Below are positions 1-64,000 of a stretch of DNA of 64,000 bases, piece after piece. Under the pieces are notes generated by a model, which did not search any database, had not been told where the DNA came from, and was given only the letters and a program-made list of their open reading frames with translations. This stretch comes from Sedimenticola hydrogenitrophicus (lineage in GTDB: Bacteria > Pseudomonadota > Gammaproteobacteria > Chromatiales > Chromatiaceae), in NCBI RefSeq assembly GCF_025175675.1, contig NZ_JANIOA010000002.1, positions 1 to 64,000 on the forward strand, read 5' to 3'. Position 1 is the first letter of the stretch, and the number at the start of each line of letters is the position of its first letter. Position numbers and translations under genes: made by a program.

Positions 1-140
1 ATGCCTGAGTAAGGGCTCGCGCAAGAATGAGTTCTCGCACCATTATTTCCTGCCACGGCAATTTCCCGGTACGGTTCCAGCTGAATCTTGGTTATTATAC
101 CCGCTACCCGAACCCGAGTGATGATGGGAGAGACGAGACT
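1..140. other. upstream region of lapA, no complete gene
   Basis: The first twelve bases could be the last codons and TAA stop of an upstream gene cut by the window edge. In related genomes ihfB usually precedes lapA, but nothing here proves that. An AT-rich stretch near 90-102 contains a TATTATA-like -10 candidate. A GGGAGAGA purine run at 127-134 lies before the GTG chosen for lapA. Confidence 0.3.
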
Positions 141-428
141 GTGCGATTTTTGAAGCTGATTTTCATTCTACTGATCATGATGATCGGCGCTGCGTTTGCA
201 GTCATGAATGCCGAGGCTGTGCGACTCAACTACTATTTTGGGGCGGAAGAGCTGCCGCTGTCAGTGATACTGGTCGCTGCCCTCGCCCTGGGGGCTATAC
301 TGGGCGTACTTGCCATGTTGAGCGGATCACTCCGGTTGCGCCGGGAGAACATCAGTCTCAGGCACAAGGCGCGACTGGCGCGCCAGGAAGTGAACAACCT
401 CCGCTCAATTCCGATAAAGGACAACTGA
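141..428 (+). CDS. lapA: LapA, lipopolysaccharide assembly protein A (DUF1049)
   Basis: Small inner-membrane protein of 95 aa that works with LapB to control LpxC turnover and LPS synthesis. Two hydrophobic segments (about residues 5-22 and 38-60) are followed by a basic, coiled-coil-like cytoplasmic tail, the usual LapA plan. The GTG at 141 is preferred over the ATG at 27 because it places the first membrane segment at the N-terminus and follows a GGGAGAGA purine run. lapB lies 78 bp downstream on the same strand, then pyrF, the conserved gammaproteobacterial order, which strongly supports the call. Confidence 0.85.
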   Translation: MRFLKLIFILLIMMIGAAFAVMNAEAVRLNYYFGAEELPLSVILVAALALGAILGVLAMLSGSLRLRRENISLRHKARLARQEVNNLRSIPIKDN

Positions 429-506
429 GACCATGCTACGGAAAGGGATGATGCCGTTCGGATTTTCTGTCTTACCGCTCCACTGCAAGTCACCCACTGA
501 ACCCGG

Positions 507-1670
507 ATGATGGAACTGTTCTGGTTACTCCTGCCTGTAGCCGCCGCCTCCGGCTGGTGGGCCGCAAAACGCAGCGCCTCCCGCCAGGTGGTGGCCGTGG
601 CCGAGCGTTCCCCGGGTTATTTCAGTGGTCTGAACTACCTGTTGAATGAACAGCCGGACAAGGCCATCGACGTCTTTATCAAGATGCTTGAGGTTGACAG
701 TGATACGGTGGAAACCCATTTGGCGCTGGGGAACCTGTTCCGCCGCCGCGGTGAGGTGGATCGCGCCATCCGCATCCATCAGAACCTGATCGCCCGGCCC
801 ATGCTGAATCGTGAACAGCGTGGTCAGGCGTTGCTGGAGCTGGGGCAGGACTACATGAAGGCCGGTCTGTTCGATCGCGCCGAGAGCCTGTTCAATGAGC
901 TGGGCGAGATGAACATGTTCCAGGCTCAGGCGCTGGAAAACCTGTTGACCATCTATCAGCAGGAGAAGGATTGGGATAAGTGTCTGCAGGTGGCCAGGCG
1001 CCTGGGACAGCGGACCGGTAAAGCGCGCCGCAAGGAGTGCGCGCACTACTATTGTGAGTTGGCGGAAGAGGCGCGCCACCGTAACGACCTGGCGCGGGCC
1101 GCGCAACTGCTAAGGAAGGCGCAGCTCTCGGATGACGGGTGTGTCAGGGCCACCATTCTGCAGGGCGAGATCGAAGCGGCCGGCGGCTCGCCCAAAAGTG
1201 CCCTTCGCACATTACGACATGTGGAGAAGCAGGACCCGGCCTATCTGTCGGAAGTGCTTCCCGCGATACTCGAATGCTATCGCGAGCTGGGCAATCGTAC
1301 CGAGCTGGGCAGGTACCTGCGCCAACTCTATGAAAAGCACCACACCGTGAGCAGTGTCCTGGCGTTGACCGATTTTATTCAGGACGACGAGGGTGAGGAG
1401 GCGGCGATCCGGTTTTTGGCCGGTTATCTGCAGGCCCATCCCAATCTCGGAGGTCTGGACCGGCTGGTCGGCCTCTCGCTGAAGGCGGCGAAGAGCGATG
1501 GCCTGGAGAGCCTGCCGATACTGCAGCAGATCCTGAACAAACTATTGGAAAACCGGCCGGCCTATCAGTGCGTCAGTTGCGGGTTCACGGCCAAGACCCT
1601 GCACTGGCAGTGTCCCAGCTGCAAATCCTGGAGCAGCATCAAGCCGCGTGACGAGTTTGATGAAATATGA
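507..1670 (+). CDS. lapB: LapB (YciM), TPR and rubredoxin-like LPS assembly regulator
   Basis: 387 aa, close to the usual 389. The N-terminus MMELFWLLLPVAAAS is a single membrane anchor. It is followed by a long array of tetratricopeptide repeats (about residues 35-330) and a C-terminal rubredoxin-like zinc ribbon with CVSCGF and CPSCKSW pairs (about 353-372). LapB is an adaptor in the FtsH-LpxC-YejM circuit that restrains LpxC and is essential for balanced LPS in enterics. The start aligns with the family N-terminus. It is probably cotranscribed with lapA and pyrF. Confidence 0.95.
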   Translation: MMELFWLLLPVAAASGWWAAKRSASRQVVAVAERSPGYFSGLNYLLNEQPDKAIDVFIKMLEVDSDTVETHLALGNLFRRRGEVDRAIRIHQNLIARPMLNREQRGQALLELGQDYMKAGLFDRAESLFNELGEMNMFQAQALENLLTIYQQEKDWDKCLQVARRLGQRTGKARRKECAHYYCELAEEARHRNDLARAAQLLRKAQLSDDGCVRATILQGEIEAAGGSPKSALRTLRHVEKQDPAYLSEVLPAILECYRELGNRTELGRYLRQLYEKHHTVSSVLALTDFIQDDEGEEAAIRFLAGYLQAHPNLGGLDRLVGLSLKAAKSDGLESLPILQQILNKLLENRPAYQCVSCGFTAKTLHWQCPSCKSWSSIKPRDEFDEI

Positions 1671-1723
1671 CCCTGCTCTCTCCTGAATCCTGAACTGAAC
1701 CCAGAACCAACAAGGCAGAATCC

Positions 1724-2443
1724 ATGACCGCCGTATCGAAGCATCCCCGCATCATCGTCGCCCTCGATTATCCCTCCGCTGCTCCGGCTCTGGACCTGAT
1801 ATCCGGCCTCGACCCGGCCGCCTGCCGGCTCAAGGTAGGAAAAGAGATGTTCACCCGTCTGGGGCCGGCCTTCGTTGAGAAGCTGGTGGGCGAGGGCTTC
1901 GATGTTTTTCTCGATCTGAAATTCCATGATATCCCCAACACCGTGGCGGCGGCCTGCGAGGCGGCGGCCGACCTGGGCGTCTGGATGGTGAATCTGCACG
2001 CCTCCGGTGGACGTACGATGATGACGACGGCGCGGGAGCGGCTGGAATCGCTGTCCCATCGACCGCTGCTGATCGCCGTCACCATCCTCACCAGTCTCGG
2101 CGAAAAGGATATCGCCGAGGTCGGATTTTCCGGGGCACCGGTGGATAACGTGATCCGTCTCGCCCGGCTGGCGTCCCAATCCGGTCTGGATGGTGTCGTC
2201 TGTTCGCCCCTGGAGGCAGGGGAGGTGCGGCCGCTGGTGGGACAGGATTTTCTCCTGGTGACTCCCGGCGTGCGCCCGGCCAGCGCGGCCCAGGACGACC
2301 AGAAACGGGTGATGACGCCGCTGGCGGCGCTGAATAATGGCGCCGACCTGCTGGTCATCGGCCGGCCGATCACCGCGGCCGATGATCCCCAGGCGAGCCT
2401 CGACCGCATCCAGCAGGAGATTGCCGGATTCGCTAGAGTCTGA
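1724..2443 (+). CDS. pyrF: orotidine 5'-phosphate decarboxylase
   Basis: Last step of de novo UMP synthesis: decarboxylates OMP to UMP. 239 aa, the normal length for the short bacterial form. The catalytic signature [10 protein letters not shown] is at residues 64-73, with Lys66 and Asp69 as the charge network. The C-terminal phosphate-binding region contains VIGRPIT. It lies 53 bp after lapB, as in most gammaproteobacteria, but here it is followed by recC rather than yciH. An internal opposite-strand ORF of 272 aa is a shadow. Confidence 0.97.
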
Positions 2444-2502
2444 GGGCGTACGTCGGCAGCCCAGGAGCCCGACGGACTCCGAGTCGCCTGGCCCCGGGAA
2501 CC

Positions 2503-2541
2503 ATCGGGCCGTGCCCGTCGAGGGTGTCCATGGGGCGCCCT
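2503..2541. repeat. intergenic repeat fragment (family C copy 1)
   Basis: On the minus strand this 39-bp stretch closely resembles 59877-59915. Both begin AGGGCGCCCCATGG and contain CGGGCACGGCC-like sequence about 15 bp later. It lies between pyrF and recC. The copies are imperfect, so shared origin is likely but not certain. Confidence 0.4.
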
Positions 2542-2557
2542 TTGACTGGTTTTTGCA

Positions 2558-2591
2558 GTAGGATGCGGTTCGTGCGTCAGCGGCACCCTAC
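2558..2591. repeat. minimal palindromic repeat related to family A
   Basis: 34 bp bounded by GTAGGATGC and its near inverted copy GGCACCCTAC. The sequence GATGCGGTTCGTGC followed by TCA matches one arm of the larger elements at 17420-17538, 39213-39338 and 60659-60736. It sits 30 bp upstream of the recC start. Confidence 0.55.
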
Positions 2592-2620
2592 AGGCCCAAA
2601 CGACAATTAAAGCGCCCCCT

Positions 2621-5600
2621 ATGCTGCATCTTTACCATAGCAATCGACTGGAGCGGCTGGCTGACCAACTGGCCGACACCCTGCGCCGACCGGCGGCCGA
2701 TCCGCTGGCGCCGGAGACCATCGTGGTCCAGCACCCCGGGATGGGGCGCTGGCTCTCCCTGCAACTTGCCCGACGCCTCTCCATTTGCGCCAATACGGTG
2801 TTCCCGTTGCCGGCCGGTTTCATCTGGCAGCTGCTTCGGCAACTGCTGGTCGATGTGCCGGAGAACGACAGCTTCAGGCCGGAGCTGATGCAGTGGCGGC
2901 TGTTTGAGCGGTTGGCCAAACCGCTGCCGGGGCGGGGCTTCGAGCCGTTGCAGCGTTATCTGGCGCGTGATGATGAACTCACGCGCTTTCAACTGGCCGG
3001 TGAGATTGCCAACTGCTTCGACCAATATCTGGTCTATCGCCCTGACTGGATCGACCGTTGGCAACAGGGACGCAGTGCGGTGGCGGGCGATCATTGGCAG
3101 GCCGCGCTGTGGCGCGACCTGGTGGCCGGCCAGCGGCTGGAGCACTGGGTCGATCTGCGGCAGCGGCTGGTCCGCGCGGCCGCGGACGGGCGCATCGAAC
3201 CCGATCATCTGCCCGAGCGAATCTGCCTGTTTGCCCTGAACGCCCTCTCGCCCGGTTACCTGGAGGTGCTCGATCTCGCTGCCCGCTGGATCGATATCCA
3301 TCTCTTCCTGCTGAATCCGGCGGAAGGTTACTGGATGGACCTGGTCTCCGAATCTGAACGGGAGCGGCGTAGCCTGGAGGGCGCCGAGCAGGCGCTCTAT
3401 CTGCAGGTGGGCAATCCCCTGCTGGCCTCCATGGGGGGGCAGGGGAGTGATTTCCTGGCGTCCCTGCTGAATCACGATACCGGTGCCGCGGAGGCGTTCT
3501 TTGACTCAGGTGAGGGCTGCCTGCTGCATCAGCTGCAGCGGGATATCCTGCGCGCCTGTGAGTCGGATGAGCCACAAACGCCGCGGGAGCCCCGCCGGGT
3601 CGATCCGGTGGACCGATCGCTGCAGTTTCATCTCTGCCACAGTCCGATGCGCGAGGTGGAGGTGCTGCACGACCAGCTACTCTACCGTCTTGCCGTGGAT
3701 GAGCGCCTGCAGCCGAGCGATATCCTGGTGATGACCCCGGATATGGACAGCTATGCCCCCTACATTGAGGCCGTCTTCGGCGAGTCGACCGGGCGCAACC
3801 ACATCCCCTATACGCTGTCGGATCGCAGCCAGATTTCGGAGACACCCAGCGTCTCCCTGTTCCTCCACCTGCTCAGTCAGCCCGGGGGGCGCTACCCGGC
3901 GGACGAGATCTTCTCCCTGCTGGAGCAGCCGCTGCTGCATCGTCGCTTCGGTCTCTCGTCAGGGGACCTGCCGCACATCCGCCGCTGGCTGGAAAGCGTG
4001 GCCATTCGCTGGGGACGGGATGGCTCCGAGCGGGCGGCGCTGGGCCTGCCCCTGACCGGGCAGAACAGCTGGCAGCAGGGTCTGGACCGGCTGCTGCTGG
4101 GCTATGCCTTGCCGGCCCCCGTCCCTGCTACAACCGAGCAACTGTTTCAGGGGCTGCTGCCCTGCCCAGAAGTGGAGGGCGCGGACGCGCAGATCCTGGC
4201 GGGGCTGTACAGCTTTGTCACGGCGCTGTTTGAACTGGAGGGGAGGATCCTCGAGGCCTGTTCAGCCGCGGACTGGGAGGTCCGTCTGAATGAGCTGATC
4301 GACCGTTTCTTCGCCCCCGATGAGGCCGAGGCCCGGTCGGTTCAGGCGCTGCGCGACAGTATTGCCCGCCTGGCCGGGACGACCGCACTGGCCGGTTTTC
4401 GGGGGACCATCTCGCGGGAGCTGGTTATATCCCAACTGCAGGATCAGTTCGCCACACCCTCTGGCGGCCGGTTTCTCGGCGGCGGGGTCAACTTCTGTGC
4501 CCTCACCCCGATGCGGGCCCTGCCGTTCCGGGTGATCTGCATGATCGGCTTGAATGACGGCAGTTTCCCCCGCGAGCGGCGCCCGGTCGGCTTCAACCTG
4601 CTGGCGGGCCAGCACCGCCCGGGCGACCGGTCGCGCCGTGCCGATGACCGCTACCTGTTTCTGGAGACCCTGATCTCCGCCCGGGAGCAGCTCTATTTCA
4701 GCTATGTCGCCCAGGATATACGGGACAACAGTCCGCTGCCGCCCTCGGTCCTGCTGAGCGAGGTGATCGACTATCTGGATGATCGCTACACCACTCTGTC
4801 CGGGCAGGCCGCCTCGGAGCAACTGAGCGTGCGCCATCCGCTGCAGGCCTTCAATCCGCGCTATTTTTTGCCGGATACGGGGTTGTTCAGCTATGCCGAG
4901 ACCAATTGCCAGGGGGCAAAGGCCCTGCTGTCCCCGTCCGCCGCGCCAGCCCGGTTTATCCGGCAGCCACTGACACCGCCGGAGGACCACTGGCGACAGG
5001 TCGAACTGGCCCACCTGATCCGTTTTTACACCAATCCGGTCCGTTATCTGCTGGCGGCACGATTGGGCATCACCATCGCCTACGAACAGGCGCAGATGGA
5101 GAGTCGCGACCCCTTCGAGCTGGACTATTTTCAGCGCAGCGAGCTGTTTCAGCGGCTGGTGCAGGCGTCGCTGCAGGGGGACGATCCGGCGCAATGGCTG
5201 GCGCTGGAACGTGCCCGCGGCATGCTGCCCCACGGGACCGGCGGGGTGGTGCTGTTCGAACGCCTGGCAGAGAGCGCCCGACAGTTTGCCAAGCGGCTGC
5301 AGCCGTTCTATCCGGGGGATGATACCCTGGCCCTGGCGGTGGATATTTCCCACGGCAGTCTGCGCCTGATGGGACGCCTGGAAAGGGTCCCCAGCGCCGG
5401 CCTGCTCGGTTATTCCCTGGAGAAAATACCCGATCCGCAACTGCTGGCGCTGTGGATCAGGCACCTGCTGCTCAACGTCGCCGCCCCGGCGGCGGTGACG
5501 CCGGTCACCCGCTGGCTCAGCCGCGAGGGGCTGGTGACCCTGCACCCCGTCGCCGATGCGCAGGCACGGCTGGCGGAGCTGCTGGATCTCTACTGGCAGG

Positions 5601-5854
5601 GCCTGCAGCGGCCGTTGCCGCTGTTTGCCCGCAGCGCTCACAGTTACGCGCGAGCGTTACACGAGGGCAAACCGCGCGAGTTCTGCCTGAAGCGGGCGCG
5701 GGACAAGTGGTTCGGCGGCTATCAGGGGTTTGCCGAATATGACAATCCCTATTACCGGCTCGCCTTTCCCGACGGTGAAGTGCTGGATGAGACGTTTGAA
5801 TCGCTGAGTGAGCAGGTCTTCGTGCCGCTGCTCGCGGCCATGGAGGTCGGCTGA
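2621..5854 (+). CDS. recC: exodeoxyribonuclease V subunit gamma (RecC)
   Basis: Scaffold and Chi-recognition subunit of the RecBCD helicase-nuclease, which resects double-strand ends and loads RecA. 1077 aa, slightly below the E. coli length (1122). The N-terminus HLYHSNRLERLADQLADTL and the block PMREVEVLHDQLL are typical of RecC, as is MIGLNDGSFPR (about residues 640-650). RecC is a degenerate SF1 helicase, so no intact Walker A is expected. recB follows after one base, so the two are translationally linked. No ptrA gene separates them, unlike in enterics. Confidence 0.95.
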   Translation: MLHLYHSNRLERLADQLADTLRRPAADPLAPETIVVQHPGMGRWLSLQLARRLSICANTVFPLPAGFIWQLLRQLLVDVPENDSFRPELMQWRLFERLAKPLPGRGFEPLQRYLARDDELTRFQLAGEIANCFDQYLVYRPDWIDRWQQGRSAVAGDHWQAALWRDLVAGQRLEHWVDLRQRLVRAAADGRIEPDHLPERICLFALNALSPGYLEVLDLAARWIDIHLFLLNPAEGYWMDLVSESERERRSLEGAEQALYLQVGNPLLASMGGQGSDFLASLLNHDTGAAEAFFDSGEGCLLHQLQRDILRACESDEPQTPREPRRVDPVDRSLQFHLCHSPMREVEVLHDQLLYRLAVDERLQPSDILVMTPDMDSYAPYIEAVFGESTGRNHIPYTLSDRSQISETPSVSLFLHLLSQPGGRYPADEIFSLLEQPLLHRRFGLSSGDLPHIRRWLESVAIRWGRDGSERAALGLPLTGQNSWQQGLDRLLLGYALPAPVPATTEQLFQGLLPCPEVEGADAQILAGLYSFVTALFELEGRILEACSAADWEVRLNELIDRFFAPDEAEARSVQALRDSIARLAGTTALAGFRGTISRELVISQLQDQFATPSGGRFLGGGVNFCALTPMRALPFRVICMIGLNDGSFPRERRPVGFNLLAGQHRPGDRSRRADDRYLFLETLISAREQLYFSYVAQDIRDNSPLPPSVLLSEVIDYLDDRYTTLSGQAASEQLSVRHPLQAFNPRYFLPDTGLFSYAETNCQGAKALLSPSAAPARFIRQPLTPPEDHWRQVELAHLIRFYTNPVRYLLAARLGITIAYEQAQMESRDPFELDYFQRSELFQRLVQASLQGDDPAQWLALERARGMLPHGTGGVVLFERLAESARQFAKRLQPFYPGDDTLALAVDISHGSLRLMGRLERVPSAGLLGYSLEKIPDPQLLALWIRHLLLNVAAPAAVTPVTRWLSREGLVTLHPVADAQARLAELLDLYWQGLQRPLPLFARSAHSYARALHEGKPREFCLKRARDKWFGGYQGFAEYDNPYYRLAFPDGEVLDETFESLSEQVFVPLLAAMEVG

Positions 5855-5855
5855 C

Positions 5856-8800
5856 ATGCGGCGACTCGACCTGTTTGAGACCCCCCTCGACGGCATGAAC
5901 CTGATCGAGGCCAGCGCCGGGACGGGCAAGACCTACACCATCACCGGGCTCTATATCCGCCTGATCCTGGAGCAGGGCCTGACGGTGGAACAGATCCTGG
6001 TGGTCACCTATACCAAGGCGGCGACGGCCGAGCTGCGGGAGCGAATCCGCAGCAGAATGGTCCAACTCAAGCGGGCCGTGGAGGGCGATCGGGAGGACGG
6101 GTTCCGCGACGCCCTGATGCGCGATCCGGACACCGCCGAGCTGCGCTTGCAGCGCCTGACGCTGGCCATTCTCAGCTTCGACAAGGCCGCCATCTTTACC
6201 ATTCACGGCTTCTGTCAGCGGCTGTTGGCGGAAAACGCCTTTGAGAGCGGTATGCCGTTTCATACCGAGCTGCTGCTGGATGAGCGGCCCCTGATGCAGG
6301 AGGTGGTGGATGATTACTGGCGCAGCCGGATCCAGGATATCCCGCCCGGCCTGCTCGGCTATCTGCTCGACCAGGGGCTGAGTCCCGACCTGCTGACCCT
6401 GGCCCTGCGCGGCAATATCAACAAGCCCTACCTGGAGATCCGGGGCCAGGCCATGCCGGCCGATCTGAGCGCTGCAGAAGCGGAGTTCTCCGCCCGCTTC
6501 GACGAGCTGCGCCAGCTCTGGCTCGCGCAACGCGACGCGGTGCTGGATCAGCTCAAGCGTTGCGACGGTCTGAACCGGAACAAGTATCGCTCGGCCTCTA
6601 TTGATAAATGGGCGCTGGCGATGGATCTCTATCTGCAGCCCACCCCCGGACCCCGCTTCAGCGAGCTGGAAAAGTTTTCCAGCACGGCACTGGCGGCGGC
6701 GCTGAACAAGTCGGGACGTGCCCCGGATCACCCCTTGTTCGATCGCTGCGAGTCGTTGCTGCACGCCATCGACCGGCTGGACCGGCAGTACGAGCAGGCG
6801 CGCGTGGCCCTGCTCGGGGAGTTGATCCAGTACGCCAATGAGCAGCTGCGGATGCGCAAGCAGCGGCTCCGGGTGCAATCCTATGACGATCTGCTGCTGA
6901 ACCTGCAAACCGCCCTGGACGGGGAGCGGGGGGCGGCCCTGGTGGAGCGCGTGCGCCTCGGCTACAGTGCCGCGTTGATTGATGAGTTTCAGGACACCGA
7001 TCCGGTCCAGTACAGGATTTTTCACCGGCTGTTTGTACAACAGCCCGGGCTGCTGTTTCTGGTCGGGGACCCGAAGCAGGCCATCTACAGCTTTCGCGGC
7101 GCCGATATCTTTGCCTATCTGCGGGCCGGCGCCGATGCCGGGAAGGGTTACACCCTGGATGTGAACTGGCGCTCCGTGCCACCGCTGATCGAGGCGGTCA
7201 ACCGCCTGTTCGATCAACCCCAGGGGGGATTCCTGTTTCCCCAGATACCGTTCCAACCCTCGCGGCCGGCCGAGACGGAACAGCAACGGCTGCTGGAGCA
7301 GGACGGGGATGACGCCTGTTTCCGGGTCGGCTTCATCTCCGGCAAGCAGAGCAAGGAGCAGGCTTCGCAGATCGCCGTCGACTGGACCGCGCGGGAGATC
7401 GCCCGGCTTACCGGAGTAGGGCCGGAATCGGGAACGGAGGGCCCGATCCGTCTCGGTGAGCGATCCCTGGCGGGGGGCGATATCGCCGTGCTGGTGAGGA
7501 CCCACCGGCAGGGGGAGCTGATCCGCCACGCCCTGGCCGCACGCGGGATACACAGTGTCCAGCGTGCTCAGCAGGATGTGTTCCAGACCCACGAGGCGAG
7601 CGAGCTGGAACGGCTGCTGCGGGCGGTGCTGGAACCGCAGCGGGAGGGTCTGGTCTTCGCCGCCCTCGGCAGTGATCTGCTGGGGGTATCGGGGGACGCG
7701 ATTGCCGGATTGGCCACGGATGAGGGGCAACTGACCACCTACCTGGAGCAGTTCCAGCACTACCATCGGCTCTGGCTGGCCCAGGGCTTCATGCGCATGT
7801 TCCGTCATCTGATGCGCGAGCAGCGGGTGACCGGGCGGCTGTTGGCGCTCCCGGATGGTGAACGGCGCATGACCAATACCCTGCACCTGAGCGAGCTGAT
7901 TCACCAGCAGGAGCGTGACAGCGGCGCCGGCATGGAGGCGCTCATCGGCTGGCTGAGCCGGTTGCGCCTGGGTGATCTGCCGGAAGACGAGCAGCGCCAG
8001 CTGCGGCTGGAGAGTGACGACAACCTGGTACAGATCGTCACCATCCACAAAAGCAAGGGGTTACAGTATCCGGTGGTGTTCTGTCCCTTTGTCTGGGACG
8101 GTGGTCTGCGTGCCATCCGGGAGGGGGAGGGGTGCCGTTTTCACGATCCGCAACAGCAGGATCGGGCGGTGCTGGATCTCGGTTCACCCGCCTGGCCGGA
8201 GGCCCGGCGGGTGAACCGGACCGAGACCCTGGCGGAGAGTCTGCGCCTGCTGTATGTGGCGTTGACCCGCGCCCGGCAGCGCTGCTACATCACCTGGGGC
8301 GAGGTGAACGGGGCCGCGGAGTCACCCCTCGCCTGGCTGCTGCATCCGCCGCCATCACCCCGTTCCGGGGATCAGCTCGAGGCCCTGGCGGCCCATTTCC
8401 GCTCGCTGGATCAATCCCAACTGCTGGCACGCCTGCAACAGTGGGCCGAGCCGCTGTCCGGGCAGGTGCGGATTACCCCCTGTGAAGCGGCCGAAGCGGA
8501 GGCTGCAGCGGACTTGGAGGGGGAGAGCGGTGCCGGCCTGCCCGCTTCGGCTCCCCGGCAACGCCACGCTGCCGAGGGGCTACGCGCGGAACAGTTCACC
8601 CGCCGGCTGGGCCGGGGTGCCGCCGTGACCAGCTTCTCCGCGCTGACGGTCGGCAGCGACCATTTTGATCGACCGGATCACGACGAAATCCCTGTGCTGG
8701 TCCCTGTTTCGGTCCAGGTACCGACGGAGGCCCCGGCTGAGCTACCGGCCACCCGTTCCCGGTTCAGTTTTCCACGGGGCGCCAATCCCGGCAGCTGCCT

Positions 8801-9503
8801 GCATGCCATTTTCGAGCAGCTCGATTTCAGCCGCCACAGCCCCGCTGAACTGAGCCGGCTGGTGCAGCAGCAGCTCGCCGCCTATGGTATTGACCCGGTC
8901 TGGCGGGACGTGGTCCGCGATATGGTCAGCGATGTGCTCGATACCCCGCTGGAGCCGAACAGCGAGCGTTGCCTCCGCCACATCCCCAAGGCGCACTGTC
9001 TGGTGGAGATGGAGTTCAACTACCCGGTTGCACAGCTGCAGGCGCCGCGTCTGGCCGCGCTGCTGACCGAACAGGGTTTCGCGGAGTCAGAGGTGATGGC
9101 CCAGGCGATCCACCGGCTCGCCTTCAGCGACATCAGCGGCTACCTGAAGGGCTTTATCGATCTGATTTTTGTCCATGAGGGGCGCTACCACTTGCTCGAT
9201 TACAAGTCCAACTGGCTGGGCGACCAGCCGGCCGACTACAGCCAGACCCATCTCGTCACCGCAATGGCGGGCAACGGCTACTTCCTGCAGTACCTGCTCT
9301 ACAGCGTGGCGTTGCACCGTTATCTCGCACGGCGGCTGCCGGATTATGACTATGAGTGCCATTTCGGCTCGGTCTACTATCTGTTTCTGCGCGGCATGTC
9401 CCCGGCCGACGGAACGGAATTCGGTGTCTATCGGGAGCGCCCGGCGAAGCGCCTGATCGAGGCCCTGGATCGCTATTTCACCGGGGAGGAGGTGCCGGTA
9501 TGA
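5856..9503 (+). CDS. recB: exodeoxyribonuclease V subunit beta (RecB)
   Basis: SF1A 3'-5' helicase and nuclease subunit, 1215 aa. Walker A EASAGTGKTYTI lies near residues 18-29 and the UvrD-type DEFQDTDPVQ box near 380. SKGLQYPVVFCP and LYVALTRARQRCY form the C-terminal helicase motifs. The RecB-family nuclease is intact: SCLHAIFE near 980 and LLDYKSNWLG near 1112-1121 carry the metal-binding His, Asp and Lys. The ATG at 5856 is chosen because the family N-terminus (LDLFETPLDGMNLIEASAG) begins there, one base after recC stops. It overlaps recD by 4 bp (ATGA). Confidence 0.97.
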   Translation: MRRLDLFETPLDGMNLIEASAGTGKTYTITGLYIRLILEQGLTVEQILVVTYTKAATAELRERIRSRMVQLKRAVEGDREDGFRDALMRDPDTAELRLQRLTLAILSFDKAAIFTIHGFCQRLLAENAFESGMPFHTELLLDERPLMQEVVDDYWRSRIQDIPPGLLGYLLDQGLSPDLLTLALRGNINKPYLEIRGQAMPADLSAAEAEFSARFDELRQLWLAQRDAVLDQLKRCDGLNRNKYRSASIDKWALAMDLYLQPTPGPRFSELEKFSSTALAAALNKSGRAPDHPLFDRCESLLHAIDRLDRQYEQARVALLGELIQYANEQLRMRKQRLRVQSYDDLLLNLQTALDGERGAALVERVRLGYSAALIDEFQDTDPVQYRIFHRLFVQQPGLLFLVGDPKQAIYSFRGADIFAYLRAGADAGKGYTLDVNWRSVPPLIEAVNRLFDQPQGGFLFPQIPFQPSRPAETEQQRLLEQDGDDACFRVGFISGKQSKEQASQIAVDWTAREIARLTGVGPESGTEGPIRLGERSLAGGDIAVLVRTHRQGELIRHALAARGIHSVQRAQQDVFQTHEASELERLLRAVLEPQREGLVFAALGSDLLGVSGDAIAGLATDEGQLTTYLEQFQHYHRLWLAQGFMRMFRHLMREQRVTGRLLALPDGERRMTNTLHLSELIHQQERDSGAGMEALIGWLSRLRLGDLPEDEQRQLRLESDDNLVQIVTIHKSKGLQYPVVFCPFVWDGGLRAIREGEGCRFHDPQQQDRAVLDLGSPAWPEARRVNRTETLAESLRLLYVALTRARQRCYITWGEVNGAAESPLAWLLHPPPSPRSGDQLEALAAHFRSLDQSQLLARLQQWAEPLSGQVRITPCEAAEAEAAADLEGESGAGLPASAPRQRHAAEGLRAEQFTRRLGRGAAVTSFSALTVGSDHFDRPDHDEIPVLVPVSVQVPTEAPAELPATRSRFSFPRGANPGSCLHAIFEQLDFSRHSPAELSRLVQQQLAAYGIDPVWRDVVRDMVSDVLDTPLEPNSERCLRHIPKAHCLVEMEFNYPVAQLQAPRLAALLTEQGFAESEVMAQAIHRLAFSDISGYLKGFIDLIFVHEGRYHLLDYKSNWLGDQPADYSQTHLVTAMAGNGYFLQYLLYSVALHRYLARRLPDYDYECHFGSVYYLFLRGMSPADGTEFGVYRERPAKRLIEALDRYFTGEEVPV

Positions 9504-11335
9504 GTCAGGCGCTGGAACTACTCCGGGAGTTGAAGGCACAGGGCCTGGTGACCGATCTGGATCTGCATTTCGCCACCCTCATCGGCCGGCTGGCCGCCGA
9601 CCAGCGTCCCGAGCTGCTGCTGGCGGCCGCATTCACCAGCTACCGGACCGGTGCGGGCGATGTCTGTCTGCCGCTTGCCGAGTGGAGCGGCCGTATGGTC
9701 GGCGGGCCGGAAGGGCGGATTCGGCTCCCAGACAGTGCAACGTGGCGGCGCCTGCTGCTGGAGACCGCGGTGGTGGGATCGCCCGGCGACTATCGGCCGC
9801 TGATCCTGGATACAGCGGGGAGACTCTATCTGCAGCGCTATTGGGCGTATGAGCAGCAGCTGGCTGATCTGCTCCTGGCGCGCAGTCGGGCCGAGGTCGC
9901 CACGGTTGACCCGGAACGCCTGCGGCTGGGGCTTGGACAGCTGTTTCCACCACAACCGGTGCTGGGGACCGACTGGCAGAAGGTCGCCGCGGCTGTGGCG
10001 GTACAGAAGCGCTTCAGCGTGATCTCGGGGGGGCCGGGCACCGGAAAGACCAGCACAGTGGTGCGCATTCTCGCCCTGCTGCAGCAGCAGGCCGGTGAGC
10101 GGCCGCTGGTGATCGCCCTCGCCGCGCCTACCGGAAAGGCCGCTGCCCGCCTGCAGGAGTCCATCCAGCAGGCACGGGCGCATCTGCCGGTTGCCCCCGG
10201 GCTGCTCGCCACCATCCCGGCACAGGCGATGACCATGCATCGGCTGATGGGGAGTCGCCAGGACAGCGTGCAGTTCAGGCATGACGCCGACAATCCACTG
10301 CCGGTGGATGTGCTGGTGATCGATGAGGCGTCGATGGTCGATGTAGCCCTGATGTCCAAGGTGGTGGCCGCCCTTCCGGCCGAGGCGCGCCTGATCCTGC
10401 TGGGTGACCGCAACCAGCTCGCCTCGGTGGAGGCCGGCGCGGTGCTGGGCGATATCTGTGGGGATGACCCCGGTTTTAGCGCCGATTTTCAACAACAGCT
10501 CGCATGGCTGACCGATCAGGCGCTGGCCGCAGAGACGGCGGCGCACCAGCCACTGGCCGATGCCGTGGTACAGCTGCGGCACAGCTACCGTTTTGGCGGG
10601 CACAGCGGCATCGGGCGGCTCGCAGAGGCGGTGAACCGGGGCGACGGCGAGTCCGCGCGGCAACTGTTGGAGGGGGAGGGGCCGGAGCGGGAGGGGCCGG
10701 GGGATATCCGCCTGCTCGCCGGGTCGAGCGACCCGCTGGCGATCGCGGCGTCGGCCTACAGCCATTACCTGAAGCGCATTGCCGCAGGTGCCGCGGCGGG
10801 AGAGGTGTTTGCCGCCTTCGACAGCTTCCGGGTACTCTGCGCCCTGCGTTCGGGACCTGCCGGCGTGGCGGAGCTGAATCAGCAGATCCGGCAGCGCCTG
10901 GAGACGGTCGGCCTGATTGACCCTGGGGTGGCATGGTATCCCGGGCGCCCGGTACTGATCACCCGTAACGACCATAATCTGAAACTCTACAATGGCGATG
11001 TCGGCATCCTGTTGGCGGGTGAGGCGGGGGAGATGCAGGTCTGTTTTCGGACCTCGGATGGCGTGCGCCGGGTGAGTCCCGCCCGGCTGCCGCCCCATGA
11101 AACCGCCTTCGCCATGACGGTGCACAAGAGTCAGGGGTCGGAGTTTGCGCGGGTGCTGCTGATTCTGCCGGGGCGGGATAGTCCGCTGCTCACGCGTGAG
11201 CTGATCTATACCGGACTCACGCGAAGCCGGCGCGAATTTATTCTCTCGGACGCGCATGGCCTGCTTGTCCCGGCGATAGCCAGACGCACCAGGAGGGCCT
11301 CCGGATTGGGGGAGAAACTTTGGGGTAGTAAATAA
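9500..11335 (+). CDS. recD: exodeoxyribonuclease V subunit alpha (RecD)
   Basis: SF1B 5'-3' helicase of RecBCD, 611 aa, near the E. coli length of 608. Walker A SGGPGTGKTSTV is near residues 174-185, Walker B VLVIDEASMVD near 272, and the terminal UvrD-like motif TVHKSQGSEF near 540. The start at 9500 gives an ATGA overlap with the recB stop, implying coupled translation, and yields the family N-terminus. With recC and recB it completes a full RecBCD set. The 615-aa ORF on the opposite strand is a coding shadow. Confidence 0.96.
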   Translation: MSQALELLRELKAQGLVTDLDLHFATLIGRLAADQRPELLLAAAFTSYRTGAGDVCLPLAEWSGRMVGGPEGRIRLPDSATWRRLLLETAVVGSPGDYRPLILDTAGRLYLQRYWAYEQQLADLLLARSRAEVATVDPERLRLGLGQLFPPQPVLGTDWQKVAAAVAVQKRFSVISGGPGTGKTSTVVRILALLQQQAGERPLVIALAAPTGKAAARLQESIQQARAHLPVAPGLLATIPAQAMTMHRLMGSRQDSVQFRHDADNPLPVDVLVIDEASMVDVALMSKVVAALPAEARLILLGDRNQLASVEAGAVLGDICGDDPGFSADFQQQLAWLTDQALAAETAAHQPLADAVVQLRHSYRFGGHSGIGRLAEAVNRGDGESARQLLEGEGPEREGPGDIRLLAGSSDPLAIAASAYSHYLKRIAAGAAAGEVFAAFDSFRVLCALRSGPAGVAELNQQIRQRLETVGLIDPGVAWYPGRPVLITRNDHNLKLYNGDVGILLAGEAGEMQVCFRTSDGVRRVSPARLPPHETAFAMTVHKSQGSEFARVLLILPGRDSPLLTRELIYTGLTRSRREFILSDAHGLLVPAIARRTRRASGLGEKLWGSK

Positions 11336-11494
11336 AGTAGTGATCGTGAGTGTGACGGCAATCACCCTTACCGGTAAATATTCCCGGTGATGGGGGGATT
11401 TGTGAGTCTTATCACCGCAAAAAGAGCAAAAACTGACGAAGATCAGCTTTCAGATTCTGATTACTTGCCTTTCATGCTAATTCGGAAGATACTC

Positions 11495-11683
11495 ATGCGC
11501 CTATTTAAGAAAGTTATAACTTTCCAGAAGAAGAAGAGGGGTAGTAGTCCTCTGAGTCCGGATTGGCAAGAGGGTTTTCAGCGGCCACACACAGAGGGAT
11601 GGATCGTAGAATCCAGGTGGTCGAACTTCAGGGGGCGCGGGTCGAGGGAACGGCTGTCTCCGAAATTGAATAATTGGGGATAG
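11495..11683 (+). CDS. possible small basic protein upstream of ParA-like gene
   Basis: A 62-aa ORF starting MRLFKKVITFQKKKRGS is very rich in Lys and Arg and ends 6 bp before the ParA-like gene. A GGAAG lies 6 bp before its ATG, which is the main reason to consider it. I do not recognise any family. Small basic proteins beside orphan ParA ATPases can act as partner or DNA-binding factors, but that is only an analogy. The first codons overlap a perfect 16-bp palindrome (11509-11524), and the stretch is lower in GC than its neighbours, so it may instead be leader DNA. Confidence 0.3.
   Translation: MRLFKKVITFQKKKRGSSPLSPDWQEGFQRPHTEGWIVESRWSNFRGRGSRERLSPKLNNWG
11509..11524. promoter_or_regulatory. 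perfect 16-bp palindrome GAAAGTTATAACTTTC
   Basis: An exact inverted repeat in the AT-rich gap between recD and the ParA-like gene. It does not match the canonical chromosomal parS (TGTTTCACGTGAAACA). It could be an operator or a partition-type site for the adjacent gene; no protein for it can be named from sequence. Confidence 0.4.
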
Positions 11684-11689
11684 GGTTCG

Positions 11690-12421
11690 ATGCACAACAT
11701 TATGGTGCTCAACGCAAAAGGCGGCTGTGGGAAAACCACAATATCCACCACGCTGGCCTGTTACTTTGCCGGGCAGGGCTACAAAACGGCCCTCATGGAT
11801 TACGATCCCCAGAACTCCAGCCATCACTGGCTGGATATGCGCAAGCCCTCCCAACCTCAGATTCGTTCCATCGATGCCGCCCGCCCACGTAGCGGAATGA
11901 CCCGCACCTGGCAGCTCCATAGCGGAGTGGAAACCGAAGTGGTGGTCATAGACACCCCGGCCGGCGTCACCGGAGGACGACTGGTGGACCTGTTCAACAA
12001 GGCGGACAGCATCCTGATACCGGTCATGCCCACCGTCATCGATCTGCAGGCAGTGGAAGGATTTCTTACCGAACTGATGCATTTTGCCAAAAACCGGCTG
12101 CATGGCAAGCGGGTCGCCATGGTCATCAACCGGGTGCGTTTCAAGACCGCGACCTACGAGAAAATCGAGGCACTGTCCGCCAGGTTGGGGATACCGTTGA
12201 TCGGATCGCTGCGCGATACCCACAATTACGCCATCGCCATGGAAACCGGCATGGGCATTTGCGAAATGAAGAACGGGGTTACCTCCAAGGACCGCAAACA
12301 GTGGCAGCCGATAATCAACTGGCTGCACGAAGCCATTCCCGGCAAGGAACCGGTGCAGCCATCGAGTTTCGGTGAGTCGCCAGGGTGGCAGCCAGAGGCC
12401 AAAAGCGTCGCGCTATCCTGA
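11690..12421 (+). CDS. ParA/MinD-family ATPase, orphan
   Basis: 243-aa deviant-Walker ATPase. The N-terminus contains LNAKGGCGKTTISTTLA with both the signature Lys and the P-loop Lys (residues 9-15), a switch I region DYDPQNSS, and Walker B VVVIDTPAGV. Such ATPases position DNA, chemosensory arrays, carboxysomes or flagella by cycling on the nucleoid or membrane. No parB, no C-terminal MinD amphipathic helix and no obvious cargo gene is adjacent, so the role is open. Possible partner: the small basic ORF ending 6 bp upstream. The TGA stop falls inside a short tandem repeat. Confidence 0.85.
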   Translation: MHNIMVLNAKGGCGKTTISTTLACYFAGQGYKTALMDYDPQNSSHHWLDMRKPSQPQIRSIDAARPRSGMTRTWQLHSGVETEVVVIDTPAGVTGGRLVDLFNKADSILIPVMPTVIDLQAVEGFLTELMHFAKNRLHGKRVAMVINRVRFKTATYEKIEALSARLGIPLIGSLRDTHNYAIAMETGMGICEMKNGVTSKDRKQWQPIINWLHEAIPGKEPVQPSSFGESPGWQPEAKSVALS

Positions 12422-12458
12422 TATTGCCCTGATTTTCCTGATACTGCCCTGATATTAC
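12417..12458. repeat. short tandem repeat at the ParA-like gene end
   Basis: Four units beginning CCTGAT (CCTGATATTGC, CCTGATTTT, CCTGATACTGC, CCTGATATTAC), readable as a twice-repeated 20-bp unit with a few mismatches. The stop codon of the ParA-like gene lies in the first unit. Confidence 0.6.
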
Positions 12459-12466
12459 AGCGCCGC

Positions 12467-12486
12467 CCTGGAACAATCGTTCCAGG
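12467..12486 (+). terminator. hairpin after ParA-like gene
   Basis: A perfect 8-bp stem CCTGGAAC / GTTCCAGG around the loop AATC, 45 bp after the stop. There is no run of T immediately after it, only TTTCCTTTC about 8 bp on, so it is a candidate terminator or RNA-stabilising hairpin. Confidence 0.45.
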
Positions 12487-12591
12487 CAGGATAGTTTCCT
12501 TTCAGATTTCATACAGTATTTTTTCTACTGCCCTTATAAATATAAATTTGGGATAACCCATTCATCCATGTGGTAGGGTATGCCCTGAATC

Positions 12592-12756
12592 TAGGGCCGC
12601 GGAAAAAATAAAGCATCCCATCTCGCTTCGCCCTCGGCCCGCTCACGGCGTTGTGCAAAGGGTTACATAGGCCAGCTATGCGCCCCTTTGCACGCCTTGT
12701 GAGCAGACCGATGGCTGTGCGATCTTGGGATGATTTATTTTCACCGCGACCCTTAT
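12592..12756. repeat. long imperfect palindrome upstream of sat
   Basis: Two arms of roughly 75-80 bp face each other around a centre near 12672 (CATAGGCCAGCTATG). The outer arms pair GGGCCGCGG...AAAATAAA with TTTATTTTCACCGCGACCC, the middle pairs GCATCCCA with TGGGATGA, and the inner pairs GTGCAAAGGG with CCCCTTTGCAC. There is no ORF with coding character inside. It has the form of a MITE-like or REP-like element and could fold into one long hairpin in the gap of about 520 bp before sat. Confidence 0.7.
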
Positions 12757-12940
12757 ACTGGATGCGATGCCGTTGCCCGTTGTTCGGTCAAAGTCCCGGT
12801 CTGGTGGAACCAGAGAGGGGTTCCATGACCGGGCCAAAGGCCCATCCCGCCGGTTTCTATACTTACCCAATTGCATGATTTCCGGTGTAGGCGGGTGAAG
12901 AAAATATTAACGATAAATTGTTCTAAGGAGATCTAGAGAG

Positions 12941-14128
12941 ATGATCAAGCCTGTCGGATCCGATGCCCTTCAGCCGCTCTTTGTCTACGACACCGATAAA
13001 CACCATGCGCTGATGCATGAGGCCGAGTCTTTGCCCTCGGTGATTATCAGCTCCCAGGCCGCGGGTAATGCGGTGATGCTGGGTGCCGGCTATTTCAATC
13101 CCTTGAAGGGCTACATGACCGTCAACGACGCCATGGGCTGTGCCGAGCAGATGAAAATGACCGACGGCAGCTTCTTCCCGGTGCCCGTGCTCTGCCTGCT
13201 GGAGAGTGTGGACGCCATCCAGGGTGCCCGGCGTGTCGCCCTGCGCGATCCGAATGTGGAAGGCAATCCGGTCCTGGCGGTAATGGACATCAATGCCGTC
13301 GAGGAGGTATCGGATGTGCAGATGGAGGTGATGACCCGGCGGGTTTATGGCACCACCGATCCCGAACACCCCGGGGTGGACGCCTTCAACAGCCAGGGCC
13401 GCCGGGCCATCTCGGGCCCGATCCAGGTGCTGAACTTCAGCTATTTCCAGACCGATTTCCCGGACACCTTCCGTACCGCGGTCGAGATCCGTAATGAGAT
13501 TCAGGAGCACGGCTGGAAGAAGATTGTCGCCTTCCAGACCCGCAACCCGATGCATCGCGCCCACGAGGAGCTGTGCAAGATGGCCATGGATGCGGTCAAG
13601 GCCGATGGCGTGGTGATCCACATGCTGCTGGGCAAGCTGAAGCCGGGCGATATCCCGGCACCGGTGCGCGACGCGGCGATTCGCAAGATGGCGGAGCTCT
13701 ACTTTCCGCCCAACACCGTCTGCATCACCGGCTACGGTTTCGACATGCTCTATGCCGGTCCCCGTGAAGCGGTGCTGCACGCCTACTTCCGCCAGAATAT
13801 GGGCGCGACCCACTTTATTATCGGTCGTGATCACGCCGGTGTGGGCGACTATTACGGTGCCTTCGATGCCCAGACCATCTTCGATAGCGAAGTCCCGGCG
13901 GGTGCGTTGGAAATCGAAATCTTCCGCGCCGATCACACCGCGTACTCGAAGAAGCTCAATCGGGTGGTGATGATGTGCGATGCACCCGATCACGGCAAGG
14001 AGGACTTCGTGCTGCTCTCCGGCACCAAGGTGCGTGAGATGCTGGGACAGGGCATGGCACCGCCGCCCGAATTCTCCCGGCCGGAAGTGGCTGAAATCCT
14101 GATGAATTATTATCAGTCGCTGAACTGA
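12941..14128 (+). CDS. sat: sulfate adenylyltransferase (ATP sulfurylase), Sat type
   Basis: 395 aa. Interconverts sulfate plus ATP with APS plus PPi; in sulfur oxidisers the reverse direction makes ATP from APS. Signatures are FQTRNPMHRAHE (about residues 198-209, HxxH-type nucleotide site), GRDHAGVGDYYG (about 295-306) and SGTKVREMLGQG near the C-terminus. It is the homo-oligomeric Sat family, not the CysDN assimilatory type. AAGGAG lies 10 bp before the ATG. No aprAB, aprM or hdr genes are adjacent, so it is a stand-alone unit. Confidence 0.96.
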   Translation: MIKPVGSDALQPLFVYDTDKHHALMHEAESLPSVIISSQAAGNAVMLGAGYFNPLKGYMTVNDAMGCAEQMKMTDGSFFPVPVLCLLESVDAIQGARRVALRDPNVEGNPVLAVMDINAVEEVSDVQMEVMTRRVYGTTDPEHPGVDAFNSQGRRAISGPIQVLNFSYFQTDFPDTFRTAVEIRNEIQEHGWKKIVAFQTRNPMHRAHEELCKMAMDAVKADGVVIHMLLGKLKPGDIPAPVRDAAIRKMAELYFPPNTVCITGYGFDMLYAGPREAVLHAYFRQNMGATHFIIGRDHAGVGDYYGAFDAQTIFDSEVPAGALEIEIFRADHTAYSKKLNRVVMMCDAPDHGKEDFVLLSGTKVREMLGQGMAPPPEFSRPEVAEILMNYYQSLN

Positions 14129-14138
14129 GGGTCGCCAC

Positions 14139-14168
14139 CCCCCTCTGGCGCGGCAGCGTCGGAGGGGG
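14139..14168 (+). terminator. possible hairpin after sat
   Basis: CCCCCTC (14139-14145) pairs with GAGGGGG (14162-14168), 10 bp after the sat stop. There is no T-tract, so intrinsic termination is uncertain. Confidence 0.4.
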
Positions 14169-14174
14169 ACCGCT

Positions 14175-14219
14175 GGTCCTTATACCGCGAAGGCCAAGGG
14201 TGGCCGGAAGCGGCTTTGA
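14175..14219. repeat. family B repeat fragment
   Basis: CCTTATACCGCGAAGGCC...GGCCGGAAGCGGCTTTG resembles 55054-55095 (CTTATGCCGCGGAGGCC...GGCCGGGAGCGGCTTTG) base for base over about 42 bp with a few changes. Both copies are intergenic. Confidence 0.55.
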
Positions 14220-14485
14220 CCCACACTATCCCCGTACCCCCTCAATCAATACCTGCCCTGCTCAGTAAGTGCACGCGCATCGCCTGCGGAATCTCAACCC
14301 GGCATCATCCACCCAGCGTAGCCCGGATTTCCCCCCTGAGGCTGTGTACCTGTCGGATCCCCGAAGGGCGGGGCCCTTCAGGCTGCAATGATCTCCCCGA
14401 TTGAGCACTCAGCGTGATGGCTACTCCTTCTAACGGCGGCCTGATTGGATTAGAATGGGCGCTTCTTACCACGCAAGACGACATC

Positions 14486-14857
14486 ATGAAACCATACCGA
14501 ACTTATCTCCTTGGCGCCGCCTTGTTTGCGCTCGTTTCCACCCCGCTCCACGCCGACCTGGAAGCGGGCATCGCCGCCTATGAGAAAGGCGACTACGCAG
14601 AAGCCTTCAGCCAATATGAACAAGCGGCCGAAGCGGGTGATGTGGATGCCTACGGCAAGCTGGCCGGGCTCTATCTCTACGGCGTGGGCACCGAGAAGGA
14701 CTACACCAAGGCCTATATCTGGTTTGGTTTGGCGCAACATGGCGGCGATAAATATGCGGAAAAATTCAAGTTGACCGCCTCCTCCGTCATGACCCTGGAA
14801 CAAGTGAAGCAAGCCGAGGAGATCCTCGCGGAGCGTATAAAACGCCTTGAGGAGTAG
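14486..14857 (+). CDS. Sel1/TPR repeat protein, exported
   Basis: 123 aa with a clear Sec signal peptide (MKPYRTYLLGAALFALVSTP, cleavage likely after LHA near residue 23). The mature part is two Sel1-like repeats (AAYEKGDYAEAFSQYEQAAE and AYGKLAGLYLYGVGTEKDYT) and a charged helical tail. These small periplasmic repeat proteins usually mediate protein contacts; the specific role is unknown. The ATG at 14486 is preferred over the ATG at 14414 because it starts the signal peptide. It converges on metY across a strong hairpin. Confidence 0.8.
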   Translation: MKPYRTYLLGAALFALVSTPLHADLEAGIAAYEKGDYAEAFSQYEQAAEAGDVDAYGKLAGLYLYGVGTEKDYTKAYIWFGLAQHGGDKYAEKFKLTASSVMTLEQVKQAEEILAERIKRLEE

Positions 14858-14919
14858 TGCCGTCAGGACTGGATGAGCGCTTACAGGCATCACCTCCCGG
14901 AGCTCTCGGCTATCGAATA

Positions 14920-14949
14920 CCGGTGGGCCGGCCGAAGCCGGCCCACCGG
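14920..14949. terminator. bidirectional terminator-like hairpin
   Basis: A perfect 13-bp GC-rich stem (CCGGTGGGCCGGC / GCCGGCCCACCGG) with loop CGAA between the convergent Sel1-like gene and metY. T-runs are absent on both sides, so it may act by pausing or mRNA protection rather than classical intrinsic termination. Confidence 0.6.
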
Positions 14950-14957
14950 GCACCGAC

Positions 14958-16232
14958 TCAGCGCGAGGCCGCCAACGCCTGATCCAGATCGGCGATGATA
15001 TCGTCGATATGCTCGATACCGATTGACAACCGCACCAGATCCTCGCTCACCCCCGCCCTGGCCAGCTCCTCCGGATTCAGCTGACGATGGGTGGTGGTGG
15101 CCGGATGGCAGGCCAGACTCTTGGCATCGCCGATATTCACCAGTCGAACCACCAGATCCAGTGCATCGATAAAGCGCCCGCCCGCCTCCTTGCCGCCGGT
15201 TATTCCGAAGGAGAGGATACCGGACGCCCTGCCCCCCATGTATCGGTCCACCAGGGGTTTGTCCGGGCTTCCCTCCAGCCCTGCGTAGCGCACCCACTCC
15301 ACCTGGGGATGGGACTGCAGATAGTTGGCGACCGCCAGGGCATTTTCGCAATGCCGATCCATTCTCACCGGCAGCGTCTCAATCCCCTGCAGCACCAGGA
15401 AGCTGTTGAACGGTGAGATCGCCGCGCCCATATTGCGCAACGGTACCACCCGCGCCCGGCCGATGAAGGCGGCCGGCCCCAGGGCCTCGGTATAAACCAC
15501 GCCATGATAGGAGACATCCGGCTGGTTCAGGCGCGGGAAACGGTCGGCATGCTCGGCCCAGGGGAAATTCCCTGAATCGACAATCACCCCACCGATGGTG
15601 GTGCCGTGACCGCCCATGTACTTGGTCAGGGCGTGTACCACGATATCCGCGCCGTGCTCAAACGGACGACAGAGATAAGGGGACGGGACGGTGTTGTCCA
15701 CTACCAGCGGCACGCCGTGAGCGTGGGCCATATCCGCCATGGCGCCAATGTCCACCACGTTGCCGGCCGGATTGCCGATGGACTCGCAGAACACCAGTTT
15801 GGTGCGGTCATCGATCAGTGCCGCCATGCCATCCACGTCCTTGGGATCGGCAAACCTGGCATCGATCCCCAGCTGCGGCAGGGTGTGGGCAAACAGGTTG
15901 TAGGTGCCACCGTAGAGGGTGGTGGTGGTGACGATATTGTCACCGGCCTCGCACAGGGTGAAGATCGTGTCGGTGATCGCCGCCATGCCGGAGGCCAGCC
16001 CCAAGGCTCCGATGCCACCCTCCATGGCCGCCACCCGCTTCTCCAGCACATCGGTGGTCGGATTCATGATACGGGTATAGATATTCCCCTGGACTTTCAG
16101 ATCAAACAGATCGGCGCCATGCTGGGTATCGTCAAAGGCGTATGAGGTGGTCTGATAAATCGGCACCGCGACCGCCTTGGTGGTCGGATCCGGTTCAAAG
16201 CCCCCGTGTATTGCGATTGTTTCAATCTTCAT
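14958..16232 (-). CDS. metY: O-acetylhomoserine aminocarboxypropyltransferase (sulfhydrylase)
   Basis: 424-aa PLP enzyme of the Cys/Met metabolism family. It makes homocysteine from O-acetyl-homoserine and sulfide; the long form (about 425 aa) with N-terminal ETIAIHGG and YTRIMNPTTDVLEKR is typical of MetY. The Schiff-base lysine is Lys204 in HALTKYMGGHG, preceded by VVDNTVPSP. C-terminal LVRLSIGIEHIDDIIADLDQ is the family end. GGAGGAG lies 7 bp before the start. Direct use of sulfide fits a sulfur-metabolising host. An O-succinylhomoserine specificity cannot be excluded. Confidence 0.9.
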   Translation of the reverse strand: MKIETIAIHGGFEPDPTTKAVAVPIYQTTSYAFDDTQHGADLFDLKVQGNIYTRIMNPTTDVLEKRVAAMEGGIGALGLASGMAAITDTIFTLCEAGDNIVTTTTLYGGTYNLFAHTLPQLGIDARFADPKDVDGMAALIDDRTKLVFCESIGNPAGNVVDIGAMADMAHAHGVPLVVDNTVPSPYLCRPFEHGADIVVHALTKYMGGHGTTIGGVIVDSGNFPWAEHADRFPRLNQPDVSYHGVVYTEALGPAAFIGRARVVPLRNMGAAISPFNSFLVLQGIETLPVRMDRHCENALAVANYLQSHPQVEWVRYAGLEGSPDKPLVDRYMGGRASGILSFGITGGKEAGGRFIDALDLVVRLVNIGDAKSLACHPATTTHRQLNPEELARAGVSEDLVRLSIGIEHIDDIIADLDQALAASR

Positions 16233-16339
16233 CTACGCACTCCTCCTGTTCTTTTGCCATTACCGGTCAAAAATGTCCTGCATCTTAACTGCAGAAATAT
16301 GACACTGTCGAATAGCTGGAGCGCCCAGCGCGGCATGGC

Positions 16340-17191
16340 TTACCCGGGTGCCTGGTCGGTCGCGCTTGTTGAGGTGGACGTCTTGTCGAGGTGGACATCC
16401 ATCTGTGGATAAGGGATAGAGATCCCGTTATCGTCAAAGGCCAGCTTGATCCGTTCGGTCAGATCGAACCTCACATCCCAGTAGTCGCCGCTCTTGACCC
16501 AGGGCCGGACATTGAAGTTGACACTGCTGTCCGCCAGCTCGCCAACCACCACCTGCGCCGCGGGCTCCTTCAGCACGCGCTCATCTGCTGCAAGGATATC
16601 GCCAAGCAGCTGCTTGGCTTTGCGGATATCGTCGCCATAGCCGATACCGAAGACCATATCGATACGCCGCGTCTCCCGGGCGGAATAGTTGGTGATGGTG
16701 CCGTTGTAGATGGCCCCATTCGGCACGATGACTTCGCGATTGTCTCCGGTACGCATGATGGTGCTGAAAATGCTGATGGTCTCCACCACACCGGCGGTGC
16801 CGCCCGCCTCGACAAAATCGCCCGCTGTGAAGGGGCGGAAGATGATCAGCATCACCCCGGCGGCAAAGTTCTGTAAAGAGTCCTTCATGGCCAGGCCGAC
16901 GGCCAGGCCGGCGGCAGCCAGCAGGGCGATCAGCGAGGTGGTATCCACACCCAACTGGTCCAGCGCGGCGACGACGATGAACAGCAGCAGCACGGTGTGA
17001 AGAATGGGGACGACAAAATTGACCAGGATGACGTCCATTTTGCTCCTGCCCAGCAACTTCTTGACTATCCTGAGCAGAATGTTGGCGACCCAGCGACCGA
17101 CGAAGAAGGTGCCCAGTGCCAGGATGATGTTGATGCCCCAGGGGATGGCGAAGTTCGACATCAGTTTCTCAAGATCGATGAATTCCGGCAT
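16340..17191 (-). CDS. small-conductance mechanosensitive channel, MscS family
   Basis: 283 aa, matching E. coli MscS (286). Three N-terminal membrane helices (about 20-40, 60-80, 85-110) end in the pore helix AAAGLAVGLAMKDSLQNFAAG, followed by the beta domain (FRPFTAGDFVEAGGTAGVVE) and VPNGAIYNGTITNYS. It opens under membrane tension to release solutes in hypo-osmotic shock. The ATG at 17191 (MPEFIDLEKL) has GGGAG 6 bp upstream and gives the family N-terminus; an upstream in-frame start at 17251 would add 20 unlike residues. Confidence 0.92.
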   Translation of the reverse strand: MPEFIDLEKLMSNFAIPWGINIILALGTFFVGRWVANILLRIVKKLLGRSKMDVILVNFVVPILHTVLLLFIVVAALDQLGVDTTSLIALLAAAGLAVGLAMKDSLQNFAAGVMLIIFRPFTAGDFVEAGGTAGVVETISIFSTIMRTGDNREVIVPNGAIYNGTITNYSARETRRIDMVFGIGYGDDIRKAKQLLGDILAADERVLKEPAAQVVVGELADSSVNFNVRPWVKSGDYWDVRFDLTERIKLAFDDNGISIPYPQMDVHLDKTSTSTSATDQAPG

Positions 17192-17276
17192 GTCAGACTC
17201 CCAGTGACTTATTTTGCTTGATTTGTTGTCCGTTCGAAATATAGCAGACAATTGTCAGTGAAGGTCACACAGATAA

Positions 17277-17672
17277 ACTTACCTGATTACCTACCAGACT
17301 CCACTAAGGTCAGATACCGGTTATAAAGCCGCGAATGAACGCGAATAAACGCAAATAGCGCGATTTATCCTGTTTGGGGGAATAGCGGCTTCATCCAGGC
17401 TACGGTGCTTGCCGGCGACGTAGGATGCAGGTGAGCTTGCGAACCGCATCATTCCGTCCTCGGGTCCGTAAACGGTGCATCCCTGCACCACTCCTCGCGG
17501 AATGGCTTGATGCGGTTCGTGCCTCACCGGCATCCTACCCTGGGCAGCGTGGTTTGTAGCCCGCTGGGGTGAGCCCGCGAACCTCAACAAGCTTATTCGC
17601 GTTCATTTGCGTTTATTCGCGGCTAAGATTTTTCTTGATGATGGCTGAGTTAGATGGGTAATCAGGTAAAGT
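17277..17672. repeat. nested palindromic repeat complex (family A core)
   Basis: At least three concentric inverted repeats. Outer arms 17277-17300 and 17648-17672 share ACCTGATTACC. Middle arms 17326-17360 and 17593-17627 share GCGAATGAACGCGAATAA-like sequence. Inner arms are at 17420-17451 and 17508-17538 (GTAGGATGC...AACCGCATCA). The centre holds GGTGCA-TCCC-TGCACC. It fills nearly the whole gap between mscS and the next minus-strand gene. The part around the inner element is homologous, inverted, to 60590-60806. Confidence 0.75.
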
Positions 17673-17696
17673 TATGGTGGGCTAAGTGCAGCGGTC

Positions 17697-18518
17697 TCAG
17701 GGGGCGAGTTCTTCGACCAACAGCTCGATCGACCTGTCATCACTGCTTGCGGTTTGGGCATGTTTGAGAATGTCATCGCCGTTGCGCGCCGCTGCCCGGG
17801 AGACCCCGCCGATGGTGACCCACTCACCCAGCCGGCCGGATACCACGGTGTGTGCCTGCTGAATCTCATAACGGCCCTGCTGGCTACCGGGACGGGTCAG
17901 GTGCGGGCTGATCTCAAGCGTTACCATCGATCCGTTGATTCTCGGGACCACGTAGAAGCCGCTGGTCACATCCTTGTAACGGGTGGTCAGCTGTTGATGC
18001 ACGGTGTCGTCATTGATAATGGTGGTCTGCTCGGTAATCGGCACCGACTGCCCGGTGGCGATGAAGGCGGGATGGCCCTCCAGCACCTGCAGGGTGTGGG
18101 TGGCATCCAGGTGGCTCCGGGTTCGCGCCTCTTTGATCCGCAGGCGCAGGTCGCTGTCTTGAGGATTTCCGACGATGACCTTGGCACGTTTTCCGATCAT
18201 GCTGTTCACGTCCGCTTGAGTCGAGCGCTGTGATACCTGGTTGCCTGCGGACTGTCGGACGGAGATCCGCAGCCTCCTGGGGGGCTGATCGAGGCGCCGC
18301 AGGATCTTCTTTATCTCCGCCAGGTTGTCTGGAGAGGTGCGGATGATCAGTTGATCACGCATGCCGGCAATCGAGCCATCACGCGCTATGAAGGGTTGGA
18401 GTAGCGGGATCATCTCGGCGACGGGACGGCTTTTTAGCTGGATGATTTCCAGCGGATAGTCGGCCAGAACCTGGCCGCTACCGATGAGCAATAAGAGCGG
18501 AAGTATGAAATTTTTCAT
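17697..18518 (-). CDS. exported secretin N-domain-like protein
   Basis: 273 aa with a signal peptide (MKNFILPLLLLIGSGQVLA). It contains a secretin/NolW-type N-domain, EIIQLKSRPVAEMIPLLQPF...IIRTSPDNLAEIKKILRRLD (about residues 22-80). A middle part resembles a secretin wall segment (VVPRINGSMVTLEISPHL, GEWVTIGG) but is far shorter than a true secretin. It may be a periplasmic partner of a pilus or secretion system, or a decayed secretin. It ends an apparent three-gene minus-strand operon with the DUF7931 and GNAT genes. Confidence 0.7.
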   Translation of the reverse strand: MKNFILPLLLLIGSGQVLADYPLEIIQLKSRPVAEMIPLLQPFIARDGSIAGMRDQLIIRTSPDNLAEIKKILRRLDQPPRRLRISVRQSAGNQVSQRSTQADVNSMIGKRAKVIVGNPQDSDLRLRIKEARTRSHLDATHTLQVLEGHPAFIATGQSVPITEQTTIINDDTVHQQLTTRYKDVTSGFYVVPRINGSMVTLEISPHLTRPGSQQGRYEIQQAHTVVSGRLGEWVTIGGVSRAAARNGDDILKHAQTASSDDRSIELLVEELAP

Positions 18519-18556
18519 GGGGTCGCCTTGAGGGTCGGGTAGCGCCTCGGCCAGGA

Positions 18557-19084
18557 TCAGATATAGAGCCGGCGCAGGCTGCTGTCCTGTTCGCTTCTAT
18601 CCCACACCTCGGTAAAGAATTCGGTCAACAGTTTTGATTCGAGCGGATTGCAAAAGTTTGCCTCGCCTTCATAGCGATCGGCTATACGCCGCCGGATATA
18701 ACCGACCCGGTCCGCGATCAGGAAATTCTCCGGGTGGTCGATATAATCGGCATGGGGGCGGCGGATCTCCATTTTGCTGGTGAGTCTCCTGGCAAGGTCG
18801 ATTATCCGATGTCCCTCACGGCGCACGCGTTCGCTGTCCTGGAGCAGGATGCGAATGCCGGTTCCGCGGCACTCGATGGCGAGCCGCTTCACCGCCTCAA
18901 GAAACCCGATCTGGTCATACAGGGGGTTGTCCAGGTCATAGGTAAAGATGTCGAGGTAGTATTTCGCCTGCTGCGCCATCTGCTCGCTTGCCTCTCTGAA
19001 CTGGTCACGGCCCTGCAGGCGCATACGCTCCCCGCTTGCCCCCAGCACCAGGGACTCAATGTCACGCTTCGTCTGGTCGTTCAT
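18557..19084 (-). CDS. DUF7931-type protein downstream of GNAT
   Basis: 175 aa, soluble, no signal peptide. The pattern RFREASEQMAQQAKYYLDIF...LYDQIGFLEAVKRLAI...LLQDSERVRREGHRIIDLARRL resembles the PLD-like DUF7931 domain that in many gammaproteobacteria is fused to an acetyltransferase; here the two are separate genes 11 bp apart. The conserved tail EANFCNPLESKLLTEFFTEVW looks like the domain end. Biochemical function is unknown. The family name is from memory of the fused architecture and should be treated as probable. Confidence 0.6.
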   Translation of the reverse strand: MNDQTKRDIESLVLGASGERMRLQGRDQFREASEQMAQQAKYYLDIFTYDLDNPLYDQIGFLEAVKRLAIECRGTGIRILLQDSERVRREGHRIIDLARRLTSKMEIRRPHADYIDHPENFLIADRVGYIRRRIADRYEGEANFCNPLESKLLTEFFTEVWDRSEQDSSLRRLYI

Positions 19085-19095
19085 TGTGACTCCTG

Positions 19096-19542
19096 TCAGG
19101 CCCGGCTCCGGCGCGGGTCCTGTTCCATGCGTTGATGGACTATGCCGGCTTCCATAAACTCTTCACCCACACAGTGAAATCCATGCCGGAGGTAGAATGC
19201 AATCGCCGCTTTCTGGGCATTGAGGAACAGGGGGTTCCGTCCATCGGCGTGGGCCGTTCGCAACAGTTGGGTCAGCAGGGCGCTGCCGACACCCAGATTG
19301 CGCCACTCCGCCACGACAGCCATTCTGCCGATCTGTCCCACCTGGGTGATGCGTCCGGTGCCGATACCGTTGCCGTCACTGTCCGTGGCCAGCACGTGCA
19401 GCGCGGACGCGTCCTCGTCATCCCATTCCAGCGCCTTCGGTACCCCCTGTTCCACGATGAACACCGATTCCCGGATGGCGCGCAACAGGGATTTACACTG
19501 TTCCCAGTCGACCTGGCTGATGGTGAAGTCACGCGTGGGCAT
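19096..19542 (-). CDS. GNAT-family N-acetyltransferase
   Basis: 148 aa. VFIVEQGVPKALEWDDEDASALHVLA at the N-terminus and RMAVVAEWRNLGVGSALLTQLL (acetyl-CoA-binding motif A, Q/RxxGxG/A-like) followed by LNAQKAAIAFYLRHGF define an ElaA/YjcF-like GNAT. The substrate is unknown. The ATG at 19542 (MPTRDFTI) has GGGAGC 4 bp upstream and is preferred to the TTG at 19566. It is first in the minus-strand operon with the DUF7931 and secretin-domain genes. Confidence 0.85.
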   Translation of the reverse strand: MPTRDFTISQVDWEQCKSLLRAIRESVFIVEQGVPKALEWDDEDASALHVLATDSDGNGIGTGRITQVGQIGRMAVVAEWRNLGVGSALLTQLLRTAHADGRNPLFLNAQKAAIAFYLRHGFHCVGEEFMEAGIVHQRMEQDPRRSRA

Positions 19543-19566
19543 ATGAGCTCCCGTTGAATCTCCCAA

Positions 19567-20100
19567 GGCCCCTCAAGTATAGAGGACACAGCGACCAAGC
19601 TGAACCGCTGGTCGCCCGATGGACTCAAGTTTCCCGGTTCATGGCCGATGGATGCGCTGTGGGCGTTGGATGTTTGTCGTTTTGGATGTGCCGCGAGGTG
19701 AGGATTAACGACAACGGCCCGGGTAAGGATTTTGCGGGAGGGTGGCCGTTGTCATCAATCTTCGGATTCAATACTGGCCGAGTAGGCGACGGATGGTTGT
19801 GTTGATGTTCACAAAAAATGTGCTTGGTTCCTCCGCCCGTTGTGGGAGCGCCCGATTTGTGCGCCCTGCACGGTGAAAATGGAATCCGCGTACCAATGGG
19901 TTACCACCGAACTGCCCTGTGGGGCGACTGATGGCGGGAAACTGTCCCGGACTGCCTGGACAGGCTATGATTGGAGTTGCAGGCCGGCAGTGAAAGATGA
20001 CAACAATTTGTTCGGCACACGTCTCCCATTGCGCTCGGCAAAGCGCTATATCGGGGCGCTGTTGCGCCGTTGGTCGGTCGATGGGGCAAGGGGAGCAAGC
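19567..20100. other. non-coding gap with palindromes
   Basis: No supported gene; ORFs here lack family features. It contains a hairpin GCGACCA/TGGTCGC (19591-19615) and a longer palindrome with perfect arms GACAACGGCC (19710-19719) and GGCCGTTGTC (19744-19753), extended by GATTAAC/ATCAATC. It separates the divergent GNAT operon and the lytic transglycosylase gene, so it must carry both promoters. Confidence 0.5.
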
Positions 20101-20742
20101 TTGGGCGTGATACTTAAACGGCGGGTCAGCGCGGTGATGGGGGCGGGATTACTGGTTTTTTCCGTCTCAGTGGGCGCTGATATCTATAAGTACGAGGATC
20201 GTCACGGCAAGCTCTATTTTACCGATCATCCCATGAAGGGGAGTGGCTATCGTCTGCTCTGGCACTCGACAAGCGAAAAGAAAAACTCCGCCGCCTCAAG
20301 AATCGATACGGCGTCGAGTGAGCGCAATCGCCGCCGCTACGCCCCCATAATTGAGGAGGTCGCGCGCAAGGTCCGGCTCAAGCCCGAGCTGTTGCATGCC
20401 GTGATCAAGGCGGAATCCGCTTACGATCCCCGCGCGCTTTCCCGAACCGGGGCCAGGGGATTGATGCAATTGATGCCGGGGACGGCAAAGCGGTATGGTG
20501 TGTATGACAGCTGGGATCCCAAGTCCAATCTGATCGGGGGAGCCACCTATCTGCGGGATCTGCTGCTGATGTTCGACAATGATCTGCATCTGGCCCTGGC
20601 GGCCTATAATGCGGGTGAAAATGCAGTGAAAAGGTTTGGCAACAGGATCCCGCCTTACCCTGAGACCGAGGCCTACGTAGCCCGCGTGCTTGATCTCTAC
20701 AGGGAGAACCGGGCGTCGGGCCGTGTGACCGCCCTGAACTGA
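20101..20742 (+). CDS. lytic murein transglycosylase, Slt family, with DUF4124 N-terminus
   Basis: 213 aa. A short membrane or signal segment (MGAGLLVFSVSVGA) precedes a DUF4124-like stretch DIYKYEDRHGKLYFTDHP, then the Slt catalytic domain: AVIKAESAYDPRALS (catalytic Glu near residue 105), GARGLMQLMPGTAKRYGV and LALAAYNAGENAVKRFG. It cleaves peptidoglycan glycan strands in the periplasm. The TTG at 20101 is chosen because AAGGGGAG lies 5 bp upstream; GTG at 20107 and ATG at 20137 are in-frame alternatives. Related enzymes often serve envelope-spanning machines. Confidence 0.88.
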   Translation: MGVILKRRVSAVMGAGLLVFSVSVGADIYKYEDRHGKLYFTDHPMKGSGYRLLWHSTSEKKNSAASRIDTASSERNRRRYAPIIEEVARKVRLKPELLHAVIKAESAYDPRALSRTGARGLMQLMPGTAKRYGVYDSWDPKSNLIGGATYLRDLLLMFDNDLHLALAAYNAGENAVKRFGNRIPPYPETEAYVARVLDLYRENRASGRVTALN

Positions 20743-20769
20743 AACTGAAACTGAACCGGGGTAGCCATT

Positions 20770-21108
20770 TTACACGCGCCAGTCGCCGATCAGGCTACTG
20801 ATGGTCGCCTTGTCCCTGTCTGATATATCGATGACATGGAAACCTATCCAGCGCTGGTCCGATCCCTCCATCTCCTGGACCCAGAGACTCTCCGCCCCCA
20901 GCTGAATGCTATGCGACTCGGTGCTGCCGGGTGCAAAGACAATCTGAAACTGGAACACATAATTTTCCGGCAAGGCCTTCTCGGTGATCATCATGAATCC
21001 GCTGGTGGAAATATTCACCAGGGTGCCGATGAACTCATTCGACTCAACATCAAGAATATCAATTCGGCTATTGCAGATTTTTCTTGGGTGGGAACGTTTC
21101 TCGGGCAT
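20770..21108 (-). CDS. PilZ-domain c-di-GMP-binding protein
   Basis: 112 aa, a single PilZ domain. The two ligand motifs are present: RSHPR (RxxxR, residues 5-9) and NISTSG (N/DxSxxG, residues 32-37). This is therefore expected to bind cyclic di-GMP. The DUF1631 gene lies 21 bp upstream on the same strand, so the two are probably cotranscribed. An MSHA assembly cluster with a c-di-GMP-binding ATPase lies 6 kb away. Confidence 0.9.
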   Translation of the reverse strand: MPEKRSHPRKICNSRIDILDVESNEFIGTLVNISTSGFMMITEKALPENYVFQFQIVFAPGSTESHSIQLGAESLWVQEMEGSDQRWIGFHVIDISDRDKATISSLIGDWRV

Positions 21109-21129
21109 TACCGTTTTCCTTGTTTGCGC

Positions 21130-23460
21130 CTAACCGGCAGGGTGGATGCCGATCGATTTTTGTAGAATGGAGTGGATCGCTTTCAGGGCCTTACTGACAA
21201 AGGGGATGCCAGTGGGTTCAATCATCCTCGCCTTACCCGAGCAGAGCTGCTTTGCCAGCTCTTCGGAAGGCGTGATGTAGGCCTGGATGCCAAACCGGTC
21301 CACGAACATATATTTATGGGTGATTGGGCTGAACCAGGAGAGCTTCAGGCGGCGCAGCTTATCATGTTCATCCACCAGTTCAAACCAGGTGCCGAATCTG
21401 ACCTCGCGTAATTTGACCAACATCTGCTCCTCTTCGTCGTTCGGCAAGGGGGTGGCCGGATGCGCCGGCATGGGCTTTTTTTCATTGCTGATGGGCTTGA
21501 TGATCGGTTGCGATATCTCGACTTCCCCTTCGGGTTTCTGCTTGACTTCGGGGGCGGCCGGCTGCTCAGAAACTATCGAGGCGAGCAGTTTGAACAGGGC
21601 ATTGCTATCGGGATGATGATAGTTTCCCAGTGAGTCCAGGCCGGTCTTGATATGCTGAACCAGGTTTTTCTGGTTTTTGATCAGCCACTCCCGTGCCCTG
21701 GGATTGTGTCGTGCATCGATCACCTGGACCAGGCTGTCGATAACCGCCAGCACGGAGGTCCACTCCTTGCTTGATTCCGCCTCCGCGTCGCGCAGCAACA
21801 TCAGGATCATCCGGTCCAACCAGGCATGGTTGAGAAAGCGCTCAAGTACCGGATGCAGATGGCGTCCCCTGGTCCTGCGCTCGATCTCCTCCCGGGCCCG
21901 CTTTCTGGCCGTCTCCAGTCGTTCCCGACCTTTGGCGGCCTCCTGATTCCGCTCTTCCAGTATTTTTGCCCGGGATTCCAGCTCATCGGTCTGTCTTTCG
22001 AGCTTGTAGAGCATTTCGTCAAAGATCGAGAGTTCGTTCTTGAACTCCGTCAGAATGGTCTTGACCAGCCCCTGCATCGGGTAGTAGATGCCGCGTCGCA
22101 GGTCCTCTTCATCGATCCAGCGCTTGCCGGCATCGACCATCAGATTAAGGAGTTTTCTGGCGGTGTGCGCTTCATCGGTCAGAAAAGTGTGGTCAAGAAT
22201 GGCAATCTTCAGGTAGGGAGTGTGCAGATGACTGATCAGGGCCTTGGCGATATTGGCCAATCCCTCCTCGTCGAGCACTTGTTCAAACAGCATGCCAACC
22301 AGTTCAATGGTATCCAGGTCCGCTGAAGGGATGGTACTCCTGTCCAGTTCGTTGAGTAGTTTGGTTCTTTCGGATTCCAGGGTCCTGCGGACGTTCTGGA
22401 TCAGATTGGTATCCAGTTCGATGGATTGTGGTATGCCTCCATCGCTCTCCGGTACCGGAAGATAATCAGCCTGGGAGTGTGGTTGCACCTGCTCAATCGC
22501 CTGCGCGATGGCAGAGGCGCTCTTCAGCTGGGCGGTATTGCCGCCGGGAACCTGATCGGGATGGTTGCTGTAGTCGGGATCGGCCGCTCGCCGGGCGGTC
22601 AGCAGATCGTGAATCGACTGAAACAGCTCCTCGCCCAACACTGCGCTGCCACCCGCGGGTGCCGCCTGCCCGGTGGTGGCATGCGCCGGTCCGGCATCGA
22701 ACGGCCCGACGCGGGTCGGTTCCATCGGATGCCTGGCAGCGGCGTCCGCCGGGGCCTGCCGGGAGGGCGGCGGAATAATCGAGCTCAGTTTCAGATTGGG
22801 GAAGATACCGGCTTCGATCAGCTTGTCATTGAGGTTGTTGTAGATGCTTTTGGCGTCACCCAGGACATATTTCCCGAACAGGAAGTAGACGATCAGCTGG
22901 ATCTGCTTATCCGTATCCAGTACCTCTGCCGCCTGCTGAAAGGCGATTGCGGTGTGGGCGGGGCAGGCGGGTATGTCGTCTTCGGCCAGTTTTTTGCCGC
23001 CGCGCAGTACCGCCAGCCGTTTGCCCAGGGAGTATAACTCCTGATAGCAGTCGGACTGGGCCTTGGAAATCATGCTCTGGATGGCGATATGCTTCTCCAG
23101 CGCCTCGTTATCGACCACCTCGAGTTCAATTTCAGTGGCCTCTTCAGCCGGGGAGTTGGGATAGACAATGGGCTTTCCCTGGATGAAAAGCTTGAATCCC
23201 TGTTCGATGGACTCTCTGAAATCGTGTTCGATGGCATCCCTGAGAGAGAGGATGTGGTTGATGGCTTCAAAAAATCGCGCTTGAGAGGCGTTGGTCTCCG
23301 CCTTTTTGGCAAAATCGAGAAAAACCGGTTCGATCTGTTGAAAAAGCTCGTTCAGCTGGGTGGTGAGGTAGACCATCACCATGTCCCTGCACTCGCCCAG
23401 CAGTTGTTGATGTTTTATTTCCGACTGGGCGGGCTGCGGTTTCTCGGATAACTCTTCCAT
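21130..23460 (-). CDS. DUF1631 family protein
   Basis: 776 aa, soluble and largely helical. The DUF1631 core is recognisable in DTIELVGMLFEQVLDEEGL, HLHTPYLKIAILDHTFL and ARKLLNLMVDAGKRW. A coiled-coil stretch follows (EERNQEAAKGRERLETARKR), then a C-terminal beta-rich part with WFELVDEHDKLRRLKLSWFS and MFVDRFGIQAY that looks like a small barrel. Function is not established. The ATG at 23460 has AAGGAAG 6 bp upstream and is preferred over the TTG at 23481. Probably in one transcript with the PilZ gene. Confidence 0.82.
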   Translation of the reverse strand: MEELSEKPQPAQSEIKHQQLLGECRDMVMVYLTTQLNELFQQIEPVFLDFAKKAETNASQARFFEAINHILSLRDAIEHDFRESIEQGFKLFIQGKPIVYPNSPAEEATEIELEVVDNEALEKHIAIQSMISKAQSDCYQELYSLGKRLAVLRGGKKLAEDDIPACPAHTAIAFQQAAEVLDTDKQIQLIVYFLFGKYVLGDAKSIYNNLNDKLIEAGIFPNLKLSSIIPPPSRQAPADAAARHPMEPTRVGPFDAGPAHATTGQAAPAGGSAVLGEELFQSIHDLLTARRAADPDYSNHPDQVPGGNTAQLKSASAIAQAIEQVQPHSQADYLPVPESDGGIPQSIELDTNLIQNVRRTLESERTKLLNELDRSTIPSADLDTIELVGMLFEQVLDEEGLANIAKALISHLHTPYLKIAILDHTFLTDEAHTARKLLNLMVDAGKRWIDEEDLRRGIYYPMQGLVKTILTEFKNELSIFDEMLYKLERQTDELESRAKILEERNQEAAKGRERLETARKRAREEIERRTRGRHLHPVLERFLNHAWLDRMILMLLRDAEAESSKEWTSVLAVIDSLVQVIDARHNPRAREWLIKNQKNLVQHIKTGLDSLGNYHHPDSNALFKLLASIVSEQPAAPEVKQKPEGEVEISQPIIKPISNEKKPMPAHPATPLPNDEEEQMLVKLREVRFGTWFELVDEHDKLRRLKLSWFSPITHKYMFVDRFGIQAYITPSEELAKQLCSGKARMIEPTGIPFVSKALKAIHSILQKSIGIHPAG

Positions 23461-23829
23461 AGGCGACTTCCTTGACTTCAACTAGACGGTGGCATGTGCT
23501 AAATAGCGTAGCGACCAGGTGTTGGAGCGCTTTAGTTATACCTGCCACTGTCTATCTTTACCCGTATTGCTTTTTCTTGGCAAGAAAACGGATAAAAGGG
23601 CAGGTCGTTTCCCTTAATATAGTGCCATGATGGTCCCCGTGTCGTGGAATCGGACGAAAAAGAGCACCGGTGTGGAATAAATGCCTCTCGGTCAGGCCTG
23701 CTCCGCCATGACCTTTTCATGAAAAATGTAGATGGTTCATGTTCAGGCGCGGTTCAGGAAGCCCCCCCTATCCTGAGTTCAACGGTGAGGGATTGGGCTC
23801 TCGCCCCTGATGACCAAAAGGATGCAATC
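23461..23829. other. divergent promoter region with palindrome
   Basis: It lies between the DUF1631 gene (minus) and the glycine-zipper gene (plus). A dyad runs from ACCTGCC (23540-23546) to GGCAGGT (23599-23605) with the inner pair TTTTCTTG / CAAGAAAA (23572-23588). An in-frame upstream extension of the plus-strand ORF lacks coding character. Confidence 0.4.
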
Positions 23830-24372
23830 ATGAAAAAGAGCACTGTTTTTCTAGCCATGAGTATCATCGCCGCCCCCGGCCTGGTGCTGGCGGATAATGG
23901 TTTCCACGACAAGGCTCGGGTAATCAGCAGCCAGCCGCTCTATGAGGTCGTACGGGTCAATCAACCCGAGGAGCGCTGCTGGAATGAACGGGTCCGCCAC
24001 CGCGGCGGTTACCGCGGTGACTCCTACACCCCGGGCATCGCCGGTGCCATTGTCGGTGGCGTGGTGGGTAATCAGTTCGGTAAGGGCAGCGGCAGGGATG
24101 CCATGACCATAGCGGGTGCGCTGTTAGGGGCCTCGGTCGGCAATGACCTGGGGAAGCGGCCGACCCACGGCTATGTCACCAGCGAGCGGCGTTGCGAGGT
24201 GGTGGATCACTACCGGGAGCATGAGGAGTTGGTCGGTTATGATGTAAAATACAAATATAAAGGTCAGGTGTTCCATACGCGTACCGACCGGGATCCGGGG
24301 AAATTCATCGAGGTGCGCGTTTCAGTGGTCCCGGCCGGTGGTTACGACCACGATTTTCGGGAATATGACTGA
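23830..24372 (+). CDS. exported glycine-zipper (2TM) protein
   Basis: 180 aa. Signal peptide MKKSTVFLAMSIIAAPGLVLA, then a short linker with one Cys (ERCWNERV). A glycine-zipper pair follows, AGAIVGGVVGNQFGKGSG and AGALLGASVGNDLGK (about residues 75-115), and then a C-terminal beta segment with a second Cys (ERRCEVVDHY). Similar proteins include the UmoD/SlyB-like envelope-stress group regulated by PhoPQ. The ATG at 23830 begins the signal peptide. The PepSY and two-component genes follow on the same strand, so envelope sensing is a reasonable inference. Confidence 0.8.
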   Translation: MKKSTVFLAMSIIAAPGLVLADNGFHDKARVISSQPLYEVVRVNQPEERCWNERVRHRGGYRGDSYTPGIAGAIVGGVVGNQFGKGSGRDAMTIAGALLGASVGNDLGKRPTHGYVTSERRCEVVDHYREHEELVGYDVKYKYKGQVFHTRTDRDPGKFIEVRVSVVPAGGYDHDFREYD

Positions 24373-24407
24373 AGGTACGATTAACAGCCGTCCTGCAGGA
24401 GGATTGT

Positions 24408-24716
24408 ATGGTTTCGATACGACAGCGCCGGTTGCTGGGGGGGCTGTTGCTCGCCGGCATGCTTTTCAGCCTGCCGCTGGCGGCCCAGCACGGCGGCCCG
24501 GGTGACCGGGGAGACCGGAACGGCGTCGATCTTGACACGACGGTGGAACGGATTCGCAAGGAAACCGGCGGTCGGGTGCTGCATGCCGAGACGCTGGAAA
24601 ATCAGGGCAACCGGGAACATCGGGTGAGGATCATTGACGACCGGGGCAAGGTGCGGCGTTATCGGGTGGATGCCGGTTCCGGAAAGGAAGAGTCCCCCGG
24701 GCAGCGGCGGCGCTGA
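24408..24716 (+). CDS. exported PepSY-like small protein
   Basis: 102 aa. Signal peptide MVSIRQRRLLGGLLLAGMLF with cleavage near LAAQ. The mature part is a single PepSY-like module: TVERIRKETGGRVLHAETLE...HRVRIIDDRGKVRRYRVDA. CAGGAGG lies 6 bp before the ATG. It sits 9 bp before the response regulator gene and is therefore cotranscribed. PepSY proteins commonly accompany PhoPQ-like systems and may modulate the sensor in the periplasm. The family call is by pattern, not by search. Confidence 0.75.
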   Translation: MVSIRQRRLLGGLLLAGMLFSLPLAAQHGGPGDRGDRNGVDLDTTVERIRKETGGRVLHAETLENQGNREHRVRIIDDRGKVRRYRVDAGSGKEESPGQRRR

Positions 24717-24725
24717 GGAGTCGCC

Positions 24726-25409
24726 ATGCGTATTCTGGTAGTGGAAGATGAAGCCCCGCTGAGACATCAGTTGCAGCAGCGGCTGGTGGCCGAGGGGTAT
24801 TCGGTGGATGTGGCGGAAGATGGCGAAGAGGGGCGCTATTTCGGCGAGGAGTATCCCTTTGATCTGGCCGTCATCGATCTGGGTCTTCCCAAGCTCTCCG
24901 GCATAGAACTGATCCGCGGATTGCGTCAGCGCCAGGTGGCTTTCCCGATATTGATCCTGACCGCGCGGGATAACTGGCAGGACAAGGTCGAGGGACTGGA
25001 GGTAGGGGCCGATGATTACCTGGTGAAGCCGTTCAATATGCAGGAGCTGCTGGCGCGACTCAATGCCTTGTTGCGCCGCTCGGCCGGGTTTGCCTCACCG
25101 CAGATTGCCTGGGGACCGATTGAACTCAACACCCTGCACCAGGTGGCCACCCTCAATGGCCAGGAGGTGGCGTTGACCGCCTATGAATACAAGGTACTGG
25201 AGTATCTGATGCTGCATGCGGGTAAGGTGGTTTCCAAGAGTGAGTTGACGGAGCATATCTACGATCAGGACTTTGACCGCGACTCCAACGTACTCGAAGT
25301 GTTTATCCGCCGGTTACGAAAAAAGTTTGATCCGGATGGCCTGTTGCAGCCGATAGAGACGTTGCGTGGCCGCGGTTACCGCTTCACCCAGAAATTCCCC
25401 ACCGCCTGA
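24726..25409 (+). CDS. OmpR/PhoP-family response regulator
   Basis: 227 aa. Receiver domain with acidic pocket EDE (residues 7-9), phospho-acceptor Asp51 (VIDLGLP) and Lys near 100 in DYLVKPF. The C-terminal winged helix (about 128-225) ends RGRGYRFTQKF. It resembles PhoP/QseB-like regulators. It overlaps the kinase gene by one base (TGATG), so the pair is translationally coupled. The signal could be cations, envelope peptides or envelope damage, but is not deducible. Confidence 0.93.
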   Translation: MRILVVEDEAPLRHQLQQRLVAEGYSVDVAEDGEEGRYFGEEYPFDLAVIDLGLPKLSGIELIRGLRQRQVAFPILILTARDNWQDKVEGLEVGADDYLVKPFNMQELLARLNALLRRSAGFASPQIAWGPIELNTLHQVATLNGQEVALTAYEYKVLEYLMLHAGKVVSKSELTEHIYDQDFDRDSNVLEVFIRRLRKKFDPDGLLQPIETLRGRGYRFTQKFPTA

Positions 25410-26758
25410 TGCGTTCGATCCATGGCCGACTGTTGCTGGCGGCATCGGTGGTGCTGGCGGCGTTTCTGGGGCTTGGCGCATTGGCACTTGATCGCGCCTT
25501 CCGGGACAGTGCGGAGAGTGCCATGCAAGCCCAGCTGATGGGGCAGATCTACTCCCTGCTCGGGGCCGCCGATACCGATGCGCGGGGACGCATGCGGCTT
25601 CCGGAAGACCTGCCTGATCCGCGCTTTGCCAATCCCGCCTCCGGACTCTATGCCCAGGTCAGGGGCGAGCAGGGGCAGTACCAGTGGCACTCCCCTTCAG
25701 CGGTAGGTCGCCAGTTTCCCATGCGCACCGATATTCCGCCGGGGAGTCCCCTGTTTCAGCTCCTGCCGGCCGATGAACCCCTCTATCTGCTCAGCTACTC
25801 CCTGCTCTGGGAGGACGATAGCGGTGCCGAGATCGGCTATCTGCTGGTGGTGGCCGAGAGCGCAGTCGGTCTGCAGCAGCGCGTTGCCGCCTTCCGCCAG
25901 ACCATACTGCTCTGGTTGGGAGGTGCGGCGCTCATTCTGCTGCTGGTACAGGGCGCCGTGTTGCGCTGGGGACTCAAACCGCTACGGGCGGTGGCGGCCG
26001 ATCTGCGCATGATCGAAAGCGGCGCCCGTGAGCGTCTGGAGGGGGAGTATCCCCGGGAGTTGCGTCGGCTCACCGACGGGATCAACTCCATGATCCGTCA
26101 CAGCGTCGCCAGTCGGGACCGCTACAGAAACCGTTTGGGCGATCTGGCCCACAGCCTCAAGACACCGCTGGCGGTGCTTCAAGGGGCGGCCGAGGGCGAA
26201 GATCCCCGGTTGTTGCGGGAGGCGGTCGCCGAGCAGGTGCCGCGGATGAACGAGATCGTACAGTATCAGCTGAAATCCGCCGCGGCGGCCGGGCGCGGGG
26301 CGGGGCTTGGCCAGAAGACGGCGTTACGTCCCATCCTGGACAGGCTGGTGAGGACCTTGCAGAAGGTCTATCGGGAGAAATCGATCCACTGCCGCTGCGA
26401 GGTGGCGGCGGATCTGCTGTTCCCCGGGGAGTCGGGTGATCTGTTGGAGTGTCTGGGAAATATTTTGGAGAATGCCTTCAAGTATACCCATACAACGGTC
26501 GCCATCTATGTGGAAGCGGACCAGACAGGCGCAAAGGCGGCGGGCGTCCGTCTCTGCGTGGCCGATGACGGACCCGGCATTCCTCCCGAGGTGAGGGAGC
26601 GGGTGCTGCATCGGGGCGAGCGCGTGGACCAGCGGATCCCCGGCCAGGGCATTGGACTCTCCGTGGCCGGTGAGATCGTACAACTGTATGGGGGGGAGCT
26701 CGAAATCGGGGATAGCACCCTGGGCGGGGCCTTGATCGGCATCCGGATGCCGGGATAG
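25409..26758 (+). CDS. sensor histidine kinase, PhoQ-like
   Basis: 449 aa. Two membrane segments (about 10-28 and 168-190) flank a periplasmic domain of about 140 residues. The dimerisation box GDLAHSLKTPLAVLQG has the phospho-accepting His near residue 248. The ATPase part has NILENAFKYT (N box), ADDGPGIP (G1) and GQGIGLSVAG (G2). It pairs with the upstream regulator. An acidic periplasmic patch of the enterobacterial PhoQ type is not obvious, so the ligand is unknown. Confidence 0.92.
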   Translation: MRSIHGRLLLAASVVLAAFLGLGALALDRAFRDSAESAMQAQLMGQIYSLLGAADTDARGRMRLPEDLPDPRFANPASGLYAQVRGEQGQYQWHSPSAVGRQFPMRTDIPPGSPLFQLLPADEPLYLLSYSLLWEDDSGAEIGYLLVVAESAVGLQQRVAAFRQTILLWLGGAALILLLVQGAVLRWGLKPLRAVAADLRMIESGARERLEGEYPRELRRLTDGINSMIRHSVASRDRYRNRLGDLAHSLKTPLAVLQGAAEGEDPRLLREAVAEQVPRMNEIVQYQLKSAAAAGRGAGLGQKTALRPILDRLVRTLQKVYREKSIHCRCEVAADLLFPGESGDLLECLGNILENAFKYTHTTVAIYVEADQTGAKAAGVRLCVADDGPGIPPEVRERVLHRGERVDQRIPGQGIGLSVAGEIVQLYGGELEIGDSTLGGALIGIRMPG

Positions 26759-26894
26759 GGGTTGCCCGCCTTAGTTGATCCAAATTAATAAAAAAAACGC
26801 TAAAGCCATTGAATTATCAGCCGTTATATCGGATTGTACGCAGTGCCGGGCAGCGCCTTCGCTGTCCGTGTCGAGGATAGGGTCAAAAAATTCG

Positions 26895-27815
26895 ATGTTA
26901 TTGTTCAAAAAGCGCGCGCGAACGCCGCTCCAGGTGGGGGTGGGATTTCATTCCGACGGCCTCTCTTTGGTGTCAATAGATCTGTCGGGTAGTGCCTGTC
27001 GTCTGGAGAGCTGTGGCTTCTATCCGGCCGATGCGGGTAGCCCACCCGATCTGGTTCAGGCGATCAAGTCGAATGGTTTGCGTGGCGCGCCGGTGGTGGC
27101 GGTACTGGCACCGTACGCCTATTCCCTGTTCCAGGTGGAAACCCCCGAGGTTGAACATGAAGAGTTGAAAAGCGCCATCCGCTGGCGCATCAAGGATCTG
27201 CTCGATTACCATATCGATGACGCGGTCCTGGATATTTTCGACCTTCCGGTCTCGCAACGCCGCAGCGGCCCACGCATGATGTACGTGGTGGTAGTGAAGC
27301 GAAACCTGATTCAGCAGTATGTCGATCAGCTAGAATCACTCGGACTGGAGATTGCCGCCATCGATATCACCGAACTGGCGTTGCGCAATGTGCTGGCGCT
27401 CGCCGGGGAGCCCGAAAGTCTGCAGGCGCTGCTCTATCTGCCCCCCCATTACGGCATGATCGAGATCGTCCGCGGCGATACGCTCTACCTCAATCGGCGC
27501 ATCGAGATCAGCGGCAACGACCTGGTGGATCAGGGCGGTTTCGGACTTCAGGAACTGCTCGATTCGCTGGTGCTCGAGCTGCAGCGCTCCCTGGACTATC
27601 ACGAAAGCCAGTTTGGCCTCGGGGCGGTACCGACAATCTCGGTGATTGCACCCGAAGCAAGAAAACAGCAGCTGCAGTCCCAGGCGGATCAGAGTCTGGC
27701 GGCAAAAGTTCGACTGCTCGATCTCAGCGCTTCGCTGGAGGGGCTGGATGCGGTCGATCCTGCCGTGCTCTATCGTTGCCTGCCGGCCATCGGTGCGGCC
27801 CTGAGGAGGGACTGA
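26895..27815 (+). CDS. mshI: MSHA biogenesis protein MshI (PilM-like)
   Basis: 306 aa, cytoplasmic, an actin-like PilM/GspL-cytoplasmic fold. Features include VGVGFHSDGLSLVSI at the start, VLAPYAYSLFQVETPEV, and EELKSAIRWRIKDLLDYH. It connects the inner-membrane PilN/O-like pair to the platform. The ATG at 26895 (MLLFKKRARTP) is chosen over the start at 26775 because the domain begins there. First gene of the nine-gene msh cluster, with 3-35 bp gaps or overlaps throughout. Confidence 0.85.
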   Translation: MLLFKKRARTPLQVGVGFHSDGLSLVSIDLSGSACRLESCGFYPADAGSPPDLVQAIKSNGLRGAPVVAVLAPYAYSLFQVETPEVEHEELKSAIRWRIKDLLDYHIDDAVLDIFDLPVSQRRSGPRMMYVVVVKRNLIQQYVDQLESLGLEIAAIDITELALRNVLALAGEPESLQALLYLPPHYGMIEIVRGDTLYLNRRIEISGNDLVDQGGFGLQELLDSLVLELQRSLDYHESQFGLGAVPTISVIAPEARKQQLQSQADQSLAAKVRLLDLSASLEGLDAVDPAVLYRCLPAIGAALRRD

Positions 27816-27818
27816 GCG

Positions 27819-28433
27819 ATGCGCAGCAAGCAGCAGATCAATCTTTATCAGCCGATTTTTCGCAAGCAGCCGGTCGCCTTCTCATTCAACATGTTGCTGA
27901 TACTGGTGATGGTCTCAATCCTCGCCATGGCGAGCCTCCAGGGGCTAGGGGAGTGGCAGAGTGCCCAGCTGGCCGACCGGCTCAGATCCACCCAGGCACA
28001 ACACGATGCGCTGGAGGCGAGCCTGGCGCGCATGGCCGAACGGCTCCCCCGGCCCACGGTGAACAAGATGCTGGAGAGTGAATTGCAGCAACTGATCGAG
28101 AAGCGGAAAAGCGGATTTGCCCTGCTGAATACGCTGAAATCGCGGATTGCCGCCAATCGCGACGGCTTCTCGGGGATCTTCGAGGGGCTGGCGCGACAAT
28201 CCTTTCCTGAGCTCTGGTTCAGCCACATCGCCATTACCGAAGCCGGCAACTTCCTCTCCCTGAAGGGCCAGGTCATGCAACCGGAGTGGTTGCCGCTGCT
28301 GTTGAAAAATCTTGATCAGGAACCGGCCTTCACCGGAAAGCATTTTCAGATTGTCGAGCTGGCGCGTCAGGATGGGCCTGTCCCGGTGTTGAATTTCCGT
28401 TTGCTGACCGACGGCAGGGGTGAGGAACCATGA
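27819..28433 (+). CDS. MSHA biogenesis protein, PilN-like (MshI2)
   Basis: 204 aa with one membrane helix (about residues 22-42, FSFNMLLILVMVSILAMASL) after the basic start MRSKQQINLYQPIFRKQ. A periplasmic coiled coil and ferredoxin-like domain follow. The QINLYQP opening is typical of PilN relatives. GGAGGG lies upstream of the ATG. It overlaps mshJ by four bases. In Shewanella-type clusters the equivalent is often called mshI2. Confidence 0.82.
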   Translation: MRSKQQINLYQPIFRKQPVAFSFNMLLILVMVSILAMASLQGLGEWQSAQLADRLRSTQAQHDALEASLARMAERLPRPTVNKMLESELQQLIEKRKSGFALLNTLKSRIAANRDGFSGIFEGLARQSFPELWFSHIAITEAGNFLSLKGQVMQPEWLPLLLKNLDQEPAFTGKHFQIVELARQDGPVPVLNFRLLTDGRGEEP

Positions 28434-29134
28434 GTGCGCTGTTGGAAAAGGTAAGACGGTTGCCGGAGCGTTTCGATACGCTCAGCGGACGGGAACGGGT
28501 GATGATCCTGGTGCTGGTGGTCGCGGCGCTGGTGGGTGGCTGGTTCAATCTGCTCTGGTACCCACAGAGCATGCAGCAGCGGCAGATCGGTGACAACATC
28601 GACGCGCTTGACGCTCAGATCAAACAGCTGGACGTCCAGTTGGCCGGGTTGGTGAAGCGGGCGGAGCAGGATCCCAATGAGAAGATCCGTCAGGAGCTGG
28701 AGCAGCTGAAGCGGTTTATTGCCGAGATGGAGGGGCAGATCAAGGGGACCACCGCCGCACTGATCGAGCCACGGGAGATGGCACAACTGCTGGAGCGGAT
28801 GCTGCTTAGCAACGAGTCACTGCAGCTGGTGCGGTTAGGCACGTTGAAAACCGAAGCGCTGATGGGTGGCAAGCGGGCAGACTCCGGGCAAGAGAACGCG
28901 CCGGTCTTTGATGATCCGGCCCGGGTGGCGGAAAAGAATGTCTATCGCCATACCTTTATTATCGAATTCGAGGGGGGGTATCTGGCGGTGCTCAAATATC
29001 TCAAGGCGCTGGAAGCGCTGCCGGGACGGTTTTTCTGGGACGGTATCGAGCTGAAGGTGACCGACTATCCGAGCGCCCGGGTCAAGCTGCAGCTGCACAC
29101 CCTGAGTCTGTCAGAGGGGTGGATAGGTGTCTAA
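28430..29134 (+). CDS. mshJ: MSHA biogenesis protein MshJ (PilO-like)
   Basis: 234 aa. One membrane helix (about 25-43, MILVLVVAALVGGWFNLLW), then a coiled coil and a PilO-like periplasmic domain with EGGYLAVLKYLKALEALP. PilO-type proteins pair with PilN-type proteins to form the inner-membrane alignment complex. The start overlaps the upstream stop (ATGA), and the end overlaps mshK by 8 bp. Confidence 0.87.
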   Translation: MSALLEKVRRLPERFDTLSGRERVMILVLVVAALVGGWFNLLWYPQSMQQRQIGDNIDALDAQIKQLDVQLAGLVKRAEQDPNEKIRQELEQLKRFIAEMEGQIKGTTAALIEPREMAQLLERMLLSNESLQLVRLGTLKTEALMGGKRADSGQENAPVFDDPARVAEKNVYRHTFIIEFEGGYLAVLKYLKALEALPGRFFWDGIELKVTDYPSARVKLQLHTLSLSEGWIGV

Positions 29135-29504
29135 ACGGCTCCGATACGCTATCGCCGGTGTACTCCTGCTCGCATTGATGCCGGCGGCGGCGGGCGAGTT
29201 GCGCGATCCCCTGGAGCCCTATGGCTTCCGCCCGGTGAGCCCGGGAGTCTCCGCGGAGACGCGGGGTGCGATGTTCGATGCGAATTCCTTACGGCTTTCA
29301 GGTATATTCGTAGGGCCGGATGGCGCCAGTGCAGTCATCAATGGCCGGCGGCTACGGGTCGGCGATGAGGTTACGGGTGCGCAGTTGGTGCGTATAGAAT
29401 CCCACGCGGTCGAACTCGACCTTGACGGGGATAGATTCAAAATCGAATTGTTGCCGATAACCGTTAAAACACCGGCAAGGCGTTTATCTGGAGGGGGAGA
29501 ATGA
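29127..29504 (+). CDS. mshK: MSHA biogenesis protein MshK (PilP-like)
   Basis: 125 aa. Signal sequence (RYAIAGVLLLALMPAAAG), then a short PilP/GspC-HR-like beta domain: LRLSGIFVGPDGASAVINGRRLRVGDEV. It is predicted to link the inner-membrane complex to the secretin. It starts with GTG inside the 3' end of mshJ and overlaps mshL by 4 bp. Confidence 0.83.
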   Translation: MSKRLRYAIAGVLLLALMPAAAGELRDPLEPYGFRPVSPGVSAETRGAMFDANSLRLSGIFVGPDGASAVINGRRLRVGDEVTGAQLVRIESHAVELDLDGDRFKIELLPITVKTPARRLSGGGE

Positions 29505-31249
29505 GTGTGTCTGGTTGTGCGATCCGATCACCTTTGCTGGTCCTGTCTCTGTTGCTGCTGGGCGGCTGTCAGAGTATGGCTCCACAAGGTGGCGGCACCA
29601 TGGAACAGATCCAGGGCGATCTTAAAACACTACCCGCCGAGGTGAAGCCGGCTTCCCTGCCGCCGCCGGCCGTTACCGCGGCGCTGTTACCGCCGGTGGA
29701 TATGCGGTTCCCCAAAGCAGACAAGCGCGCCCAGGAGGCGCGTTTCGACGTCAATGTCAGTGAAGTGCCGGTGCGTGCCTTCCTGATGGGGTTGGTGGAG
29801 GGTACCCCGTACAACATGGTGGTGCACCCCCAGGTGGAGGGCAGCCTCTCGCTCAGTCTCAAGCAGGTCACCATCCCCGATGTGATGGAGGTGCTCAGGG
29901 ATGTGTACGGTTATGAGTACCAGCGGGTGCGCAGCGGGTTCCAGGTGTTGCCGGCACGCCTGCAGTCACGCATCTTCCAGGTCAATTATCTCAACCTGAA
30001 ACGCAACGGCAGCTCGCAGACCCGGGTCAGCTCGGGGCAGGTCTCGGGTAGCAGTGACGGTGATGGCGGAAGCTCCGGTTCCGACAGCGGCGCCAGTGGC
30101 GTCACCTCGGGCAGCGAGATCAATACCACTTCGGAGGCGGACTTCTGGAGTGAGCTCTCCGGTGCGGTTCAATCCATCGTCGGCAGCGGTGCAGAGCGTT
30201 CGGTGGTGGTCTCTCCCCAGTCCGGTCTGGTGGTGGTGCGCGCCATGCCCCATGAGCTGCGCGAGGTGGAGGCGTTCCTGGAGACCACCAACGAGGCGAT
30301 GCACCGCCAGGTGATCCTGGAGGCCAAGGTGATCGAGGTGGAGCTGAACGACGGCTACCAGGCGGGTATCAACTGGGCCAAAATGATGAGCGTGAATGGC
30401 GACAGCCTGAGCCTCGGCCAGAGTGGCGGCGCGACGCTGTTCAGTAATCCGGGGGGCGCCGGGGTGGAATTGCCGCAGGGCGGCATCGGATCGCCGACCG
30501 AGGACTCGCCGGTCAGCTTCACCAGTTTCTCCGCCTTCGGTGGTCTGTTCGGCGCCGCGCTCAATACCGGCAGTTTTATGGCCTTCATCGAGTTGCTGGA
30601 GTCGCAGGGCAATGTGCAGGTGCTCTCCAGTCCGCGCATCTCCACCCTGAACAACCAGAAGGCGGTGATCAAGGTCGGCAGTGATGAGTTCTTTGTCACC
30701 GACGTCTCCAGTACCACCACCACCGGCACCACCACCACCACCACGCCGGATATCACCCTGACCCCGTTCTTCTCCGGTATCGCCCTGGACGTCACCCCGC
30801 AGATCGACCGGCACGGCCGGGTGACCCTGCATATCCACCCCTCGGTCAGCCAGGTGACCGATCAGCAGAAGGTGATCCAGGTGGGCAACGAGAGCCAGAA
30901 CCTGCCGCTGGCCAAGAGCACGGTGCGCGAGTCGGACAGCCTGGTCTACGCCCAGAGCGGCCAACTGGTGGTGATCGGCGGACTGATGCAGGACACCCGC
31001 AGCGAAGAGGTCGCCTCCACCCCGCTGCTCGGCGATCTGCCGCTGTTCGGTCAGCTGTTCCGGCACACCCGGCAGGCGGCGAAAAAGAGCGAACTGGTGA
31101 TTGTATTGCGCCCCACCGTGGTGGAGAGCGCCGAGACCTGGCGGGCGCGGATATCGGATACGGCGGAGCGTTTCCGCCAACTGGATCGCGGTTTTCACTA
31201 CGGCAGCCAGCCCGAGGTGTTCGGCAATCTCGGTGAAAAGACTGAGTGA
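29501..31249 (+). CDS. mshL: MSHA secretin MshL
   Basis: 582 aa. Lipoprotein signal ending LLLLGGC (Cys near residue 24), then secretin N-domains (residues 80-270) interrupted by a Ser/Gly-rich loop near 168-205, and a C-terminal secretin pore domain with QVLSSPRISTLNNQKAVIKVG and LVVIGGLMQDTRSEE. It forms the outer-membrane channel. GGAGGGGG lies 4 bp before the ATG. A 710-aa minus-strand ORF across this region is a shadow. Confidence 0.94.
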   Translation: MSVSGCAIRSPLLVLSLLLLGGCQSMAPQGGGTMEQIQGDLKTLPAEVKPASLPPPAVTAALLPPVDMRFPKADKRAQEARFDVNVSEVPVRAFLMGLVEGTPYNMVVHPQVEGSLSLSLKQVTIPDVMEVLRDVYGYEYQRVRSGFQVLPARLQSRIFQVNYLNLKRNGSSQTRVSSGQVSGSSDGDGGSSGSDSGASGVTSGSEINTTSEADFWSELSGAVQSIVGSGAERSVVVSPQSGLVVVRAMPHELREVEAFLETTNEAMHRQVILEAKVIEVELNDGYQAGINWAKMMSVNGDSLSLGQSGGATLFSNPGGAGVELPQGGIGSPTEDSPVSFTSFSAFGGLFGAALNTGSFMAFIELLESQGNVQVLSSPRISTLNNQKAVIKVGSDEFFVTDVSSTTTTGTTTTTTPDITLTPFFSGIALDVTPQIDRHGRVTLHIHPSVSQVTDQQKVIQVGNESQNLPLAKSTVRESDSLVYAQSGQLVVIGGLMQDTRSEEVASTPLLGDLPLFGQLFRHTRQAAKKSELVIVLRPTVVESAETWRARISDTAERFRQLDRGFHYGSQPEVFGNLGEKTE

Positions 31250-31252
31250 GTC

Positions 31253-32146
31253 ATGTACGAGAGACACTTTGGACTCAACGCATCCCCCTTCAGTCTGACC
31301 CCGGATACGGATTATTACTTCTCCTATAGCGACCACCAGGAGGCGCTGAATGTCCTGCTGGTGGCCTTGCGCATGGGCGAGGGATTCCTGAAGATTACCG
31401 GTGAAGTCGGCACCGGCAAAACCCTGATCTGTCGCAAACTGCTCAACACCCTGGCGGACGAGGGGATGGTCACCGCCTATATCCCCAACCCCTACCTGAC
31501 ACCCTCGGCGCTGCGCCATTCCCTGGCGGAAGAGCTGGGGGTGGATTACCCGCTGAATATCGGCGGGCATCGGGCCCTGCAGCGGATCTACGGCCGGCTC
31601 ATGGCGTTGAAGGCGGAGGGGCGGCAGGTGGTGCTGTTGCTGGATGAGGCCCAGGCCCTGCCCGAGGAAACCCTGGAGGCGATCCGCCTGCTGACCAATC
31701 TGGAGACGGAGAAGAGCAAGCTGCTCCAGGTGGTGCTGTTCGGTCAGCCGGAACTGGACCGGCACCTGGAACGCCCCTCGGTTCGCCAGCTCAGGCAGCG
31801 CATCACCTTTTCCCACGCCATTCATCCGCTGAACCGTGAGGGGTGCCGTGGCTATGTGCGGCATCGGACCCGGATCGCCGGGCACAACGGCGATACCCTG
31901 TTCAGCGACCAAGCGCTGGAGTGGCTCTGCCGCGGCAGTCGCGGCATACCCCGGCTGATCAATATCCTCGCCCACAAGTCGCTGCTGGCCGCCTATGGCG
32001 AGGGCCGGCCCCAAGTCGATAAGGGCCATGTCAGAAGGGCCATCGCGGATACGGAGGGGGTATCGCGGCAGCGCAACGGCCTGATGCGCCTGTGGCAATC
32101 CCTGTTCAATCGCCAGACACCGGTTGTCGTGCGAGGCCGGGGGTGA
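31253..32146 (+). CDS. mshM: MSHA biogenesis ATPase MshM (ExeA-like)
   Basis: 297-aa AAA-type ATPase. The opening MYERHFGLNASPFSLTPD is typical of the ExeA/MshM family. Walker A is GEVGTGKTL (about residues 47-55) and Walker B VVLLLDEAQALP (about 125-136). It may energise or position secretin assembly. It is 3 bp after mshL and overlaps mshN by four bases (GTGA). Confidence 0.92.
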   Translation: MYERHFGLNASPFSLTPDTDYYFSYSDHQEALNVLLVALRMGEGFLKITGEVGTGKTLICRKLLNTLADEGMVTAYIPNPYLTPSALRHSLAEELGVDYPLNIGGHRALQRIYGRLMALKAEGRQVVLLLDEAQALPEETLEAIRLLTNLETEKSKLLQVVLFGQPELDRHLERPSVRQLRQRITFSHAIHPLNREGCRGYVRHRTRIAGHNGDTLFSDQALEWLCRGSRGIPRLINILAHKSLLAAYGEGRPQVDKGHVRRAIADTEGVSRQRNGLMRLWQSLFNRQTPVVVRGRG

Positions 32147-33444
32147 GCCTGATCAATCAGATGCTGCGCGACCTGGACCAACGCGAAGCCGCGGCGGGTC
32201 CGCGGCAGCACAATACTCCCCAGCCGGTACCGCCAGGGCCGGCCAGCGGCCGCACACGGCGCCTGGCACTCTGGTCCCTGACGCTCATCGCCGCACTGCT
32301 GGCGGTGGTCTATGTGTCACCGCGGATAGCGCCGATGCTGGTCACCCTGACCGCCGAGGATGCCGTCGAGGCCCACGGCCGTCAGGCGGAGAGGGACAGC
32401 GCCAGCGCCGTCATTCCCCAGGCCCTGCCCCCGTTGCCGGCCGAAGCGGCAGGCCGGACCGTCCCGGCGGATCCCGCGCTGGCGCGGAGTGCGGTGGACG
32501 CGGCTCCATCCGTCGCTGATGACCGCGCCGTCGACAGCGATCCCGGGGTGATCGCATCGGTTCTTTCCGCATCGGCCCTTTCCCCATCGGCCCTTTCTGA
32601 GTCGTCGCGCATTCACGAGAACAGCCAAGGAGAGGCGGTCGGCCGGAGTGCACCGCCAGCGATCCAGGCGGGGAAGGCAACCGGGCGGTCCGACGCACCG
32701 GCCCTGGCGGCGGATCTCCCCCTGTCCACGTCGCGGGGCGGGGTGGCGGATCCCGCCGCCGGCGCGTTGCCGGTAAATCGACCGATGCGGGAGGCGCCGC
32801 CTGTTGCCTCGGTAGCCGCGCCGGTCGCAGCTCCGGTGGTCCGGGTACGAAAGGTCGCCGCGAAAGCGGTGCGGGAATCGGCGGCGGATGTCTACGCCAC
32901 GGCCCTGATGCATCTCAACGAGGGGCAGCTGCAGGAGGCGGAGGCGTCGTTGCGCCATGCCCTCGCACTGGACCGCACCCATGGCGAGGCGCGCCGGCTG
33001 CTGGTGATGTTGCTGCTGAACGGTGGGGAGCGGCTCCCGGCCATCGCCCTGCTGGACGAGGGCCTCGATCTGGCCCCCGACGCCACGGCGCTGGCCACTT
33101 TGCGCGGCCGGCTGCTGCTGGAGGATGGCGATCTGTCCCGGGCCATCCGGCTGCTTGAGCGGCAGCGCGCGGAGGTGGGTGACGATATGGAGCTGCTGTC
33201 ACTGTTGGGTTCGGTCTATCAGCAGGCCCGCCGGTTTGCCGCGGCGGTGGGGATTTATCGCCGCATCACCGAACGGCAACCGGACAATGCGCGCGCCCTG
33301 GCCGGTCTGGCCATCGCGCTGGAGGCCACGGGCGCCCCTGGCGAGGCGTTGCCGCTGTATCGCACGGCGCTCGCCCTCGACACGCTGCCCGCGGCGGTCA
33401 ATGAGTATGCCCGGCAGCGGGTCTCGGCATTATCGGTGGAGTGA
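32143..33444 (+). CDS. mshN: MSHA biogenesis protein MshN (TPR)
   Basis: 433 aa. The N-terminus MSLINQMLRDLDQREA is the family signature, followed by one membrane helix (about 44-62), a long low-complexity Ala/Pro/Ser region (about 80-245) and TPR repeats to the end. The GTG at 32143 overlaps the mshM stop and gives the signature N-terminus, unlike the ORF start 51 bp upstream. The Ala/Ser-rich section holds tandem SALS-like units, so length variation between strains is likely. Confidence 0.87.
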   Translation: MSLINQMLRDLDQREAAAGPRQHNTPQPVPPGPASGRTRRLALWSLTLIAALLAVVYVSPRIAPMLVTLTAEDAVEAHGRQAERDSASAVIPQALPPLPAEAAGRTVPADPALARSAVDAAPSVADDRAVDSDPGVIASVLSASALSPSALSESSRIHENSQGEAVGRSAPPAIQAGKATGRSDAPALAADLPLSTSRGGVADPAAGALPVNRPMREAPPVASVAAPVAAPVVRVRKVAAKAVRESAADVYATALMHLNEGQLQEAEASLRHALALDRTHGEARRLLVMLLLNGGERLPAIALLDEGLDLAPDATALATLRGRLLLEDGDLSRAIRLLERQRAEVGDDMELLSLLGSVYQQARRFAAAVGIYRRITERQPDNARALAGLAIALEATGAPGEALPLYRTALALDTLPAAVNEYARQRVSALSVE

Positions 33445-33451
33445 TAACAGT

Positions 33452-35194
33452 ATGGTTGAAGTGGTGGAAACAAATCCGACGGAGGTGATACGCAGCCGCA
33501 AGCGCATCCGTATCGGCGATCTGCTGGTCGACAACAAGGTGATCTCGGAAGGTCAGCTGCAGGCCGCGCTGGCCGAGCAGAAGCGCTCGGGACACAAGCT
33601 CGGCTATACCCTGATCGAGCTCGGTTTTATCGATGAACAGCGGCTGCTCGACTTCCTTTCGCAACAGCTGCAGATCCCCTACATCGATCTGACCTCCTTT
33701 CCGCTGCAGCCGGAGGTGGTGAAAAACGTCCCGGAGACCATGGCGCGGCGCTATCGGGTGATTGCGCTCGAACTCGGTGACAAGGATGTGCTGGTGGGCA
33801 TGGCCGATCCCACCGACCTGTTTGCCTACGACGAACTGGGACACCACCTGAAGAAGCGGGTGCGCCAGGCGGTGGTCCGGGAGGGAGATCTGCTGGAGGC
33901 GCTGGACCGCATGTACCGGCGGTCGGATGAGTTGACCTCGCTGGCCGGTGAACTGCATGAGGACCTGACCCAGGGGGATTTCGATCTCGGCCAGCTGATG
34001 CAGACGGTGGAGGCGGGGGACGCGCCGGTGATCCGCCTGTTGCAGACGCTGTTCGAGGATGCCCTGCAGGCCAAGGCCTCGGATATCCATATCGAACCGG
34101 ACGAGGAGGTGTTGCGAATCCGCCAACGGGTCGACGGGGTGCTGCACGAGCAGGTGATGAATGAACGGCGAATCGCGCCGGCGCTGGTGCAGCGGTTGAA
34201 GCTGCTGGCCAGCCTGGATATTTCGGAGAAGCGCCTGCCCCAGGATGGGCGTTTCCAGATCAAGGTGAAGCGTCACTCCATCGATGTCCGGCTCTCCACC
34301 ATGCCGGTGCAGCATGGCGAGGCGGTGGTGATGCGGCTGCTGGATCAGAGCTCGGGCATCCTCAGCCTGGACGATCTGGGGTTCGAGCCGGAGCTGTTGC
34401 GGCGACTGCGGGCGCTGATCAGAAAGCCCCACGGCATGGTGCTGGTCACCGGCCCGACCGGCAGCGGCAAGACCACCACCCTCTACTCCGCCCTGAATGA
34501 ACTGAACTCCGCCGAGAAGAAGATCATCACGGTGGAGGACCCGGTCGAGTACCGGTTGCCGCGGATCAATCAGGTCCAGGTGCACGAGCAGATCGGGCTC
34601 AGTTTCGCTCGGGTACTGCGCACCGCCATGCGTCAGGACCCCGATATCCTGCTGGTGGGGGAGATGCGCGACCTGGAGACGGCGCAGATCGGCCTGCGCG
34701 CGGCGATCACCGGCCACTTCGTCCTCTCCACGGTCCACACCAACAGCGCCATCGGTACCGTCGCCCGCCTGCTGGACATGGGCGCGCCGGGCTATCTGAT
34801 GGCCTCGTCGCTGCTGGCGATCGTGGCGCAACGGCTGGTCAGGCGGGTCTGCGGCCATTGTGCGGTACCTTATGAGCCGGATCAGATCGAACTGGCCTGG
34901 CTGGAAGGGGTGCGCCATAGTTATGATCTGAGTGGCCTGCGCCGTGGCCGGGGCTGCAATCGTTGCGGTAACACCGGCTATCAGGGACGGGTCGGGGTCT
35001 ATGAACTGCTGGAACTCAATGGCGAGATGGCCTCGGCCTTGCGGCGTGACGACCATGAGGCCTTCGCCCGCATTGCCCTGGCCAGCGAGCGCTTCGAACC
35101 GCTCTGGCAATCGGTGTTGCGTTTTGCCTCCCAGGGTGTCACCACGCTGAGCGAGGCGATTCGGATCTCGGGCGATGTGGAGGCCACCGGGTGA
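33452..35194 (+). CDS. mshE: MSHA pilus extension ATPase MshE
   Basis: 580-aa PilB/GspE-family ATPase. The N-terminal MshEN domain carries the c-di-GMP signature, IGDLLVDNKVISEGQLQAAL then QKRSGHKLG (residues 21-49). Walker A GPTGSGKTTTLY is near 333-344, the Asp and His boxes follow, and a zinc tetracysteine (CGHC...CNRCG) lies near 467-510. It drives pilus assembly and should respond to c-di-GMP. The ATG at 33452 is 7 bp after mshN and matches the MshEN start. Confidence 0.94.
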   Translation: MVEVVETNPTEVIRSRKRIRIGDLLVDNKVISEGQLQAALAEQKRSGHKLGYTLIELGFIDEQRLLDFLSQQLQIPYIDLTSFPLQPEVVKNVPETMARRYRVIALELGDKDVLVGMADPTDLFAYDELGHHLKKRVRQAVVREGDLLEALDRMYRRSDELTSLAGELHEDLTQGDFDLGQLMQTVEAGDAPVIRLLQTLFEDALQAKASDIHIEPDEEVLRIRQRVDGVLHEQVMNERRIAPALVQRLKLLASLDISEKRLPQDGRFQIKVKRHSIDVRLSTMPVQHGEAVVMRLLDQSSGILSLDDLGFEPELLRRLRALIRKPHGMVLVTGPTGSGKTTTLYSALNELNSAEKKIITVEDPVEYRLPRINQVQVHEQIGLSFARVLRTAMRQDPDILLVGEMRDLETAQIGLRAAITGHFVLSTVHTNSAIGTVARLLDMGAPGYLMASSLLAIVAQRLVRRVCGHCAVPYEPDQIELAWLEGVRHSYDLSGLRRGRGCNRCGNTGYQGRVGVYELLELNGEMASALRRDDHEAFARIALASERFEPLWQSVLRFASQGVTTLSEAIRISGDVEATG

Positions 35195-35228
35195 AACGGT
35201 TAGTGAGCGATCGGGCGGGTGGTGACTG

Positions 35229-36452
35229 ATGCGGGCATATCAATACAAGGCGCGAAACCGCCGCGGTGAGGCATTGACCGGTACCCTGGAGGCCGAGACC
35301 CCGGAGGCGGTCGCCGAGCAGTTGTTTCGTTCCAGGCTGACCCCCATTGACATCATGCCGGTTGAGCGGCGTGGCACCAGCAAGGAGATCAAACCGGCCT
35401 GGTTCCAGCAAGGTGTCAAGCTGGATGAACTGGTGCTGCTGTGTCGTCAGCTCTATACCCTGCAGAAGGCCGGCGTGCCGATCTTGCGCGGCTTCAGCAG
35501 CCTGATCGAGACCACCCGCAATCCGACCCTGGCCGCCGCCCTGAAAGGCATTGTGGATGATATCCAGTCAGGGCGCGAACTGCACATGGCGCTGGCCCGT
35601 TACCCGGCCATTTTCTCGCCGCTGTTCATCAGCATGATCAAGGTGGGTGAAAATACCGGCCGCCTGGATGACACCTTCCTGCAGCTGGCGGGTTATCTGG
35701 AGCTGGAGAAGGAGACCCGCAATCGCATCAAGAGCGCCACCCGCTACCCGTTGACGGTGCTGCTGGCGATCGTCATCGCCATGGTGATTATCAATATCTG
35801 GGTGATCCCGGCCTTCGCCGACGCCTTTGCCCGCTTCGATGCCGAACTGCCCCTGGCGACCCGGATCCTGCTGGGCATCTCCCACTTCACCCTCAACTGG
35901 TGGCCCCACTTGCTGGCGGGGACCATTGCGCTGTTACTGGCCCTGGGTGCCTGGATTCGCAGCGAGGAGGGGGGCTATATCTGGGCGCGCGCCCTGCTGC
36001 GGATACCGCTGGTCGGGTACATACTCAAGAAGGCCATACTGGGCCGCTTCTGCCGTTCCCTGGCCCTGGCCATGCGCTCCGGTGTCCCCCTGGTGCAGGC
36101 CCTCTCGGTCATATCCGGGGTGGTCAACAATGCCTTTATCAGCGAGCGCGTCCTCAGTATGCGGGACGGCATCGAGAGTGGTGACAGCATCGCCCGCACC
36201 GCCGCGGCCACCGGCATGTTCACCCCCATGGTGTTGCAGATGATCGCCATCGGCGAAGAGTCCGGCTCGGTGGATGACCTGCTACTGGAGACCGCCGAGC
36301 ATTATGAGCGGGAGGTGAAATACGACCTGGCCCGGCTCTCGGATGCGATCGAGCCGGTGATCATCGTCATCATCGGCGCCATGGTCCTGGTGCTGGCACT
36401 GGGCGTGTTTCTGCCGATGTGGGATCTCTCCTCGGCGGTGAACAAGCACTAG
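35229..36452 (+). CDS. mshG: MSHA platform protein MshG (GspF/PilC-like)
   Basis: 407 aa, two T2SS-F domains with membrane segments near 175-195, 222-242 and 375-397. MRAYQYKARNRRGEALTGTLE is the family start; VLLCRQLYTLQKAGVPILRGF and RFCRSLALAMRSGVPLVQAL are the duplicated motifs. It forms the inner-membrane platform. It is the last msh gene here: the pilin genes (mshB, A, C, D and others) do not follow. Its TAG stop lies inside the terminal CTAG of a palindromic element. Confidence 0.93.
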   Translation: MRAYQYKARNRRGEALTGTLEAETPEAVAEQLFRSRLTPIDIMPVERRGTSKEIKPAWFQQGVKLDELVLLCRQLYTLQKAGVPILRGFSSLIETTRNPTLAAALKGIVDDIQSGRELHMALARYPAIFSPLFISMIKVGENTGRLDDTFLQLAGYLELEKETRNRIKSATRYPLTVLLAIVIAMVIINIWVIPAFADAFARFDAELPLATRILLGISHFTLNWWPHLLAGTIALLLALGAWIRSEEGGYIWARALLRIPLVGYILKKAILGRFCRSLALAMRSGVPLVQALSVISGVVNNAFISERVLSMRDGIESGDSIARTAAATGMFTPMVLQMIAIGEESGSVDDLLLETAEHYEREVKYDLARLSDAIEPVIIVIIGAMVLVLALGVFLPMWDLSSAVNKH

Positions 36453-36616
36453 GAGTCTGTCGGGTTTATCCGTTTGAAGCGAAAATCACTGGGGGCGAAT
36501 CAAATCAGTTTATCGAACGAGGAGAATAGTGGGCCTATTTAACGAGTTCGATAAGCTGAGTGGATCGCCATCCAGGGATTTGCAGCCAAACAGCGTTAAA
36601 TCCGGCAGGCTCCTAG
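36449..36616. mobile_element. MITE-like palindromic element between convergent genes
   Basis: 168 bp. Terminal arms TAGGAGTCTGTCGGGTTTAT (from 36450) and the near inverse CGGCAGGCTCCTA (36603-36615), with inner arms containing TCAGTTTATCGAAC / GTTCGATAAGCTGA. The element is palindromic almost throughout. Ends are CTAG, consistent with TA-flanked terminal inverted repeats of the Tc1/IS630 type. It has no ORF and is likely non-autonomous. It contributes the TAG stop codons of both mshG and the DUF2333 gene and may act as a bidirectional terminator. Confidence 0.7.
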
Positions 36617-37677
36617 CCCTCGCTCAACAGGTTGCGCAGGTCGATCACGGCGGCATTGGCCCGCGAGATGTAGGAGGTCATGACCAGCGAGTAGTTGGTG
36701 ACCAGACCGAAACCGCCGCCGTTGAGCACCATCGGACTCATCACCGATTGCTGGCTCGCCTCCAGCTCGCGGATGATCTGACGCAGGCTCACCAGGGCGT
36801 TCTTCTTCACCAGGATGTCGCGGAAATCCAGCTCCACGGCGCGCAGAAAATGGACCAGCGCCCAGGTCGATCCCCGCGCCTCGTAAAACACGTCGTCGAT
36901 CTCCAGCCAGGGCGTGCGCACACCAATCCGGGCCGGCGTCTGGGTGGATTGGGCGGCATTCGGATCACCGGCCAGGTCGGTGTTGAGCCGCTCCTGTCCG
37001 ACGCTGGCGCTGAGGCGCTGGGATAGACTGCCGAGACGCTTCTCCACCACCGAGAGCCATACCCTCAGGTTGTCGGCGCGGGCGTAGAACTGGGTGTTCT
37101 GGGCGTCGTTTTTCGCCAGTTCCGAGAGGTAGCGGCGCAGCGCCTTCAGGCCTTCACGGTACTCACCTTCGGTTGAGGGGAGTATCCAGGAGTCGTTACT
37201 GAAGTTGAACTGCGGTTCGGCGATGGACAGGTCCAGGTTTTCCGTGGACTGTGACTGGGAGCGGCTGATGTCGTTGCGCAGGACACGGGCCAGGTCACGT
37301 GACTGCACCAGGGCGCCGAACTCCCAGTTGGGGATGTTGTCCAGTAGCACGCTGGGCGGCATGACATCGTTGCTCAGGTAGCCGCCCGGTTTATCCAGAA
37401 GGGTCTCCATTACCCGAATCAGCGCCGCCGTGGTATGTGCCCCGGTGACCCGCTCCGATCCGCTCAGCTCCCAGCGGGTGTTCTCCAGGATGTCGAAGCT
37501 CTCCGGCTCCTGGCTCCAGTAGATGCTGAATGCGTAGAGGATAATCAGCAACGTGACGGTCGCCAGTCCACTGGACCAGAGCCAGCCTTTTTCGCGCATA
37601 GTCCGCGGATGGTATAGCAGCGTAATGCGACGCACCAGGTCGCCCGATCTTGATCCCAGGGAGCTGAAAAAATTCAT
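36613..37677 (-). CDS. DUF2333 family protein
   Basis: 354 aa. One N-terminal membrane helix (about 31-50, LWSSGLATVTLLIILYAFSI), then a long periplasmic helical domain. MPPSVLLDNIPNWEFGALVQ and RDLARVLRNDISRSQSQS are typical of the DUF2333 family. The role is unknown. The ATG at 37677 (MNFFSSLGSR) is chosen; a GTG directly before it is possible, and there is no strong ribosome site. Divergent from gor; its TAG stop is in the palindromic element shared with mshG. Confidence 0.8.
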   Translation of the reverse strand: MNFFSSLGSRSGDLVRRITLLYHPRTMREKGWLWSSGLATVTLLIILYAFSIYWSQEPESFDILENTRWELSGSERVTGAHTTAALIRVMETLLDKPGGYLSNDVMPPSVLLDNIPNWEFGALVQSRDLARVLRNDISRSQSQSTENLDLSIAEPQFNFSNDSWILPSTEGEYREGLKALRRYLSELAKNDAQNTQFYARADNLRVWLSVVEKRLGSLSQRLSASVGQERLNTDLAGDPNAAQSTQTPARIGVRTPWLEIDDVFYEARGSTWALVHFLRAVELDFRDILVKKNALVSLRQIIRELEASQQSVMSPMVLNGGGFGLVTNYSLVMTSYISRANAAVIDLRNLLSEG

Positions 37678-37832
37678 CACTAGTGATAGTTCCGTATAAA
37701 TAGTTGTCCAACGGCGGCGCATCTTGGGACAATGGGCCCGGATGCAGCACCCGGCAGCCTGTCGACGCTGCCGCCACGGACCGGTATCGGTCCGCCAGGC
37801 TGCCAAGTATCCCATATCTGAAGGAGTGATGT

Positions 37833-39185
37833 ATGGCCAAAACCTATGATCTGATCGCCATTGGTGGCGGAAGCGGCGGGCTCTCCGCGGCCGAACGGGC
37901 GGCGAAATACGGGGCGCGCACGGCGGTGGTGGAGGCGGGCAGGCTGGGCGGGACCTGCGTCAACCTGGGCTGTGTGCCGAAAAAAATCATGTGGTACGGC
38001 GCATCCATCGCCCACACCCTGGAGGATGCCGCGGCCTACGGATTTGCCCTGAAGCGGGAGGGATTCGACTGGGGCCGGCTGGTGGCCGAACGCAACCGTT
38101 ACGTGGCCAATATCAACAACTGGTACCACACCTATCTGGCCGATTCCAATATTGATGAGATCAATGGCTTTGCACGGTTTGTCGACAACCACACCCTGGA
38201 GGTGGACGGTGAACGCTATCAGGCCGAGCACATAGTGATCGCCCCGGGCTCCTCCCCGGTGGTGCCGGAGATCGAAGGGGCGGAGCTGGGGATCACCTCG
38301 GACGGCTTTTTCGGGCTCGCGCAACAGCCCCGCCGGGTCGCGGTGGTGGGCAGTGGTTATATCGCTGTGGAGTTGGCGGGCATGCTCAATGCGGTCGGCT
38401 GTGAGGTGACCATGTTCCTGCGCGGCGAACATCTGCTGCGCCGCTTCGATGACATGCTGCGCGAAAGCCTGATGGAGGAGATGCTCAATGACGGGGTCAA
38501 TATCATCTCCTCTTCCCGTATCGAGCGGGTGGCGCGGGCCGATGATGGCACTCTCGATCTCTATTGCAACGGCAGTGGCCAGCTGCAGGGTGGCTTTGAT
38601 CAGCTCATCTGGGCCATCGGACGCCGCCCGGCATCGGCCGGACTGGCGCTGGAAAATACCGAAATCGTCCGCGACAGCGCGGGCTACATCGACGTGGATG
38701 CCTTCCAGAATACGGCGGTATCCGGTGTCTATGCCCTCGGGGATGTGACCAACGCGCCACAGTTGACCCCGGTGGCCATCGCGGCGGCGCGACGCCTCTC
38801 CGATCGGCTGTTTGGTGGCATGGCGGAGCGTCGGCTCGATTATTCGCTGGTTCCCAGCGTGGTGTTCTCGCACCCGCCTATCGCCACCGTCGGTCTGACC
38901 GAGAATGAGGCCAGGGCCTCCCATGGCGAGGCGGTCAAGGTGTACCAGACACGTTTCACCCCCATGTATCACGCCTTTACCGAGCGTCAGAGCAAGGTGG
39001 CGATGAAGCTGGTCTGTGTCGGTGCCCAGGAGAAGATCGTCGGCTGTCATATCATTGGCTTCGGTGCCGATGAGATGTTGCAGGGCTTCGCCGTGGCCAT
39101 CCGCATGGGGGCCACCAAGCGGGACTTCGACGACACCATCGCCATCCATCCCACCGCGGCGGAAGAGCTGGTGACCATGCGCTGA
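37833..39185 (+). CDS. gor: glutathione-disulfide reductase
   Basis: 450 aa, the usual length. FAD motif [14 protein letters not shown] (about 11-24), redox disulfide [13 protein letters not shown] (Cys42 and Cys47), and the C-terminal active-site motif HPTAAEEL. It keeps glutathione reduced with NADPH. AAGGAG lies 7 bp before the ATG. Divergent from the DUF2333 gene; a palindromic repeat follows before the convergent rsgA. Confidence 0.95.
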
Positions 39186-39212
39186 GGTTACGGATTCAGG
39201 TATTACATGTGA

Positions 39213-39338
39213 CCGGTAGGATGCTGGTGAGCTTGCGAACCGCATCATTCCATCCTCGGGTCCGTAAACGGTGCATCCGTGCACCACTCCTCGCGATAAG
39301 GGTTGATGCGGTTCGTGCCTCACCGGCATCCTACCCGG
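39213..39338. repeat. family A palindromic element
   Basis: 126 bp with inverted ends GGTAGGATG (from 39215) and CATCCTACC, arms reading GAGCTTGCGAACCGCATCA and its near inverse. The centre is a GGTCCGTAAACGGTGCATCC core. It is nearly identical to 17420-17538, in the same orientation, and lies in the gor-rsgA gap. Confidence 0.75.
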
Positions 39339-39380
39339 GGACGTTCCGCTTTCCGGTGGCTGTTTACCCGGGTGGATCAA

Positions 39381-40397
39381 TCACCCCTGGCCATGATGGG
39401 CATTCATTCCCGCGGCCATGTGCAGGTAGTTGGCCAGACGCTGGGGGGCGATCTTTCCGCTCGCCACCGCTGCTTGCAGGGCGCAGCCGGGTTCGTGCTG
39501 GTGGCTGCAATTACTGAACCGGCAGTGGCCCAGAAAGTCGTGGAATTCGATGAAGCCGCCGGCCAGCGCATCCAGGCTCAACTGCCCCAGCCGGAAACTG
39601 CGCACCCCCGGGGAGTCGATCAGCTGACCGCCCGTGGGCAGGTGGTAGAGGGTGGTGGCGGAGGTGGTGTGGCGGCCTAGGCCGGAGGCCACGGAGAGGC
39701 GGCCGATCTGGATCTCGATATCCGGCAGCAGTGCCATGACCAGGGAGGACTTGCCGACGCCGGATTGCCCCACCAGGATGCTGGTCTGGTCTTTCAACTG
39801 CGCGATCAGCGGGTCCAGTCCATGCTCGTATTTGGCGCTGATCTCGATCAGCGGATAGCCGATTCCGGTATAGTGGCCGAACTGCTGCTCGAACCGGTGC
39901 AGGGCGTCCCGGTCCATCAGGTCGCGTTTGTTGAGTGCGATCAGGGTGTTCACCCCGATCTGTTCCGCCGCCACCAGGTACTGGTCCACCAGATAGGGGG
40001 TGGGGGCGGGCTCGGGGGCCAGCACGACGACCAGCTGGCTGATGTTGGCCGCCAGGGCACGATCCTCACCGCTGAAGTTGGGGCGGATCAAGGCCGTCGC
40101 GCGTGGCAGGATGGCGGTGACCACTCCCTGGTTGTCACCGGTCGCCTGCCAGACCACCCGGTCACCGCAGACAACCTGGCCGATATTCTGTCTGGAGAGG
40201 CAGTGGGTGTAGCGGCCCGAGTCATCGGTCACCACCAGGTTCTGACCGTGACGCGTCACCACCAATCCTTCCCGGGACTGACCCTCGTCGGCCTCGCTGA
40301 GCGCCAGATCCGTCTGCTGCTCCAGCTTGTCTCGGCGTCGCTCCTGGATCGCCTTGATGCGCTCACGCTGCCGCTCGGTCAATCGCCGTTTTGCCAT
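39381..40397 (-). CDS. rsgA: ribosome small subunit-dependent GTPase A
   Basis: 338 aa. Circularly permuted GTPase order: G4 NKRDLMD (about 177), G1 GQSGVGKSSLV (about 220-230) and G3 DSPGVRSF (about 265). The C-terminal zinc-knuckle CRFSNCSHQHEPGC carries the Cys/His ligands. It checks 30S subunit maturation. Part of a minus-strand operon M48 protease - cytochrome - rsgA, with 10 bp after the cytochrome gene. Confidence 0.95.
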   Translation of the reverse strand: MAKRRLTERQRERIKAIQERRRDKLEQQTDLALSEADEGQSREGLVVTRHGQNLVVTDDSGRYTHCLSRQNIGQVVCGDRVVWQATGDNQGVVTAILPRATALIRPNFSGEDRALAANISQLVVVLAPEPAPTPYLVDQYLVAAEQIGVNTLIALNKRDLMDRDALHRFEQQFGHYTGIGYPLIEISAKYEHGLDPLIAQLKDQTSILVGQSGVGKSSLVMALLPDIEIQIGRLSVASGLGRHTTSATTLYHLPTGGQLIDSPGVRSFRLGQLSLDALAGGFIEFHDFLGHCRFSNCSHQHEPGCALQAAVASGKIAPQRLANYLHMAAGMNAHHGQG

Positions 40398-40407
40398 GCG
40401 AAAGCGG

Positions 40408-40695
40408 TTACTCGCTGAAGTGGTAGTAGGTTTGATTCAGGTGTTCGGCGCTGTTTTCCACCTCGTCTTCAAACCAGTTGAGATTGAGCGACAGTTGACA
40501 GCGTTGCACCTGGCTTGAGAGTTCCTGGCGGCCGGTTACCCGCCGCTCTTTGCGGGTGTAGACCTCGCTGCCATGGCAGGCGGTGCAGTTTTCCTCTACC
40601 TGTGCCTTGCCCGCCGCAAGGTCGAGGGCGTTGGCCTGACCCAGGGTCAGCCCTGTCAGGCAGATGGTGCCGATCAGCGTGGTTAACGGTCTCAT
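40408..40695 (-). CDS. small exported c-type cytochrome
   Basis: 95 aa. Signal peptide (MRPLTTLIGTICLTGLTLGQANA), then a heme site CTACH at residues 37-41. The mature chain contains no methionine, so the usual distal Met ligand is absent; later histidines (HLN, YYHF) or an open site must serve. The start overlaps the M48 protease stop by 4 bp. Electron transfer or gas-ligand sensing are both possible; the partner is not visible. Confidence 0.8.
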   Translation of the reverse strand: MRPLTTLIGTICLTGLTLGQANALDLAAGKAQVEENCTACHGSEVYTRKERRVTGRQELSSQVQRCQLSLNLNWFEDEVENSAEHLNQTYYHFSE

Positions 40696-41966
40696 GTGGT
40701 CTCCTTATCCGGTGTCGAACCAGGGGGAATTTTAGCTGACAAATGGGCCACCCGTACCGGCGCCGGGGGGTGGCTGTCGTGGAATGCCGAGTACAGTGGG
40801 TCGGGCGTCAGGGTGCTGGCGTTTTCCCGGTAGAGCTTGACCAGGGCCCGGATCATCGGCTCCGCGCCCGCCTGGGCCACGGCAAACTCGTCCGCCTCAA
40901 ACTCGTGGCGCCGCGACAGGATCGCCATCAGCGGGTGCAGAAACTGGGTGAAGACCGGCAGCGCGAGCATGAACAGCAGCAGCGCCAGGGCGCTGCTCTG
41001 ACCACTCACCCCCAGCGCCTGGTAGAACCAGGGTTGGCCGACCAGCCAGCCGAGCAGGGCAAACCCGAGCAGCGACATGGCGGTTGAGAGCAGCAGATGC
41101 TTGAGGATATGGCGGCGCTTGAAATGGCCCAGCTCATGGGCCAGTACCGCCTCCATCTCGTCGCCGTCCAGGCTCTCCGCCAGGGTGTCGAAGAAAACGA
41201 TGCGCTTGTGTTTGCCGAAGCCGGTAAAGTAGGCGTTGCCGTGCCCCGAACGTTTCGAGCCGTCCATGATGAAGATGCCCTTGCTGGTGAAGCCGCAGCG
41301 CTCCAGCAGGCCCTGGATGCGCTGTTTCAGCGGCCCCTCTTCCAGGGGGGTAAACTTGTTGAACAGCGGCGCGATCAGGGTGGGGTAGACCCAGATCATC
41401 AACAGCATGAAGCCCATCCACACCGCCCAGGCGGCGAGCCACCAACTGTCGCCGGCCCGCTCCATCAGCCAGAGGATCGCCCACAGCAGGGGGATGCCGA
41501 GCAACAGCGCCAACAGCAGCTGCAGCAGCAGGTCGGTGATGAAACGCCGCGGCGTGGTCCGGTTGAAGCCGAAGCGCGTCTCCAGCACAAAGGTGTTCCA
41601 GATGCCCAGGGGGAGCTCCAGCAACGCCGAGACAAGCGACACCGAGAAGATCAGGCCGATGCCGCCCCAGACAGGGTCAACCGGCCACTGCTGCCACTGC
41701 CGATGGAGCAGATCGATGCCGCCACCCAGGGTCCAGTACAGCAGCAGGCCGGTCCCGATCAGCAGGCCGATATGGCCGATGGCGAGTTTTGCGCGGATGT
41801 AGTCGGCGGCTTTCTGGTGCTCTTCCAGGGTCACGCGGTCGGCGAAGGCGGACGGTACCTGGGCGCGATGGGTCGCCACATGCCGCTGCTGCCGCTGCAT
41901 CAACCAGAGTTGCAGCAGCACGCCAATGGCAATGGCGGAAATGAACAGGAGGGTGAATAGGTGCAT
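40692..41966 (-). CDS. M48-family membrane metalloprotease (CAAX-protease/Ste24-like)
   Basis: 424 aa, several membrane helices in the N-terminal half and one pair near residue 300. Zinc motif HELGHFKRRH (about 277-286) plus the downstream Glu in EFEADEFAVAQAG. The ATG at 41966 is chosen; an in-frame GTG at 41972 adds two residues. It may act in membrane protein quality control as HtpX/Ste24 relatives do. First gene of the operon with the cytochrome and rsgA. Confidence 0.88.
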   Translation of the reverse strand: MHLFTLLFISAIAIGVLLQLWLMQRQQRHVATHRAQVPSAFADRVTLEEHQKAADYIRAKLAIGHIGLLIGTGLLLYWTLGGGIDLLHRQWQQWPVDPVWGGIGLIFSVSLVSALLELPLGIWNTFVLETRFGFNRTTPRRFITDLLLQLLLALLLGIPLLWAILWLMERAGDSWWLAAWAVWMGFMLLMIWVYPTLIAPLFNKFTPLEEGPLKQRIQGLLERCGFTSKGIFIMDGSKRSGHGNAYFTGFGKHKRIVFFDTLAESLDGDEMEAVLAHELGHFKRRHILKHLLLSTAMSLLGFALLGWLVGQPWFYQALGVSGQSSALALLLFMLALPVFTQFLHPLMAILSRRHEFEADEFAVAQAGAEPMIRALVKLYRENASTLTPDPLYSAFHDSHPPAPVRVAHLSAKIPPGSTPDKETT

Positions 41967-42062
41967 CCCCACAGGATACAGAGATAGCGGCGCTTCTGCT
42001 AGAATGCCAGTCCAGCAGACCAGCCCAACATATGCATGGCACTAAGTTAAGCCCAGAGCCCC

Positions 42063-42182
42063 GTCATCCCGGCGAATGCCGGAGGAGTGGTGCAGGGATG
42101 CACCGTTTACGGACCTAAGGATGGCATCCAGAACCCGCATCCGCGGTGAATTCATGGATTCCGGCCTGCGCCGGAATGACGA
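42063..42182. repeat. palindromic repeat with a family A core
   Basis: Ends GTCATCCCGGCGAATGCCGG and CCGGCCTGCGCCGGAATGAC form an inverted pair about 100 bp apart. Between them, GGAGTGGTGCAGGGATGCAC and CGTTTACGGACC match the inverted central core of the family A elements at 17420 and 39213. It lies in the divergent gap before orn. Confidence 0.7.
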
Positions 42183-42248
42183 AAAAATGGATTCCTGCAT
42201 TAACCTTAGTGCCATTCGCCCAGCATATAATTAACCGCGGGAGATGAG

Positions 42249-42821
42249 ATGGCGCAGGATTCGACAAACTTGATCTGGATTGATCTGGAGATGACCGGTC
42301 TCGATCCCCAGAACGACCACATTATCGAGATCGCCACCATTGTCACCGATGCCGATCTCAATACCGTTGCCGAAGGGCCGGTGATCGCCATCCGTCAGCC
42401 GCGGGAGGTGATGGCGGCGATGGACGAGTGGAACACCAATCAGCACGCCAAATCGGGCCTCACCGAGCGGGTGCTGGCGAGTGATCACAGCGAGGCGCAG
42501 GCGGAGCGGGAGACCCTCGACTTTCTACGTCAATATGTGCCCAAGGGGGCCTCGCCCATCTGCGGCAACAGCATCTGCCAGGACCGCCGGTTTCTGGCCC
42601 GCTGCATGCCCGAGCTGGAGGACTACTTCCACTATCGCAATCTGGATGTGAGCACCCTCAAGGAGCTGGCCAAGCGTTGGGCGCCGGCCATCGCCAAGGG
42701 CGTGGTGAAGAGCGGCCGGCACCTGGCGATGGACGACATCCGCGATTCCATCAACGAACTGCGGCACTACCGTGAACACTTCCTGAGGATTCCGCCGGCC
42801 ACCGAGCCCACGGAGCAGTAG
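42249..42821 (+). CDS. orn: oligoribonuclease
   Basis: 190 aa. 3'-5' exoribonuclease that degrades 2-5 nt RNAs, including pGpG from c-di-GMP breakdown. DEDD motifs: [20 protein letters not shown] (Exo I), [11 protein letters not shown] (Exo II), and [14 protein letters not shown] (Exo III). GGGAG lies 5 bp before the ATG. Its product matters for the c-di-GMP receptors predicted elsewhere in the window. Confidence 0.96.
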
Positions 42822-42909
42822 CGGCCGGTCCGGGGCGGGCCTCCCGTATCCCCGGGTTCCTCTTCAGATGGCGGCAGTTCAGAGACAACGCCGCCCTCAC
42901 GCCTGGCCG

Positions 42910-43971
42910 CTACCCCCTGTGTCGTGCCAGCGCCCAGCGCACATGCTCCCGGACCAGTTCCGACGGGTCATCGCACCGGCTGTTGAGGGCGGTGAGGATC
43001 TCCGGCGTGGTCTCGGCATTGCCCAGGGCGACGGCGATGTTGCGCAGCCAGCGTTGATGGCCGATGCGGCGGATGGGTGAGCCTTCGAGGCGCTTCAGGA
43101 ACATGGCCTCATCCCAGGCGAACAGGTCGCACAGGCTGGCACTGTCCAGGCAGTTGCGGGGGCTGAAATCGGCCTCGGCCGCCGGGGTGGCGAAGCGGTT
43201 CCAGGGGCAGGCCATCAGGCAGTCGTCACAGCCGTAGATACGGTTGCCCATAAGCGGCCGCAACGCCTCCGGGATCGCCCCGTCCAGCTCGATGGTCAGG
43301 TAGGAGATGCAGCGGCGCGCGTCCACCTGGTAGGGGGCGACGATGGCCCGGGTGGGGCAGATGTCGATACAGGCGCTGCAGCGGCCGCAGTGGTCCGCTT
43401 CCGCCCGGTCCGCCGGCAGCGGCAGGGTGGTGTAGAGTTCGCCGAGAAAAAACCAGGAGCCGGCCTGGCGGTTGACAAGGTTGCTGTGCTTGCCGGTCCA
43501 GCCCAGTCCCGCCTTCTCCGCCAACGCCCGCTCCAGTACCGGTGCCGAATCGACGAAGGCACGATAGCCGAAGGGGCCGACGGCGGCCTCGATTTGGTCG
43601 GCCAATTTCTGCAGGCGGCTGCGCATCAGCTTGTGGTAGTCGCGGCCGAGGGCGTAACGGGAGATAAAGGCGCGCCCGGAGTTCGCCAGAACGGCCTCCG
43701 GATCATCGCCGGGCGGCAGGTAGTCCATACGTACCGAGATGATGCGCAGGGTGCCGGGCACCAGTTCGGCCGGACGTGACCGCTTCAGGCCATGGCTGGC
43801 CATGTACGCCATGTTGCCGTGCATGCCACGCTCCAGCCACTGATGGAGGTGCCGCTCGGCCAGGGTCAGGTCGGTGTCGGCAATGCCGACCTGCTGAAAG
43901 CCGAGCGCGGCCCCCCAGTCGCGGATCTGTTCGGCGAGGAGCTGGTAGTTTGTGTAATACGGGTCTGACAT
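42910..43971 (-). CDS. queG: epoxyqueuosine reductase
   Basis: 353 aa. Cobalamin-dependent last step of queuosine synthesis in tRNA. Two 4Fe-4S clusters are indicated by CGRCSACIDICP (about 188-199) and CDDCLMACPW (about 240-249); SWFFLGEL precedes them. A HEAT-like C-terminus follows. The ATG at 43971 (MSDPYYTNY) matches the family start, though no clear ribosome site precedes it. It is divergent from nnr across a repeat. Confidence 0.93.
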   Translation of the reverse strand: MSDPYYTNYQLLAEQIRDWGAALGFQQVGIADTDLTLAERHLHQWLERGMHGNMAYMASHGLKRSRPAELVPGTLRIISVRMDYLPPGDDPEAVLANSGRAFISRYALGRDYHKLMRSRLQKLADQIEAAVGPFGYRAFVDSAPVLERALAEKAGLGWTGKHSNLVNRQAGSWFFLGELYTTLPLPADRAEADHCGRCSACIDICPTRAIVAPYQVDARRCISYLTIELDGAIPEALRPLMGNRIYGCDDCLMACPWNRFATPAAEADFSPRNCLDSASLCDLFAWDEAMFLKRLEGSPIRRIGHQRWLRNIAVALGNAETTPEILTALNSRCDDPSELVREHVRWALARHRG

Positions 43972-44060
43972 GGTGGGGGTTATCGTAGCATCGATAGCGC
44001 TGAGAATAGCATCCGCCGGGTGAGACAAACAGGACGACGCCATCTAGCTTCGGGCGGGGC

Positions 44061-44166
44061 GAGGATCTGCCTGCTTGCTTGCCGGGACGCCGTAAACCCA
44101 TCCCTGGGGGCTTGCCACGGCCATCCATGGCCGCGGACACCCGTCAAGCAAGCAGTCAGATCCCCT
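44061..44166. repeat. palindromic repeat with family B-like core
   Basis: Arms GATCTGCCTGCTTGCTTG (44064-44081) and CAAGCAAGCAGTCAGATC (44145-44162) are near-perfect inverses. The interior has CCCATCCCTGGGGG and CCATCCATGGCC, similar to the family B repeats at 55045-55146. It is located between the divergent queG and nnr. Confidence 0.65.
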
Positions 44167-44266
44167 CGTTCAAGCATTTGCGCGTTCAGATGATGTGACC
44201 CAGGTGAGACAAAAGCCCGCTGGAAACCCTACAATAGGCAAAAAGCCACGCCGGATTCATTTCAGC

Positions 44267-45769
44267 ATGCTGATCACCGACCCATCACAGCTTCCCGCAA
44301 GACTCTACCTGGCGGAACAGGTCCGCGCCCTGGACCGTTGTGCCATCGAGCAGCACGGCATCCCCGGCCTGATCCTGATGGAGCGGGCCGGTGCCGCCGC
44401 CTTCGAGCTGCTGCGGGCACGCTGGCCGGAAGCGCGCTCGATTACCGTATTGTGCGGTACCGGCAATAATGGCGGCGACGGTTTCGTGGTGGCGCGGCTG
44501 GCGCTGCAGGCCGGGCTGACGGTGCGCCTGCTGCAGCTGGGGGACAGCGCAAAACTGCGGGGCGACGCATTGACCAGCGCCGAGCGGTTTCGCCAGGCCG
44601 GTGGCACCATCGAACCCTATGCCGATCTGGATTTCCCCGTCGACTTGATTGTGGATGCGGTACTGGGTACTGGCCTGGAGCGTGCCGTCAGCGGGCCTTG
44701 GGCAGAGGCCCTGATGGCCGCCAACCGGCATCCGGCGCCGCTGCTTGCCCTGGATATCCCGTCAGGTCTCCACGCGGATAGCGGCCGGATCCTTGGCTGC
44801 GCCATCCAGGCGCAGGCGACCATCAGTTTTATCGGCCTCAAGCAGGGCATGTTCACCGCGGAAGGCCCGGCCTGTTGCGGGGCGATCGCCTTTGCCGACC
44901 TGGAGGTGCCGCCCGAGGTGTATCGGGCGGTGGAGGGGAGTGCCCGCCTGCTGCGCTGGCAGGCCTTTGCCGAGCGTCTGGAGCCGCGTGCCCGTTCCCT
45001 GCACAAGGGTGATTGCGGCCATCTCCTGCTGGTGGGGGGGGAGAGGGGTCTTCTCGGTGCCATCCGCATGGCGGGGGAGGCGGCGTTGCGCACCGGGGCC
45101 GGCCTGGTCTCTATCGCCACCCGCCCCGAGCATGCGGCACTGATCGCCAGCCAGCGCCCGGAACTGATGTGTCACGGAGTGGTGCAGCCGGAGGAGCTGC
45201 TGCCGCTGCTGGCGCGGGCCGATGCGGTGGCGGTCGGGCCGGGTCTGGGGCAGGGGGGCTGGGGGCAGCGCATGCTGCGCCGGGTACTGCAGTGTGATCT
45301 GCCCCTGGTGGTGGACGCGGATGGATTGAACCTGTTGGCCCAGGAGCCGGAACGGCGCGACGGCTGGGTGCTGACGCCCCATCCCGGCGAGGCCGGACGG
45401 CTGCTCGGGTGCTCGGCCCGGGAGATACAGTCCGACCGGTTCGGCGCGGTTTCGCGGCTGCGGCGGCGTTATGGTGGGGTGGTGTTGTTGAAGGGGGCCG
45501 GCACCCTGATCGCGAGTGAGGCGGAAGCGCTCACCGGGCTCTGCCGTGAAGGCAATCCGGGCATGGCCAGCGGCGGGATGGGCGATCTGTTGACCGGTGT
45601 GATCGGGTCCCTGATCGTCCAGGGTGAACCGATCGAAATGGCGGCGGAGATGGGCACCTGCCTGCATGGGGCGGCGGCCGATCTGGCGGCCGGGGGTGGT
45701 GAGCGGGGGATGCTGGCGACCGATCTGCTGCCCGCGATCCGCCGCCTGATGAATCCGGAGGCCGGCTGA
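44267..45769 (+). CDS. nnr: bifunctional NAD(P)H-hydrate epimerase / dehydratase
   Basis: 500 aa, fused YjeF_N epimerase and ribokinase-like dehydratase that repair hydrated NAD(P)H. Epimerase motif GTGNNGGDGFVVARL (about 64-78); kinase-domain motif NPGMASGGMGDLLTGV (about 430-445). The ATG at 44267 is chosen as the family start. It abuts tsaE with no gap (TGA then ATG), as in E. coli. Confidence 0.94.
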   Translation: MLITDPSQLPARLYLAEQVRALDRCAIEQHGIPGLILMERAGAAAFELLRARWPEARSITVLCGTGNNGGDGFVVARLALQAGLTVRLLQLGDSAKLRGDALTSAERFRQAGGTIEPYADLDFPVDLIVDAVLGTGLERAVSGPWAEALMAANRHPAPLLALDIPSGLHADSGRILGCAIQAQATISFIGLKQGMFTAEGPACCGAIAFADLEVPPEVYRAVEGSARLLRWQAFAERLEPRARSLHKGDCGHLLLVGGERGLLGAIRMAGEAALRTGAGLVSIATRPEHAALIASQRPELMCHGVVQPEELLPLLARADAVAVGPGLGQGGWGQRMLRRVLQCDLPLVVDADGLNLLAQEPERRDGWVLTPHPGEAGRLLGCSAREIQSDRFGAVSRLRRRYGGVVLLKGAGTLIASEAEALTGLCREGNPGMASGGMGDLLTGVIGSLIVQGEPIEMAAEMGTCLHGAAADLAAGGGERGMLATDLLPAIRRLMNPEAG

Positions 45770-46249
45770 ATGTTGCGGATCACGGCCGATACCGAGCAGG
45801 AGCAGGAGGCGCTCGGGGCGGCGCTCTCCCGGGTGGCGCCGACCGCCTGTCTGATCTATCTGACCGGGGACCTGGGTGCGGGCAAGACCACCCTGACACG
45901 GGGCTTTTTGCGTGGTCTCGGGTACAAGGGATCGGTCAAGAGTCCGACCTACACCCTGATCGAGCCCTACGAGATCGGCGCGCGACGCTGTTATCACCTG
46001 GATCTCTATCGACTCGCCGATCCGGACGAGATCGAGTATCTGGGCCTGCGGGATATGTTGCAGGAGGATGCGGTGATACTGGTGGAGTGGCCCGAGCAGG
46101 GGCGGGGCGCGCTGCCGCCGCCGGATCTGATGGTGCGCATCCGCTATCGTCAGGGGGGGCGGGAACTGACCTTCGAGGCGGAGACCGGGGCCGGTGCGGA
46201 AACCCTGGAAAAGTTACGCGGGGTGCTGGAGTTGAAAGCTAAGAGTTGA
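45770..46249 (+). CDS. tsaE: tRNA threonylcarbamoyladenosine biosynthesis ATPase TsaE
   Basis: 159 aa. Essential for t6A37 synthesis with TsaB and TsaD. Walker A GDLGAGKTTLTRGFLRGLG (about residues 33-51) and the SPTYTLI motif are diagnostic, then YHLDLYRLADPDE. It starts immediately after nnr. Downstream is the amidase amiC. Confidence 0.95.
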   Translation: MLRITADTEQEQEALGAALSRVAPTACLIYLTGDLGAGKTTLTRGFLRGLGYKGSVKSPTYTLIEPYEIGARRCYHLDLYRLADPDEIEYLGLRDMLQEDAVILVEWPEQGRGALPPPDLMVRIRYRQGGRELTFEAETGAGAETLEKLRGVLELKAKS

Positions 46250-46355
46250 ATGTAGGTTAGCTTCCTATCCTATAGATATTACTGGTATTTATTAATTTCA
46301 CATGCTATCTTTTCCCTGCATCAGGTCACTTGGCACGGGAACCAACGACAAGAAC

Positions 46356-47657
46356 ATGAGGAAGATAGCCGCAATCCTGCTGATGTTGGTCTGCTGGCCG
46401 CTGTTGGCGGGCCAGACTGTGGTCAATAATCTGCGTATCTGGGCGGCACCGGACCATACCCGACTGGTGTTCGATACCAGCCATCCGGTCAATCACAAAC
46501 TCTTCACCCTGAAAAAACCCGACCGACTGGTGATCGATATCAATGGCGCCCGACTGACCGGCCCCATGCCGGCGGTGAGCGACAATCCCCTGATCAAGCA
46601 GTTGCGCAGTGCCCAACGCAAGGATGGCACCCTGCGGGTGGTGCTGGATCTCGATACCCAGATTCATCCAAAGAGCTTTGTCCTCCGGCCAAACAGCCAG
46701 TACGGGCATCGTCTGGTGGTGGATCTGTATGGCGAAACGGCGCGTAAGCCGGGTGACACCGTACAGAAACCGGTAAAGCAGTTGGATAACAACGGCATGC
46801 GGGATGTCATCGTGGCCATTGACGCGGGACACGGCGGTGAAGATCCGGGTGCCATTGGGCGACGCGGAACCTATGAAAAGCAGGTGGTGCTCGCCATTGC
46901 CCGCAAACTGGCCGGACTGATCGAAAAAGAGCGCGGTATGAAGGCGGTGATGATCCGGGATGGTGACTATTATCTCGGCCTGCGCAAGCGGATGGACCTG
47001 GCCCGTTCGCATCGCGCGGATCTGTTCGTTTCCATTCACGCCGATTCCTTCCGTGATCCCAAGGCGCGCGGCTCGTCGGTCTATACCCTCTCCAAGCGTG
47101 GGGCGTCGAGCGAGGCGGCGCGCTGGCTGGCCGAGAGTGAAAACAGTGCCGATTTGATCGGTGGCGTCAAGCTGGAAGACAAGGATGATGTGCTCGCCTC
47201 GGTGCTGCTGGACCTCTCCCAGACCGGTACCGGCCAGGCCAGCCATGAGGTGGCCGGCAAGGTCCTGGGCCGGTTGAGACGGGTTGGCAGAACCCACAAA
47301 CCGACGGTGCAGCAGGCCGGGTTTGCGGTCCTGAGATCGCCCGATGTGCCTTCGATTCTGGTGGAAACGGCCTTCATCTCCAATCCGGAAGAGGAGCGCA
47401 AGCTGCTGGACCCGAGGCATCAGCAGAAGGTGGCGGGCGCCGTCATGGACGGTCTGCGCGGTTACTTCCACGACAGCCCGCCGCCGGGCACGCTGCTGGC
47501 CCAGTTGAAATCCAGGCAGCATACCATTGCCCGGGGCGATACCCTGGGGGCGATCGCCGATCGCTATAACATCAGCCTGGCCAATCTGAAATCCGCCAAC
47601 GGCATCGCCGGCGATGTGATCCAGGTCGGTCAGGTGCTGATGATTCCGGGTACCTGA
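46356..47657 (+). CDS. amiC: N-acetylmuramoyl-L-alanine amidase, AmiB/C type
   Basis: 433 aa. Signal peptide MRKIAAILLMLVCWPLLAG, AMIN domain (about 20-125), amidase_3 domain (about 155-380) with zinc-site pieces AIDAGHGGEDPGA, SIHADSF and VETAFISNPEEE, and a C-terminal LysM (about 388-432, GDTLGAIADRYN). It cleaves septal peptidoglycan at division. The ATG at 46356 starts the signal peptide. It sits between tsaE and mutL as in E. coli amiB; choosing amiB or amiC is uncertain. Confidence 0.92.
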   Translation: MRKIAAILLMLVCWPLLAGQTVVNNLRIWAAPDHTRLVFDTSHPVNHKLFTLKKPDRLVIDINGARLTGPMPAVSDNPLIKQLRSAQRKDGTLRVVLDLDTQIHPKSFVLRPNSQYGHRLVVDLYGETARKPGDTVQKPVKQLDNNGMRDVIVAIDAGHGGEDPGAIGRRGTYEKQVVLAIARKLAGLIEKERGMKAVMIRDGDYYLGLRKRMDLARSHRADLFVSIHADSFRDPKARGSSVYTLSKRGASSEAARWLAESENSADLIGGVKLEDKDDVLASVLLDLSQTGTGQASHEVAGKVLGRLRRVGRTHKPTVQQAGFAVLRSPDVPSILVETAFISNPEEERKLLDPRHQQKVAGAVMDGLRGYFHDSPPPGTLLAQLKSRQHTIARGDTLGAIADRYNISLANLKSANGIAGDVIQVGQVLMIPGT

Positions 47658-47731
47658 GCGCCCAGCGCGGCCGAACAACCTTCCTTATTCACGGTTTCTT
47701 TCCAGCCCCGAATCGGCAAAGAATTTTTACT

Positions 47732-47799
47732 CTCGCCAAGTACGCCAAGGAACGCCAATCCTTGCCTTTAAAATTTTGCGTTCTTGGCGTCTTGGCGAG
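47732..47799. repeat. intergenic hairpin repeat
   Basis: Left arm 47732-47755 (CTCGCCAAG...CGCCAAGGAACGC) and right arm 47778-47799 (GCGTTCTTGGCGTCTTGGCG) are inverses with two indels. The loop contains TTTAAAATTTT. It lies in the gap of about 370 bp between amiC and mutL, in which I see no gene. Confidence 0.6.
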
Positions 47800-48024
47800 A
47801 TTCCATCTGCCACCTTCATTCAGCGGCGCTCGATCAATGCATGGATCAAACCTGAACGATATCCCGGTAATGCCGGGGATTACCTCTAACTATCCGATAA
47901 ACGTCCCGACACCTCACGCCCGCTTCTTATTACTGGTTATAATCCAGTATTCAATCCGTACATCAGGTCCGGGATGCGGTTGGCCGCTGCAGGCGTCGCG
48001 TCCCGGCCAATCGACAAGGTTCAT

Positions 48025-49830
48025 ATGCGCATACAGGCACTCCCCGCACAATTAATCAACCAGATCGCCGCCGGTGAGGTGGTGGAGCGTCCCGCCTCCG
48101 TGATCAAGGAGCTGGTGGAGAACAGTCTGGATGCCGGTGCCACCCGGATCGAGGTGGATATCGAACAGGGCGGGGGGAAACTGATCCGGGTACGTGACAA
48201 CGGCGGCGGGATCCATCCCGAAGATCTGCGGCTGGCGTTGTCGCGCCATGCCACCAGCAAGATCGGCACACTGGAAGAGCTGGAACGGGTCAGCAGCATG
48301 GGGTTCCGGGGGGAGGCACTGCCGAGCATCGCCTCCGTCTCGCGCCTCACCATCGCCTCCCGGGCCAGCGGGCAGGAGAGCGGTTGGAGTGTCAGCGGCG
48401 ATGGCGGGGAGCGGATCGCCGACCCGGTGCCGAGCGCCCACCCCCAGGGCACCACGGTGGAGGTCAGGGATCTCTTCTACAACACCCCGGCACGGCGCAA
48501 GTTCATGCGTGCGGAGAAGACCGAGTTCAGTCACATCGAGACCCAGCTGAAGCGGCTCGCCCTGAGCCGGTTCGATGTCTCGTTCACGCTCTCGCACAAC
48601 CGCAAAGAGCTGTTTACCCTCCCGCTGGCCGCGCAGCTGCAGGAACAGGAGCGGCGGCTTGCCGGTCTGCTGGGGGGTGCGTTCCTGGAACAGGTGATTC
48701 ATCTCGAACGGGATCAGGCCGGACTTGCCCTGCGTGGCTGGGTGGCCCGTCCGGTCTTTTCCCGCAGCCAGGCCGATATGCAGTATTTCTATGTCAACGG
48801 ACGCATGGTCAGGGACAAGCTGGTGACCCATGCCGTACGTCAGGCGTTTCAGGATGTGCTGTTTCATGGTCGCCACCCGGCCTATGTGCTCTATCTCGAT
48901 CTCGATCCACTGCAGGTGGACGTGAATGTGCACCCGGCCAAACATGAGGTGCGTTTCCGTGACGGCCGAATGGTGCATGGCTTTATCTATCGCACGCTGC
49001 ACCAGGTGCTGGCGGATACCCGACCGGGACAGGAGGTCGACCGGACCACCGGGGAGATCCGCCTGCTGGAGGTGGAGCGGTCGGCGACCCCGGTATCCGG
49101 CACCGCTCCGGTGGCCTACCAGCGCCCGCTGGGTTTTCAGGTACAGGAGCGCCAGGCCGGTTATCAGCCGGGCTATCAGTCCAGTTTTGAAATGCAGCGG
49201 CCGTCCCCGGCATCGCTGGCCGCGGTGGAGGAGTCGGCCGATGAAGTCCCTCCCCTCGGTTTCGCCCTGGCGCAGCTGAAGGGAATATATATCCTCGCCG
49301 AGAACGCCACTGGCCTTATATTGGTGGACATGCATGCCGCACACGAGCGGATCACCTATGAACGCTTCAAGCGGGCGGTGCTCGAAGGGGGTATCAGTCG
49401 CCAGCCGCTGCTGGTGCCTGTCTCGGTCGCGGTGAGTGCCCGGGAGGGCGACTTGGCGGAGACCCATCGGTCGTTGTTCAGTGAACTGGGCATGGAGGTC
49501 GATCGGCTCGGCGCCGAGACCCTGGTGGTGCGCGCCATACCGGTGCTGCTGCAGGGGGCGGACGCGGAGAAGTTGTTGCGGGATATCCTCTCGGACCTTG
49601 TGGTGCACGGCAGCAGCGAGCGCATCCGCGACGAGATCAACCAGGTGCTGGCCACCATGGCCTGTCACGGTTCGATCCGGGCCAACAGACGCCTGACCGT
49701 CGAGGAGATGAACGCCCTGCTGCGGGACATGGAGCGCACCGAGCGCAGCGATCAGTGCAATCACGGGCGTCCCACCTGGGTGCAACTGGATATGGCCCGG
49801 CTCGATAAGCTGTTTCTGCGGGGCCAATAG
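48025..49830 (+). CDS. mutL: DNA mismatch repair protein MutL
   Basis: 601 aa. N-terminal GHKL ATPase: [12 protein letters not shown] (motif I), RDNGGGI (II), GFRGEAL (III). The C-terminus carries an endonuclease-type metal motif [12 protein letters not shown] (residues 435-446; the usual consensus is DQHAxxExxxxE) and the linked ACHGSIRAN and CNHGRPT motifs. This indicates nicking-type MutL, found in bacteria without MutH. The ATG at 48025 gives the MutL N-terminus. The miaA GTG start overlaps its stop by one base. Confidence 0.95.
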
Positions 49831-50789
49831 TGACCGATCGGACCACCGACCGGCCACTACCGCCGGCCATCTTCCTGATGGGCCCCACGGCGTCCGGCAA
49901 GACCGCGTTGGCCATCGAGCTGGTCCGGCATCTGCCCTGTGAGATCATCAGTGTCGATTCGGCGCTGGTCTATCGCGGCATGGATATCGGCACGGCCAAG
50001 CCGGACGCCGCCGAGCTGGCCCAGGCCCCACACCGCCTGATCGATATCTGCGATCCCGCCGAGGCCTACTCGGCGGCCCGCTTTCGCGAGGATGCACTGG
50101 CCGAAATGGCCGAAATCAGCGCCAGTGGGCGCATTCCCCTGCTGGTGGGGGGCACCATGCTCTATTTTAGGGCGTTGGAGTACGGACTCTCGCGACTGCC
50201 GGAAGCGGATCCTGGCATCCGCGCCGACCTGGAGCGGGAGGCGGGGGAATCGGGATGGGAGGCGTTGCATACCCAGCTGATGCGGGTTGACCCCGCGGCG
50301 GCGGCGCGGATCCATCCCAACGATCCGCAGAGAATCCAGCGGGCACTGGAGGTCTATCGTCTGACCGGGCAGCCCCTGTCCCGGTTGCAGGGGCAGGCGG
50401 AGCGGAACGTATTGCCCTATCGGTTGGTCAAACTGGTTCGGGCGCCCCAATCGCGGGCGGTGCTGCATCAACGGATTGCCGAACGCTTCAACAAGATGCT
50501 TGCCGAGGGGTTCGAGGCAGAGGTGCGGCAGCTACTGCAAAGGGATGACCTGCGGCCGGAGATGTCCTCCCTGCGTTCGGTGGGATACCGCCAGATGATC
50601 CGCTACCTGCAAGGGGAGTGGGACCGGGAAACCATGATCGAGCGGGGCATTATCGCCACCCGCCAGCTGGCCAAGCGCCAATTCACCTGGTTGCGCTCCT
50701 ATCCGGATGTGCACTGGCTGGATGAAGAGGCGGGGAATATTTTACAGCAGGCCTTGAAAATAGTCCGTTCAGGCCTCAGTTTGGGCTAA
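49830..50789 (+). CDS. miaA: tRNA dimethylallyltransferase
   Basis: 319 aa. Prenylates A37 of tRNAs reading UNN codons. P-loop [14 protein letters not shown] (about 15-28), [16 protein letters not shown], and [14 protein letters not shown]. Starts GTG, overlapping the mutL stop (TAGTG) by one base. The C-terminal [10 protein letters not shown] is conserved. Usually cotranscribed with hfq. Confidence 0.95.
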
Positions 50790-50837
50790 CAGTGTGAGCT
50801 GTGTGTGAAAATACTGGCGAATTATTGGACTTTTTTC

Positions 50838-50855
50838 TGGTACAAGCTTGTACCA
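50838..50855. promoter_or_regulatory. perfect 18-bp palindrome upstream of hfq
   Basis: TGGTACAAGCTTGTACCA is its own inverse complement. It lies 50 bp before the hfq start and 48 bp after miaA. A TTGGAC at 50825-50830 could be a -35 element, so the palindrome would cover the promoter spacer and suit a repressor or activator dimer. No regulator can be named from the sequence. Confidence 0.45.
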
Positions 50856-50904
50856 TAAGCTATTTTTTAAATACCGACGCGATATTACAATAAGGAGAAT
50901 TCCG

Positions 50905-51159
50905 ATGTCCAAGGGGCAAAGTCTACAAGACCCTTTCCTCAACACGCTGCGAAAAGAGCGTATACCCGTTTCGATCTTCCTGGTGAATGGAATCAAGCTA
51001 CAGGGGCAGATTGAATCATTTGATCAGTTTGTGGTCTTGTTGAAGAACACCGTCAGCCAGATGGTGTATAAACATGCCATCTCGACGGTGGTTCCCGCCA
51101 GGAATGTGCGTTTGCAGATGCCGACAGGTGATGAACCGGTAGAACCTGGTAACAGCTGA
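50905..51159 (+). CDS. hfq: RNA chaperone Hfq
   Basis: 84 aa hexameric Sm-like RNA-binding protein. Sm1 motif ([20 protein letters not shown]) and Sm2 motif with [16 protein letters not shown] lies 9 bp before the ATG, which is the reason to prefer it over the in-frame ATG at 50848. It mediates sRNA-mRNA pairing. The C-terminus is short, without the long E. coli tail. Confidence 0.97.
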
Positions 51160-51484
51160 TCAACCTGGCAAAGCGACGATGACCTGCCGTTTTGGCGAAG
51201 GCGTCAACGGCAGGCGTCGCAACACACCCGCGCCGAATCCAACCGCCGCCGCTGAATTTCAGTTATAATTTGTGATGCCATTTTCTCCATCTCGTTCTGT
51301 GGTTAAAGGCGATGCGGTCCAAGCCCTGTTCAGAACAGATGCCGGTCTTCAGCTCTTCAAGAAAGCGCCCATCTATCGTCCTCAGACATTATGCCCTTGA
51401 TCATTTGTTCCCCAGGTTTAAAAAAGTGTTCGCCCGGCTGCAGGGCCGATCGGTTCATAGCTCCAGGTTCGTGTGAGGTTTGCC
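51160..51484. other. gap between hfq and hflX
   Basis: No gene seen. The 5' part holds a strong hairpin (51173-51220). A TATAAT at 51264-51269 could be a -10 for hflX, but no good -35 lies at the right spacing. Confidence 0.4.
51173..51220 (+). terminator. hairpin after hfq
   Basis: Stem GCGACG + CCTGCCGTT paired with AACGGCAGG + CGTCGC, interrupted by a 4-nt bulge, with a 14-nt loop. It lies 13 bp after the hfq stop. No T-tract follows, so it is a terminator-like or stabilising structure. Confidence 0.5.
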
Positions 51485-52771
51485 GTGTTTGAACGTCCAA
51501 AAGTAGGCGAGAAGGCGATCCTTGTGCACTTGGACATGCAGGTCAAGGCCGATCCTGAGGAGCTCGACGAGTTCCGTGAACTGGTGGTTTCCGCCGGAGC
51601 GACGCCCGCCGCCCTGATCACCGGCAGCAGGCGGTCGCCGGACCCGCGTCTGTTTGTAGGGAGTGGTAAGGCGGATGAGATCAGGGATCTGATCCAGGCC
51701 GAGGAGGCGGAGCTGGTGATTTTCAACCATCAGCTCTCGCCAAGCCAGGAGCGTAACCTGGAACGGGAATTCAAGTGTCGGGTGGTCGACAGAACGGGAC
51801 TGATCCTGGATATTTTTGCCCAGCGTGCCCGCTCTTTCGAGGGCAAGCTGCAGGTGGAACTGGCACAGTTGCGGCACCTCTCCACCCGTCTGGTGCGCGG
51901 CTGGACTCACCTTGAACGACAGAAGGGCGGTATCGGGCTGCGTGGTCCAGGTGAAACCCAGCTGGAAACCGACCGGCGCCTGCTCAATCACCGCATCGCC
52001 CAGATCCGCAGGCGACTGGAAAAAGTGGATAGCCAGCGGAATCAGGGCCGTAAGGCCCGCAGCAAGGCCGAGATCCCGACAGTTTCACTGGTCGGCTACA
52101 CCAACGCCGGTAAATCGACCCTGTTCAACATGCTGACCGACGCCGAGGTCTATGCGCAGGATCAGCTGTTTGCTACCCTGGATCCGACCCTGCGCCGCCT
52201 GGACCTGCCGGGCGAGGGTGGCTGCATCCTGGCGGATACGGTAGGCTTCATCTCCCACCTTCCCCATGAACTGGTTGCCGCCTTCAAGTCGACCCTGCAG
52301 GAGACCTCCGAAGCCTCACTGTTGCTGCATGTGATCGACGCGGCCAGCCCGCAGCGGGCGGTCTGTGTCGCGGAGGTGAATGACGTACTGAAACAGATCG
52401 GTGCGGCGAGGATCCCGCAGATCGAAATCTACAATAAAATAGACCTCCTGGACACGGAGGTGCCGCGAATCGAACGCAGTGAAGATGGTCTGGTCAAACG
52501 AGTCTGGTTGTCGGCGCTCAGTGGCGCAGGCGTGGAACTGCTGTTGGAGGCATTGGCCGAGTTTTATCATCAGGAGCATGTGCACAGGTTGCTGCAACTG
52601 CAACCAGCCGATGGCCGCCTTCGCGCGCGACTTTTCGAGCTGGGCGGGGTCATCTCGGAACAGGTTACCGATACGGGCGGCTGGGATATGGAAATCGATC
52701 TGCCGAAAGTCGCCTATGACCGTCTGCTGCAGCAGGAGTCGGCCCTGGAAAGCCGCCTGGTGATCAGATAA
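51485..52771 (+). CDS. hflX: GTPase HflX
   Basis: 428 aa ribosome-associated GTPase that splits stalled 70S ribosomes. G1 is VGYTNAGKSTLFN (about 200-212), with TVGFISHLPHELVAAF and NKIDLL following. The GTG at 51485 (FERPKVGEKAILVH) matches the E. coli start and has GTGAGG 6 bp upstream; the GTG at 51473 would add four residues. Confidence 0.95.
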   Translation: MFERPKVGEKAILVHLDMQVKADPEELDEFRELVVSAGATPAALITGSRRSPDPRLFVGSGKADEIRDLIQAEEAELVIFNHQLSPSQERNLEREFKCRVVDRTGLILDIFAQRARSFEGKLQVELAQLRHLSTRLVRGWTHLERQKGGIGLRGPGETQLETDRRLLNHRIAQIRRRLEKVDSQRNQGRKARSKAEIPTVSLVGYTNAGKSTLFNMLTDAEVYAQDQLFATLDPTLRRLDLPGEGGCILADTVGFISHLPHELVAAFKSTLQETSEASLLLHVIDAASPQRAVCVAEVNDVLKQIGAARIPQIEIYNKIDLLDTEVPRIERSEDGLVKRVWLSALSGAGVELLLEALAEFYHQEHVHRLLQLQPADGRLRARLFELGGVISEQVTDTGGWDMEIDLPKVAYDRLLQQESALESRLVIR

Positions 52772-52889
52772 GCGATAAAATGATTCGCTGTTGGCCCTGG
52801 GAATGTTAAGTTAAGAGAAATTCGCTGCCCGGATGTTTGTGAAGTATCCTCCGGGTGTATTGTTTGATACGAGAAGAGTGGAGTTATCA

Positions 52890-54038
52890 ATGGCCTGGAA
52901 TGAACCCGGGGGAGACAATAAAGATCCCTGGAGTGGCAAGGGTGGTGATCAAGGCCCGCCTGATCTGGATGAAGTGGTCAAGAAGATGCAGGACAAGCTG
53001 GGCGGGCTGTTCGGCGGCAAGGGCGGAAACGGTGGTAACCGTTCCGGCGGGGGGTCGATGGGCGGTCCCGCGGGCACCAAAGGGATCATCGGTCTGGTGC
53101 TGCTGGGTCTGATCGTGCTGCTCGGTTTCAAGAGCTTCTATACTGTTGCCCCGGCCGAGCGCGGGGTGGTGCTGCGTTTCGGTGCCTATCATGACGTGAC
53201 TCAGCCGGGTCTCAACTTCCTTGTTCCGGTGGTGGACGACGTCATCAAGGTGAACGTGGATCGGATCTCCACGTTTCCGTTGAAAGACACCATGCTGACC
53301 CGGGACGAGAATATTGTCGATATCGAACTGACGGTACAGTTCCGGGTGCAGGACCCGGTGGAATACCTGTTCCAGGATCGTGAACCGGACAAGACCATTC
53401 GTGACGCAACCGAGACGGCACTGCGTGAAACCATCGGCAAGAGCAAGCTCGATTTCATCCTCACCGAGGGGCGTGGTTCGATCGCCAACGATATCAAACA
53501 GCGTACCCAGGATTTGATCAGCTTTTACAAAACCGGCCTCGTCGTGACCAGTGTGAATACCCAGCCGGCAAAACCGCCCGAGCCGGTAAAGAGTGCGTTT
53601 GACGACGCGATCAAGGCGCGCGAGGACAAGACCCGGCAGGAGAACCAGGCTGAGGCCTACGCCAACGATGTGGTGCCGCGCGCGCGCGGTGCCGCTGCAC
53701 GTGTGGTCGCTGCGGCAAAGGCTTATAAGCAGCAGGTGATCGCAGAGGCCGAGGGTGAAACCTCACGTTTTCTGGCAGTGCTGAAAGAGTACGAGAAGGC
53801 GCCGGAAGTCACCCGGCAACGCCTCTACCTGGAGACAATAGAGCAGGTTATGGGAAGTACCAACAAGGTGATTATGGATGTGAAGGCCGGGAACAGCCTG
53901 ATGTATCTGCCTATCGACAAACTGATCGAGGCAAGGCCGGAGACCAGCAGAAGCAACACCCGCGCACAGACACCGTCTGTGAGCGAGTCCGTGGATACCT
54001 CGCGGCTTGATGATAGCCGCAGCAGGAGGGTTCGCTAA
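52890..54038 (+). CDS. hflK: FtsH protease regulator HflK
   Basis: 382 aa. Gly/Asp-rich N-terminus (MAWNEPGGDNKDPWSGK), one membrane helix (about 70-90), then SPFH/band-7 domain and a coiled coil (RAREDKTRQENQAEAYAND and following). With HflC it forms the large periplasmic cage around FtsH. The ATG at 52890 is the family start. It shares one base with hflC (TAATG). Confidence 0.95.
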   Translation: MAWNEPGGDNKDPWSGKGGDQGPPDLDEVVKKMQDKLGGLFGGKGGNGGNRSGGGSMGGPAGTKGIIGLVLLGLIVLLGFKSFYTVAPAERGVVLRFGAYHDVTQPGLNFLVPVVDDVIKVNVDRISTFPLKDTMLTRDENIVDIELTVQFRVQDPVEYLFQDREPDKTIRDATETALRETIGKSKLDFILTEGRGSIANDIKQRTQDLISFYKTGLVVTSVNTQPAKPPEPVKSAFDDAIKAREDKTRQENQAEAYANDVVPRARGAAARVVAAAKAYKQQVIAEAEGETSRFLAVLKEYEKAPEVTRQRLYLETIEQVMGSTNKVIMDVKAGNSLMYLPIDKLIEARPETSRSNTRAQTPSVSESVDTSRLDDSRSRRVR

Positions 54039-54922
54039 TGAACAGTGGAAAGATTGGTATCTTTTTTGTCGGCGTTGTCCTGCTGATCGGGCTGGCCCTC
54101 TCAACCCTGTTTGTGGTGAATCAGTGGGAGATGGCAATCAAGCTGCAGTTTGGCCGGATTGTCGATTCCGACTATTCACCCGGACTCCATTTCAAGATTC
54201 CCTTTATTCAGAACGTGAAGAAGTTTGATGGCCGCATCCAAACCATGGACTCAAATCCGGAGCGATTCCTGACCAACGAGAAGAAGGATGTGATCGTCAA
54301 CTCGTACGCCAAGTGGCGCATTATCAATCCGGCGCAGTATTTCCGCGCCACCGGTGACAATGAGGCCAATGCCACACGCTTGTTGTCGGAACGGATCAAT
54401 ACCAGTTTGCGTGATGAATTCGGCAAGCGCACCATCCAGGAGGTGGTATCGGGCGAACGTGCCGAGATCATGGCCCTGCTGACCAAGGACGCCGATGAAA
54501 AGGCCGCGGAGCTGGGAATTGAAGTCCTGGACGTGCGGGTAAAGCAGATCGATCTGCCCAAAGAGGTGAGTCAGTCGGTCTATGACCGCATGCGCGCCGA
54601 GCGCGAGCGGGTCGCTTCAGAGCTGCGTGCCCAGGGTGCCGAGGAGGCGGAGAAGATTCGTGCCAACGCCGACGCCGAGCGGATCGTGATCCTGGCCAAC
54701 GCCTACAAGGAGTCGGAAGAGACCCGTGGTGAGGGGGATGGCCTGTCGGCGGAAATCTATGCCGGGGCATTTACCGAAAATGAGGAGTTCTATTCCTTCT
54801 ATCGCAGTCTCAACGCCTATGACAAGACCTTCAACAACAGCGGCAATATGATGGTGCTGGATCCGGAGTCGGAATTCTTCCGCTACTTCAAAAACGCGGA
54901 AGGTAGAAAAATAGAAAACTGA
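54038..54922 (+). CDS. hflC: FtsH protease regulator HflC
   Basis: 294 aa. One N-terminal helix (IGIFFVGVVLLIGLALST), SPFH domain with NQWEMAIKLQFGRI, a coiled coil with RAERERVASELRAQGAEEAE, and the C-terminal FYSFYRSLNAYDKTF. Somewhat shorter than the E. coli protein (334). It is translationally coupled to hflK and followed by a strong terminator. Confidence 0.95.
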   Translation: MNSGKIGIFFVGVVLLIGLALSTLFVVNQWEMAIKLQFGRIVDSDYSPGLHFKIPFIQNVKKFDGRIQTMDSNPERFLTNEKKDVIVNSYAKWRIINPAQYFRATGDNEANATRLLSERINTSLRDEFGKRTIQEVVSGERAEIMALLTKDADEKAAELGIEVLDVRVKQIDLPKEVSQSVYDRMRAERERVASELRAQGAEEAEKIRANADAERIVILANAYKESEETRGEGDGLSAEIYAGAFTENEEFYSFYRSLNAYDKTFNNSGNMMVLDPESEFFRYFKNAEGRKIEN

Positions 54923-55014
54923 GGTGTATCCACCTGCCGCTCGCGGCAGAAATGGACAAGTGGGGCCTGGTTTGGCAGAATCAGCCCCCCTGTCCAAACA
55001 AACCAGAATATTCC

Positions 55015-55042
55015 GGCCGGGTTATTCCCCCGGCCTTTTTTT
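55015..55042 (+). terminator. rho-independent terminator after hflC
   Basis: Stem GGCCGGG / CCCGGCC with loop TTATTCC, followed by seven T residues (55036-55042). This is the clearest intrinsic terminator in the window and ends the hflX-hflK-hflC transcript. Confidence 0.9.
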
Positions 55043-55044
55043 GT

Positions 55045-55146
55045 CCAGGGATGGACTTATGCCGCGGAGGCCATGGATGGCCGGGAGCGGCTTTGCCAGG
55101 GATGGACTTATAACGCGAAGCACGATATTGCGCGGGAGCGTATGCG
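55045..55146. repeat. two-unit 51-bp tandem repeat (family B)
   Basis: The 16-bp sequence CCAGGGATGGACTTAT occurs exactly at 55045-55060 and 55096-55111; each is followed by a GCG...GGGAGCG unit, giving two degenerate 51-bp copies. They lie between the terminator of hflC and the next gene. Related sequence is at 14175-14219 and inside 44061-44166. Confidence 0.65.
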
Positions 55147-55155
55147 GACAGTGAT

Positions 55156-55341
55156 ATGTGGCACGACTTGTTGATTGCCTTGGCGCTGGTGATGGTGATC
55201 GAAGGGATTGTTCCCTTTCTCAGTCCCGGTGCAACCAAGGGCATGATGTTGACTATTGCCAAGATGGACGACAAATCCCTACGGATCAGCGGCTTGGTCA
55301 GTATGATCCTGGGCGTGTTGACACTCTATCTTGTGAATTAG
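55156..55341 (+). CDS. DUF2065 small membrane protein
   Basis: 61 aa with two hydrophobic helices (LLIALALVMVIEGIVPFL and ISGLVSMILGVLTLYL). The pattern MWHDLLIALALVMVIEG is typical of the DUF2065 proteins between hflC and hisZ/purA in many gammaproteobacteria. Role unknown; a link to the HflKC complex is only suggested by position. Confidence 0.85.
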   Translation: MWHDLLIALALVMVIEGIVPFLSPGATKGMMLTIAKMDDKSLRISGLVSMILGVLTLYLVN

Positions 55342-55353
55342 ATTGAGAAAACC

Positions 55354-57872
<2,519 letters not shown>

Positions 57873-57875
57873 GGT

Positions 57876-57888
57876 GACAGACTCCTAG
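57876..57888. repeat. orphan end of the 36449 palindromic element
   Basis: GACAGACTCCTAG is the exact inverse complement of the first 13 bases of the element at 36449. It lies four bases after the purA stop. Nothing else of the element is recognisable here, so it is a relic or chance match of low probability. Confidence 0.45.
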
Positions 57889-57895
57889 CGTGCGC

Positions 57896-57919
57896 AACGG
57901 GGCTCGCGTGGGCCCCGTT
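57896..57919 (+). terminator. purA hairpin
   Basis: AACGGGGC (57896-57903) pairs perfectly with GCCCCGTT (57912-57919), loop of 8; only one further T follows the stem (GTTTG). Likely transcript end of purA. Confidence 0.6.
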
Positions 57920-58071
57920 TGCCGTTCGCTTCCTGGAAGGACCACGGCGAGGTCGTGGCTGCGATAAAGCTATCTATCCTGCCGTTTAGCCTGTACAATC
58001 CCGCGCCTTCCTCATATCCTGACTCCATTGAGCTTCTTCGGTGGATCCAACACCCGCCAGAGGTAATCTCC

Positions 58072-59871
58072 ATGGACTCCGTACCCGTTACCGCAGGTTT
58101 CGACACATTTGGCCTGTCGCCGGCCGTACTCAAGGCGATTCAGGATCAGGGGTATGAGACCCCGACGCCGATCCAGGCGGCCTGTATTCCCGAACTGCTG
58201 GCCGGTCGTGACCTGCTCGGACAGGCCCAGACCGGAACCGGGAAGACCGCCGCCTTTGCCTTGCCGCTGTTGAGCAAGCTCACCCTCGGTTCCCGGGATC
58301 CACAAATCCTGATTATCACCCCAACCCGGGAACTGGCGCTGCAGGTGGCCGAGGCGTGTAAGAGTTACGCCCGGCATATGGGCGGATTCCATGTCCTGCC
58401 GGTCTACGGCGGTCAGGGGATGAGTCTGCAGCTGCGCCAGTTGCAGCGCGGGGCCCATGTGATCGTGGGCACGCCGGGGCGGGTGATCGATCACCTGAAA
58501 AGGGGCACCCTGAAGCTTGAGAACATCAAATGCCTGGTGTTGGACGAGGCGGACGAGATGCTCAAGATGGGCTTCAGCGAGGAGGTCGAATGGATCTTCG
58601 AGCAGGCCCCGGAACAGCGCCAGGTCGCGCTCTTCTCCGCCACCATGCCGGACGCGATTCGCAAGGTGGCGAAGAAATATCTGCGTGATCCGGTCGAGAT
58701 CAAGATCAAATCGAAAACCGAGACGGTGACGGCGATCGACCAGGTGCACTACGTGGTCAGTCGTGACCATAAAATGGATGCGATGACGCGCATTCTGGAG
58801 GTGGAAGAGTTTGACGGCATGCTCGTGTTCGTCCGCACCAAGCTGGCCACGGTCGAGGTGGCGGATAAGCTGGAAGCGCACGGCTTTGCCGCCGAGGCGC
58901 TCAACGGCGACATGAACCAGGCGATGCGCGAGCGCACCGTGGACCGGTTGAAGCAGGGCAAGTTGGATATCGTGGTGGCTACCGATGTGGCGGCCCGCGG
59001 ACTGGATGTGGAGCGCATCAGCCATGTGGTCAATTACGATATCCCGAATGACCCGGAGTCCTACGTGCACCGTATCGGGCGAACCGGGCGGGCGGGCCGC
59101 AAGGGCAAGGCGCTGCTGTTCGTGCAGCCCCGGGAAAATCGCCTGCTGAAGGCCATTGAGCGTTCGATCCGACAACAGATTCCGGCCGTGGAGCTGCCCT
59201 CCGCCGGTGACCTAAGCGAGCACCGGATTGACCGTTTCACCACCCTGATCCGGGAAACCCTGACTCAACAGGACCTGGATTACTACTATCAGCTGGTCCA
59301 GCGTATGGCTCAGGAACAGGAGATGAGCGAGCTGGATATTGCCGCGGCGCTCACCTATCTGGGACAGAAGGAGCGGCCGTTTATTGTCCGGGAGGTGGCC
59401 GATTCCGGTGCCAAACGCGCCAGGGCCAAGAGCAAAAATGAGCCAGGGACCTATCGGGCTGAAGGTTCGCAGGATAAGACAAAACATAAACCCAAGGCCA
59501 AGACCGAGCGCGGTCCCCGCAAGAGCGATGTCCCCATGGAGACCTATCGCTTGCAGGTGGGCTCGAAGCATGGGGTGACGCCCCGTGAAGTGGTCGGTGC
59601 ACTGGCCAATGAGGCGGGGCTGGACGGAGCCCATATCGGCCAGATTCAGATTGCCGAGGATCATACCCTGGTGGATCTGCCGGAGGGGATGCCGGATGAT
59701 GTCTATAAGCACCTGCAGCGGGTCTATGTCTGTAACCAGCCGTTGCGACTTAAACCGGTGAAGCCGCATCAGGCGGGGGCGAAATCTCAGCCGGACAAGG
59801 CCAAAATGGTCAAGAAGCGCGATAAGAAACCGAAGCACAAAAAGGCCATGCCGCCGGCCGCCGAAGGCTAA
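58072..59871 (+). CDS. deaD: DEAD-box RNA helicase DeaD/CsdA
   Basis: 599 aa. Q motif FDTFGLSPAVLKAIQDQGYE, Walker A AQTGTGKT, DEAD box VLDEADEMLKMGF, SAT motif, and RGLDVERISHVVNYD / HRIGRTGRAGR. A C-terminal DbpA-like RRM (about 495-565: YRLQVGSKHGVTPREVVGAL) and a basic tail define the CsdA type. It helps ribosome assembly and cold adaptation. The ATG at 58072 gives the family start, leaving a leader of about 150 bp after the purA terminator. Confidence 0.94.
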   Translation: MDSVPVTAGFDTFGLSPAVLKAIQDQGYETPTPIQAACIPELLAGRDLLGQAQTGTGKTAAFALPLLSKLTLGSRDPQILIITPTRELALQVAEACKSYARHMGGFHVLPVYGGQGMSLQLRQLQRGAHVIVGTPGRVIDHLKRGTLKLENIKCLVLDEADEMLKMGFSEEVEWIFEQAPEQRQVALFSATMPDAIRKVAKKYLRDPVEIKIKSKTETVTAIDQVHYVVSRDHKMDAMTRILEVEEFDGMLVFVRTKLATVEVADKLEAHGFAAEALNGDMNQAMRERTVDRLKQGKLDIVVATDVAARGLDVERISHVVNYDIPNDPESYVHRIGRTGRAGRKGKALLFVQPRENRLLKAIERSIRQQIPAVELPSAGDLSEHRIDRFTTLIRETLTQQDLDYYYQLVQRMAQEQEMSELDIAAALTYLGQKERPFIVREVADSGAKRARAKSKNEPGTYRAEGSQDKTKHKPKAKTERGPRKSDVPMETYRLQVGSKHGVTPREVVGALANEAGLDGAHIGQIQIAEDHTLVDLPEGMPDDVYKHLQRVYVCNQPLRLKPVKPHQAGAKSQPDKAKMVKKRDKKPKHKKAMPPAAEG

Positions 59872-59876
59872 TTAAT

Positions 59877-59915
59877 AGGGCGCCCCATGGGCGCCGTCGG
59901 CGGGCACGGCCTTCC
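59877..59915. repeat. intergenic repeat fragment (family C copy 2)
   Basis: 39 bp resembling the inverse of 2503-2541. It begins AGGGCGCCCCATGG and runs to CGGGCACGGCCTT. It lies just after the deaD stop, between deaD and the convergent efpL. Confidence 0.4.
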
Positions 59916-59933
59916 AGCAGCATCGGTGTCGGA

Positions 59934-60500
59934 TCAGGCGCGGGAGATAAACTTGCCGGTCCCGGTATTGATCTTGACCGTCTCGCCAGGTTCCAGGTAC
60001 TCGGGCACCTGGATCTCCAGGCCGGTGGTCAGGGTGGCCGGTTTGGTGCGCCCGGTGGCCGTGGCGCCCTTGATCCCGGGGGTGGTGTAGGTGATGGTGA
60101 GGGAGACCGACTGGGGCAGTTCGATGCCCAGCAGTTTCCCGTCCACGATCAAGGCGGTGATGCCCTCCAGCCCTTCGGTCAGGTAGCCGGTCTGATCCTC
60201 GATATCCTCCCGGTTGATGGCGTACTGGCTGTAGTCCCCGGTATCCATGAAGACATACTGATCCCCATCCAGATAGGAGTACTGCACCTGCGGCCGCAGG
60301 CAGTCGATACTCTGCAGCATATCATCTCCCTTGAAGGACTCGTCCAGCTTTTGATGGGTCTGCAGATTGGTGAAGCGGATCTTGTACAGGGTCGCGGCAC
60401 CCCGCGATGAGGGACTTTTCGCCTCCACCTGTTTCACCACATGGGGCGCGCCATTGATCTCGACAATGACGCCTCGTTTTAAATCACAGGCTTTCGGCAC
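59934..60500 (-). CDS. efpL: elongation factor P-like protein EfpL (YeiP)
   Basis: 188 aa, three beta-barrel domains as in EF-P. The tip loop contains SPSSRGAATLYK with Arg33, matching the E. coli YeiP SPTARGAATLYK, rather than the lysine or unmodified arginine of EF-P proper. PGIKGATATGRTKPATL is shared by the group. The GTG at 60500 is preferred because MPKACDLKRG aligns with the family and GGAG lies 7 bp upstream. EfpL relieves stalling on polyproline and other motifs. Confidence 0.92.
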   Translation of the reverse strand: MPKACDLKRGVIVEINGAPHVVKQVEAKSPSSRGAATLYKIRFTNLQTHQKLDESFKGDDMLQSIDCLRPQVQYSYLDGDQYVFMDTGDYSQYAINREDIEDQTGYLTEGLEGITALIVDGKLLGIELPQSVSLTITYTTPGIKGATATGRTKPATLTTGLEIQVPEYLEPGETVKINTGTGKFISRA

Positions 60501-60589
60501 GGCACGGCTCCGCAAATAGATTCGGGGCGGCGATTATATCAGACGGCAGGTCTGTGGGATCGGTTTTACTGTTGGAAATCAGTAGCCAA

Positions 60590-60806
60590 AAATGAACACG
60601 AATAAGCCCTTTGGGTTCGCAGGCTCAACCCAAAGGGCTCCAGACCAGGATGCCCGGGGTAGGATGCCGGTGAGGCACGAACCGCATCAAGCCTTGCCGC
60701 GAATGATGCGGTTCGCAAGCTCACCGGCATCCTACCTTGCCGGCAAGCACCATCGCCCGGATGAAGCCGCTATTCCCCCAACAGGATAAATCGTTCTATT
60801 TGCATG
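60590..60806. repeat. composite palindromic element, inverted copy of 17277 complex
   Basis: Contains, in order, ATGAACACGAATAAGCC; a hairpin AGCCCTTTGGGTT / AACCCAAAGGGCT (60605-60639); a family A palindrome (60659-60736); and CCGCTATTCCCCCAACAGGA then TAAATCG. The same modules occur reversed at 17340-17620. The inner GGTCCGTAAACGG core found in the other copies is missing here. Confidence 0.75.
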
Positions 60807-60832
60807 TGATCCGTGAAGAGATAAATGCCTGA

Positions 60833-61270
60833 TCAGGCGTGGCCGGAAAGCAGGTGATCCAGGGCGCTGGCGTTACTGATCAGATCGGCCAGCGTGTATT
60901 TTTCCAGCACCTTGAAGAACGCCTCCTGGGCCTCGCCCAGCACGCCTGCCAGGCGGCAGGCGGGCAGTATCCGGCACTGACTGCTCTCCGGGCTGAAGCA
61001 CTCCACCAGGATGCTGTTCTGCTCCGTCTGCCTGATCAACACCCCGATATTGACCACCTCGGGGCTCAGGGCGAGGCGCATGCCGCCGCCTTTACCGCGG
61101 ATCGTCTCGATATAACCCTGTTGACCCAGGTAATGGACTACCTTGGTCAGGTGATTGTGGGAGATGCCGTAGCTGTTTGCCAGTTCGCCCGCTGTCGCCA
61201 GTTTTTCCCGATCCAGCGCGAGATAAACAAGCACCCGGATGGTGTAATCTGTGAAGGTGGTCAGCCGCAT
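60833..61270 (-). CDS. nsrR: Rrf2-family nitric-oxide regulator NsrR
   Basis: 145 aa winged-helix regulator. The N-terminal MRLTTFTDYTIRVLVYLALD and GISHNHLTKVVHYL read as NsrR. The Fe-S ligands are Cys91, Cys99 and Cys105 (CFSPESSQC...ACRL), close to the E. coli NsrR spacing of 91/96/102. NO disrupts the cluster and releases the DNA. It is divergent from the DUF59 gene, with a dyad near its start that may be an autoregulatory site. Confidence 0.88.
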   Translation of the reverse strand: MRLTTFTDYTIRVLVYLALDREKLATAGELANSYGISHNHLTKVVHYLGQQGYIETIRGKGGGMRLALSPEVVNIGVLIRQTEQNSILVECFSPESSQCRILPACRLAGVLGEAQEAFFKVLEKYTLADLISNASALDHLLSGHA

Positions 61271-61285
61271 TGTGGCCCGTCCATT

Positions 61286-61304
61286 AATATGTATTTAGTA
61301 TATT
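61286..61304. promoter_or_regulatory. candidate NsrR operator
   Basis: AATAT-GTATTTAGT-ATATT dyad (19 bp), AT-rich, 15 bp upstream of the nsrR start and within the 85-bp divergent gap to the DUF59 gene. It is in the right place for an Rrf2-type site but does not match the enterobacterial NsrR motif closely. Confidence 0.35.
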
Positions 61305-61355
61305 GATTATCTCAGATCGCCATGCTAGATTAAACATGCAAATAAAATATAGCTT

Positions 61356-61697
61356 ATGGAAATATCCGACATGAACGACAACCCCAGCCGCGAAGGCGTT
61401 TCCCGTGAGGCCGTCTATGATGCCTTGCGAGGTGTCATTGATCCCGAGGTCGGGATCAATATCGTGGAGCTGGGACTGGTCTATGACGTGGTCACCGAGG
61501 CCGACCGGGTTGCCGTGACCATGACCCTGACGTCTCCCGCCTGCCCGATGGGCGCACATCTCGCCGAGGAGGGCCGGCAGGCGATTCAGGGCATGGTGCC
61601 GGCGGGGGTCGGTGTGGATGTCAGGCTGGCCTGGGAGCCGGCCTGGAATCCGGAAATGATGTCGGATGAGGCCAAAAGGCTATTGGGCTGGAATTGA
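61356..61697 (+). CDS. DUF59/MIP18-family Fe-S assembly protein
   Basis: 113 aa (108 aa if it begins at the ATG at 61371). DPEVGINIVELGLVYDV and LTSPACPMGAHL are the PaaD/SufT-type signatures, with the Cys of ACPM as the likely metal or cluster site. Members help deliver Fe-S clusters or mature metalloenzymes. Divergent from nsrR; the DUF2249 gene follows after 29 bp. The neighbourhood suggests a role in NO damage repair. Confidence 0.85.
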   Translation: MEISDMNDNPSREGVSREAVYDALRGVIDPEVGINIVELGLVYDVVTEADRVAVTMTLTSPACPMGAHLAEEGRQAIQGMVPAGVGVDVRLAWEPAWNPEMMSDEAKRLLGWN

Positions 61698-61726
61698 ACT
61701 GTTTAATCTGACTGGAGACCGATGAT

Positions 61727-61972
61727 ATGAGTACCCAAACCGCAAAGAGCACGGTGGACGTCCGCACCATTGAGCCGAGATTTCGCCATCCGATGATTTT
61801 CAACACCTTTGAGGACCTGCAGCCGGGAGAGTTTCTGCTGCTGGTGAATGACCACGATCCGGCCCCCCTGCGCTATCAGTTCGAGGCGGAACGGGCCAAC
61901 CAGTTCGACTGGGAATATATCGAGCAAGGGCCCGAAGTGTGGCAGGTGCATATCACCAAGAAGGCCGCCTAG
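61727..61972 (+). CDS. DUF2249 domain protein
   Basis: 81 aa, single domain. VRTIEPRFRHPMIFNTFEDL and LLLVNDHDPAPLRYQFE carry the HDP motif typical of DUF2249 (TusA-like fold). The domain is often found beside hemerythrin, RIC or NO-response genes. Function unproven. GGAGACC lies before the ATG. Probably cotranscribed with the DUF59 gene. Confidence 0.85.
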   Translation: MSTQTAKSTVDVRTIEPRFRHPMIFNTFEDLQPGEFLLLVNDHDPAPLRYQFEAERANQFDWEYIEQGPEVWQVHITKKAA

Positions 61973-62064
61973 CGAATCCGGATTTACCCGGGCCTGGGCA
62001 CGCGAGGGCGGGGCAGGGGCGACGGAGCGGCATGCTGCGGATCTCCTTCACCGCCCTGTTGTAT

Positions 62065-62086
62065 TTGCTTACAGGGACGTAAGCAA
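62065..62086. repeat. hairpin before membrane-protein gene
   Basis: TTGCTTAC (62065-62072) pairs perfectly with GTAAGCAA (62079-62086) across AGGGAC. It may be an operator or an RNA hairpin; a GC-rich stretch of low information precedes it. Confidence 0.4.
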
Positions 62087-62160
62087 GGGGGGGCGCAAGC
62101 TTTGTAATAGAATTTAAAACATCGGCTGACAAAGTGGCGCCGGTGCTCGGGGAAAGTACG

Positions 62161-63267
62161 ATGTGGAGTGATCTCAAGCCTGTTTATCGTTATCCGATCC
62201 TGATACTCGGCATGCTGTCACTGGTAATCGGTACGCTCGCCGGCCTGGCCCGGCTGGGATCGCTGGTGCCCGAGATTGCCCTGCAGCAGGCCGCCCAGCA
62301 TGGGGTGCTGATGATTCCCGCCTTCTTCGGCACGGTGATCGGGCTGGAGCGGGCGGTGGCGATTGGCCAGCGCTGGGCCTATGCGGCGCCGTTGCTGACC
62401 GGTGTCGGCGGTGTGGTGCTGTTGTTGGGTGCGCCACCCGCTATGGCGATTGCCCTGTTGACCTTCGGCAGTCTGGTGTTTTTAATCGCCTCGATCAAGG
62501 TGCTGCGGATTCAGCAGGCAGTCCATAACTGGATCCTGCTTGGTGGTGCAAGTGGTCTGTTCATCGGCAATCTGCTGCTGCTGAATGGCCAGGCGGTGAG
62601 CCAGCTGTTGTACTGGTGGATCGCCTTCCTGGTCTTGACCATTGCCGGCGAGCGGCTGGAGCTGAGTCGCCTGGTGATTCGGGACCCACGCAAACGCCTG
62701 GGGCTCGCGCTGCTCTCGGCGATCCCGCTGGCCGGTGCCGCCATCGGCACGCTCAGCCCCTCGATCGGGCTGCTCCTTTTTGCCCTGGGGCTGGCGGGTA
62801 TCGGGGTCTGGCTGCTGCTGTTCGATATCGCCCGGCGTACCGTGCGCCTCGACGGGCTGACCCGCTTCACCGCGGTCTGCATGCTGGCCGGCTACGGCTG
62901 GTTGCTGCTCTCCGCGCTGCTGTTCCTGGGTCTGGCCCTGGGCGAGAGTGGTGTCGGCCGGGATGCGGCGCTGCACGCCATTTTCCTCGGTTTCGTCTTC
63001 TCCATGGTGATCGGGCATGCCCTGATCATCTTCCCCGCGGTGACGCGCCTGAAGATTCCCTACTCGCCGCTGTTCTACCTGCCCCTGTTGCTGCTGCAGC
63101 TGTCGCTGCTGCTGCGCGTCGCTGGCGGACTCGGCGGTCATGCCGGCCTGCTGATCCACGGCGGTCACCTGAATGCGCTCACCCTGGGCCTGTTTATCCT
63201 CACCCTGGTGGGGAGTATATTGCGGGGACAGTGGGGTCGGCGGGGTCGGCGGGTCGCCGGTTCCTGA
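62161..63267 (+). CDS. NnrS-like polytopic membrane protein
   Basis: 368 aa with about ten to twelve hydrophobic helices. Histidines at helix ends include AAQHGVLMIPAFFGTVIGLE and HAIFLGFVFSMVIGHALIIF, which could bind heme or metal as in the NnrS/heme-copper-like group. Strict NnrS motifs are not clear, so the family is only suggested. The ATG at 62161 has GGGGAAAG 5 bp upstream and is preferred over the GTG at 62134. It follows the nsrR, DUF59 and DUF2249 genes. Confidence 0.55.
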   Translation: MWSDLKPVYRYPILILGMLSLVIGTLAGLARLGSLVPEIALQQAAQHGVLMIPAFFGTVIGLERAVAIGQRWAYAAPLLTGVGGVVLLLGAPPAMAIALLTFGSLVFLIASIKVLRIQQAVHNWILLGGASGLFIGNLLLLNGQAVSQLLYWWIAFLVLTIAGERLELSRLVIRDPRKRLGLALLSAIPLAGAAIGTLSPSIGLLLFALGLAGIGVWLLLFDIARRTVRLDGLTRFTAVCMLAGYGWLLLSALLFLGLALGESGVGRDAALHAIFLGFVFSMVIGHALIIFPAVTRLKIPYSPLFYLPLLLLQLSLLLRVAGGLGGHAGLLIHGGHLNALTLGLFILTLVGSILRGQWGRRGRRVAGS

Positions 63268-63325
63268 AGCGGTCCGGCACGGCGGGACCGTTCCGCCGGC
63301 GGCGGGTATGAATTGCGGTGGGAAT

Positions 63326-63400
63326 TGGTGGGCGCGCCTGGGATCGAACCAGGGACCCCTACCGTGTGAAGGTAGTGCTCTCCCGCTGAGCTACGCGCCC
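63326..63400 (-). tRNA. tRNA-Val(CAC)
   Basis: 75 nt including the encoded CCA. Cloverleaf: acceptor GGGCGCG/CGCGCCC, D arm GCTC/GAGC, anticodon stem CTACC/GGTAG with loop TTCACAC giving anticodon CAC (reads GUG), and T arm CCTGG/CCAGG around TTCGATC. The discriminator is A. It lies between the NnrS-like gene and gltX on the opposite strand. Confidence 0.95.
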
Positions 63401-63521
63401 CCTGAGTGGAGGAGCGCAATTCTAGAGATTTGTCGCCGCCAGGTCAAATGCTCCATACGCAGATCCATACACATCTGCTAGAATGCGCCTCTTTCCGATA
63501 TTGGCCGCCTGGTAGTGAGTT

Positions 63522-64000
63522 ATGACCACCATCCGTACCCGTTTTGCCCCCAGCCCGACAGGTTACCTCCACCTGGGAGGTGCCCGCACCGCGCTCTTCT
63601 CCTGGCTCTATGCCCGGCATCACGGCGGCGCCTTTGTCCTGCGCATCGAAGATACCGATCTGGAACGCTCAACGGAGGCGGCGGTCAATGCCATCCTGGA
63701 AGGGATGACCTGGCTGGGACTGGAGTACGAGGAGGGGCCCTTCTACCAGACGCACCGTTTCGAACGCTATAACGAGGTGATCGACGAACTGCTGGTGAGC
63801 GGCCACGCCTATCGCTGCAATTGCAGCAAGGCACGGCTGGATGCCCTGCGCGCCGCGGCCGAAAAGAGCGGCGGCATGCGCGGCTATGACGGCCACTGCC
63901 GGGACAAGTTTGTTAGCCCCGATGAGCCCCACGTGGTGCGTTTCCGCAACCCGGAGATCGGTGTGGTGGCATTCGATGACCAGGTCCACGGCAAGGTGCT
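63522..64000 (+). CDS. gltX: glutamate-tRNA ligase, 5' part
   Basis: The first 159 codons are present and the gene runs off the window. The class I HIGH-like motif [19 protein letters not shown] is at the N-terminus, with [18 protein letters not shown], and a CNC pair near residue 100 typical of the zinc-binding insert. It charges tRNA-Glu. GTGAG lies just upstream. Intact N-terminus; the rest is unseen. Confidence 0.95.

Follow-up and report, generated by a model that had tools for sequence, protein, structure and literature searches.

Within the 64,000-nucleotide stretch of a Sedimenticola hydrogenitrophicus contig analysed here (the window), two convergent genes end inside one and the same palindrome. 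What is this sequence, how was it brought there, and did it create the gene ends that it contains? The genes are an mshG-like gene of the type II secretion F family (T2SSF PF00482; 35229-36452, plus strand) and a DUF2333 gene (PF10095; 36613-37680, minus strand). The sequence between them, 36449-36616, is a long imperfect palindrome of 168 bp with CTAG at both ends. The left CTAG (36449-36452) contains the TAG stop of mshG (36450-36452) and the right CTAG (36613-36616) the TAG stop of the DUF2333 gene (36613-36615, minus strand), exactly as a first-pass annotation of this DNA had described. We consider it likely that the sequence is a non-autonomous transposon (MITE) that inserts into CTAG and duplicates it, would be mobilised in trans by IS1182-family transposases via a common terminal repeat of ~16-20 bp, CTAG[G/C]AGYCTGTCGGRYTT, and carries a core that is a selected hairpin, probably of RNA.

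The element folds end to end as single-stranded DNA with a minimum free energy of −44.3 kcal/mol; shuffled sequences average −21.4 (z = −7.2, 0/200 shuffles). Pairing is near-perfect in the outer 20 bp, and the interior is paired with three internal loops and an apex of a few bases (36530-36534). The outer part corresponds to the terminal inverted repeats, CTAGGAGTCTGTCGGGTTTA on the left (36449-36468, plus strand) and CTAGGAGCCTGCCGGATTTA on the right (36597-36616, minus strand); the same end occurs on insertion sequences (ISs) of the IS1182 family and on other copies. The interior is described here on the plus strand, the strand whose stems keep G-U pairs and the putative RNA strand. Internal loop 1 consists of GAAGCGA (36476-36482; GNAGCGA in the family), whose unpaired columns are 88-100% conserved in alignment A3, and GCAG on the 3' side (36582-36585; 97% conserved in A3). 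The two sides of internal loop 2 lie approximately at 36496-36501 and 36562-36567, where the family has a CGAGNC motif and a GGNCCG-type motif, respectively (alignment A1). Internal loop 3 is formed by GAGGAG (36519-36524; GAGGCG in the family) and TAACGA (36540-36545) and is not universal, as some betaproteobacterial copies have paired bases instead. It is closed by the apical stem-loop AATAG-TGGGC-CTATT (36525-36539). The element has no coding region of its own and no transposase, and a search of 36300-36800 gave no sigma-70-like promoter. The 13-bp identical end that had been noted after purA is present at 57876-57888 on the minus strand (CTAGGAGTCTGTC). This solitary end is probably a deletion stub; the genus has many such stubs, of 23-90 bp. 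In L013, a similar half-end, GTGACAGACGCCTAG, is located to the left of an element copy.

The proposal that this is a MITE-like mobile element, with further copies and with empty sites in relatives, was borne out. Blast returned 47 pieces of the element in the window's genome, four of them with at least 95% identity over the full length, and a covariance model placed about 14 full-length copies there, plus partial copies and stubs. Among the sampled relatives, 15/55 gave blast matches; a search of PLSDB for plasmid carriage gave none. For the empty sites, the flanks of 12 copies were joined and searched in six congeners. Three clean empty sites were found in the sister species G006 (GCAGTC-CTAG-TCTTTT, GAGCC-CTAG-TCCTG, and CCGC-CTAG-CGCAC), and at each of them the two CTAGs of the filled site are represented by only one. 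For the window element, the CTAG duplication is read from these empty sites of other copies. The family thus combines terminal inverted repeats, a length below ~200-400 bp, the lack of a transposase, multiple copies, filled and empty sites, and a target duplication. Ends common to an autonomous IS complete the picture of a MITE and are provided by IS1182-family ISs, none of which was found in the window's genome.

Copies are also lost or hidden. At L310:1601-1623 and L287:1600-1635, congeners have stubs of 23 and 36 bp, consisting of the terminal repeats only, at sites that are occupied by a complete element in the window's genome; deletion of the palindrome is therefore frequent. Many draft contigs end inside the element (L211, L158, L147, L150, L166, L146, and L207), which leads to recurrent assembly gaps and to an undercount in drafts.

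Which transposase could move the element? A pattern scan of GTDB genomes for the element end gave CTAG-flanked ISs of about 1.5-1.6 kb with the same end (L194, L184, and L191). The transposase of L194 has DUF772 and DDE domains and belongs to the IS1182 family (NF033551, 291 bits vs a cut-off of 270), and so does that of L327, a fragment that scores 266 bits against the same model and cut-off. When the class was searched with the L184 transposase, six genomes matched, and four of the six (G169, G182, G124, and G302) contain complete IS1182-type elements with CTAG[GC]AG... ends; in G169, three identical IS copies lie at different CTAG sites. The ISs of L194, L327, G182, G124, G019, G697, and G705 have the form CTAG[GC]AGYCTGTCGG...CTAG. 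The last three genomes are from the window's family: G697 and G705 contain CTAGCAG-ended ISs, and G019 contains the hairpin together with an IS1182 element, the two having one terminal repeat variant in common, CTAGGAGTCTGTCGG[AG]TTTAG. Thus, by its ends, the element appears to be moved in trans by IS1182-family transposases.

A cognate IS1182 transposase with the element ends was found neither in the window's genome nor in several copy-rich genomes, and drafts may miss IS copies; the copies here are therefore either orphaned or their IS lies in an assembly gap. Two other groups of transposases were considered as partners and rejected because their ends do not match, namely the PF01609 transposases of G000, G006, and G027 and the PF05598 transposases of 12 copy-rich genomes. 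The autonomous ISs were also rejected as direct parents of the core, as it was not found in ISs with the same ends. One CTAG, at L350:2006-2009, is common to a hairpin-type end and to an end of the IS type, as if one element had inserted at the target duplication of the other. In Methylobacter, L142:6130-6324 is a CTAG-ended element of 195 bp with ends CTGTCGGATAGGT/CTGTCGGACTTAT like those of the L184 IS; it was not reported by the hairpin model and is a candidate for an ordinary IS-deletion MITE.

We then compared the two gene ends at the window site with those of relatives. In five congeners, mshG and the DUF2333 gene are convergent and the element is absent. MshG ends there with ...VNKR*, ...VHKN*, or ...VHN*, the end point being the same within one residue, and DUF2333 ends with ...SEG* at the same codon; the stops are TGA, TAA, or TAG. 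As the C-termini match in relatives without the element, neither protein was rewritten by it, and the earlier view that the insertion had rewritten two gene ends does not hold; such matching ends are what the annotation itself had named as counting against it. The three empty sites agree: at all of them, the TAG of the adjacent gene lies within the CTAG when the site is filled, and the same CTAG is already present when it is empty. Hence, the CTAGs belong to the convergent gene ends, and the element did not create those ends. The ancestral target at the window site was most likely one CTAG common to two convergent stops, as judged from the flanks only, because this copy has no clean empty site. 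In G006, whose DUF2333 is 97% identical to that of the window, the site holds a different CTAG-ended element end and a deletion of ~9.6 kb, and in other relatives the spacers have diverged.

The G006 site (C21, L030:1-95) was compared with 26740-36616 of the window. The ~9.6-kb msh region is absent there, and a sensor-kinase gene is joined to the DUF2333 gene; where the two meet, a CTAG-ended remnant of an element abuts the same DUF2333 stop. The left part of C21 was considered as an IS copy, which was rejected; it is the end of the sensor-kinase gene, which became fused to this remnant when the msh region was lost. The kinase also adjoins DUF2333 in G003.

The position of the stop codons is not peculiar to this site. 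In a tally of 100 copies from many genomes, the TAG lies exactly in the terminal CTAG at 43/100 gene 3' ends that face a copy, and the stop lies further inside the element at 6. A count made independently of annotated genes took TAG-terminated frames with at least 120 open codons: 45 of them stop in a terminal CTAG, and the other two frames together account for 20. Four copies, that of the window included, carry two stops. Landing in a CTAG stop is thus a property of the element family. CTAG is depleted in the window (18 observed vs 118 expected) and can hold a TAG stop. As the sequence is rare yet able to contain this stop, surviving insertions would be found at gene ends, with the protein intact.

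Two readings of the first-pass annotation can be weighed against these data. One is that the element supplies the stops, has shortened or lengthened two proteins, and terminates transcription in both directions. Its termini do contain both TAG stops, and polymerase could be impeded by a long hairpin between convergent genes; against this, relatives that lack the element have unchanged C-termini, the stop-bearing CTAGs pre-exist at the empty sites, and a search of both strands of the element for a G+C-rich hairpin followed by a T run gave none, so that a terminator has no sequence support. This reading is very improbable. The other is that of an IS630/Tc1-type MITE with a TA target. TA is contained in CTAG, and for an element with the outermost bases G...C, a duplication of TA could formally not be told apart from one of CTAG. 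Nevertheless, the TA is preceded by C and followed by G in nearly every copy and in the three clean empty sites, and the search for a transposase with the same ends, for which the IS630 family had been suggested, led to complete ISs that encode IS1182-family transposases. With CTAG present once in empty and twice in filled sites, an IS630/Tc1-type insertion is hardly credible.

In the reading that we prefer, an IS1182-mobilised MITE, the terminal repeats account for about 20 bp on each side, and the remaining core requires its own explanation. The length stays within 166-170 nt in the elements that were aligned, which come from Gamma-, Beta-, and Zetaproteobacteria and from Desulfobacterota. 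For 28 diverse sequences, RNAalifold gave one long hairpin with internal loops and double changes in 47/65 pairs. In the model-fitted alignment (66 elements and one reverse-strand row), 95.5% of the cells are paired and 51/65 pairs have double changes, with a covariation of 0.574 vs 0.18 when shuffled and ≤0.13 when slid; the aligned sequences are related, so these counts are not independent events. The MAFFT alignment, which is not structure-fitted, gave similar values (92.6% of cells paired; covariation 0.579 vs 0.207 shuffled and ≤0.169 slid). The bases of the internal loops are conserved, e.g., GNAGCGA opposite GCAG. Common descent or recent horizontal spread may be behind part of the conservation in the interior. 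No Rfam family exceeded its gathering threshold for the element, and only sub-threshold chance matches were obtained. Covarying stems, conserved loops, and strand-specific wobble pairs, as would be looked for in a structured RNA, are all found. Judged from these alignments, the core of ~125 nt between the repeats is kept as one specific hairpin in many bacterial classes.

The two strands of this hairpin are not equivalent. On the window element, covariance model R1 scores 151.7 bits on the plus strand (all 167 positions) against 58.7 bits on the minus strand, and the RNA fold is −89.0 kcal/mol on the plus strand vs −67.0 on the minus strand. When elements were oriented by the loop-1 motif, the forward strand was more stable as RNA than its complement in 61/65; of the four exceptions, three were traced to a wrong orientation, and the fourth does not belong to the family. 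The interior stems of alignment A3 contain 279 G-U cells vs 29 A-C cells, and per sequence G-U exceeds A-C in 63, with ties in three and the reverse in none. In the terminal-repeat stem, the numbers are 47 and 21 (Fisher p = 1.6e-5 against the interior). Recent mutations, counted as singleton changes among near-identical copies, converted Watson-Crick pairs to G-U seven times and to A-C eight times, a ratio that differs from the long-term one (p = 5e-5). Strand-biased mutation is therefore unsupported as the cause of the G-U excess, although these numbers are small (7 vs 8). As G-U pairs are kept on one strand while recent mutations are symmetric, the fold of one strand is under selection, and most simply, the selected strand would be a transcribed RNA. 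Relative to the gene that ends in the CTAG, copies are found equally in sense and antisense (22:22). A role of the hairpin as a sense 3'UTR of the neighbouring upstream gene is thus not supported. The putative RNA likely has a role in the element's own spread or in its tolerance, for example by transcript protection, RNase III-type processing, or protein binding.

The same fold could act as single-stranded DNA that is recognised in transposition or replication, like integron attC or the hairpins of IS200/IS605 and REPIN. Retention of G-U would fit, since G-T pairs are tolerated in DNA hairpins too; the element is mobile, and the even sense and antisense numbers indicate that host mRNA is not the context in which selection acts. 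We nevertheless regard single-stranded DNA as rather unlikely: the CTAG duplication and the common ends point to a DDE transposase that acts on double-stranded ends, and the strand bias is weaker in the terminal repeats, where the transposase binds (47:21 vs 279:29). It is also conceivable that nothing is selected and that an ordinary IS-derived MITE keeps its palindrome by arm copying, i.e., template switching or gene conversion. Long-hairpin MITEs are common (ERIC, YPAL, Correia; PMC2229807), and the 23-90 bp deletion stubs show strong palindrome instability. Arm copying, however, would remove mismatches symmetrically, yet the loop bases are conserved, and one strand retains wobble pairs at a ratio of about 10:1 although new mutations show no such asymmetry. 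In addition, the autonomous ISs that share these ends do not contain the core. An unselected structure is quite improbable.

Model R1 matched 66/274 sampled genomes of the class and 51/398 sampled genomes of the phylum, and in many of these the match numbers per genome are to be read as "at least". On Nitrosomonas contig L252, two copies differ in their ends, which are CTGTCCGAGAATAG in the first and CTGTCGGACTTAAG in the second; the IS-like locus L350, from the window's family, has CTGTCCGAGAATAG ends as well. As the terminal repeats vary while the core stays, we infer that the core can pair with different IS1182 subgroups. It is possible, and we propose it only tentatively, that the core represents a family of selfish structured RNAs. 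Such a family would gain IS1182 terminal repeats, hitch-hike on whichever subgroup is present, and spread or be tolerated with the help of its own RNA.

Several known systems resemble the element in part. Complete members of the IS1182 family (IS1272 and relatives) share the ends and the CTAG flanks; the ISs do not have the hairpin core, and the element does not have the transposase. Some members of the family are reported to target palindromes, and IS1272 to replace target stem-loops (PMC5678879). The element duplicates its CTAG target, whereas IS1272 is reported to leave no duplication. The Yersinia palindromic sequence (YPAL / RU-2, ~168 bp) is nearly identical in length, multicopy, and likewise a stable RNA hairpin with empty and filled sites, and effects on upstream transcripts have been proposed for it (PMC2229807, PMC2759123). 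The published 168-nt YPAL sequence has no similarity to the consensus of the present family (score 14 vs a shuffled mean of 15), and unlike the element, YPAL has no TA at its termini, has duplications of 3-26 bp (PMC2229807), and is reported from Yersinia and Erwinia. ERIC (IRU / RU-1) is also an imperfect palindromic MITE (~127 bp) of several genera with proposed RNA-level effects (PMC2229807) but differs in length, TA ends, and sequence, and it is reported from enterobacteria and Vibrio, whereas the present family spans classes and phyla. The Coxiella MITEs QMITE1 and QMITE2 give structured small RNAs (PMC5896051), and QMITE2 is similar in size (150-190 bp) and mostly located in 3'UTRs. Their direct repeats are short or variable and not CTAG, no relationship to IS1182 is described, and no orthologues of QMITE1 were found in other genomes (PMC5896051). 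RUP is a small palindromic element that shares its ends with a resident IS, IS630-Spn1 (PMC2229807), but it has a TA target, an IS630 partner, and a single host species. The Correia element resembles ours in principle (PMC2229807). We found no earlier description of the family in openly available full text; an earlier description in subscription literature is possible. Relative to the available literature, the cross-phylum hairpin core, the apparent selection of one strand, and the targeting of stop-codon CTAGs via IS1182 ends would be new.

The family is present in about a quarter of the sampled genomes of the window's class, yet it is absent from Rfam, and the model now allows annotators to flag copies at gene ends and at contig breaks. 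Benign insertion also finds a simple explanation: the element is specific for CTAG, a sequence that these genomes seldom contain but that can accommodate a stop codon. It is common to regard bacterial MITEs as IS debris; the core of this family has covarying stems and retains G·U pairs on one strand. Hence, a long-standing question, namely whether MITE hairpins have an RNA function under selection, becomes testable.
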